Part shown: piece by piece, positions 1-64,000 of the stretch
Position numbering within the stretch: the first letter of the stretch is position 1
Layout of the letters: each line of letters starts with the position of its first letter
DNA from: Hydra vulgaris
Lineage: Eukaryota; Cnidaria; Hydrozoa; Anthoathecata; Hydridae
Assembly: GCF_038396675.1 (NCBI RefSeq)
Contig: NC_088929.1
Location: 34,151,501-34,215,500, forward strand
Direction of reading: 5' to 3'
DNA: 64,000 nucleotides
Made by a program: the position numbers and the translations under genes
Notes under the pieces: generated by a model
Told to the model about the DNA's origin: nothing
Database searches by the model: none
What the model saw: only the letters and a program-made list of their open reading frames with translations

Positions 1-652
1 CATTATTTTAAATCCAAATTTGACAGAATACTTGTTTTTAAATACTAAACTTCTTATCAATAGAACAGTAGAAACCAGACTCCCAAATTATTTAAATTTT
101 TGAATTTTCTTCTCTTTAAGTATATCTAATAAATTTCTTTTTTAATTGTCATCTAAAAAAAATACTAATTTATCAAAAATGACCAAATATGGTAATTTGA
201 ACCCACTCCATAAATTTAGTTTAATATCAAAAATTTAAATTTTCCTATAAAAAGAAAAAAAAATATCTTTCTAAAAAGTCCTCAATAAATTTTCTAGAAT
301 TTCTTAATCATTAGTTATGATCCTATTTACAAAACTTTGCCTTCTGGGTCCACTGTGTCATGTTACATTATTTCCATGAGGGTACATCTCTAAAAATCAG
401 TTCAATGGTTTTGAGGCCAACTAGTAGTAAGGTTTCCCAAACTCTGTGGTAGCCCTCAGAGAGGCTGATTCCATCAACAGCTTCAAAATATCAGAGTATT
501 AAAAGTGCCATGTTGTGCATGGATGGTGTCCCTGATAATGCTTATGGTGCACATTGTCGAGGCCTATATGTTAAAATTTAAGGTTAATTAACAGGACTGA
601 GACAATTGCATAGCTTATTGCTTAGGAGGCTGTGAATGAGTCATGAAAATGA
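1..652. other. Intergenic or intronic sequence, no gene seen
   Basis: No coding feature is supported. Bases about 345-600 are less AT-rich than their surroundings and run directly into the LINE relic that follows, so they may be that element's 5' leader. This stretch would lie inside a downstream intron of LZTR1, because the LZTR1 exon at 4576 ends in a splice donor and no later exon appears before the left edge. Confidence 0.4.
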
Positions 653-715
653 GTTACTTTTGGCATTTTTTAAGTTTCATTCCGTGAATGAAACTTAAAA
701 TATGCCAAAAGTAAC
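653..715. repeat. Short-spacer inverted repeat (28-bp arms, 7-nt loop)
   Basis: Arms 653-680 and 688-715 are reverse complements with one mismatch in 28 and would form a tight hairpin. It sits just 5' of the LINE relic. No function is visible. Confidence 0.9.
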
Positions 716-779
716 CCAAAATATTAAACATAAAAAACCATCCCCACCACCTAACCGTTATAATATATCTTTTGTTAAT

Positions 780-3560
780 ATTCTTGGTCTGTAAAGCAGA
801 TTTAAATCATTTGATCCTTACTTCTTGCAAAATTTACCATACTTGCTTGCTCTTAGTGAGACAAATTTAAATTCTGCTATTACTTCTTCTGATCTCAGTG
901 TTGATGGGTACTATCCTTTAATTTGCAAAGACTCCAATTGTCACAGACTTGGCTTGGGGTATATATACGCATCAATTTACTTATTTGTCATGAAATCAGA
1001 TTTAAATCCTTTGACCATTCTTTTATGTGCTTCTGCTTGGCTCTATCAACTTTCTCTTTGTTCTTTATCGTTCTCTTTCTTCTCAAGACTGTACTCTTTA
1101 AGATGTATTTTCTGATCAAATTAACCTTGCCCTCTCTCTTTACCCCTCTACCAATATTTTTGTTATGGTAGCTTTATTGCTTATCACACTGAATGGCTTG
1201 GTTCTAATGTCACTGAAGCTACTGGCACTAAAACCTATAACTTCTGCATTTCTCAATATCCTACTCAGATAGTTAACTTTGTGACTCATATTCGCAACAA
1301 CCCTAATCATTTACCTTCACTCCTTGATTTATGTCTTGTTTCTGATCCTATCTTATGTTCAGTTTCTTCTTTTTCTCCTTTAGGTGGTTCTGACCATGCA
1401 ATGATCTCTTTAAATCTAATGATCTCTTTAAATCTTTAATCTCGTACTTCCATTTTGAACTCACCCTATCATTGTACTACTTACTACTACCCTAAACCTG
1501 ACTGAGATTCTTTTTGTGATTTTCATTGTGATGGTCATTGGGTTGATGGCTTTCCTCACTCAGCTGATAAATGTGTCTCCTATGTAACCTCCTGGATTCA
1601 GCAAGAAATGGATGCTTTTATTCCTTCTCTTCTATTCCAAGTCAAGCGTCATTCTACTCCATGATTTTCACCCTCTTATGCAGCTGCTGATCTACCACAA
1701 TCATTTTTTTTATCTTTTTCAGAATAACAACTCTCTTCTTCTTGAGAACAAACGGCTATTTATTGTTACAAAAAATCGATGTAAAAAGGTGCTATCTGAA
1801 GGTAAGCTCCATTATTCTCAGTTCACTAAATCTTGTATCTTATCTCAGAAGTTAGGCTTTAGAGACATTTGGAAAATCTTCAACAGCATCATTAACAAGG
1901 GTAGGTCTAATATTCCATCTCTCATTCATTGAACTGATCTTATTGCCTTTCCCAAGAATAAGACAGAACTATTTGCAAAGAACTTTTCTTCTAATTCGAC
2001 TCTTGAATCTTATGGCCATTCTCTTTCTTCCTTTCCAATTAAACAGGTTAACCCATTGTTAGACATTCAAATCACTTCAGCTTTAGCAGTTGCTAAAGTC
2101 ATATTTCAATTGAACTCATCTACGGCTTGTGGCCCAGACAACATTCCTGTCATTGTCTTACAAAAGTGTTTTCCAGAACTCTCTTCAATTCTCTCTAAAC
2201 TATTTAATAAATGGTTGACTGAGTCTTGTTTTCCTGCCTGCTGGAAAATGATATCTGTTGTTCCAGTTTTCAAGAACACCAGTGAAAATTCTGACCCCTA
2301 AAATTATTGTCTGATCAGCCTTCTTTCTGTTATTAGGTCTTTGAGTCTTTAATGAACAAATTTCTCACATCCCATCTTGAGTCAAAAAACTTACTGTCAT
2401 ACAATCAATACAGTTTTCGATCCTCTCGCTCTACGGCTGACTTACTAATCGCTTTGAAAGAAAGACTTTATTGTGCATTAGATGGCTAGGGCTATTGCTC
2501 TTGACATCTAAAGCTTTCGACAAAGTTTAACATGCCGGTCTTCTCTATAAGCTTGCTTTATATGATGTATCTGGGAAAGTTTTTAAGATTATCAAATTGT
2601 TTCTTTCTAATTGCTTTATTAAAATCATCCTTGAAAGCCAACACTCTTCTTTATTTCCAGTAACTTCTGGGGTACTTTAAGGTTTTATCCTTGATCCTAT
2701 TTTGTTTCTTATCTACATTAATGATCTTCCTAACAACCTTACATTCTAGTAGCTCTTTTTGCTGATGATTCAACTTATATATACTCCTGTCTTCTCTTTT
2801 TGATTGCTTAAAACAGGCAGCCAATTTTGAACCTGATTTCACTTCTGTAACAGATTGAGGCTGCAGTGGGTTGTAAATTCTATCTCAAACAAAACTCAGT
2901 TATTTACCGCAAACAACTATCGCAGTACTGTTAACATTCCTATATTAACGAATGGCAACCCTCTCACTGAGTCCTCTTTTTTATGTCTTCTTGGATTATT
3001 ATTTAGTACTGACCTTTCATGAAAACCATGTATACATTTGATTGCTAATTTCGCATCTGCTAAGGTTGTTTCTCTCTATTGTGCTTACCATTTTCTTGAG
3101 TCTCTTTCCCATCGTCCGTAATTTACATCTCTTTCTCTTTTCTATAAATACTACCATAGACGCTGCTCAAAAGAGCTAATGTCTCTAATAAAATCAACTA
3201 AAACTCATTCTTGTTAGACTTTTCATTCAGCAAAACCCCATTCGTTTACTGTATCTATCCCTGAATGCTCTAAAAACTTTTATTCATTTTGGTTTTTCCC
3301 CTGCACTTTAACTCTTTGGAAACTCTCTCCCATCTTCATGTTTTGCTGATTCATACAACCTACAACTTTTCAAGTCTTTTGTCAACCGTTTACTTGCTCT
3401 ATAACTCTCTTCTTGTTTTCTAGTAACTTGCAACTTTATAGTGGTTACTTGCAGCCTTGTTGGTAGTGAACCAGAATTTAAAAAAAATTTCAGTCAGCTG
3501 GTATTTTAAACATAAGTTAGAGTAATGATTCTGATAATCTCAATAAAATTATATTTGTTT
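780..3560 (+). mobile_element. Degenerate non-LTR retrotransposon (APE endonuclease plus reverse transcriptase)
   Basis: Pieces of a Jockey/CR1-type LINE in order on the plus strand, with many stops and frameshifts. An endonuclease start is near 825-1000 (LLALSETNLNSAITSSDLS). The endonuclease C-terminal part is near 1290-1430, with a GGSDHAMI motif at about 1385. The linker is near 1700-1930. The reverse transcriptase starts near 2056, with STACGPDNIP at about 2120, and RT-like sequence continues to about 2850. The 3' region extends to about 3560 and ends in an AT-rich stretch with AATAAA. No frame longer than about 110 codons survives, so it is an old, dead copy. Relative to LZTR1 it is antisense and probably intronic. 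Confidence 0.8.
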
Positions 3561-4575
3561 TAAGACTTGAAACTTGCTTCATTTCTTATTGCTTTTTGTA
3601 TATCTTAGCTTATAAATTAGAGACAATATTTTGACAACATTAGGAACTCAGCAAAAAAAAGGTAACAATACTTTGAATAATACTTAGTAAGAAGCTTCTT
3701 TCACCACATCCTATCCATTGTTGGAAATGCATGAAGGTCATCCAAATATAAATATTGGGTCTAACTAAAAACTAGGTTCAATTGATGAGGACACAAAAAT
3801 TAAAAAAAGTAATTATCCAGTGTAACTAGCAACTAGCTAGCAATATTCACAACTATTGAGACAGCAAATGGTTGTAATGATTGTTAACTAGATTTACTAG
3901 CAACAACTCTTAAAAATGAAGACAACTAAGCTATGAGGATTTTTAGCTACATAAGCTGGCAACTAATTAGCTACATTTTACAGGGACAAACCCAAACATG
4001 TTTTGGTAATGCTGGTGCAGTATGGACATCCAAAACATTTTCGTTGTTTCAGATATTTACACCTATATAATGGTCATAACATAAGGCAACAAGTTTTTAC
4101 AATAAGGTTCCTATATAATTGGATGTTTGATATAATAAAACAAGAATGGCCAGCACTGATTGACTAGATAATGCCCGATCAAAAATAATGTTACTCAAAT
4201 TCACTAATTATCTGAACCACTTTACTTGCCAAACTTAGCTTTATCTGATTTTTGGCTATTCAATTTAACATAAAAACCCATGATGACTACACTGACATCA
4301 AAAGTAAAAATACAAAACACTTAAGCAAGCTATTTCAAAACACACCCAAAGAACAATATATTAAAACATTTAACAAATAGTATACAACTTTGTATAGATA
4401 TTCATGAAAATCATTTGGAACATTTAATAAAATAAAATTAAAAAAAGTTTTTATAATATAGAAAAAAAAAGTTGGTTTTTTCTTTATACTTCTTTGTTTG
4501 AAAACGTTTCTATGGATTCAAGTACTTTTAAGAATAAATAAAGTAGGAATGTTCATATTTAAAAGTATAAAGTAC
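3561..4575. other. Non-coding, probably LZTR1 intron
   Basis: No coding stretch with homology was found on either strand. It lies between the splice donor of LZTR1 exon 10 and the LINE relic. The next exon of the gene, starting the BTB region, should lie beyond the left edge. Confidence 0.5.
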
Positions 4576-21941
<17,366 letters not shown>

Positions 21942-22440
21942 GACACCTTTAGCACTATTTTCCTTTATTTTTGATTAACTATTATAAATTCTGATACGTA
22001 AAGTAAAAGAAAAATATAAGTGAAAAAAACATATATTTTTAGTTAAAAGTAAAAATTTTGAAGAAAAAATAATGAGCATAAATAATGATTATTTATGTAT
22101 TATTTGTTAGACAATTTACTTTTTATCATAGAGAGTAATGATTTAGAATAAAAATGGTTGATAATGGTCTCATATTTCTTTATAGTCATATTTTTTACTT
22201 TACTCAGTAAAAAAAAAAAAAGTATAAAAAACTTAAACTTATCCCAGCCTTTTTAATACACAGAGTAAATTGATGTTAGTCTATAAAAACTAATGAGTAA
22301 TCAAATGTTACTTTGAAAATAATTAAGCAATAATCTATAATATACACTCAGTGATAAAAAATTTGAATTTATAAGTCTATAAAATCAATAAAACTGTTTA
22401 AAAAATAATAAAAACTCTTCATTTCATTTAAATATATATT
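21942..22440. other. Spacer between MRPL34 stop and LZTR1 start
   Basis: About 500 bp, minus-strand order MRPL34 then LZTR1. A minus-strand AATAAA lies at about 21964-21969, just 5' of the LZTR1 ATG. No other gene is seen. Confidence 0.5.
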
Positions 22441-22707
22441 TTAGTGTGATAAAAATCTTCTTCCTTTCAATCTTCTTCTCTCCAAAACTCTACGGCCAGC
22501 TTCTGTACTAAGCCGTTTTAAAAAACCATGTTTCCTTTTACGTTGAAGATTATTGGGCTGATATTCCATACCAAATTTTGCACCACGAGTCTGTAAAGCT
22601 GAAGATACTGAATTAAAAGAGGGTACAATTTTCCAAGAACCAAAATTATTTAATCTGTTAAATGTTTCGCGACAAAAAGTAAAAGCAAACCTAGTTAAAC
22701 TATTCAT
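22441..22707 (-). CDS. MRPL34: Mitochondrial ribosomal protein bL34m
   Basis: 88-residue protein of the large mitochondrial ribosomal subunit. Residues 48-88 hold the bL34 signature: [19 protein letters not shown] followed by [18 protein letters not shown], very basic. Residues 1-47 form a basic, hydroxylated, amphipathic leader typical of a mitochondrial targeting peptide. It is a single exon with the first ATG at 22707. A TTTATTATAG sequence about 25 bp upstream resembles a 3' splice site, so a 5' UTR intron or spliced leader is possible. It lies head-to-tail between PGAP4 and LZTR1. Confidence 0.95.
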
Positions 22708-22950
22708 TATTTACAAGAATTTCTTTTCTATAATAAAAATAAAATATATCAAGTTAATAATATTTATGATACTTCCTTAAAAATATACAAAAATTCTAAT
22801 TACAAAATATTAGTTATTAGGCTTGTTTGTAAAACTTTTTTTTAATTTATTTATAGGAATATTACAGTAAATGTAGTAATCCTGCAGTAGTAAAACTACA
22901 GTAAATGTAAATTATAATTCTACAGTAACTGTAAAACTTAGCAGTGATAT

Positions 22951-23006
22951 CATCAATGGTACAATTATACTAATATATCATCAATGGTACAATTATACTA
23001 ATATAC
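22951..23006. repeat. 28-bp tandem duplication
   Basis: Two exact copies of a 28-bp unit beginning ATCATCAATGGTACAATTAT (22951-22978 and 22979-23006), between PGAP4 and MRPL34. Confidence 0.9.
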
Positions 23007-23180
23007 TTCCAATTATCTTCAATAATATAGTAATGGTTTATTGAAGTTCAATGATTTTATATAAAAAATAGTGAGTACATAACTATTATTTTTTCACTGC
23101 ATTATTTTGTTTCAGCATAAGTAAAATAGACGACAAAGTTATTACTTAAATTATATTTTATTAGCATTACAAAGTTATTA

Positions 23181-23413
23181 GGCCGGGTGAATAAAAAAAG
23201 CAATTGCTTTTACTCAGTAATCAGTCAGTTTTATGTGAATAAAAACTTCAGCAGTTTTCCACAAATTTTTATTCACATAAAGTTAAGCACTTAACTCAGT
23301 AATTGCTCAGCTTTATGTGAAAAAAAACTTAACCAAAATATCAAAAAATTTAAGTCACGTAAAGTTGACCAATTACTAAGTAAAAGCAATTCATTTTTTT
23401 TATTCACCCGGCC
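23181..23413. mobile_element. 233-bp MITE with GGCCGGGTGAATAA ends
   Basis: Inverted termini of about 40 bp (GGCCGGGTGAATAAAA and complement) are flanked by a 5-bp TATTA duplication (23176-23180, 23414-23418). The interior holds two diverged copies of a CAGTAAT/TTTATGTGAA unit. It is non-coding and lies between PGAP4 and MRPL34. Confidence 0.85.
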
Positions 23414-23613
23414 TATTACTTTAATTTTATTACTATAAATTAGCATCTATAACTTTTAATAAAAACAATTTTTCAAACAAAAGGTAAATTATAACTATAA
23501 TATAATTATATATTATTTATATATTATATAATATATAAATATATAATAATATTATTACAATATTATTATTATATAATTATATTATTATATATTATTTTAT
23601 GAACTTATTTTCT

Positions 23614-24720
23614 TTACTGTATTTTTTTTGTTGAAAACATTCCGATATGTTCAACAAGATTAAACTCTGTCATTAGAACATCCATATCTGTTTTTAGAGG
23701 TAATTCGTCTAAAATAGTGTCTTTAGCTCTATAAATACCTGTTTCAATGGAAATTTTACTTTCTTTAATCAAATATTGAATTGTTGCATCCAAAGTATAC
23801 GATGGAAAAAGCATAGAAACTGTGCAACAGGACTCTTGATCGACAAGTGCTATATTGTTTGTTATTGCATAATGTAAAAAACCAACTTTATTTGGACCAA
23901 GTCCAAAAAGAAAAGAAAAACTGAGCAAAAAAGTTGTCAATAAAAATAATTTAGAAATAGGAAGTGAAAAATAGAAAGAAATCATCTTTACTATGCTTAA
24001 AAATAGTATTGGGACAACCAAAAGATAAATAAACCAAGGAATTTTTCTTAAACGCAACGGATGAAATAACTTGATATGACTTATTTTTCTTCTTTGCCTT
24101 TTGTCTTGAAGTGATAAAAAATCAATTTGTGAAACTACATTATTTAAACTATCATAAAAACCATTTATAACAAGCCCATCATCTTCATTGACTAAAATGT
24201 ATTTTGTGTAAGGATATCTTTTTTTAGTTTCAACAAGACAAGAAATATAATCAAGTAATTCTTTTTGCCACCTTCCTTGTTTGTCATTTGTTGCAAGTAT
24301 ATTGCTAAATTTATAAATATATGGTAACCCAATTAAAGAATCTAAACTTCCTGAATAACCATTAATTTTATATGTTGTGCTGCAAAAAAGAAATCCAAGT
24401 TTTTTTTTACTGTGCTTCATTTCCAGAAACAAAGTACCAACGGTCTGAAATGGATAATCAAGATTTACACCTTCATAATCTCGCTCAGATGAAATAATAA
24501 CAATCACAATTTCAGGATTTGGTTGAATAAATGATGAAAAGTTTGTCAAAGAATTCTTCAAAAATTGAACTCGTTCTAAGCTTTCAACTATATGCGTTTC
24601 TATCTTAAAATCTGGAGGATGCAGAAAAAATCGATTCAAATCAACAAAAAACTTGTAACCACAAATGCCAATAACAACAAAATGAAACGTCTTTAAATTA
24701 TAAAAATTTCTGATAAACAT
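23614..24720 (-). CDS. PGAP4: PGAP4/TMEM246-like GPI GalNAc-transferase
   Basis: 368 residues, single coding exon. PGAP4 is the Golgi enzyme that adds a GalNAc side chain to GPI anchors. It has an N-terminal membrane segment at residues about 12-30 and a GT-A-type domain. An acidic metal-site candidate, NEDDG, is at 178-182. The family's unusual pair of membrane segments interrupting the catalytic domain is at about 228-250 and 256-275, followed by the C-terminal half of the domain (FLHYAITNNIALVDQESCCT). Length is close to the about 400 of vertebrate PGAP4. The ATG directly follows a strong acceptor-like sequence (GTTTGTGTTTTTTTAG), so either a 5' UTR intron or trans-splicing delivers the start. 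The assignment rests on domain topology and motif; orthology was not tested. Confidence 0.8.
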   Translation of the reverse strand: MFIRNFYNLKTFHFVVIGICGYKFFVDLNRFFLHPPDFKIETHIVESLERVQFLKNSLTNFSSFIQPNPEIVIVIISSERDYEGVNLDYPFQTVGTLFLEMKHSKKKLGFLFCSTTYKINGYSGSLDSLIGLPYIYKFSNILATNDKQGRWQKELLDYISCLVETKKRYPYTKYILVNEDDGLVINGFYDSLNNVVSQIDFLSLQDKRQRRKISHIKLFHPLRLRKIPWFIYLLVVPILFLSIVKMISFYFSLPISKLFLLTTFLLSFSFLFGLGPNKVGFLHYAITNNIALVDQESCCTVSMLFPSYTLDATIQYLIKESKISIETGIYRAKDTILDELPLKTDMDVLMTEFNLVEHIGMFSTKKIQ

Positions 24721-24744
24721 CTAAAAAAACACAAACAAAAGCAA
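24704..24744 (-). promoter_or_regulatory. Splice-acceptor-like site at the PGAP4 start codon
   Basis: Polypyrimidine tract and AG (24721-24722, minus strand) immediately before the ATG. It is compatible with cis-splicing or spliced-leader trans-splicing. Confidence 0.6.
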
Positions 24745-25093
24745 CCCAACTGTTACCTTAATTAAGTCTTATGGTTAAAATTTCTTTTTTATTTTTTACA
24801 TATTTCTACCATATGCATATGTTAGGTATGATAATGTAACTTTAAAAAAAGTAATAACAATTTTGAAACGTATTTGGATTTAAAATTATCTTTAAACTCT
24901 TGAATAAAAAACAAGATAAAAAGGGTTAATTCTACTATGAAAATTTATTTTAATAATATTAAAACTAGTTTAATAATATAAAGTGTTAACAAATAGTTTT
25001 TTAAAATTTCTTAATAGAAAATTAAAGCAATAATAAGTGACGCATTGCATAGGACTACTTACAATTACTTTAATTACCTATAGTAAACTACTA
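24745..25093. other. Upstream region of PGAP4, nothing recognised
   Basis: AT-rich, with no ORF or repeat identified. Confidence 0.4.
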
Positions 25094-25155
25094 AGTCTAT
25101 CAATTTTCATGAAACACAACTAATAAATAAGTTGTTTCATGAAAATTGATAGACT
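25094..25155. repeat. Inverted repeat (26-28-bp arms)
   Basis: Arms 25094-25121 and 25130-25155 are complementary apart from a 2-nt length difference. Confidence 0.85.
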
Positions 25156-25309
25156 CTGACGTCACAAAAAAAATGCCGGAATGTTCTACAAACTTCTAGT
25201 GACATTTAATTGTTAATTAACCCGTTTGGTTGATTGATTGTTTGTCTTGAATCTTGTTGATTTTTCAATTTTTTACATGTTTTATTCTACAAATTGCATT
25301 ATTACAGAG

Positions 25310-25790
25310 CCGATGACAATTCTAAAAAAAAAAAGTAGTGTAATAAAAAGAATTGAATTATTAGAATCGAAAAAAGAAATCAAAAATAATTCAGCTAAGT
25401 TTTGGTCACAAAAATAAATCTGCAGAAAAAGCTATGGTTGTAAACTCAAGTACTAAAACTATATTATCTGAGCAGGAAGAGAAAAAAAGTGTGAAAAGAA
25501 CATTATTGTTTTTGTAATTCCAGAATCAAATAATTTAAACGAACTTGAAAAAGAAAAAACGGCGATGAAAAAATACTTGACCAGACATTTAAGGAAATTG
25601 GTATTTAAGGCAATCAAAAACCTATTAAAATAATAAGATTAAAAAACAAAAAAGATTCAAAAACTCCTCCGCCCATTATTGACATACTTCCAGAAAACTG
25701 CGAACGCAATAAAGTTTTACTTGCCACTAGAGAATTACGCAAAAACATAAAATATACAAACATTGGCGTAGAAAGATTTTTTTGGTGTTC
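25310..25790 (+). pseudogene. LINE ORF1 relic
   Basis: Plus-strand pieces of an RRM-type LINE ORF1 protein: a coiled-coil start near 25340-25420, NIIVFVIPESNNLNELEKEK near 25501-25560, and a further block near 25620-25760 with DSKTPPPIIDILPENCERNK. Several frame changes occur. The rest of the element is missing. The sequence then passes into a copy of the fold-back repeat. Confidence 0.7.
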
Positions 25791-25794
25791 GAGA

Positions 25795-26135
25795 TAAGTT
25801 CCAGACATGGAGCAAACTCCGAACATATATATGTTTATACTTATGTCAAATAATGAGGGTTTGCAAAAAATTGCGATGATTGGAGGCTGGGAACAAAAAA
25901 GCCCTAAAGTTTTTGCCCCCCCCCCCTGCCCCAAACGTGACAGCAACAAGTTGATGAAGTATTTTTTGTACTATTCGTAACTAGACTTATATTCATCGAT
26001 ACATTTTAAGTTTCATAGTATTATCTATTAGCGTTTAAAAATTATTACCATATAAAATTTGCAACCCCCACAAATTGAGGGAGGTTTAAACTTTATATGG
26101 TCATAATTTTTGAACGCTAAAGTATTTTAAAATGA
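25795..26135. repeat. Fold-back repeat, short copy
   Basis: Homologous to 48340-48800: CAGACATGGAGC, TGTTTATACTTA, AAAAAATTGCGATGATTGGA, then an inverted-repeat core (about 26030-26060 against 26082-26118). A C-tract at 25917-25926 interrupts it. Confidence 0.75.
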
Positions 26136-27230
26136 AATAAAATGAAAAGTAAATGAAACTGACACCTTAAAAAATAATTTAAAAAATTTGATCTCTGTAT
26201 CCAATTCTTTCTTCGTTAGTTCGAAGTTTATTTGTTTGCGTAAGAACTTTGTTATTGTAATTCAATTTCTTTTTTTATTATTATTATTATTTCCTTTATT
26301 TTCCTTCATTTTCTTTCTCACTTCATTTTGGTTTCTATACTTCTCCTTTATCTATTTTTTTTCTATTTATCCTTTTTTTATTTTTCTATGATCTATTTGT
26401 GTCATTTTTTTTTAATCTTTCATTCAAACATCTTTTTTTTTAATTATAAAATATGTCTTCATGAAAAAGCTTCTGCCATCGTGAAAGTTATTGCATTTGA
26501 TAGTAATATTTCATTTAAACTGTGTCATTTACATTACGGTGAGTAAACACTATTAATGAGTTAAATTGATGAGATATCAAAATAAAATCTTTTAACAGTT
26601 GATATAAATTTTATGAATATTTAAATTTGTTATTTTGCTTTTCCAGGGGGAGGGGAGCAATCTCATCCCCTACCCCCCCCCCCCCCCGCCTTTCCCCTCC
26701 TTGCTTTTGCCTGGCGGCGCTCATGATAATATGTCTTAGAATCGTTAGTATTTTAAAAGTGTTTTTCTAAATTTTCTCATCTTCCTTTTTCTAAATGCCA
26801 CTCGAAGATTGTTTAATTTTCTGATTTTTGCATTTATTATAACGGCAGTTATTGTTTAAAAAAAACAAAAAACTATGTATTCTTTATGATATACTTTTTA
26901 GTTCAAAATCAACGACTTTTTTTGTGCTTTTATAAAAAGACCGATTTAAAGTTAAGATATTTGTTTAAGGAATATAGTTTTTATTTTATTTTATTAACCA
27001 CACCGAACCATTGTTGTTTAAAATTAATTTTTTTTTTTTAATTATTTTAATGTTTTCAAAAAAGGAAAAAAAAAGAAAATCATTTCACTATAAATACATA
27101 AAAATCAAATATTTATAGTATTCGATTCCAACCAAATGCCACTCTCTTGAAATTAGAATTAATGATATTTAGGAAGTATAAAGGTTGCTTAATACTATTA
27201 AATAAAATCAGCTGCGACTAGCTATAATTT
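26136..27230. other. No gene; simple-sequence rich
   Basis: T-rich pyrimidine tracts (26265-26445) and a G/C-rich patch with a 15-C run (about 26640-26710) that stands out against the AT background. Nothing else was recognised. Confidence 0.5.
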
Positions 27231-27234
27231 AGAC

Positions 27235-27400
27235 TTTAAATCGACTTTTAAATTTCAAGATTTTAGACTAATTTAACTCTTACTTTACTATGTATTGTGA
27301 CGAGAAAATATTTATTTGTCTTGAAATTTGAAGTTTATATGATATTGAACACTTATTAGTTGATAATTGTAGCAGTTTGATTAAAAAAACTGTAACGTTA
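27235..27400 (+). repeat. Dispersed repeat, copy 1
   Basis: Matches the reverse complement of 35945-36105 over about 160 bp (shared AAATTTCAAGATTTTAGACT and TTTGTCTTGAAATTTGAAGT). Unclassified. Confidence 0.75.
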
Positions 27401-28249
27401 AAAACTTTAACAAGCCTTAAGCATAAAAAATTAACATAGACACTATGAGAAAATTGAAGTTAGACACTTGCATATACTGTAAATGTTAAAAAATAGTTAA
27501 ACTATTAGTCACTAACATCCTGCATAAAGACTTTTGGTGAACTAGACTAACTATATTTTATATTGTTAGTTAAATAAATATTGAAAGCTGAGAATTTATT
27601 TTTTATAGCTCAAGTTTAAAAATTTATTCCTATTTTACAAATTAGTGCACATAATAATTTCGTTCAAATCAAAAAGTTAAAATAATATAAATAAAATTTT
27701 AGTCAGTAAATTCAAGTCAGCATAGTATAAAATGGCAAATCAGTGTTTTCATTTTTAGATGATTCGATAATTTAAATAATTCAATTTCATTTTGCTCATT
27801 TAAATTTTTTATTTCATTTATGTTTATTGGTTTTAGTTCCTCCTTTCTATCATCAAAATCATCATCCTCATCCAACTCATTATATTTTTATTTTATTATT
27901 TTTTATATGCCGTATATTAAAATTTACAATGAAATAAATCGTGTTATTAAATAAGAGAGCTGGAGCAAGCAGAAGACATAAACTGTCTTATCATCGAGCC
28001 CCATTTACATTGAAAAAATCGTCAGTTTATATACAAAAATGAAAAGTAGCTAAGTACATAATAAGAATTTTACACACGTTAGTTACAATATAAATATTAA
28101 AATAATATAAGTATTAGTGTTGAAATATAACACAATATATCAAAGGTTAATAACATAAAAGTATTAAAGTTTTTCAACAAAAATTTAAATAAAAATAAAA
28201 CTGCAACAAAAGAGTATCAATAACTAGTTTTTTAGATAATTTGTATCAT

Positions 28250-28800
28250 TTATGAATTTATTTTTAAAGAGATATTTTTAATCAAAGTCATTTTGTAATA
28301 AGAGACTCTTAGATTCTTTCCTGAATTGTTCCAAAGAGATGTTATGAATATTATTTTTTTTGTTATAAAATTTGAAAAGTGTTTCCATAAAAACGATCCA
28401 CGGTACTGGATTTGGTAAGAACTTAGTTTTAAATTAGTTTTTGATACAATAAAGTCGTTAATTGAAAATTTAGTAGGATACTTGTGCGAGATTTCAATAA
28501 AGTAAGACTGAAATACAACAGGGGAAAGTCCATGTTTTATTTTAAACATGAATTGTAGAACTTGGTGTATATTAAGTTTATAGATACTTAGGGCACCAAA
28601 GACTTAAAAGAGGTTCGCAATGAAAAGTTCTGTGTGCACCAAATACAATCCTGCATGCGTGTTTTTGCTTACTATAAAGTTTTTTTAAATTACTATAATT
28701 AGTACTACGCCATACAATATTACAGTAAGAGATAAAACAATGAATAAATGAAAAGTATATTTTTTTCAAGGAAGCAGTGTAAAGATATGGTTTAGTTTTA
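28250..28800 (-). pseudogene. LINE RT C-terminal region
   Basis: Two frames: FIHCFISYCNIVWRSTNYSN (28700-28760) and a C-terminal block (28250-28549) with SSYQIQYRGSFLWKHF, the usual end of this LINE group. Confidence 0.8.
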
Positions 28801-29459
28801 TATAATATGGAAATATTTATTTAGATTTTATTTTCTATGTATGTATTTTATATGAGGTTTCCATGACAAATTTTCATCTAGTATTGCTCCTAAAAAATTA
28901 ACGATTGGCTCCCTTTTAATAAATGTTTTATTGATTAAAAGATTAGGTAATTTTAGAGGAACATCATCATCTTTACTAAGTTTGGAGAATAAAATAAATT
29001 TAGTTTTTTCTACATTTAACGAAAGCCTATTACTTGTAAACCACTCGTTTATTTTTAATAGTTCTTTATTAAATATATTAAAGAGAACTTTTATGTTTTT
29101 GTTGGAATAAAAAAGATTTGAGTCGTCTACAAACAGTATAACATTTAAAATATTTGATGCTAAGTACTAATCATTTATGTACAATAAAAATAATAACGGT
29201 CCTAAGAATGAACTCTGGGGCACACCACATGTAATGTGTTTTTCTTTTTCAATTTTTTATAAATAATACATTGTGACCTGTTCGCCAGGTAATCTTCAAA
29301 CCAAAGTAAGTCTTTGTTTTTTACTTTTTACATAGAGTTCCCGATTTTTTATAAGTATCTTATGGTTAACAGTGTCAAAGGCTTTTGACAGATCAATAAA
29401 AACTCCTAAGGTAAAACAGTCATTATTGAATGCACCTGATACATGATTAATCAGTTCGA

Positions 29460-29957
29460 TTACCGCATGGTAAATTGTTTACTGTACAGCAAACTGTTTA
29501 ACATCAAATAGTTATAAAGTCTGTTGTGCATAACTCGTTCCAATAATTTTGAGAAGCAAGGTATGGCGGGAATAGGTCTGTAGTTTGAAATATTAGTTTT
29601 GTCACCAGATTTAAAAATTGGAGTGATTACGGCAACTTTAAGTTTTTTTGGCACAACACCTAGTTTTAATGAAAGGTCAAAAATATGAAACAATGACGGT
29701 TCAATGGTATCGAAAACTGACTTAACAACATTTACACTAATTTTGTCAATGCCCGCACTTTTATTACTTTTAAGACTATTAAAAGCATTCCTTATCTCGC
29801 TTAGATTTAAATTAGATTCTTTCATAATAGTATTACATGGTTTAATATAAGACTCAAACTCTATGGTACTAGGCAGAATTTTACTCGCCAAGTTCGGCCC
29901 TACTTCAAGAAAAAATGAGTTTAGTTTTTCAGCTATTTTTTTTTTATCATAAATCAT
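29460..29957 (-). pseudogene. LINE reverse transcriptase N-terminal part
   Basis: 165 open codons: KIAEKLNSFFLEVGPNLASK, LKSNKSAGIDKISVNVVKSV, VAVITPIFKSGDKTNISNYR. It stops near 29460 before the palm domain, which continues in other frames to about 28900. Confidence 0.88.
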
Positions 29958-30028
29958 TTCCCCGCCAATTTAAAGCTTTTGGGGGAGATTATTTTTTACA
30001 CATTTATTTTTACCGATTATTTGTTTAA

Positions 30029-31250
30029 TTATATTCCACGTTTTTTTAGTGTCGCCGTTGGTTTTTCCCAGCAATTTTGAACAATAAATTTTTTTAGTGT
30101 GCTTTTTTGTTTTTTCAAATAAGTTTTATAGTTTTTGTAGTTTATTTCATTTTTATATGTTTTATGCTTTAAATATCTAACATAAAGTTTTTGTTTTTTC
30201 TTAGACGATTTTATTAGTCCCTTGGTCATCCAGGGGTTTAAAAGAGACTTGGATTTTATAATTATTTTTTTAACAGAAAATACTATGTCATGCTGTTTAC
30301 AGAATTGCGATAAAAATAGTTCATATGCACTATTCACTTCATGGGATTGTAAAATAAGATTTAAATCAATATTTTCTGATAAAAGAGTTAGAAAATACAA
30401 GAAGGAGTTTTCATTGATCTGTCGCGTTAAAATTGTAGAGTTCGAGGGGGGATTATTTTGGGTAATGTTATCAGTAATTAAGAATATTGGAAAATGATCT
30501 GTTAAATCAGTTTTGATTATGCCCGTTCCTAAACGACAGTTTTTAAAATTGTTAGTAACTATATTATCAAGTAATGACGATGTAGTCTTAGTTATTCTCG
30601 TTGATTTATTTATTGTTGGTATTAGGTTATATTGGGTTATAGAGTATCTAAAAAGTATTGAACATTTTTATTGAAGCATAGTTAAGCAAATTTAAGCTTA
30701 AATCACCAGCAAAGTAAACATGTTTCTGTGTTAAACTAGTTTTGGATAAAAAACTGCTTAAATAAGTTTTAAATTTTCTTAAACTACCAGATGGTTGTCT
30801 ATAAATAGAACTAATTACAATATTTTTGGTGGTTTTGTTTATAATTTCTATGCACAACGACTCACAATCTGTTTCATTAACATTAAGATCATTACGTAAA
30901 ATAAAGTTAATTGATTTGTGAACAAAAATACTAGCACCACCACCAGCGTAGTTAAAACGCCGTAAGTGAACTGATGCGTAATTACTTAATTCAAAATTTG
31001 AATTTTTTCTGCTGGTTTTAAGCCAAGTTTCCGTGATATAAATTATTTGAAATTAATTATTAAACATTTAATGTAGAAAAATTATTTTTGTTCTGACACA
31101 GATATTGAGTAGATTCAGAAATTGAAAAATACTCGCTTTCTAAATTTTTTCCATTAATACTCGCTTTCTAAATTTTTTCCATTTTTTCCATAGTTATCAT
31201 CACTACCATTCTCATCATTAAAATTAAATGAAAATTTGACCTCTAATGTT
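30029..31250 (-). pseudogene. LINE endonuclease domain and linker
   Basis: APE-type endonuclease fragments: VISSIYRQPSGSLRKFKTYL and HVYFAGDLSLNLLNY (30648-30857), then a basic linker (30029-30400) with KSLLNPWMTKGLIKSSKKKQ. Confidence 0.82.
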
Positions 31251-31295
31251 ACAAAAATAATGCTTTACTTTTGTTCGCTGCCCAATCCCGAATGA

Positions 31296-31667
31296 TCAAC
31301 TTATCGTAAGAAATGAATGCATATTTTCCAGCCGTTCAACTTTCATCTGATCCCGTAGAGCTTTCCTAATTGTAACAGTTTCAGCACAAAAATCTTCATT
31401 TATATAAATATTTTTACCTTTTAATTGAGATGTTTTTTTTAGAATTTCAACTTTATCTTTATAACCTGACAGTTTTAATAAAATTGTTCTTGGTTTGCTT
31501 AAATCTCTCTGACCAGTTCTATGAGCTCTTTCAATCCTAATATATGTTAACCCCAAATGCTTTACAAAAACTTTACTGACTTTTAATTCGCTGTCAATCC
31601 ACGTTTCACCTTTGTTTTCTTTTAACCAGTTAACCCTTAAATTGTTTCTGCGAGATCTATCCTCCAT
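31296..31667 (-). pseudogene. LINE ORF1 protein fragment
   Basis: 123 codons starting MEDRSRRNNLRVNWLKE, with AHRTGQRDLSKPRTILLKLS, an RRM-type nucleic-acid chaperone domain. The coiled-coil N-terminal part continues, broken, to about 31850. Confidence 0.85.
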
Positions 31668-32049
31668 CTCTCCTAGTTTTTATCTTACCTATCGTATATA
31701 ACTTTTGTGTTTGCGCTTAATATGTTTAACACGTTTTTTTCCTGTTACTTCATCATCTTGTCTATTTCGTTCTTAAATTCTTTAAACATCTTTTTTTTAC
31801 TTGATCCATTGTAATAGCCATAATTAACCAATATGTCTTTATTTAAAAATATATTTTTATGTATATTTGTTTATTTAAATAATTGCAAACAATTTAAAAA
31901 ATAATAATTTTTTTTTAAATTTTCAAAACAACCACGCTGCAGAAACACGTCCGTTTACTTCTGTTCATGCAGCAAGATATTCTTCATCCGCACATATATC
32001 ATTATTAGCATCATTTGTATTTTCCTTTTCAGTTTCTTGAATTAGTAGA

Positions 32050-32500
32050 TCAACTGTCTGCTTCTTTATTCATTTTTTTATGTTTACATTTTGATCTTGC
32101 ATTGTTTAGAGATGAAAGAATTGGGTCACTCGAAAGCATTAAATAATTGAATTGGTCCGTCATTGTAGCTTTTCGATCAAATTTACGAGTGTGTTGTAAG
32201 CGAATATTATTATTATTTTTATTCCGAGCTTCAATTGTTTCTTCAGAGTACATTCCAATTGGTAGCATAAATCTAGGTATTGTCAGACTACTATGAATGA
32301 GTAGTTTGTGTACTGAGCAAAATTATTTGCTGTTTCCAAACAATATGTTTCATATTTGGCTATGCTAATTTTTTTATTCAAATCAATGACAGATTGAATA
32401 ATGTAAAGCCGGTAGATTTAATCTTTCTTGACTCAAGTCATCTGGACTAAAATTCCCACCCCCTCCTCCTCCCTTGTGTTAAGGACTCGAGAGTACAGTT
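32050..32500 (-). pseudogene. C-terminal fragment of an unrecognised transposon-like protein
   Basis: 72-codon frame (32050-32268) reading LPIGMYSEETIEARNKNNNN then a basic stretch and LMLSSDPILSSLNN. Broken upstream sequence to about 32450 is compatible with the same protein. I take this as the end of a repeat-encoded protein family common in invertebrates, but cannot name it. It may belong with 34929-35828, which is on the same strand and interrupted by other insertions. Confidence 0.4.
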
Positions 32501-33005
32501 GCAGATAATCAAGATGCAGTGATAGAAGAAAGTGTAGGTCAGAAGTAGATAAAGTTATGAGCATTTTTGAAAAAAAGCATTTTTGTGGAGTAAATCCATG
32601 ATTTTAGCTCGCAGCTTTTCCAGGAAACTTTGAAAACACATATCCAATTGTCTAGCATAGCACTGGAAGATTCAGATGAAAGTACATTTGAAATTCAAGG
32701 TTGGATTGAAACCAAAACCAAAGCATGAACCTGAGAAAAACTTCCAATATTAGCATTTTATTTTACAGTAACAATCAAAATTAATAAATATAATGTAAAT
32801 TATATAAATACAAACAAATAATGTCATACTACTTGGACTACTTGGACCTGAATTTGATACAAGTTTGATGTTTGTGGTTCACTCTCATATTTATTTCAAA
32901 GTAAAAAAAACTTGTTGTTGCTAATTCATAAACTTATTAATTAGTAATGATGATTGTAGATAAAAAAATATTTGGGTAGACTTCGGTCCCCCTTTTATGG
33001 GGGGA

Positions 33006-33420
33006 TTAAGATTGGGTTCTAGTAGCCCTTGTTGTGGGGCTACTTGAACCCATAGTGTAAAAAGCCCTCCCTCTTTTGAAGTATCCGGCATATCTCTCGG
33101 ATAGCTGATGATGTCTTCTAATAAAGGCTTTTACCCATTCAACACCTGGGAGATTTTCATTGAAACAATTAAGATCACTCCCTAATCGATCTAGATAGGA
33201 TTTCACAATAATTCGAAGATCAAATGACATCAGTGGGTTGCCAAAAGTTGAAACTTTATTCAAGTGATCACAAAATGACAGTTCTTCTTCAGGCATGAAG
33301 ACAGCTGGATGCCTTTTATTTTTCTTTGTGATAGAAAGGTGTCGTCTTCAAAGAGCTCTCTTAATGCTGGAACAGCTGATTCTAAGTTGTTCTTCAGCAA
33401 ATTGTTGACTCATAGCTCCA
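33006..33420 (-). pseudogene. CENP-B/Tc5-type DNA-binding domain fragment
   Basis: 96 codons at 33006-33296: EEELSFCDHLNKVSTFGNPL, GVEWVKAFIRRHHQLSERYA and a GYFKRGRAF end. This resembles the second helix-turn-helix (CENPB/Tc5) of pogo/Tigger-type transposases. The DDE domain is not found. Upstream similarity continues in another frame to about 33420. Confidence 0.6.
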
Positions 33421-33702
33421 TGTTCAATATTAATACAGGCTTGCTCTAAGTTTTGATTGGTATAGTCCTAGTAAGCTCTAGATCTCAATTTTCTTTTATA
33501 TCTGAAAACCATTCAGGTAGAACCAGTTAAGATAGCATGAAGTATACGCAAAAAGGTGTATAACAATAGCTTTAACCAACCATCAACATTATTTAGGTAT
33601 GCATTTTATAACCTAACAAATATTAAAAGCATGGTTAAAATTACAGATATATCAACTCCTTTGAAACATACTACATAATTTACATAAACTTTATTACATT
33701 TG

Positions 33703-33860
<158 letters not shown>

Positions 33861-33947
33861 CAGATTTCTGATAAATCTTTGTTGATGAAACACAGTGTAA
33901 AATGAAAAATTTTTTTTGTAAAGTGACTTTCTACTAATACATAATTG

Positions 33948-33992
33948 CTCTGTTCTTTTAAGAACATTGAGCACTCTATTGTGTAGAATACA
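33948..33992 (+). repeat. Dispersed 44-bp motif, copy 2
   Basis: Shares CTCTGTTCT, AAGAACATTGAGCACTCTA and TAGAATACA with 8540-8583, in the same orientation and again downstream of (TA)n. Confidence 0.7.
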
Positions 33993-34002
33993 TTTTAAAG
34001 TT

Positions 34003-34005
<3 letters not shown>

Positions 34006-34072
<67 letters not shown>
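34006..34072. repeat. (TA)n microsatellite
   Basis: Two TA runs separated by ATTATA. Confidence 0.95.
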
Positions 34073-34074
<2 letters not shown>

Positions 34075-34236
34075 AGGAAACAAATAAATAATCTCAAATA
34101 AATACACTGTCAATCGCAAATTTAGTATAATGCCTAAATAAAATTGTAAATAAAACTTGACTTATTAGTAGATAATGTTTTATTTATGCAATAAGATGCA
34201 TTATTAATCCAATAAAATCCTTTTCTTATGAATTGA

Positions 34237-34319
34237 ATTTTTTAAAGTTCATATTGTTTAGTGTTTCTTTTATATACTATAAAAACTTAACACTAAATAA
34301 TATGAACTTTAAAAAATTT
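34237..34319. repeat. Inverted repeat (30-bp arms, 23-nt spacer)
   Basis: Arms 34237-34266 and 34290-34319 match with one mismatch in 30. Confidence 0.92.
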
Positions 34320-34928
34320 AACACACAAAAAAAGGGGTAAAGCTACAATCAAGCGGTCTAAAATAGTTTTATTTTTTCGCTTGTTGCGCTCTCGTGTGGA
34401 GGCTTGCTCAAAGTGGAGACTTTTTAAACTTAAGAAATCTTTATTGGCTTCAGTATATACATCGACTATCTTATAGCCTGTTGCTCTGGGAATGCTATTA
34501 CATTGACTATCTTGTAGCTTGCTGCTACACAGGAGTGTTGCTGCAAGTTAAAAAGAATATTTTGCGAATACACTTCTTTAAAAATATATAGCACTTTAGT
34601 TCCAGTAAAACAATTATAAATATATTAAAATCTCTAACTTGAAAGTATATACATGTAAAATTTCTCCTAAAAAAAATTTGGCGCTCTGCTATGCTGAAAT
34701 ATACGGTTAAAGTCCGTAATTTAAAGTTACGGAACTTCTCCTTATCATAAATACATACAAAATCATATAAAATATTGTAATTTCCTTAAAAGTCGTAAAA
34801 GTAGAGGTAAATGACCGTAATTTATTGAAAACGGATTTTTATCGTAACATAACAACGGAAAAAGTCTGATAAATACTACGGAGTTTTTTTACAGTGTACT
34901 GCTTTTGGCTACTTGCAACGTTAAAGCC

Positions 34929-35828
34929 TCATTTGCAATACAAAGTCATTTCTAAACAGAATTCAAGGGAATCAAGTTGAGATATTTCATTTTTAACAGT
35001 AGTTAGTTGCAGCATTCGATGAACTGTATGGCATACCAATTCTTTCAGTGGAACTTCGCCTCTCATTCCATCTTCAGCGATATAAATACCATCAGGATAA
35101 CACTTTTTTTTTTCGTCGCGATTGTTGTTATATGTAGGATATATATTCGCATTACACTTAATTGAGTTATTTTGCATAACTTGATATTGTGTCTTCGATA
35201 AATTTATAGCTGTCATTAATGCTAATCCCTCTTGTGGCGTATTAGTTACAGTTTGCTTGTTTTTATCCTGAATAAAATATTTTATTTCATTGACCGAATC
35301 TGTATTTGATAAACCTTCTTTTAACATGCACAGCAAACTATATCGCTTTTTCTTTTTTAACCCCATTTCTGCTGCTTGTAAGATTTTATAATGATCATGA
35401 TTTACTAACAATATGGAAGCGTGTTAACGTTTACTTTGGTAGGACATATCTTCGTATTTTTGACATGTTCTCTCAAATGAGTGTTCATTTAAACAAGAAA
35501 CATTTAAATCGACGGTTTGTGATGATTGTTTGCTAGGTTGTTGAATAATCAAAGGCAAAAATTTTTTATTAAGCCAAAATGACTCAACACTTAAAAATAT
35601 GCTCTTATTGCGAAAATATTTTTTGCTAAGTTTTGATCAGCATTTTCATACAAATTCAAGAAGAGCTTTCAAAACGAGTAAAACCATCATTTAAATTGAT
35701 GGATAAGTTTAATTCGTTTTTTAGCATATTATCATACTGATCTACGATATGTCTTGACGTAAGTTGTGATGAAATAGTGTCTTTAGTTTTTTCAAATACT
35801 TCAAGTCGAGTTATGTTATTAAACATTT
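34929..35828 (-). pseudogene. Unrecognised transposon-like protein, N-terminal and middle parts
   Basis: A start at 35828 (MFNNITRLEVFEKTKDTISS) runs to about 35650, then stops. A 160-codon frame at 34929-35411 carries LSKTQYQVMQNNSIKCNANI, then KKCYPDGIYIAEDGMRGEVP and LKELVCHTVHRMLQL. The order and the conserved-looking Cys-Tyr-Pro motif suggest a protein repeated in invertebrate genomes, possibly the same gene as the fragment at 32.0-32.5 kb. I do not recognise its function. Confidence 0.4.
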
Positions 35829-35944
35829 TTATAAGATAACTTATTATTTATAAGATAAGAGTTTTAATAATGCTACTTCAAGAGAAAATTTAAATATCTA
35901 TAATTTAATGTAAATTTAATCAAATAATTTTATTACTTTCGGAA

Positions 35945-36105
35945 CACAATTGCAATCAAATCGCAGCAATTATTAACTAATTAGTCTTTAACATCATATA
36001 AACTTCAAATTTCAAGACAAATAAATTTTTCACGTCACAATGCATTGTAAAGTAAGAATTAAGTTAGTCTAAAATCTTGAAATTTAAAAATAGATTTTAA
36101 GTAGG
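35945..36105 (-). repeat. Dispersed repeat, copy 2
   Basis: Inverted copy of 27235-27400. Confidence 0.75.
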
Positions 36106-36173
36106 GATGTACCGGAGATCCAGACGGAATTTTTGTCATTTAGATAATTATCCTACAGTGCAATGAAGAACTG

Positions 36174-36232
36174 TAGGTAAACCGAGATTAAAAATACAAA
36201 TTACATTTGTATTTTTTAACTAGGTTTACCTA
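36174..36232. repeat. Inverted repeat (28-bp arms, 3-nt loop)
   Basis: Arms 36174-36201 and 36205-36232 match apart from four positions. It abuts the left end of the IS630-type element. Confidence 0.85.
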
Positions 36233-36235
36233 TTC

Positions 36236-36395
36236 TACACCTTTTCAAGATGTAATTGAGAACTTGAAAGTTGTAATTAAGAAACGTAAGATGTAATTTA
36301 GAAGATGAAAATTGTAATTGAGAAATGTAAGATGTAATTTAGAACATGAAAGTTGTAAACAAGAAATCGTAAGATGTAATTGAGAAAAGTATAAA
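36236..36395 (+). repeat. Left subterminal array, 20-21 bp units
   Basis: About seven units with a GATGTAATT or GTTGTAATT core. They are candidate transposase-binding sites. Confidence 0.85.
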
Positions 36396-36692
36396 GAATA
36401 CAAAGTTCTTTGTACTTTGAATTTTGTAGTCCTAATATACTTTGTAATTTAAGGCTTGAAATAATAAAATAATATCAATAAAATATATAAAGTGACGAAA
36501 AAGGCATTTGAGGTTTAGACGGTAACTGGAAGAATCCTATTGGGTGTCAATTAAAACTTTTTTTTATTTTTGTTTGTGAAAAATTTAATTGAGATTTCAG
36601 ATGAATAATAAATAAAACACAAATAATTTATTTACTTAAAAATTTAAAATTTAAATTTAAACAACGTCATTAAAAATCATTGCAATATTAAG

Positions 36693-37677
36693 TTAAGCAC
36701 CAACTTGGACGTCTTCCATGTTTAAAATTGTTGCGTAATGCGTCGTCGTATGTTGTACAGCGCGTCTACAATCACCTCCCATTATTGTATTTTTTGCTGC
36801 AGTAACAATTCTTTCTAAATACTGCATTCGTTGTTCCATAATCCCAGCGCCGAATACAGGTGGAATGCGAATAACATTTTTAACGTTTATTTCTATTTTG
36901 GACCAGATAGCTTCCACTGGGTTTAACATTGGGATGTAGGGTCTTAATTGTAACAACTAAGCCGGTGAATTTTCAAACACCCTTTCCAAACGAGCGTGAC
37001 ATGGAGCATTGTCTGTTACGACGACCAAATCCTCTAAACGATTCCCGGATGTAACCCACTGGTTAAACAAAGCCAACATCCAATTGTTACTTGAATCTGC
37101 TTTAAATGATCCTCTGCGAGTTTTCATCACGACGACATTTGTTGTTGATATAGCTGCAATCAAATGTATGTTTGCACCTTTTGAAGAAGGTATTTTCATT
37201 ATTACTCTTTTCCCCTGTTTGGCATGTCCTTGAGTTTTTCTACACAAAAGAATAAAATTTGTTGCATTCGACTAAAGTATCTGATGCCATTTGTGATGTG
37301 TTCGTTAATGTTCCTAACATATTCAGTTCTTTTTTGTTTGTTTTCATTACTATTCATTTTAGTAGGCTTCTTGCGCACTTTTTTGAATGAAAATAGTCTG
37401 CCTTTGAGGTATTTGGCAATTGTGGTTGTGCTGACCCTAATATTAATTGTCTTAATACCCTTGTTTTAATGGCCACCAATGTCAACTGACAGTCACTTTC
37501 AATCCATGTTAGTGTTTCTTCGATTTGATCATCGGTTAATTTTTTTGGTTTAAAACCACCTCTTCCAATAAAATTTAAATTTCCGCTGCGGACCCAATTG
37601 TATGCTGTCTTATATGTGACACCTAAAGTTTGCGCCAGAGTCACCCAATCGCCGTTTCGCTCAGCACATTTAATCAA
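36693..37677 (-). pseudogene. IS630/Tc1-type transposase pseudogene
   Basis: Three consecutive pieces. 37354-37677 is a helix-turn-helix start (WVTLAQTLGVTYKTAYNWVR). 36957-37247 holds the RNase-H-like fold with the second catalytic Asp in VVVTDNAPCHARLE. 36693-36956 holds the last acidic residue in IPMLNPVEAIWSKIEINVKN. About 32 residues separate that Asp and Glu. An in-frame TAG (36957-36959) lies between the last two pieces. The region around the first Asp (37250-37350) is frameshifted. Confidence 0.85.
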
Positions 37678-38029
37678 TCATCTTCTATCATTCGATGAAG
37701 ATAAAACGTGTTTTCTTTCAACTTATTTAGTATGTATTTTATGTCTACAAATTGGTCAAGGTAGTTCTGGTTGTTCCAGAAGAGGTTGTAAACAAATTTG
37801 GTGAAATAAATGCTTGCACGGATTCAATACAGTAACAGACTTTCTATTCATATTGCATTGACAAATAACAAAACGATCTTTCAATTCCATTACTGTATTA
37901 CTGTATTGCTGGTGCATACAAATGCTAAATTTGATATTATTAACTAATTAAAATGCATGTCCAAGAAGGTCTTTTATAATGACCTTTAAGTTTACATTGA
38001 ATTCGCAATTACAAATAATGTATTCTCAT

Positions 38030-38214
38030 TTACATATAAGGATTTCTTAATTACAACTTTTGCTTTTCAAATTACATATTGCGATTTTTTATTTACATGC
38101 TGGGTTTCTCAATTACATTTATAAAAATTCTTAATTACATGTTGTATTTCTCAATTACACTTTACTTTTCTTAATTACAACTTTCTAGTTCTCAATTACA
38201 TCTTGAAAAGGTGT
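38030..38214 (-). repeat. Right subterminal array, 20-21 bp units
   Basis: Inverted counterpart of the left array, with repeated TCTCAATTACA or TCTTAATTACA cores. Confidence 0.85.
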
Positions 38215-38276
38215 AGTCTTTTAATTTACGTTTTTGTGGTTTTTTCAAAAAACATTAAATTTAATTATTTTCCTAA

Positions 38277-38325
38277 AAAAATTAAGGTTAGATTATTAAA
38301 AATAATCTAACCTTAATTTTTTTCA
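38277..38325. repeat. Perfect hairpin (23-bp arms, 3-nt loop)
   Basis: Arms 38277-38299 and 38303-38325 are exact reverse complements. Confidence 0.95.
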
Positions 38326-38384
38326 GTTAAAAAACCATAGATAAGCTGCGAGCTGTTTTTCACCACAAACTGTATATTTAACGC

Positions 38385-38440
38385 CTTTACTATAGTTACT
38401 ATAGTTACTATAGTTACTATAGTTATTATAGTTATTTAAA
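38385..38440. repeat. 9-bp tandem repeat (ACTATAGTT)
   Basis: About six ACTATAGTT units, the last diverged to ATTATAGTT. Confidence 0.9.
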
Positions 38441-38599
38441 AAATAAGAAAAAAAGCTTTTTTTTTATTTGACATATGTTTATATGACATAAACAACTAAA
38501 TTTTTAAAGTTTTCTCAAGCACCAAAAAAATTGTTTATCCGCCCTTGATGTGAAAGATTTTAACAAAATTTGTAAAACAAAAATTCTTAAACTTGTTCT

Positions 38600-38890
38600 A
38601 ATTATTTACATACAACTAGTTTCATGAGTATTCGGATCATTGTATTCGTGTAGATAAGTAATAACATAGTTTGACGCAAACATTTGATCTAAAAAAGGCT
38701 TTTTTAATACGTCTTTTAAACGTGTTAGACATCTTCTATTCGCTGGGAAGTTTGCAGGGAAGTAGGTGCTGTTTATAGGATGCAGTTTAAGGGATCAAAA
38801 TTTTTCTCAATTAACTTTCGAATAGATTTTGTAGAAACGTTTTCAATAAAACCGTCTAAAGGAAACTGAAAGATTTTAAAATTAAAATCG
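38600..38890 (-). pseudogene. Possible coding exon, frameshifted, unidentified
   Basis: On the minus strand an acceptor-like TTTCAG near 38872 is followed by an open stretch (FPLDGFIENVSTKSIRKLIE, then DPLNCIL) that stops. One base away a second frame of about 48 codons continues to a TAA near 38607 (STYFPANFPANRRCLTRLKD, VITYLHEYNDPN). Codon use looks gene-like. It may be a 3' exon of an unrecognised gene or a relic. It lies downstream of the sulfotransferase on the same strand. Confidence 0.35.
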
Positions 38891-39135
38891 TAACTTTTTG
38901 AAAACTTTTTAAATACTCTGTAATGTGCAGCACACAACTTTAAGTTTATTATGAAAGTTTAAATTGCAAAAAGTAATCAATTTAATTGATAACAATTTTA
39001 GTGTGGTTAACCTTGCGGTGTTAAAAAGTTGTTTACCTTAAAAGATTTTACCATCTTTAATTATTCTACGTAACAGTTAATAAGCTACAAAAATGACTAG
39101 CATTTATTACTCGCGAGCAAAAGATGAAACTAATT

Positions 39136-39920
39136 TTATTCGATGTGTAAAGTATTATTGCATGCGGTTTCGTATTTTACTCTTAGTTCACTCAACAATT
39201 TTCTCTTCTGCTCTATTCTTATATTTTCAACAAAATGACCTGTGTGCATTGCTGATATCGGTGGACAAACGCTATATTTAAATGATTGAACAAGACTTTG
39301 GGTGTTACATTTAGATTCGTACAGTTCTAATTCGTTTTTAAAAATTCCTAGAGCTTGCTCAAAGTAGCTGTGTTTTTTAATTTCCTCAAGCAGCCTATAT
39401 CTTGCAACATTATAAAAGGTAAGATCAGCTGAATTAAACTCTAAAATAGATTTAACAACATCTGGTGGAACTTGCTCTTTATTTTCTTCATTGGTTCGTC
39501 CGACATTTTGCCTCCGATAAAGTACGTCTTGAACTGTGCAACATAGTTTTTCTCGCAGTATAACCATGGATTCGTCGTATTTATCTGCAACAACAACAAA
39601 GTGAAAAGATTCAACACGTTCAATTATTTCTAATTTTGTTCCTTCAATAATTCCTAAACTGCGTGTTTGGCGGTTTGGAAGAATAAAATCAATTTGATAC
39701 TTGTCTCTTACTTCATTTTCATTGTAAGTTGCGTAAATGTTTAGAACCAAGTGATAGTGTTTAAAGAATAATCTCATGCTATCCCATTTATCGAGTCTTT
39801 TCATAGTTAATCGTTCTACTGCTGCCTGTATTTTGGAATATTTAAATAAAGAAAGAAAATGTTCTACTGGATGCCGTACAGATGCCATAAAAAAAGCATC
39901 TTTTTCCATAAGTCTTCTCA
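39136..39920 (-). CDS. Sulfotransferase exon 2
   Basis: 785 bp after TATTTTAG, through a TAA stop at 39136. Encodes the PAPS 3'-phosphate motif and the C-terminal domain. Confidence 0.87.
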
Positions 39921-40451
39921 CTAAAATAAAAATAAAAATTTTATTTTATAAACAAAAAAAGAAAATTTTTGTTATGTTTTTTTTTTTTAATTTAAAAAAT
40001 ATTTTTACTTAACTAATAAAAATTATTTCTTGCCTTTAACAGGATCAAAAATAAACTCTTCTGCTATTAAGTCACATTTTTTATTGTGTAATTTTGTTAA
40101 CTTCAGTTCGTCAACTGCATATGGCCAATTCAACCCCCACAGGTTTGTTGCATCAAAACATATACTTAAATTATACCGTTTTCCGTAAACTAGAAGAGTA
40201 CTGCGCAGAGTTGTTGAGCCTGTTTTTTGTACTTTTAGATATAGTATTGAACTATGTGGTTTTGTTTCTGTTCCGCATGTTTTCTGCCAAATTTGCTGTT
40301 TTTTAAAGAAAGGATTAATATCGCCAAAAGTTTGTTTGAAATTTTTTATTGTAAAGTAGCTTAGAACTAGTTTTATACTTATTCGAGAAATCGAGCAAAA
40401 ACACACAATTAAGAATACGATAATTACAATGTTTCGATTTAGTAACCTCAT
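39136..40451 (-). CDS. Galactose-3-O-sulfotransferase-like gene (2 exons)
   Basis: Golgi type II sulfotransferase of the Gal-3-O-sulfotransferase family, which moves sulfate from PAPS to galactose on glycolipids or glycans. Exon 1 is 40034-40451, exon 2 is 39136-39920, giving a 400-residue protein. Features are an N-terminal membrane anchor (residues about 8-30), the 5'-phosphosulfate loop LKVQKTGSTTL at 72-82, the 3'-phosphate site SVRHPVEHFLSLF at about 153-165, and a long C-terminal helical region ending TACNNTLHIE-like. The intron joins AAAG|GCAAGA to TTTTAG|TGAGAA, a GC-AG intron; phases agree (1 then 2). The ATG at 40451 lies two bases after an acceptor-like TTTTTTAG. It is probably functional. 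The family member could not be decided. Confidence 0.85.
40034..40451 (-). CDS. Sulfotransferase exon 1 (GC donor)
   Basis: 418 bp from the ATG to a GCAAGA donor. Encodes the membrane anchor and the KTGST phosphosulfate loop. Confidence 0.83.
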
Positions 40452-42289
40452 TTCTAAAAAACATTTTGTAAATATAAAGAGTCTTTATCTTCGTGTATAA
40501 TTCCGGTTGTTTTGTAAACATTTCTCTATATAAAAATAAAATCTCTTAGCAACCTTATTAAGAGATTTTACTTTTTCTTTTTGTTGTTGCTGTCTTAATT
40601 TTTTACCGTTCTATTTTTTGAATTTGTTGTGTACCTACTCGATATTAATTGTGAGGCTGTACCTAGCGTTAAAAAAAAAAATAGAAGGCGAGACAACAAA
40701 GTTAATTGATAAATGCGACCTAAAATTTCTGCTTTAAAAAAAAAAAAAATACTTAAACGTTATACTAGTATACTTTTACACTCACTTTATTTTATTCTTA
40801 CTATTTATTTTGTTATTATTATAGTCATTTTTTTATTAAATTAATTAAAATTTTAAAACCAAGCATTTAAAATCAAAAATTGATGCCAAAATGGCTACTC
40901 TCGCGTACTTAATACAAGGGAAGGGGACTTAATTCGAATATTTTTCTCACCCTCTCTAAGCTTAATAAGACCTTAATAAAATCTTTCCCCCCGTCATAGC
41001 AAACCTCTTCAAAAACAAAACAAATTTCTTCTTAAATACTTTAGTCTTAAACGCATTAATTTTGCACAAAGATTTATAAAGGTTTTTAGACAAACCAAAG
41101 GCTAATGTAATCCAATTTTGGGGTAAAGTTGTAGTAATTGAGTAGAACAACATCAAATAAAATTATTTGTGAGTGTTCTGTAAAAAAGAAAGGAGGAGAA
41201 CACGTGGAGAACAAGTAATTACTGAGTTAGTATCTCATAACTTGAACAAACACATTTCTTGTTCTATGAAAATATTTCTCTTTTATTTTATAAACTAAAG
41301 ATAAAATGTTTGCTGTACCAAGGAATAAAACATATTTTTTGTTATTGAAAAATTGCTGCAATCACGTTTGGCAATGTTTTAGCTTTGTATCGGTTATTAT
41401 TACAAGTATATCAGTGTACTTTGAACCGAACGGTTCTTTGAAGAATCCTAAAAGATTGTTGACGTTAGTGCTGAGGGAGCACCAGTAGAGGTTCTTTAAA
41501 GAACCTATTTGACTTTTGACTGGCAAAATAGATGTTCATTATTCAAATCTCTGAATAAATTTACAAAAACAACCTGAATTAAAGATTTAAGTATATCAAA
41601 ATTCTTTAAGAACATCACAAGAATATTATGTAAAAATTTTGAAAAACATTTTTCCCATTTTATTAATAATATTATTACAAAATAAAACAAAAATAAATAA
41701 ATAAAATAACTTTTCCTAAAGGTAAGTTAAACATAGATTAGACGATTCATAATTTTCATTGAAAAGTGCGTTTCTGCTGATGCCGCTTTGGTTGTTTTTA
41801 AAACTTCTAATGGAAGAAGCAACGTTTAAATTATTTTTTTTTATTAATGTTTCGCTTCAAAACACACGGACTACTAAAATTATACTGACCCATTTTTGCT
41901 AATTAGTAGAACAAAGTGGAGCATGTAATGACATTTAGGTGGTAAATTATCAAGAAAAGTTTAATAAAATTCTGAAAAAAATGTTCTACTAAAATTGAAA
42001 ATATGATAAAACAGTTAAAAATTTTTGAGCAAATTGAATGCAAAACTTTCAGCTGATATTACACCAATACACATTACATGAAGGAAAAAAAACACATGTA
42101 AACGTTCTATACAGTGTTTACAAGACATTTGTAAATAACTATACGAAATCGTTTCCTAAATCAACATCAACTTAAACTGTAAATATCCTATAGTATTAAA
42201 TTCTTTTCCCATATAACATTATAAAATAACTAAAGTAACTGAAAATCTTTGAATAGAACTGTCTACTAAGTACGATGCGATTATACGGA
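40452..42289. other. Gene-free interval
   Basis: Upstream of the sulfotransferase. No coding similarity on either strand. It includes a perfect 16-bp palindrome, GGTTCTTTAAAGAACC, near 41491, and A/T homopolymers. Confidence 0.5.
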
Positions 42290-42416
42290 CACTCGTGGAT
42301 AAACTCAATATTGCTGAAGAACGGATTACCAAACTTAATCTAGAACTGGAAACACCACTGCATGGAACTTTGTAGTCGCCAAAGAGTTAAAACCCACACC
42401 GAAAGACCAAGAACAA

Positions 42417-42767
42417 ATGAATATTATCAACTCAATTGCCCTCGAATCAAAACAACGAGAAAACAGAGCTAAGAACATAGTAAAAGGTAGTGCCCCAAAA
42501 TCTAACAGTACCGATCCATTAATTGCAAAAGCTCATGACAGAAATAAGGTAGAAAAAATATTTTTATTGTTGGTGACAGATAAGTCTTTAATTGTGAATC
42601 ATTTCCGTCTTAAACCTAATGTAAGGACCCTTGAACAACCCAGTCCAATAATATTGGTCCTCACGGACAAATCATCCAGAAACAAAGTACTTAAACAAGC
42701 TTTCACTTTTTTTTGTTTCACCAGCAACAGAGTAGATCACGGTTCCCTATTCATCACCCTGATATAA
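42417..42767 (+). pseudogene. LINE ORF1 fragment
   Basis: 116 codons with DKSLIVNHFRLKPNVRTLEQ and PSPIILVLTDKSSRNKVLKQ, the RRM-type ORF1 domain, truncated by a frameshift. Confidence 0.75.
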
Positions 42768-44469
42768 CTTTAAACAAACAAAACCAGTCTTACCTCCTCA
42801 GAACCCCACCTCTGTGCAAGTTTTGCGACATCGGTTAGGAAGGAGGCGTGAACTTCCAATTGAATGCTCATCCGCTGTGCTCTGTGATAAGACCGTAAGG
42901 ACTTCATGGGGCACCTAAATAAAATTAAAAAAAAAAAGGAGCTGAATGCAAAAAACGTAACGTTGCTCTTAGTCCAACTGCTACAACAATCAATGTTATT
43001 CAAGGTAACACAATAAAAGAAATAGCAATATTCATTAGCCACAAATGTCAATCAAAAATCAACTAGCAACACCAACAACCACACATTTATCAATTCAGCA
43101 TGTTTCACTAAAATTTTCCATCTCACCTATACATTTGTTAATAAATCTTTGCAACATAATTCTACGGAACTCTGAATAAAATCATTAGTTTTGCATACTT
43201 CAATGGAAGTTCACTTAAAAATGAACTACATCATTTACATAATCTTCTCCGAAACTGTAATCTTGATGCTATTCTCATCACGGAGATCTGGCTTAACAAC
43301 AAAACTCCAAACTCGCTATTGTTAAATGGAAATGATTACCAAATACTTTGACGTGATGGTAATGACGTTTGTGGTGGCTCACTCAAATTAGTGCAAAGTA
43401 ATTCTATACAAAATAATTTTGATGTCTCAAAAAGTTATGCGTTTCATACATTTAACACCCCCCTCCCCCATGTGCAGTTTCATGTATTTTGGAAACCAAA
43501 GTCTTATTTAAGATGCTATGTATAATTTCATCAACTTTTGATCATACTTGTGTAGTATCAGGCGATTTTAATCTAACACTCATTGATTGGTCAACACCTA
43601 TAGCGTTGGCGATTCTCTTCACAACTTGTTTATAGAAACTTGTAAGGTAAACACCCTAACCAAACTGGTATCAAACAGTACCTGATTCAACAGTATTTTG
43701 GATTTTATATTAACCAATGATAAAATAAATGTATAAAACGTGGTAATTACAGTCCCTTCAACTAGTTCCTGTGACTATTTAAAAAAATTCCCAGCAAAGT
43801 TTTCCAAATCTCCGGATGGTTAACCTTCAATATTTTTAAAATTAATTGCAACTACCATTACCATTCCTTATTCTATTTTGTTAAAAATATCAATGTCACC
43901 ACTAATACTACACCTAAAATTTGGAAATAATTGTAATTATACAATAATTTGTCCAATTTTTAAGAAAGGCAACCTTTTCCAACCAACTAACACAGACCTA
44001 TTCCAATGACCTAAACTGTTTGCAAAGTCATGAAACCAATCATTGCTAAAACTATAAAAACCTGTTGAGAAGTTACTTAAAATAACTTTATTTCTCAACC
44101 TCAATTTTGTTTTTTAAATCACAGATCCATATGCTCACAAACTTTAAACGAATGGACCACTGGCAACATTTAACGAATAGACCACTGCTGTAAGTAACAA
44201 TAAAATAGTTGACATCATCAATGTTGATTTTGAAAAAGCATTTGACTTGGTTACCCAACCTAAACTAATTTTCAAATGCAAATCTATGGTAATAAATACA
44301 AACTGCTTATTTGGATGAAAAATTTTGAAACTAATCTCTCTCAATGTGTGTGTAATGGTACCTCAGATTCTGAAAATATTTCAGTTAAGAGTAAAATACC
44401 ACAAGAAACTGTATTAGGACCTATATTGTTCTTAACATTTATTAACGACATAGTTTACTACACTGATTG

Positions 44470-46462
44470 AGATTACCACTTTCTTGATAATTCTAAGTGT
44501 CTCTACGGTCGCCAGTTTGGACTTCGTTTGAAACACTCCGCTTCCCATGCTCTTATTAACATTTCTGAAATGATTCGTGGTGCAATTGATAGTGGTTCTT
44601 TTGCTTGTGGCGTCTTTATTGATCTCCAAAAAGCATTTGATACAGTTGACCATTAAGATTTTAAACAAAAAATTGTTTCACTATGGTATACAGGGTATTG
44701 CTAATGATTGGTTTTCATCCTATATTACCAATCGTACTCAGTTTGTCTCGATTAATGGGTTTCAATCCACAAGTAAAGTTATTAAGTATGTTGTCCCACA
44801 GGGTTTTGTTCTTGGATCTTTACTGTTTTTAATACATATTAACGATCAGCCTCACTCTATAAATATTTCGATTGTTCATCATTCCGCTGACGACACTAAT
44901 CTTCTATGCATAAATAAATCACTCGCTCAGCTTTGTAAAAAAGTTAATTCAGATCTCCATCATTTGTGTCATTGGTTAAATAGTAACCGCCTTTCCCTAA
45001 ATATCAATAAAACTGAATTTATTATTTTTCACCCTCCAAAAAAAAGTTTGATAGTAATAATGTGAAACTTAGAACTAATGGTAAAAGACTTTTCCCATCA
45101 AAATATATAAAATACCTCTGGCTATTTCTTGACAAAAACCTATCATGGTACTATCAACTAATTCAATTAAATAAAAAACTCTCATGTGCCAATAGTATGC
45201 TGTCATTAATACGACACTATGTTTCCCAATATGTTCTAATATCAATTTACTATTTTTTGTTCTCCTCACATCTAAGTTATTGTTGCACTGTTTGGTGTCA
45301 AAAAGGTAGTTTTCTATTACATTGTATAAACAGTTTACAACGCACTTCCTTAAGAATTATGACATTTTCTCCTTTACGATCTAATATCGAAAATAGGTTT
45401 TCTGAATTAAAAATTCTAAAATTTTAAGATCTTGTAAAGCTTTATAATTGTTTCTTTGTGTTTAATTTTCTTCAAAATAAACTAACAAATTCGTTCTATA
45501 ACTTTTTTATTTAAACACGTGACACACACAAATATTACACTCAAAATACTGAAAATTTTAATTTCCACAATTCCTTTTTCAACACTATCAAATATGGCAA
45601 GCTCTCTAAAAAACATCAATGTATTTCTCACTGGAACCAAATAATATCATTTATAAAAAAAAAGGTTTTAACTAAATACCCTTTTATTACCAACATTCTT
45701 CTTCTCAATCGAAACCAAGTTAAGAAATTTTTATTTGAGTATATATTTAATGAATATTAATTTTATCTTTTATTATTATTGCTCTTTTTATATTACTGTA
45801 TTTATAAAACTATTTTTACTTTCATTTTATACTGTCTTTTTTAACTCTACTCATATTACTATTATCATTAATTTACCTTTGTTTTATAAATCTTATTAAT
45901 ATTATTTATAATGATAGTGATAGTGATTCAATTGTAGTAATAGTTTTATGGTTATTTTCCTAATTTTTGCAACGGTTATGTTTATTTTAATAATTTCTGT
46001 CATAGTTATAAACTTTACCATAACTATTTTTACCATAGTTTTATCATTGGTTATAATTTTTAGTAAAGTTATAGTGATATAGTTACTATTTGTATTATTT
46101 TTTTATTCACATTATTATTGATATTATTATTATTTTTATTATGTATTATAATTTTTATTATAATTGCAGTTATTAATACTATCTTTATTTATAAGTACTT
46201 ATTTTCCTCTCTTTCTTTCTTCATTTTTTTTTTTTTTCTTTTTTTCTTTTTTTTTTCCCTCTTTTGTTTTAATTTAAATTCTTTCTATGTTTTATCTATA
46301 GTGTTTTTTTTTCTTTTTTTTGTTTTTCTTTTTTTTAGGTGTCACTCCATTGACTAGTTTTTAACTATATGAGTGACACCTAACCTTATTTATGTGAGTT
46401 TATAAAATATTATTGTAAATTTTTATATTTTATGGTTAAATAAATGGGTTAAAAAAAAAAAA
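44470..46462 (+). mobile_element. 5'-truncated LINE inserted into the older LINE
   Basis: Begins inside the RT (CLYGRQFGLRLKHSASHALI, then FACGVFIDLQKAFDTVDH at about 44600-44655). It continues through GFVLGSLLFLIHIND and a mutated active site SADDTNLL near 44890, the thumb (YIKYLWLFLDKNLSWYYQ) and a C-terminus at about 45720. A long AT- and T-rich 3' UTR ends in an A-run at 46450-46462. It is of a different family from the host LINE. Confidence 0.82.
44577..45427 (+). pseudogene. Reverse transcriptase of the inserted LINE
   Basis: Two overlapping frames (44577-45065 and 45062-45427) read as one RT with a frame change at about 45063. An in-frame stop at about 44654-44656 precedes them. Confidence 0.8.
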
Positions 46463-47130
46463 TTTTGGTATTAAGCTGTTTTCAGGTGATGTTAAATTGT
46501 ATCAACCGAGAAATGTTTACAACAACATTCATCTTGTAAACACTTTAAAAAAAATCTCTACGTGGTCCAATATTTGGTAACTCAAAATATTAACCAACAA
46601 ATGTTTTTATTTATGCTAAGGAAGATATGATATACCTACTCATCCTTATTCATTAAACTCCGTTACTAATATTGAAACTGTTTAATCAATTTAGGATCAC
46701 TGTGTCTTTTAATATGAAGTTTTACACTCTCGCTCTTATCTACTCTTAAAATCCTTCATCTCTAACAATTCTCAACTTTTGTTAAAAGCTAACAGAGTTT
46801 ATGTGCATTATATTTACATCCTGTATTAGAATTTTGCATCTTAGTTTGGAGCCCTGCATAGAAAAAGTTCAAAAATATTTTACCAGAATTGTCTTCAAAA
46901 GATGTCATATTACATACACCGATTACTTATCAAGATTTATTGACTCGAATCTCTTAAATATTGAGTTAAATTTAAAATATCATTGTGCAGTCTACTAACT
47001 TGGTTTCTTAACAATTTCGTTGAAGTTTTTTTTATTACTATTATTACTACTTTTTGTTACATAAGTTTAATTTAATAACTACCTGTCCATGATGTATTTT
47101 GTACATTTTTTTTCAAATACAAATAAATAA

Positions 47131-48329
47131 ATATTGTGATTGCCAATGTAAAATCAAAACAAGTAATGTACAGGAAACACAACGAACGGAACGTACTAGT
47201 TTTTTTTCCTGTCATTTCTGCCAATGCTAAAAATTTCAGGTTCTGTATCTATTGGTTCTGCTGTATTGCACTTTACTAGTAATGGAGCTGTTCTTTCTAA
47301 CATATTATGCAAAAATCTAGGGGAAAGGACTGTAAAACATTTAATGTTTTACAGTCCTTTCCACTAGATTTTTGTCCTTATGGTAAATCTAATAAAAAAT
47401 AATTTTTTCAACACCATAAATACAATAAGAAATGAAGCCTGAACCAGAAATAGCAGCTAACTGATGCATTTCATTTGTATGAGTTGTTGTTTTAAATTAA
47501 AGATTGCATAAGATATAAAAAGCTTTAGTGCTTTAACTTTCATTCCTAATTTTAAAGTTAACATATTAAAACACCAATTTTTATTGTTGTTTTCAAGGCG
47601 TATCTACCTTTATATTAATTCAAATAAAAATTCAGGAAGCAGTTTAACCATTGTCAATTTCTGAGTATAGCTGTCAACGGATACCCGGGCACCAACCACC
47701 GGGTTACTGCCGGAGTAGCATTATTAAATGACGGGTAAACGTCATTTGATAATTTTAAAATTTACTTCATGCATTTTTAAAGTTTAAATTCATTAATTGT
47801 AGTATAAAAGTTTAACATTATTAACTTAGTATGTGAACAAAGATCTTGAAGATCTTGCTGGAAAAATTTCAATAGTTACGATTTCTTTATTACCATAAAA
47901 TTTTATCAGAATTTCTCAAAACATTCAACATAGCGTTTTTTTTTTAAACTATTATTTTTAGGTGCTCCAAAAAGTTCCAACAGTCTTATATCACAGAGCA
48001 CCATAAAATACCATTTAACCGGAAAGTTTATACCATTTTCCTTACCAATATGCATACTCGCATATGGCCAGAGCCGGTGTTGCTTGACTGGTGTTCCTAC
48101 CAAATTTTTTCCCCTTGGAAAGTTTGTATCGGGACAAACTTTCTATTCGGAAAGTATATTCTAAGATAAACATTCCGGGGAGATACACTATTTCTTCAGG
48201 CAGAGGCCCGTAATAAATATGCCCCGGATAAAATTTTTACTAAAAATTTTTTTTTTTTTAATAAAACAGTTTTTTTTTTTGTAATTACTGTTATGCTTTT
48301 TTAATTATTAAACAAACTAAACCAAGGAG
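47131..48329. other. No gene; decayed repeat pieces
   Basis: Contains the hairpin at 47311, a CGGATACCCGGGCACCAACC patch near 47678, and TTCCGGGGAGAT/GCCCCGGATAAA pieces (48170-48230) that resemble 49570-49720 and may be ends of an unidentified DNA element. Confidence 0.4.
47311..47373. repeat. Hairpin (30-bp arms, 3-nt loop)
   Basis: Arms 47311-47340 and 47344-47373 match at 29 of 30 positions around TTA. Confidence 0.95.
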
Positions 48330-49055
48330 CCAGGGGCGGATCTAGCTAACTTCCAGACTTGGAGCTCCATAACATTTATATGTTTATACTTACATCAAAT
48401 AAGGATGCTTTACAAAAAATTGCGATGATTGGAGCCTGGGAAGAAAAATACCCTAAGTTGTGATAACTGTATTTTAACTGCTGAATCACGCTTTTACTTT
48501 CTCTTTTTTTTTTTTTTAAATAAATTACTATAAAATAAATAAAATAAAGTGCCATATGAAAATTCTGCATCAAGATCCTCCATGCACATCAACGCTCCTT
48601 GCAGATGCAGATTCAGCATTTTTTGGTTTTTGAAAAAGTTGATAAAATATTTTTCTTATTATTCTTAACTAGGCTTATATTCATCAGTTTAATAGTATAA
48701 TCTCCCATCAATCAAAAATTATGACTATATAAAACTTGTAACCTCCTTAAATTGAGGGGTTTTAAACTTTGTATGGTCATAATTTTTGAACGCTAAAATA
48801 ATTTACTATAAAATTTAAAACTGATTGATAAATATAAGTTTAATTAAGAATAGTACAAAAAATATTTTATCAACTTTCTCAAAGACCAAAAAATGCTGGA
48901 TCTGCCTTTTCAAGGAGCGTTGATATGCTTGGAGGATCTTGATGCAGAATTTTCATACGGCCCCCAGTATTTTATTAAAAAAAAAAAAAAGAAAGATAAT
49001 TAAAGAAAAAGTAAAAACGTGATTCAGAAGTTAAAATACAGTTAAAAATATCATT
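48330..49055. mobile_element. Large fold-back (palindromic) element
   Basis: Arms of roughly 260-280 bp (about 48466-48725 and 48775-49050) are inverted copies at about 80-85 percent. Both carry GAAAATTCTGCATCAAGATC, a GCTCCTTG block, AAAGTTGATAAAATATTTTT and ATAATTTTTGAACGC-like pieces. A left flank with CAGGGGCGGATCTAG precedes it. A shorter copy lies at 25795-26135. No coding sequence. Confidence 0.8.
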
Positions 49056-49736
49056 CAGCTTGTTTTAATTGTTGATAATTTGCAACACCTTCTCGCGTCC
49101 ATGTTTACGTGATTTTTGAAAACGATGAATCAATAAATTTAAAACGTAATCAATAGTTTTACTATTTGGAAAGCAAATAACTATAATAAATGCAAAATTT
49201 ATGTTATTTCATATAAAGTTGTTATATATATAAAATACGTTATTTCATATAAAAATGATTCGCAATTTTATAAAGTTATTTTACTAAGCATAAAAAAAAT
49301 GCATATAGAATATGCAATATTGAATAACTAGGTGATATATAGTCCAAAGAAAATTGGAAAACTAACAAGCGTTTGTTTTTTAAAACATTCAAACACATTC
49401 TAAGCCTGCAAGAAGTTATTTTGTTAACAATCAAATTTGTAATAATGTCAGTTGATTTTTTTAATTTGGCATTTAAACAGATTGTATATTTATACATATT
49501 ATTTAATTTATAATCTATTTTGTAACATTTAACTGCACAATTATATCAATTTGTGTATTTTAAAGTATGCATTAAATAAATATTTAGGGGGAAATAATGT
49601 CATGGAGAAAATTTTATTTCGTTGATAGGGGAAAAAATTAAACGAGGGGGGAGATATTACTTCGATATAAATTTTCCCCCGGAAAGTATATTTTGAGCGG
49701 GGGATTATTTTATAATGGGCAGTATATATTTCTTAA

Positions 49737-49805
49737 TACCGTCTTTGAACCACAGAACTCTAGTTCTAAAGCCAGAACTCTAATCACTACACCACGGCTG
49801 CAAGA
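49737..49805 (-). repeat. tRNA-like SINE head
   Basis: On the minus strand GCCGTGGTGTAGTGATTAGA holds a good RNA polymerase III A box, and GTGGTTCAAAGAC, about 35 nt on, resembles a B box. The anticodon-arm region (TTCTGGCTTTAGAAC) pairs. No complete acceptor stem is seen, so it is a SINE or tRNA pseudogene rather than a working tRNA. Confidence 0.5.
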
Positions 49806-50184
49806 TTGGGAAAGTTATTTGAGTATATGATTCAGATATCCACTTATTATTTCTGTTTGATGAATAAATTTATTCCTATGTAAAATGGTTTACATTACGT
49901 AAATCAGAACTTTTCCAACTTTTTTATTAATATGTCTCTCGGACAAAACTCTATCAAAATTTGAAAGATGGAAGATATAATTACCCTATATTAGCGCGCA
50001 GGTATATGCGCATACCCGCAATTTCCTTTTGGTTATGTGACCAGGATTATGAAATATGGAAAATCACACGTTTACGAGAAAATTCTCAATTTGCCGATTT
50101 GCTTCCAATGCCAAGCTTCCTCCGATAACATTCCTGAACTGCTAGAGTTGTCAAGATGTTTCTACAGTTCTCCTAAACACTCTA

Positions 50185-50252
50185 GAATGTTCAAGAAACT
50201 TTCAGAACTTTCAAGATAATCTCAGAACTTTTTAGAACATTCTTGAACGTTC
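50185..50252 (+). promoter_or_regulatory. Phased heat-shock-element array
   Basis: Alternating GAA and TTC triplets in strict 5-bp register at 185, 190, 195, 205, 210, 225, 235, 240, 245 and 250 (add 50000). The register positions 200, 215, 220 and 230 are one-base or more imperfect. That is ten perfect units out of fourteen. It includes GAATGTTCAAGAA and GAACATTCTTGAACGTTC, full HSF1 trimer sites. It lies 18 bp upstream of a TATA box. Confidence 0.88.
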
Positions 50253-50270
50253 TAAAAGTAGCTGTACAAG

Positions 50271-50278
50271 TATAAAAG
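50271..50278 (+). promoter_or_regulatory. TATA box (TATAAAAG)
   Basis: Canonical TATA box 18 bp after the heat-shock array and 90 bp before the ATG at 50368. A start of transcription near 50300 is expected. Confidence 0.8.
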
Positions 50279-50367
50279 CACAGGTGTCAAGAACCAAGAT
50301 TCTAATTTGTGTTATTCCAGACTGAAAGGATAACGATTCTTAGTTGAAGAGAATTTATTTATTTGAT

Positions 50368-51960
50368 ATGGCATCAAAAGGTTATTTGCATCCAGCTGAT
50401 TCATTCTGCTACGTGTGCGGACAATTCATAAAGACAATGGCGAAAAAATGATTCCTTTGAAGCAAGTCGCATAATTTTGAAGGCCTAAAAGACATACTTC
50501 GGCGAGCTGGTCGGGGACCAAGACAAATTTTGAGCACCGCATTTCTCATGCAAGTATTGCAAGAAAAAACTTGAAGGTAAAATGAACAGTTGCTTCTCGC
50601 TTAGATTTGTTTAAATTTATTTTCATAAAATTTAAATGCTTTAGATCTAGTTCGTTTCAACGAGTCGTAGTTTAAAATAAGTTGTGTACTGTAGGCAAAT
50701 ACGTTCCACCATGAATTCGTTCCATATTTTGAAATTTCCTGTCCTCAAATTATTATAATTCTTATGTATTATTATGTGCTATGTTACAGGTTGGAGAAGA
50801 GAAGAGAAGCGAGCCATAAAGTTTGCTATCCCACAAGTTTGGCAAGAACTGACGGACCACTCAAGCAACTGCTACTTCTGGATGGTAAACCCAAAAAATT
50901 GTCGCAGTGGTAAAAATGTCTTTCAGATTGTTTATCCGGACATAACTTCTTCCATTGCCCCAGTACCACACAGCCCCAATCTGCTTGTTCCAACTCTTCC
51001 TAGGCGGCATTGACCATCTTCAGGAGACAGTAGCAAATCAGATAGCAAGGCAGATACTGTAAATATGGACTGCAATTCTGCTGATGAAGTTGGGTATGGA
51101 AAGCTGTACTTCCCTAACCAGAAAGACGTGAAGAATCTAATTAGGGACCTCGGGCTTACAAAATTAAATGCTGAGCTTCTGATATCCAGGCTCAAACAGT
51201 GGCACTTGTTTGATGATAGCGTACAAGTCACGGATCAAAAGAAGCGGCATCAAAGATTCTGCAACTTCTTCATTAATATATTGGTATATAGGTATTGCGT
51301 GTAATCCTATTGAATAGTGCCTATTCATAGACAGTTCACTCCGGAGACTCAAAGCCGTGTTGCTTTACAATGGAAACAACTACCCGTCCCTCCCGATGGC
51401 CCACTGTGCATCTAAAAAATAACACCTAAATGTCAAAATGTTGCATTGCTCGTTAAGCAATTTTTCTCGGAGGTATTGAAATGCTGCTGACTCTTGGCAA
51501 GGAGTCAGCAGCATTTCAATACCTCCGAGATCTTTTTCCGAAGCTGTCCGAGGCTAAGGTCAGGGCTTGTATATTAGTCAGACCTCAGATTAAGAAGATC
51601 ATAGAATATAAGGATTTCGCAAAGCTGTTGAACAGGACGGAGAGAGTGGCATGGACCTTTTTTGTAGCAGTTGTTCAGAGTTTCCTAGATAATCACAAAG
51701 CTGAAAACTATGTGAAGTTGATGCAGACTTTCATAAAGAATTATGCCAAAATGGGATCCAGAATGTCTCTGAAAGATCATATCCTTGATTCGCATAGCGA
51801 CAAGTCCAAGGAGCAAGACGAGCCCTTTCATCAAGTATAACAAAAACATGATGTGGGACTACATTTGGGGGCTACTTCAAGAAAGTGATTCACAGTATAA
51901 CCATAATCTAGAAAATCGCAACATTTCTGAACCTTGTTGAGTGGTTTCCGACTGTGTTTG
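50368..51960 (+). pseudogene. Heat-shock-promoter-driven transposon-like gene, broken
   Basis: The ATG at 50368 opens MASKGYLHPADSFCYVCGQF with a CxxC zinc-knuckle-like motif, then an in-frame TGA at 50449. A splice donor (AAG|GTAAAA, after 50576) and acceptor (TTACAG, 50789) bound an intron of about 213 bp. Exon 2 pieces follow: WRREEKRAIKFAIPQVWQEL with CYF (50790-51012), DLGLTKLNAELLISRLKQWH (51065-51300) and GKESAAFQYLRDLFPKLSEA onward (51495-51838), ending near 51960. A middle segment is missing between about 51300 and 51480. I recognise a repeat-encoded protein family of invertebrates but not its enzyme activity; no DDE or RT motif is visible. Confidence 0.7.
51465..51530. repeat. Perfect hairpin (29-bp arms, 8-nt loop) at a deletion junction
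   Basis: Arms 51465-51493 and 51502-51530 are exact reverse complements. The right arm is coding sequence of the transposon-like gene (ESAAFQYLRD) and the left arm is its inverted copy, at the place where the middle of the gene is missing. Confidence 0.95.
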
Positions 51961-52296
51961 TCTATCTTTTTGCAATTTTGTTTTTACCTTAAAATTTCCG
52001 TTACATAATATTTTTAAACTAATGAAATTCAATGCATTTGTTTATACGATGCCTTTTTAAAAAAAAATCTATTTCGTCATTTTCATAATAAGTTATTTAC
52101 AAAATATTTTGAGTTAAGATATGACCGGAGCAGGCAGAAGACAAAAGTCGTATCATCTAGCCCCGTTGTATCGTTTACACTATAATAAATCTAATCTATC
52201 ATTAAATTTTACAGTATCAGTAAAATAATATAAATACTTTTAAATAAACATTTTAAACTTTTTTTTTATACATAAAAAAAAATATTTTTACACGCA

Positions 52297-52301
<5 letters not shown>

Positions 52302-52350
<49 letters not shown>
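52302..52350. repeat. (TA)n microsatellite
   Basis: TA run in the LINE 3' UTR. Confidence 0.93.
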
Positions 52351-52355
<5 letters not shown>

Positions 52356-52478
52356 AAGGAAATGAATACAAATTTAAAAAAATAAGCAAAAAAATATTTT
52401 TTGCTTTTTAGCAAACGAAAGAAAATTTTAAGAATAAAAAAAAGAAAATACTAAAAATAAAATAGAATTTGAGATGAC

Positions 52479-52588
52479 GTCATAATCATTTGAGATATGT
52501 CATAATCATTTGAGATATGTCATAATCATTTAAGATATGTCATAATCATTTGAGATATGTCATAATCATTTGAGATATGTCATAATCA
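52479..52588. repeat. 20-bp tandem repeat, 5.5 copies
   Basis: Unit GTCATAATCATTTGAGATAT, nearly identical in all copies, just 3' of the LINE RT stop. Confidence 0.95.
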
Positions 52589-53305
52589 AGTGTTTTTTAA
52601 AAATAATTTTCAAAGTTTGAAGTGAATTTATAGTTTTACTTTCAATTGGAAGGAATGAGTTCCACAAATGTGGCCCTCGGTATGTTATTGAGAAATTAGA
52701 TTGTTTTAATAAGGTTTTTGGTACCTGATAGTTATGCAATGAATGCTTTGTATGATATTCATGATTTATAATAAAAAAAAGGTCGTCAAAAATATTTGGC
52801 AGCATACAATGTTTCAATCTAAACATGAATAAAAGAATACTGTAAATAATTAATTGATAAACATTAAGCAATCCAAGCTTTCTAAGCAGCGGATTGCCAC
52901 ATGTGTTTTTATTAGCATTTAATATAAAGCAGCTTGCTTGTTTTTGTTTATTTAAGATACGCGTTAATTTGATGGATAAGTGCTGGCCCACGCAATATTA
53001 CAATAACTGATATAGCTATGGATAAATAAAAAGTAGATAAGTTTTAAGCAATTTTTATCCAACATATCTCTTGTCTTATACATAATTCCAATACTCTTTG
53101 AAATTTTATTTTCTATTAAATTAATGTGGTCTTTCCAACTTATTTGTTCGTCAAGTAAAACGTCTAATGAAATATTTGGAAGTTTAAGGGGCAAAGTTTC
53201 AGATTTCGAGGGTTTAGAAAAAAGAATATATTTGCTTTTAGTTTTGTTTAGAGATAGTTTGTTGACTTTCAACCATTCATTGAGGTTGTCAAGCTCATGA
53301 TTCAT
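52566..53305 (-). pseudogene. LINE reverse transcriptase thumb and C-terminus
   Basis: Two frames, 52964-53305 and 52566-52991, overlap by 28 bp and together read the RT thumb to the C-terminus. The change of frame disables it. Confidence 0.82.
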
Positions 53306-54275
53306 AGTGATAAAGACTGACTCTATGTTTGAGTGGGTATAAAAAACCTGATTGTCGTCAGCAAAAAGATTGAAGTTTAATGCACTAGAAGATAAGTAAA
53401 TATCGTTTTTGTAGATAATAAATAATAAAGGCCCTAGAATAGATCCCTGTGGAACTCCGCAAGAAATATTTTCCAGTTTAGTACAGGTTTTGTCACAAGA
53501 TACACATTGTTTTCGATTATAAAGATAGGAAAATAACCATTTATAATTATTATTTTTGACTCCATAATTTCTAAGTTTGTAAAGAAGGATATTATGGTCT
53601 ACAGTATCGAAGGCCTTTGAGAGGTCAATATAAACCTAGGGCAAATGTCATCAAGACCTGAGCTTTTGTTTGGTTTTAACATAGTATAAGCAAACCGAAG
53701 ATCATTTGGATACTTCAAGCTCATCCATCACACAGTCCTCTTCTTTCATATATGATTTAAAATTTTTATTTCCGGGAGTTTATTTGCTAGGTTTTTACCG
53801 ACGTTTATAAAAAAATTATTAAAACTCTCTGCAACAACTTTTCGCTCATTAATTACTGTTCTTTTATCTTCAGTGTATACATATTTTGGTAAAGTATTAC
53901 CATGATCTTGTTTATTTTTCCCTATCACTTCCTTTATTATATCCCAAGTTTTTTGGTTATTACTTATATCATTTTTAAGGGATTTTGAGTAATAACTTTT
54001 TTAGTTTTTCTTTTCAGGTTTTCAAACAGGTTTTTGTAAATTTTATATTTTTTTTCGTTTTGATAAGTTTTATTTTTCAAAAATTTTTCATATAGTCATT
54101 ATTTTTTCTTTGAAGATTTAATAAGCCTTTTTGTAATCCATGGACTTTGCAGGCTTCTAAGCTTAATTTTTAACTCCTTCATCGGAAACGCTTTATTGTA
54201 AACATTAATGAACTCATTGTAAAAAAAAATCATAAGCTATAAGTAGTATATATTGAGAGTTCTGGGCCATGCCGT

Positions 54276-54481
54276 TTTTAACCATTAATTCATCCACAAT
54301 TTCAACATCAATTTTAACCATTAATTCATCCACAATTTTAACAATAATTTTAACCATTAACCTACCTGCAATTTAATTATTATTTTAACCATTAATCTAA
54401 CCACAATTTAATTTATTATTTCAAGTATTAATCTAACCACAATTGAATTTATTATTTCAAGTATTAATCTAACCACAATTT
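54276..54481. repeat. 36-bp tandem repeat, about 5.7 copies
   Basis: Diverged units starting TTTAACCATTAATCTAACCA or TTCAAGTATTAATC, 35-36 bp each. It lies between the LINE truncation point and the end of the viral polymerase frame, so it may be the left terminal region of the viral element. Confidence 0.85.
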
Positions 54482-54485
54482 CGAT

Positions 54486-57400
54486 TCATAGCATACTTAA
54501 TTTTTTATCTTCTTCACATTCTACTGGTTCCTGTTCTACTGGTTCCTGTTCTGCATCTTGTTCTGTTGTCTTGTTTCTTAATATATAGTGACCATATGCT
54601 AATGTATTCCATCTTCTAATACGACTCTTTTATCATCTTCTGCACTTAATGCTACTTTATTAATCTCTTCTGTATAAACTTCATGTGCATGTGATCTTAT
54701 AATATTCATTTTCCTAATGTGCTCTTTTCTATTAAGTAAACAATCTTTATAATCATCGTGTGTTATGTAGTTCTTAACAACATTCTTTTTTACTCCTTTA
54801 CATCTTTTGCTTTCTTTTTCATGAATCTTGTATGAATATAATTTGGGTCTTAATCCTACAAATTCTTCTATTTGTTTTCCTTCTGCTTCATCTTTGAACA
54901 TTCCAAGTACTTTTTTATTTAATCCAACTTTAAATCCGTTATTAATTGCTGGATGATTTGGAACAAATTCACTAGTATCAAATTTACTTTCAATATCGTT
55001 TTTAATATCTTCATAAAAATCCTCTGTTTTTATTTCTTATGCTAATGAATCTGTATCTGTGAATAAGAGTTTGGCTTTATCAGAATATTTTTTCTTTATA
55101 TAATCATAATGAAATTCATACATTAGGGTTTTGCTCAAATCTAATATACACGTTTCTAAGTAAATTGGCTTGTTATACTTTAATTTAGTTCTTTTCATGT
55201 GAATCGCTATTAAATTTTCATCAAATATTGTCCTACTTTCATAGTTTGGTCTTGATGCTAATTTAACAGCTTCATCTCTGTTTGTGACTAACTTTACATC
55301 AACTCTTTTTTCAATATTTTCCATTGTTTTTCCAAAGACTGAATTGTTCATGAGTTTAAAGAAATCTTTTTCAAATTCATTTGTTGCTTTAGTCCTAAGA
55401 TTAGTATTCAGATCAATGTAATCAATTAACCATGCACTTTCTTCAAAGCTTATTCCTCTATGGATTTTTGTTATATTTAATCCTAATCTTTCATACAATT
55501 TAAGATTGGTATAATGTACTACATAATTTTTCTTATTATTCAAGTTTGGTATAAGTTTTTCAACTTTATCCACTTTGACTCTTTCAGGAGCAAGTGGATA
55601 GTCATTATGTTCATCATGAAGATGATCTGGATAATCTAAATCAACTTCAAGTATACATGGAAATGATCTCCAGTTTTTCAATTCATCTTGATCCATCCAA
55701 CCAAATCCGTGTGTTGGAAGTGGTTTACTCATAGCCCATCCATATAGATTATTAGCATCTAGATATTGGATAAATTGTGATGGTTTAGTTTCATCATAAT
55801 TATCCATATATTTATTATTAGATTTTCCTAATCTATTTGATATCGTACTGATTCCACCTCTTATTCCATTCTTTATCATGAGGATCATATCATAATCACT
55901 CAACAGTTGTAACTTTACTTTTGTTTTTCTCAATGCAGCCTCCCAAGCTAATCCTGGTGATGTATAATACCAAGCTGGATCTAACTTATAATTTTTCATG
56001 CAAACATCTCTAAAATTTTCAAAGACATCAGCTAGTAAAAGTACATCTGAAACATTATATAAATCATGATAATCTCTAAATGATCTGCATTTAAATTCCA
56101 TCCATACAGTTTACGCATGTGCGAAAGCATCATCATTAATTCCTTTATCATTTAATTTAGAAAAGAATGATTCTTTTGGAGGTAGTTGTGTTTCATTAAA
56201 TTTATCAATAGAATCAACCCAATCATAAGGGTATACACCTTTTTTCATTAACAAATCTAATTGTTTCCCTTTATAAAATTCTCCAATATTTTTACATTGG
56301 TCTTTTGTTAGATTTTTTGATAAGACATCTAAACTAGATGGCATAAATCTATAACTGTCTAAGAAACGAATCTCTCGTTTAATATCAACAGTCTTATCCT
56401 CTTCAATATACTCTCCAACTTTAATCTCCCTAGAAAAGCTAATATACTTTTCTTCGTTGTTAGGTATACAACTTAATTTACCTCCTGATAACTTCTTTAT
56501 GAATAAGTGACTATCATAACCAGATAAGTTATGAAATAGTACTGGGAAGAACTCTGGAATCCTATATGTCAAATTACAAATTTTATGAGCAGCACCTCTG
56601 TATTTTCCAGTTAAATGGCAATGATCTCGCACTCTGTCTTCTCCTAAATATTCTTCACAAATATGACACTTTATTGCTGCATCAAATGCTTTCTTGTTTT
56701 TACTTGTAAATATCATAGGCTTCTTAAAATCTACTTCATTACAAATTTTTATAATATCTTCTTGTAGATATTCTATAAATATTTGAGCAATACTATCTTC
56801 TTCATTATTTGCAGTATATGTTACTAATCTATCTTTGTATATACTTTGATTATAACATTTAATATAGTAACAGAATGAACTTGGTATATGTTTTTGATAC
56901 TGCTTCGTATAGGATTCATCTGGATTAGGTGTACAAGTATTGATAGGTTTAATAAAACTTTCAAAGTCTGCATATATTACAAAGGGTACTCTCATCGATT
57001 TATAATAATGTTTAAAATACATTGTTGTTCCTGGTTTTGGAAGTTCAATACGAACTGAATCATGTGCATCACAATACAATTTATGCTTAGATAAATATTC
57101 TTCTGAACTATATCCTAATAAGCAATTTCTACAATAGTGAGTTGCACCATTTCTTTTTGATGTTTGCGTTGAAAGTAATCTACTTAAATTATTTATCAAG
57201 CAGTAATGATTAGATACTTCAGATCCATTCGGAGTTGTTTCATCACCAGTTATTAACAATAAATCTATTAAATTTTTTCGACCACTATTATGTGATAATC
57301 GCAAAGGATGAACATAAAAGTTTTCATACCCAAATACATTCACACTTATATCTGGATTGATTTTCTCAAATAGATCAATTTGTTTTAATGAAACTGGAAA

Positions 57401-57703
57401 TTCTATTTTATCCCAATTTATTTTTTCAGCTTGAGTTATAAGATCATTATCTACTCTTTCAGGATGATTATCTGTTGGATTTAAAAATCTAGCTATACAC
57501 CACTTAAAGCATTGATTATCTTCATTTTGCATATTAATGATTGCTTTTTTAGCTGTTAATTTTTTATCAAATGGAATATAAGATTTAGCTTTAAGTGGAT
57601 TATACTCTATAATATTTATATCTATTTTTTTAATAGAAACAAATGCCCAGTTTGATCCTTCCTGTTGAAACAATGATAAATTTTCTAAAATTTTAGACTT
57701 TGT
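54486..57703 (-). pseudogene. polB: Protein-primed family B DNA polymerase, interrupted
   Basis: Replicates the linear viral genome from a terminal protein. First part (56111-57673): Cys-rich finger HYCRNCLLGYSSEEYLSKHK, exonuclease motif VIYADFESF, an endonuclease-VII-like Cys/His block (CHICEEYLGEDRVRDHCH) and FHNLSGYDSHLFIKKL. Second part (55037-56101): YLDANNLYGWAMSKPLP, KLMNNSVFGKTMENI and the catalytic FTDTDS. Third part (54599-54901): C-terminal region. In-frame TAA stops at 56111-56113 and 55037-55039 separate the parts without a frame change. Near 54600 the frame shifts, and an acidic tail with Glu-Pro-Val repeats continues in another frame to 54486. There is no ATG: the open frame begins at 57703, overlapping the end of the SAP protein, and TTG at 57673 is the first near-start. 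In relatives a SAP-like region often precedes the polymerase. Confidence 0.92.
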
Positions 57704-58253
57704 TTAACATTTCTACATGTCTTTGATTAACATTTCTAGTAGTATTAAATTGTCTTTGTATGAATGGTCGTTGAATATAAATTGGTCTTTGATTGAAATG
57801 ACGTTGATTATTAAATTGTCTTTGATTAAAAGTACTAGAAGCAGGAATTGATCTAATAGGCTCCTGTGAAATAGGTCTTTGAATTACAGAGTCATATCTA
57901 TCAGGAACATATCTATCAGGATGCGGGACATTTGGACGTGGAGCAGGATTAGGTCTTTGAATTACAGAGTTATATCTACCAGGAACATATCTATCAGGAT
58001 GCATGGCATTTGGACGTGGAGCAGGAATAGGTCTTTGAATTACAGAGTTATATCTACCAGGAACATATCTATCAGAATGCATGGCATTTGGACGTGGAGC
58101 AGGAATTGGTCTAATAGGCTCCTGTGAATTAGTTAATTGCGATAATTCATTAATAAGTTCGCGTCTTGGCTTTGTATAGTAATATTTAATTCCTCGCTCT
58201 TTGGCGATTTGTCTTAATTCTTTTACCGTGTTGTTTTCCATTTTTATATCCAT
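57693..58253 (-). CDS. SAP-domain protein with proline-rich 27-residue repeats
   Basis: 186 residues. Residues about 8-40 (VKELRQIAKERGIKYYYTKP) form a SAP/Rho-N-like helix-extended-loop-helix, a DNA-binding fold. Residues about 47-128 hold three repeats of the type RPIPAPRPNAMHPDRYVPGR followed by YNSVIQ. The last 50 residues are Asn/Gln/Arg-rich (QRQFNNQRHFNQRP). The first ATG is at 58253; a second, at 58241, follows ATATAAAA and fits the viral start motif better. The end overlaps the open frame of the polymerase, so in other copies the two may be one polyprotein. Tandem repeats at the DNA level may vary in number. Confidence 0.8.
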   Translation of the reverse strand: MDIKMENNTVKELRQIAKERGIKYYYTKPRRELINELSQLTNSQEPIRPIPAPRPNAMHSDRYVPGRYNSVIQRPIPAPRPNAMHPDRYVPGRYNSVIQRPNPAPRPNVPHPDRYVPDRYDSVIQRPISQEPIRSIPASSTFNQRQFNNQRHFNQRPIYIQRPFIQRQFNTTRNVNQRHVEMLNKV

Positions 58254-58375
58254 AAGATTTTTATTTTTTATAAAAATAAAATTTCTTTATATCATTTTTT
58301 TTTAAAAATTTTTTTTCTTATCAAAAATTTTATATGATAAAATCATATGAAATTTAATATTTTATAAATTTAATA

Positions 58376-58528
58376 TTATTTTTTTGGTCTTTTTATAGCG
58401 GTTTTGTAAGATTCACATTTTTCAAAAGGATCTGAAGTAGATTGCACAAATCCTTTTGATTTTTTCCAATACAATTGACATGAAGTTGGTTTAAACATTT
58501 TATAAAATTCCATACCTTTATCTCCCAT
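58376..58528 (-). CDS. Small 50-residue basic viral protein
   Basis: ATG at 58526-58528 directly after GATATATAAAA, the same start motif as neighbouring genes; TAA at 58376. 50 residues, Lys-rich with two Cys and one Trp (FKPTSCQLYWKKSKGFVQST, then DPFEKCESYKTAIKRPKK). The function is unknown. Spacing and start motif suggest a real gene. Confidence 0.6.
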   Translation of the reverse strand: MGDKGMEFYKMFKPTSCQLYWKKSKGFVQSTSDPFEKCESYKTAIKRPKK

Positions 58529-58540
58529 TTTTATATATCA
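58529..58540 (-). promoter_or_regulatory. Viral start motif of the 50-residue gene
   Basis: GATATATAAAAATG, with the TATA-like string 3-10 nt before the ATG. Confidence 0.5.
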
Positions 58541-58569
58541 ATCTTTTTTTTTTAAGCGCTTTTAGCACA

Positions 58570-59013
58570 TCAAAAATCTAAAGATTTTTTAAATTTTTTA
58601 GAATTGAGTACTTCAATCTTATAACCATCCTCAATCTTTCCATCACGTAATTCAAAATAACCATATCCATGTCCAGTTTCTTTCATAGCCCTATATAATG
58701 ATTTATATATTATTTCTTCTCCTGTTTCTATGTTTGTGAGTTTAATAGTGACTGGTTCTTTCCTAATTGTTCTTAATCTTTCATATTTTGGATCAATTTC
58801 TTGTTTTTTTTTTTCTTCTTTTACTTTATTTAATCTAGGTCTTCCAATAGGTCTTTTCACATCAGTTAATTCTGTTGCTTTTGACATGATTGCATCCTTA
58901 TCAATCAAACCATTATCTATAGCAAGCATTAATAATGTGACATAATTTTTAGATGTTTGTGAAATGTTATTTTCTTTTAATAAATTTTGCAATGCTGTCC
59001 TTGTATAATACAT
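58570..59013 (-). CDS. AT-hook plus NUMOD1-like DNA-binding protein
   Basis: 147 residues. Residues 1-50 are helical. Residues about 53-63 (KRPIGRPRLNK) contain an AT-hook-like GRPR core followed by a basic stretch. Residues 88-138 (VTIKLTNIETGEEIIYKSLY, then RAMKETGHGYGYFELRDG) resemble the NUMOD1 helix-turn-helix found next to homing endonuclease domains. No nuclease domain is attached. It is likely a sequence-specific DNA-binding or regulatory protein of the virus. The start is set by TATATAATAAAAATG. Confidence 0.65.
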   Translation of the reverse strand: MYYTRTALQNLLKENNISQTSKNYVTLLMLAIDNGLIDKDAIMSKATELTDVKRPIGRPRLNKVKEEKKKQEIDPKYERLRTIRKEPVTIKLTNIETGEEIIYKSLYRAMKETGHGYGYFELRDGKIEDGYKIEVLNSKKFKKSLDF

Positions 59014-59026
59014 TTTTATTATATAA
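59014..59026 (-). promoter_or_regulatory. Viral start motif of the AT-hook gene
   Basis: TATATAATAAAAATG immediately 5' of the coding region. Confidence 0.5.
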
Positions 59027-59052
59027 AGAAAAAAAATTATTTATATCATTTT

Positions 59053-60348
59053 TTAATTAATAATAAGGTCTAATTTACTTCCATCTGATTTAAAATTCAC
59101 TAATTTATCTGATATTACTACAGCATATCCTATCGTATATTGAGGAACTGCTGTATTAAAGTTCATTTTAATTTGTATATCTATTACTGATGATTTATAT
59201 CTTTCTGGTTGATTACTTACATCAATAACAAATATAGGGAACAAATCTTTATAATCAAGAGGTTGTATGTTACTATGAGTAATCAACTCGTTCATTCCAT
59301 AATATTTTTCACTAAATACAGCTGCATCTCTATAAGCTCTTGAGAATTGTTGATTTGGAAATGATAAGCTGTAATCAGTTACTGGGTATTTATCAGAACT
59401 TAGCATAACGTAAATACTTTTCAAGTCACAATGATCGAATATTGCTGGATTAGTTGTTTGATCTCCATTTTTATTTGTTTGAAATCCGACAACAATATAT
59501 CTTGGTCTTTCACTAGATGTTTTTACACTAAGTTTCCAAGTAGTTGATAGAGTTTGTGGGATTTCTAAACTATCACATTGTCTAGTTCTAAAAGCAACTG
59601 GAATTGTTGCTTTAGATGCTATAATACTTAAAAGTTCATTTTGTTGTGCTAGAGCTGGCTGTACATACGGCATAAACAATGTCACTCTTTGGAGGTCTAC
59701 TTTTCCAGCAGCTACAGTAGCTCCTCTAAAAATAGCATCATCATCAGATTTTCTAGTAAGAATTATTGTATGTTTAAATTCATAAATAACTTTATCATAA
59801 TCATCACAGAATCCAAAGGTATGCTTTAAAGGTACGCAAAATGAAAATGTACCTTTTGCAGTTGGTTTTTGAATCAAGTATCCTTGTCTTGCTGCAAATC
59901 CTGTGTTTTCTGCAATAACTGCTGTTGTTGCTGAATCTTTATACCATAATTGATTCAACCCTTGAGCTAATTGATAATCGTTCGGGTATTTAAGCATCCC
60001 TAACATTGTAGTTGCTTGTCCAGGATTAAAAACTACTTCAATATCTTGATTAGATAATTGATAAGATATTTGACTAAATAGATACATAATGCCATTATTT
60101 GTAAGAGCTACTGCATCTGCATTAGCATAAGCTGTATTATCAGCTTTAAGAAGTCTTCCTTCAAACAACAGATATGCATCAGATGGTACTGAATATAAAT
60201 TGGATTGTTCAATATTTATTATAATATTTCCACTATTATTTAGATTAGGTCGAGATGCTGGATCATAATCTCGATAATAATATTTTTCAATTGATTCATC
60301 TACAATTGGTGTTTCTGTAATATTTAAAATTGATTGAGAAGTTGTCAT
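59053..60348 (-). CDS. Probable major capsid protein
   Basis: 431 residues, the best preserved long ORF besides the polymerase. No stops. Beta-rich with few Lys clusters. Recognisable blocks are NLYSVPSDAYLLFEGRLLKA (about 49-68), ALTNNGIMYLFSQISYQL and GFCDDYDKVIYEFKHTIILT. Size, composition and position next to the core-like and DNA-binding ORFs suit the double-jelly-roll major capsid protein of Polinton-like viruses. The assignment rests on context and remembered family appearance and not on a structure match. The start is fixed by CTATATAAAAAATG. Confidence 0.6.
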   Translation of the reverse strand: MTTSQSILNITETPIVDESIEKYYYRDYDPASRPNLNNSGNIIINIEQSNLYSVPSDAYLLFEGRLLKADNTAYANADAVALTNNGIMYLFSQISYQLSNQDIEVVFNPGQATTMLGMLKYPNDYQLAQGLNQLWYKDSATTAVIAENTGFAARQGYLIQKPTAKGTFSFCVPLKHTFGFCDDYDKVIYEFKHTIILTRKSDDDAIFRGATVAAGKVDLQRVTLFMPYVQPALAQQNELLSIIASKATIPVAFRTRQCDSLEIPQTLSTTWKLSVKTSSERPRYIVVGFQTNKNGDQTTNPAIFDHCDLKSIYVMLSSDKYPVTDYSLSFPNQQFSRAYRDAAVFSEKYYGMNELITHSNIQPLDYKDLFPIFVIDVSNQPERYKSSVIDIQIKMNFNTAVPQYTIGYAVVISDKLVNFKSDGSKLDLIIN

Positions 60349-60360
60349 TTTTTATATAGA
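60349..60360 (-). promoter_or_regulatory. Viral start motif of the capsid gene
   Basis: TCTATATAAAAAATG with the TATA-like string 4-10 nt before the ATG. Confidence 0.5.
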
Positions 60361-60373
60361 AAAAAATTTTTTT

Positions 60374-60850
60374 TTATATACTCCGAAGGCCTCTCCCTTT
60401 TTTAACTATATCCTCTATTCTGATAGCATTCTTACGTGATAGCTTTACTCCGCTTGGGCCTTTCAAACCTACTCCATTTCCATTAATTATATTATTTAAA
60501 TTTGTTACTGCTTCATCTCCTGACTTTGCTAATTTTGATAATATATCCTCACTTTTTTTACTAAGATTTACTTTTGGAGCTACTTTATTAACTAATTTAT
60601 TTCCTTTTTCAATTGTAACATTTTTAGCAACTTCTATTGCTGATGTTGCAAGTTCTTTTCCTGCTGATTTAGCAGCAGTTACTGCAGTTTGTCCTAAATC
60701 AGTAGCTGCAAGCTTTTTAATCATAGCTGATGATACTTTTGTTACATTTGATGCTGCTGCTCGTCTAAACATTTCTCTTAAAGTATCAAAAAATCCACTA
60801 CCACCAATAACATGTTTTTTCACAAATCTTTTATTTTGAACAATAATCAT
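60374..60850 (-). CDS. Adenovirus-core/minor-capsid-like hydrophobic basic protein
   Basis: 158 residues from the ATG at 60850 (an upstream TTG adds only two residues). After a basic start comes HVIGGSGFFDTLREMFRRAA, a Gly-Gly-Phe plus amphipathic helix pattern seen in pVI/pX-like minor capsid proteins. A long Ala/Lys helical middle and a basic C-terminus (KNAIRIEDIVKKGRGLRS) follow. It probably binds DNA or the inner capsid. It ends 25 bp before the capsid start motif. Confidence 0.6.
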   Translation of the reverse strand: MIIVQNKRFVKKHVIGGSGFFDTLREMFRRAAASNVTKVSSAMIKKLAATDLGQTAVTAAKSAGKELATSAIEVAKNVTIEKGNKLVNKVAPKVNLSKKSEDILSKLAKSGDEAVTNLNNIINGNGVGLKGPSGVKLSRKNAIRIEDIVKKGRGLRSI

Positions 60851-60873
60851 TTTCAATTAGAGAAAAAAAATTT

Positions 60874-61812
60874 TTATATTGCAAGATTATTCTGTATTGC
60901 TTCATACTTACCCTTACTTAATACACCTTGTCTTAATAATTCATCGCTAATTGCAACAGCTTCATTTCTTGATGAACTATTACCTGCTTCCCATGCAGCT
61001 ATACGTAACTCAAGCATCTCAACTAGAGCATTAGGATCGCTAGGAAGAATTACAGTTTGTATTCTTGTTCTTTTAACTCCAGTTCCATATTCAAGTTTTC
61101 TCTTCGATAATATAGGAGTCCTTATATCTTTCCAAATTGGAGATATTAACTCATTATATTTTTCACTTCTAGATGATCTTACTTTACCTTTATCAGTAGT
61201 AAGAGCATCTGTATTTATTAATATTTCTCTATAATTTCTAAGACCTTCATTACTATATACCTCTTTATTAGGTTTAAACTTTGTTACTAATTCCCAAAGA
61301 CCTGGTGTACCATCATATTTCTTTCCATCAACAGTTATATCATCATTATTAATTGTAATTGGTTTTTTACCAATATATAGTTCATCTCCATTTGAATGTA
61401 TACCAAATATAGGATCTGTAGACTTTTTACTTTTTGTATACAATCTAAGATAATTTGTTGCAATTTTTCCAAAATTTAAAATATTAGGTTTTTCTTGTAC
61501 TTTGGAGTCAGTAAGTGTTTTCACCATACCATCAGGAGGAAGTAGTTCTGAAGGACCCATGCGAAGTATAGCAAGATCCTTTTCAGGATTTGAAAAAGTG
61601 AGTGCTAATTGATCTTTCAAATTAGATATAGTATTATTTATTCCAGATTGACTATCAATTAAGGGTCTATATAACTTTGATAAATCCATCTGTAGGTTAT
61701 AGTCACCCACCTTTTCAGCAATATTATCTTGTTGTACTTTTTTCTTAAGATAAATGTATTCTTTTACAAGTTGATCTCTTTTATCTGGATCTGTAAATTT
61801 AAATAACGACAT
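60874..61812 (-). CDS. Conserved viral protein, possible minor capsid/penton
   Basis: 312 residues from the ATG at 61812 (MSLFKFTDPDKRDQLVKEYI), chosen over an upstream in-frame ATG because AATATATAAAAATG precedes it. The N-terminal third is helical. The middle has DELYIGKKPITINNDDITVD and GTPGLWELVTKFKP; the C-terminus has VILPSDPNALVEMLELRIAA. This protein type recurs in animal Polinton-like elements. Its job is not known to me; a minor capsid or penton role is a guess from position. Confidence 0.6.
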   Translation of the reverse strand: MSLFKFTDPDKRDQLVKEYIYLKKKVQQDNIAEKVGDYNLQMDLSKLYRPLIDSQSGINNTISNLKDQLALTFSNPEKDLAILRMGPSELLPPDGMVKTLTDSKVQEKPNILNFGKIATNYLRLYTKSKKSTDPIFGIHSNGDELYIGKKPITINNDDITVDGKKYDGTPGLWELVTKFKPNKEVYSNEGLRNYREILINTDALTTDKGKVRSSRSEKYNELISPIWKDIRTPILSKRKLEYGTGVKRTRIQTVILPSDPNALVEMLELRIAAWEAGNSSSRNEAVAISDELLRQGVLSKGKYEAIQNNLAI

Positions 61813-61826
61813 TTTTATATATTTAA
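61813..61826 (-). promoter_or_regulatory. Viral start motif of the 312-residue gene
   Basis: CTTAAATATATAAAAATG immediately 5' of the coding region. Confidence 0.5.
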
Positions 61827-61835
61827 GAAAAAAAT

Positions 61836-61868
61836 AAAACACATAACACAAAAGATGTTATGTGTTTT
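61836..61868 (-). terminator. Perfect hairpin at a viral stop codon
   Basis: 13-bp arms (61836-61848 and 61856-61868) with a 7-nt loop, starting at the TAA of the 133-residue ORF and followed on the minus strand by an A/T-rich tract and then the next start motif. Its position suggests transcript termination or 3'-end formation. Confidence 0.5.
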
Positions 61869-62269
61869 TAATTATTATAAATGATATCTTTAATTTCAAA
61901 ATCACTATAATTAATATCAATATCTTCTATCGGATTAAATATTAAATCAGACAATAGTTTGCTTCTTGTAAATTTTTTTTCTTTAAGATTACAATCTAAA
62001 TTATATACATATCTATCAACTAATCTACATTTTTCTTTCTTACTAGTATTTTTCCATTCTTTATATGATTCTTTAATCATATTTTCAACATTACGATAAT
62101 CATTATCTTTATAATATTTAAACTGAATAAGATAATATAGCTTATCTCTAGCTTCATCACTATACTGAGTAGGTATTTCAAAGTTACCTCTATCAGTAAT
62201 TAGCATATTATTTCTTATAAAGCCTGCTTCTCCAAATACTAATTTTTCTAAATACCTTTTTTTATTCAA
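61868..62269 (-). CDS. Unidentified viral ORF, 5' end uncertain
   Basis: 133 residues from a TTG at 62269; the open frame reaches about 62305 without an ATG. Charged, Tyr-rich, probably helical (YYLIQFKYYKDNDYRNVENM; SYKEWKNTSKKEKCRLVDRY). Upstream, TTAACCTTTCTTTTTAG at about 62292-62308 looks like a 3' splice site. An ATG at 62320 preceded by TATTAAAAAT closes after four codons. So the true start may be spliced in or lost. The function is unknown. Confidence 0.5.
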   Translation of the reverse strand: MNKKRYLEKLVFGEAGFIRNNMLITDRGNFEIPTQYSDEARDKLYYLIQFKYYKDNDYRNVENMIKESYKEWKNTSKKEKCRLVDRYVYNLDCNLKEKKFTRSKLLSDLIFNPIEDIDINYSDFEIKDIIYNN

Positions 62270-62351
62270 ATCATTTTCACGCTTGCTACATTCTAAAAAG
62301 AAAGGTTAAAAGTAAAACATATTTTTAATAACAAGAAAGAATTTACTTAAG

Positions 62352-63005
62352 TTATTTTATTTTATTAATATTTTCAGATTTATTAAATCTCATTTGTAAT
62401 AGATTAATTGCCTCCTCTCTTCCTTGATTAATAAACGATATTTTAGATTGTTCATCAATATCTTTTTTAATTTTTGATCTAATATCTTCAAGCATAATTT
62501 TAAATTTTTCAAATTCGCTAAGTATCAGCTCAAATTCTTTATCATCTATTTGTCCGTCTACTAAAGCTTTAGAAATATGATCCATTATTGTATAAAATTT
62601 TGAATTTGCAAGTATTTTAATACTTTCATGTTTTTGTGCTTTTAAACTTAATTCTTTATTCACTTGTCCTCCTATCAATGAAAGAGCTCCTATTGCTAAT
62701 GCTGCTCCTTCACATGCAATAGCTATTGGTGCTGCTACTATTGTAGCTAAAAAACCAATACCAACAGTTCCAAGTGCCATTGTACTTCCAATTAATGCAA
62801 CATCAACTGCTGAAATTATTTTTATTGCTTTATTATACTTTTTACTTAATGTAGATCTTTTTTCTCTCTCCATTTCAATTTCTTTTTGAATTTCACATAT
62901 TTTATTCAAACGGTATACAGTAGCACTTACTTGAGTTTCTATTTCAGTATATTCGTTTGGTAAAGACGGATATAATTTATTATTAGGTTTAGCTGAATAC
63001 TCCAT
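62352..63005 (-). CDS. Unidentified viral membrane/coiled-coil protein
   Basis: 217 residues. Residues about 25-62 form a charged helix (KICEIQKEIEMEREKRSTLS). Residues about 65-112 are a Gly/Ala-rich hydrophobic hairpin (VALIGSTMALGTVGIGFLAT; IACEGAALAIGALSLIGGQV) that could span or perforate a membrane. The C-terminal half is helical and acidic. The start follows CTTTATAAAATG. It may be involved in membrane penetration; this is inference only. Confidence 0.55.
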   Translation of the reverse strand: MEYSAKPNNKLYPSLPNEYTEIETQVSATVYRLNKICEIQKEIEMEREKRSTLSKKYNKAIKIISAVDVALIGSTMALGTVGIGFLATIVAAPIAIACEGAALAIGALSLIGGQVNKELSLKAQKHESIKILANSKFYTIMDHISKALVDGQIDDKEFELILSEFEKFKIMLEDIRSKIKKDIDEQSKISFINQGREEAINLLQMRFNKSENINKIK

Positions 63006-63014
63006 TTTATAAAG
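63006..63014 (-). promoter_or_regulatory. Viral start motif of the 217-residue gene
   Basis: TTTATAAAATG immediately 5' of the coding region; one A-tract shorter than the others. Confidence 0.4.
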
Positions 63015-63028
63015 GAAATAAAAAAATT

Positions 63029-63413
63029 TTATAATAAATTAATAAAGCATAAACTATCTCCTTTATTAATTGTTACATCTTCAAATGAATTATTTTTAAT
63101 GATAATAACTATATCATCTACAGACTCTGATATAACAGAATTTTGTAAACATAGCAATTTTAACTTAAGTTCATTTTTAAGTGAAACTAATGCAACACTA
63201 TTGCCATTAATTTCAATACCTAATTTTAATGAAATACTTTTTTGAGACATAATCTAATTTAATATCTTGCTGTGCAAATATTTCACATTTTGTACCGTTT
63301 ATTAATACTGTAGGATGATCTAATTTTTCATTAAATTTAAAATGTGAATTAGATGCATAAGTATCAACCATTGGTATCTTATTTATAAATTTATGTATTG
63401 GATATCTAGACAT
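63029..63413 (-). pseudogene. dUTPase-fold-like viral protein split in two frames
   Basis: Frame 1 (63213-63413, 66 residues) starts MSRYPIHKFINKIPMVDTYA after TATATGTAAAAACATG. Frame 2 (63029-63250, 73 residues) overlaps it and ends with a pattern like the trimeric dUTPase core: VSLKNELKLKLLCLQNSVIS, then DDIVIIIKNNSFEDVTINKG and a short hydrophobic end. The usual catalytic Asp/Tyr motif 3 and the Arg/Gln of motif 4 are absent, so it may be a structural, non-enzymatic relative. Frames differ by one base around an A-run near 63233. A frameshift mutation or two overlapping genes are both possible. Confidence 0.45.
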
Positions 63414-63427
63414 GTTTTTACATATAT
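63414..63427 (-). promoter_or_regulatory. Viral start motif of the dUTPase-like gene
   Basis: TATATGTAAAAACATG, a variant of the shared motif. Confidence 0.4.
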
Positions 63428-63498
63428 AAAAATTTATTTTATATATGTTAATATTTTTCATGGGTTCAAAGTACTTACTCCGCATGAGTCCGAAAGAC

Positions 63499-64000
63499 TT
63501 AAAAAATTAAATTTAAAAATGGAATATTAGCAAATGGTGAATTAGGACCTAGGCCTTTACTAGTCTTTTCATAGCCATTAACACTATTCAAGTATAGACC
63601 GTCTCCCAAATTTCCTCCTTTATTCCATGGTGATAGATAGAAACCTTTTCCTAATTTAGTAAATTTAATTCCTTTACCATTCATCTTAGTATATAATGTT
63701 TTAGAAATACCATTTCCAGCAATTTTATTAGTTAAATTGTTTCCAGTTGCAGCACCTACTCCTGTAAGTAGACCTGTTGCAAGTGATGGTATAACTTTTG
63801 ATGCTAAAAAGCTACCAGCTGATGTTAGAAAAGGTAAAAGTGCTCTAAGAAATCCTCCTTCTATTTTAGAATTGTGTATAAGTTGAGCTTTACTTAAATT
63901 AATAACAACTCCAGTACCTTTTTCATATGCACTTTTAATTTTATTCAATTGTCTTTTTGTTACAGCTAATACATGCTCGCCATTTAAATCATCATACGAT
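63499..64000 (-). CDS. Minor-capsid/core-like viral protein, 5' end beyond window
   Basis: Open from the right edge of the window to TAA at 63499, so partial (at least 166 residues). Near the edge it reads DDLNGEHVLAVTKRQLNKIK, then GTGVVINLSKAQLIHNSKIE, GGFLRALLPFLTSAGSFLAS and a Gly/Ala/Thr-rich hydrophobic helix, ending in a Lys/Gly-rich segment. The Gly-Gly-Phe-Leu plus hydrophobic helix pattern recalls adenovirus pX/pVI-like and adintovirus minor proteins. A TTG at 63948 is not the real start because coding continues upstream. Confidence 0.6.
   Translation of the reverse strand, partial: SYDDLNGEHVLAVTKRQLNKIKSAYEKGTGVVINLSKAQLIHNSKIEGGFLRALLPFLTSAGSFLASKVIPSLATGLLTGVGAATGNNLTNKIAGNGISKTLYTKMNGKGIKFTKLGKGFYLSPWNKGGNLGDGLYLNSVNGYEKTSKGLGPNSPFANIPFLNLIF

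Follow-up and report, generated by a model that had tools for sequence, protein, structure and literature searches.

Transposon relic and promoter in the window

We analyzed a stretch of 64,000 nucleotides of the Hydra vulgaris genome (contig NC_088929.1, forward strand), called the window here. It contains the relic of a DNA transposon, assigned to Chapaev3, at 50028..51989 on the + strand. These are the outer limits of DNA similarity to other copies and were set against L007, L014, L017, L018, L019, L020, L022 and L023. Both termini are gone: no terminal repeat was found in window positions 48000-54000, nor in L001, the locus of the window copy, when up to 3 mismatches were allowed.

A unit scan placed an HSE array of 14 five-bp units at 50184..50253 (strand +), with 10 units perfect and alternating between GAA and TTC. 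Other copies carry it at the same position. The TATA box TATAAAAG follows at 50271..50278 (strand +), 18 bp 3′ of the last TTC, and the transposase ATG lies at 50368, 115 bp past the array end. The original prediction, made from the letters of this stretch, described 14 in-register units, ten of them perfect, 18 bp before the TATA box and about 115 bp before an ATG; its coordinates, counts and spacings were correct. With three or more alternating nGAAn units ahead of its TATA box, the locus has the layout by which a promoter driven by heat-shock factor (HSF) is predicted.

The array had the top score of the 64-kb window (10/14 units, all ten alternating). Among the top 20 positions displayed, the only site outside the array was near 2244, with a score of 5. 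As a chance control we simulated 60 sequences, each of 64 kb, with a first-order Markov model. The maximum number of alternating units was 4 in 52 runs and 5 in 8 runs; without the alternation requirement, the maxima were 4 to 7. The simulations agree with the earlier view that ten in-register triplets are improbable by chance.

Downstream of the promoter is a transposase pseudogene in two exons. Exon 1 (50368..50576, strand +) encodes an N-terminal zinc-finger-like part corresponding to residues 1-70 of the relative P0080 and contains a frameshift and stops. The GT...AG intron (50577..50789, strand +) was placed by the family exon boundary after residue 70, where a gap of about 200 bp recurs in other copies (for example L004, L009, L016, L017 and L029). 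Exon 2 (50790..51901, strand +) lacks residues ∼288-392, a deletion of about 105 residues that took out C(2)C, LH and an invariant Asp. Besides its two ends, the window copy has lost part of the catalytic core. A perfect inverted repeat of 29 bp with an 8-bp loop (51465..51530) adjoins the internal deletion. Pieced together from 50368 onward, the pseudogene corresponds to a damaged version of a protein some 562 aa long, the length of P0080.

Several other features were observed in the window. A reverse transcriptase fragment lies just downstream of the relic at 52566-53635 on the - strand (PF00078, E 2.3e-19 for 52967-53635). Beyond it, 54599-63038 on the - strand is a Polinton-like stretch with long open frames, one of which resembles a double jelly-roll protein (match to PF21738, E 8.5e-51). 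Other frames in this stretch resemble, in our own reading, a protein-primed DNA polymerase; in Pfam, one of these polymerase-like frames matched only Endonuclease_7 (E 3.7e-5) and the other had no match. Remnants of a hAT-like transposase are at 14223-16634 on the + strand, where the match to the hAT dimerisation domain was below cut-off (E 0.00098). A pair of 136-bp inverted repeats, 88% complementary around a 139-bp centre, at 48551-48961 resembles a short element of the foldback or MITE type.

Chapaev3 lineages and the place of the array

To assign the element we used its termini, its target duplications and the motifs of its transposase. Protein searches found relatives in lamprey, sturgeon and other fish, in horseshoe crab and in insects, among other animals; in one of these searches, 3078 of the 8000 candidates scored had E ≤ 0.001, of which 120 were listed. 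No relatives were found in phage records (query P0001), viral contigs or prokaryote contigs. Across 38 relatives, C339, L384, H385, H493 and H498 were invariant or at least 90% conserved and C336 was at least 90% conserved, which gives C(2)C, LH and H(4)H. The invariant residues D263, D317 and E515 are a candidate DDE triad. In Pfam, no match reached the cut-off for seven relatives or for P0080, itself one of the 38; the commonest weak match was zf-AD (14 of the 38 members, best E 0.0014). Two PDB searches gave nothing significant, with best E values of 0.032 and 1.5.

The window lineage ends in CACTATGTAACAA and GTTACATAGTG. L005, L007, L018, L019, L020 and L022 had the search-motif terminus at one end, and further ends were recognised at 1-3 mismatches. 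In the five copies with both ends, the target duplications were TAA/TAA in L018 and TTA/TTA in L007, and the flanks of L006, L020 and L022 were unmatched. Passages of the published account give as hallmarks of Chapaev3 the CAC...GTG ends, a TWA duplication between A and T, and the motifs C(2)C, LH and H(4)H (PMC4079192). Figure legends of the same paper place Hydra magnipapillata among the species in its tree and include lamprey and sturgeon kinds among the hosts. Described elements such as Merrow and Garfield have the same termini, the same A/T-flanked TWA duplication and the same motifs, and in those passages their transposase is likewise about 560 aa long and split into two exons (PMC4079192). 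On this evidence the window element is best assigned to Chapaev3 (CMC). The original prediction had proposed either a mobile element or its domesticated relative. The Chapaev3 termini, duplications and motifs in relatives support the mobile element.

We searched the genome (911.5 Mb in 15 contigs) for other copies. The protein search gave at least 151 matches, with 150 of 1417 candidates scored. At least 77 matches, window included, form the window lineage at 55% or more identity to the window copy. Among the 77 listed, the longest open frame was 270 aa and no copy was intact. Twelve of 30 protein-found loci hold the start of exon 1 plus about 150 bp or more upstream. The array was kept in 10 of these 12, one of which is the window copy; the other two (L007 and L024) apparently carry deletions. 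In L005 and L006 the 5′ end is present but the array and the start of exon 1 are both lost, and in L004 the locus edge cuts within the array. A DNA search with 50100-50620 gave 237 candidates. The best 40, window included, were scored, and all 40 run through the promoter, starting at or before query position 58 and ending at or after 459, so that array, TATA box and ATG are spanned. Conservation of the array among copies, proposed earlier as a check, was therefore confirmed by 10 of 12 protein-found copies and all 40 promoter loci scored. The outcome named against the original prediction, that other copies lack the array, applied only to some deleted copies (the same L007, L024, L005 and L006).

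The position of the array was clearest in L018, which runs from base 39 to base 2226 with both ends and TAA on each side. Its array, worn to 5/14, and its TATA box come after the 5′ end and before the ATG, the array falling in the element's first 350 bp. The gene of this copy is damaged and lacks some of its parts. In L018 the array is inside the element, between the terminal repeats. The 3′ part of the oriented loci (bases 1850-2260) had no array in any of 30 loci, with 3/8 units at most. The array belongs to the element's own promoter, between the 5′ terminal repeat and the transposase.

We aligned 29 promoters: 20 fetched promoters, which are a biased sample because they were picked by promoter similarity, the window copy and eight protein-found copies. 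The alignment did not include L011, whose array is partial. The consensus has 13/14 perfect units, the eighth unit being TCT, with the TATA box 18 bp from the array. Individually, 21 copies score at least 8/14 and 8 score 6/14 or less; the window array is a worn version of a better one. Each base of TATAAAA is kept in 27-29 of 28-29 copies, and 24 of 28 copies retain the G that ends the box. The array has changed in length by 10 bp (two units) in several copies, with a gain in L058 and losses in L002, L020, L061, L067 and L062. Changes of other sizes were seen in L017, L018, L019, L054 and L070.

To compare conservation we set CpG sites aside and counted departures from the consensus: 75/1091 in GAA/TTC, 37/494 in spacers and 175/2527 downstream. 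GAA/TTC was no better conserved than the spacers (Fisher P 0.67). An apparently stronger conservation of GAA/TTC had a first P of 0.052, and this was gone once CpG sites were removed. Because GAA/TTC differ as often as the spacers, no selection for the motif is visible from the copies alone, and the case for this putative HSF motif rests on the regularity of the consensus. The copies erode evenly at the neutral rate, as fossils that have not been exapted. The array was good while the element moved, with nothing visible maintaining it since. Since the lineage looks extinct in the copies listed, present-day heat mobilisation of the window lineage is unlikely.

We also considered a domesticated host gene, the other half of the earlier proposal. 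In place of the intact frame under selection that marks such a gene, we found the frameshift, the stops and the deletion described above. This candidate was ruled out by the broken frame, the many copies and the neutral decay of the arrays.

A second Chapaev3 lineage in the same genome is younger. It has at least 45 matches, 44-45% identical to the window copy, and a 567-aa open frame. Of 20 young copies (L031-L050), 19 align to the probe copy at 99.2-99.7% identity over about 2.26 kb. All 20 have the termini CACCATGTAACAA...TTGTTACATTGTG. Matching 3-bp flanks were present in 19 of 20, TWA in 18, and A/T flanks in 18 of 20. The near-identity of these copies suggests that the young lineage is recently or currently active. 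In the array scan, the best score was 3/8 units in 19 of 20 loci; the array of the remaining locus, L049, lies outside the element. This lineage has multiplied without the array, and its termini are closely similar to those of the window lineage.

Arrays were also seen in the neighbourhood of two young copies. L049:401 is a 10/14 GAA/TTC array about 2.1 kb upstream of the element, unlike the arrangement in the window lineage, and a Tc1-type array lies near another copy (C1:3661864).

Long arrays in the rest of the genome

To count long arrays we searched for an exact six-unit pattern, three GAANNTTC blocks 2 bases apart. It occurred at 144 places versus 2 for the backward control. The 50 listed of the 144 correspond to 43 distinct sites on C1-C6. 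Of these 43, 11 belong to the window lineage by coordinates, 4 more resemble it in sequence, 25 form a second class, and 3 fit neither. The two transposon families account for an estimated 40 of the 43 long-array sites listed. Among the 25, 7 overlap places from a Tc1 search (one is the probe) and 3 were aligned directly (L071, L072 and L074); the other 15 were assigned from 28 bases of sequence alone.

This second class consists of a Tc1-like transposon family whose own array and TATA box precede the transposase, inside terminal repeats. In L073 (segment L073:288-1201), the terminal repeat is at 288, a 13/14 array at 589, TATATAAG at 802 and the ATG at 1095. The arrays of L071, L072 and L074 score 10/14, 12/14 and 8/14, respectively. 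L081:1-1420 continues into matches to PF01498 and PF13358 and then into the 3′ terminal repeat. The plan is the one seen in the window lineage, with the difference that the transposase is unrelated. The search gave 1188 candidate places, and of the 40 scored, the 39 other than the probe were 91-96% identical to it; the family therefore looks younger. It would be a better candidate than the window lineage for present-day heat mobilisation.

For comparison with host genes, we scanned about 635 bp before the ATG of hsp70 at six of nine first-exon places (L075-L080); the three left out were equal-scoring partners in inverted pairs. The HSEs in these regions are short and weak, with at most 3/6 and 4/14 units, which is far poorer than the transposon arrays.

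Proposed heat-shock control of the transposase

We consider it likely that heat-shock factor drove the Chapaev3 transposase from the element's own HSE promoter, the heat induction itself being read from the promoter layout. In order, the promoter has about 14 alternating nGAAn units, 18 bp, the TATA box, a short 5′ leader and the ATG. The transposase gene would be transcribed from a promoter built like that of a strong heat-shock gene. HSF trimers would bind the array cooperatively during stress and raise the level of transposase. Heat or other proteotoxic stress might then cause bursts of excision and insertion. The lineage would later have died, leaving its arrays to erode in place. The sequence evidence suggests that heat or stress once switched on transposition.

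Other explanations of the array were weighed against this one. HSF bound to the array could serve mainly for unstressed expression in the germ line or stem cells, with mobilisation not tied to heat. HSFs have developmental roles in animals; against this, a long regular array with a TATA box is the layout of a strongly inducible promoter, and we regard such a role as unlikely. It would fit the cell-population-specific expression of CMC-Chapaev-3 in Hydra that is described in passages of a published study (PMC12220107). The array could instead consist of subterminal repeats that the transposase binds and requires for excision, its likeness to HSEs being coincidental. Many DNA transposons have short subterminal repeats, and the L018 array lies close to the element's 5′ end. 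However, no 3′ counterpart was found in any of the 30 loci, and the young lineage, with closely similar termini, moves without an array. The units keep the 5-bp alternating register of HSF sites at 18 bp from the TATA box in the consensus, and an array of this kind also precedes a TATA box in the Tc1-like family, whose transposase is unrelated. The array is thus most likely not a transposase binding site, and we give this reading somewhat less weight than expression without stress.

The promoter may also have been captured from a host heat-shock gene, the arrays being pieces of host promoter. Its layout, which we take to resemble that of an hsp promoter, favors such an origin, but none of the six hsp70 upstream regions has such an array. 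When the promoter was used as a probe, the best 40 of 163 candidates were all at least 87% identical to it, with three weaker second matches at the same places. We find host capture improbable; it is a claim on origin and is compatible with HSF control. Least of all do we expect a product of chance or a tandem-repeat artefact, which is hardly credible. The window is AT-rich (27.8% G+C) and repeat-rich, which would favor such patterns, but none of the 60 simulations exceeded five alternating units, the six-unit pattern far outnumbers its backward control genome-wide, and the array is common to other copies. Heat-shock control of the transposase is the reading we retain.

We compared the element with known systems. 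The HSE array before the transposase sets the Hydra element apart from described Chapaev3 elements, for which the passages of the published account mention none (PMC4079192). Among the open-licence titles and abstract openings covered, those on Chapaev and heat shock describe no such promoter; these titles and openings, and the passages cited here, describe no cut-and-paste transposon with such an array. The transposable element ONSEN of Arabidopsis contains a heat response element (nTTCnnGAAn), and its transcription depends on heat-shock factor, according to passages of the report (PMC3907296). It is a copia-type LTR retrotransposon of a plant with the element in its LTR, and these passages describe no 14-unit array (PMC3907296). 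In Helitron1_CE of C. elegans, an autonomous DNA transposon, HSEs precede the transposase, whose heat-shock up-regulation is HSF-1-dependent in the published passages (PMC6927752). By analogy, we regard Helitron1_CE as the nearest tested precedent for an HSF-driven transposase. Helitron1_CE is a rolling-circle Rep-helicase element and was tested in vivo, whereas the Hydra element is of the cut-and-paste type, presumably DDE, and is known from sequence.

Stress activation of transposons is often ascribed to loss of silencing. Here the element itself seems to carry a very regular HSF-type array, better than that of the six hsp70 regions examined. With the array in this element and in a second, unrelated family, there is a direct and testable case in which cut-and-paste transposons may evolve stress-timed activity. 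More tentatively, and with less than even confidence, we propose that at least two unrelated superfamilies in Hydra, Chapaev3 and Tc1/mariner, independently gained hsp-grade promoters and that heat drives coordinated bursts of both. The dispersed arrays might now be most of the strong HSF sites in the genome and able to put nearby host genes under heat control. Hydra is a system in which transposons appear to have largely spread the long HSF-type arrays.
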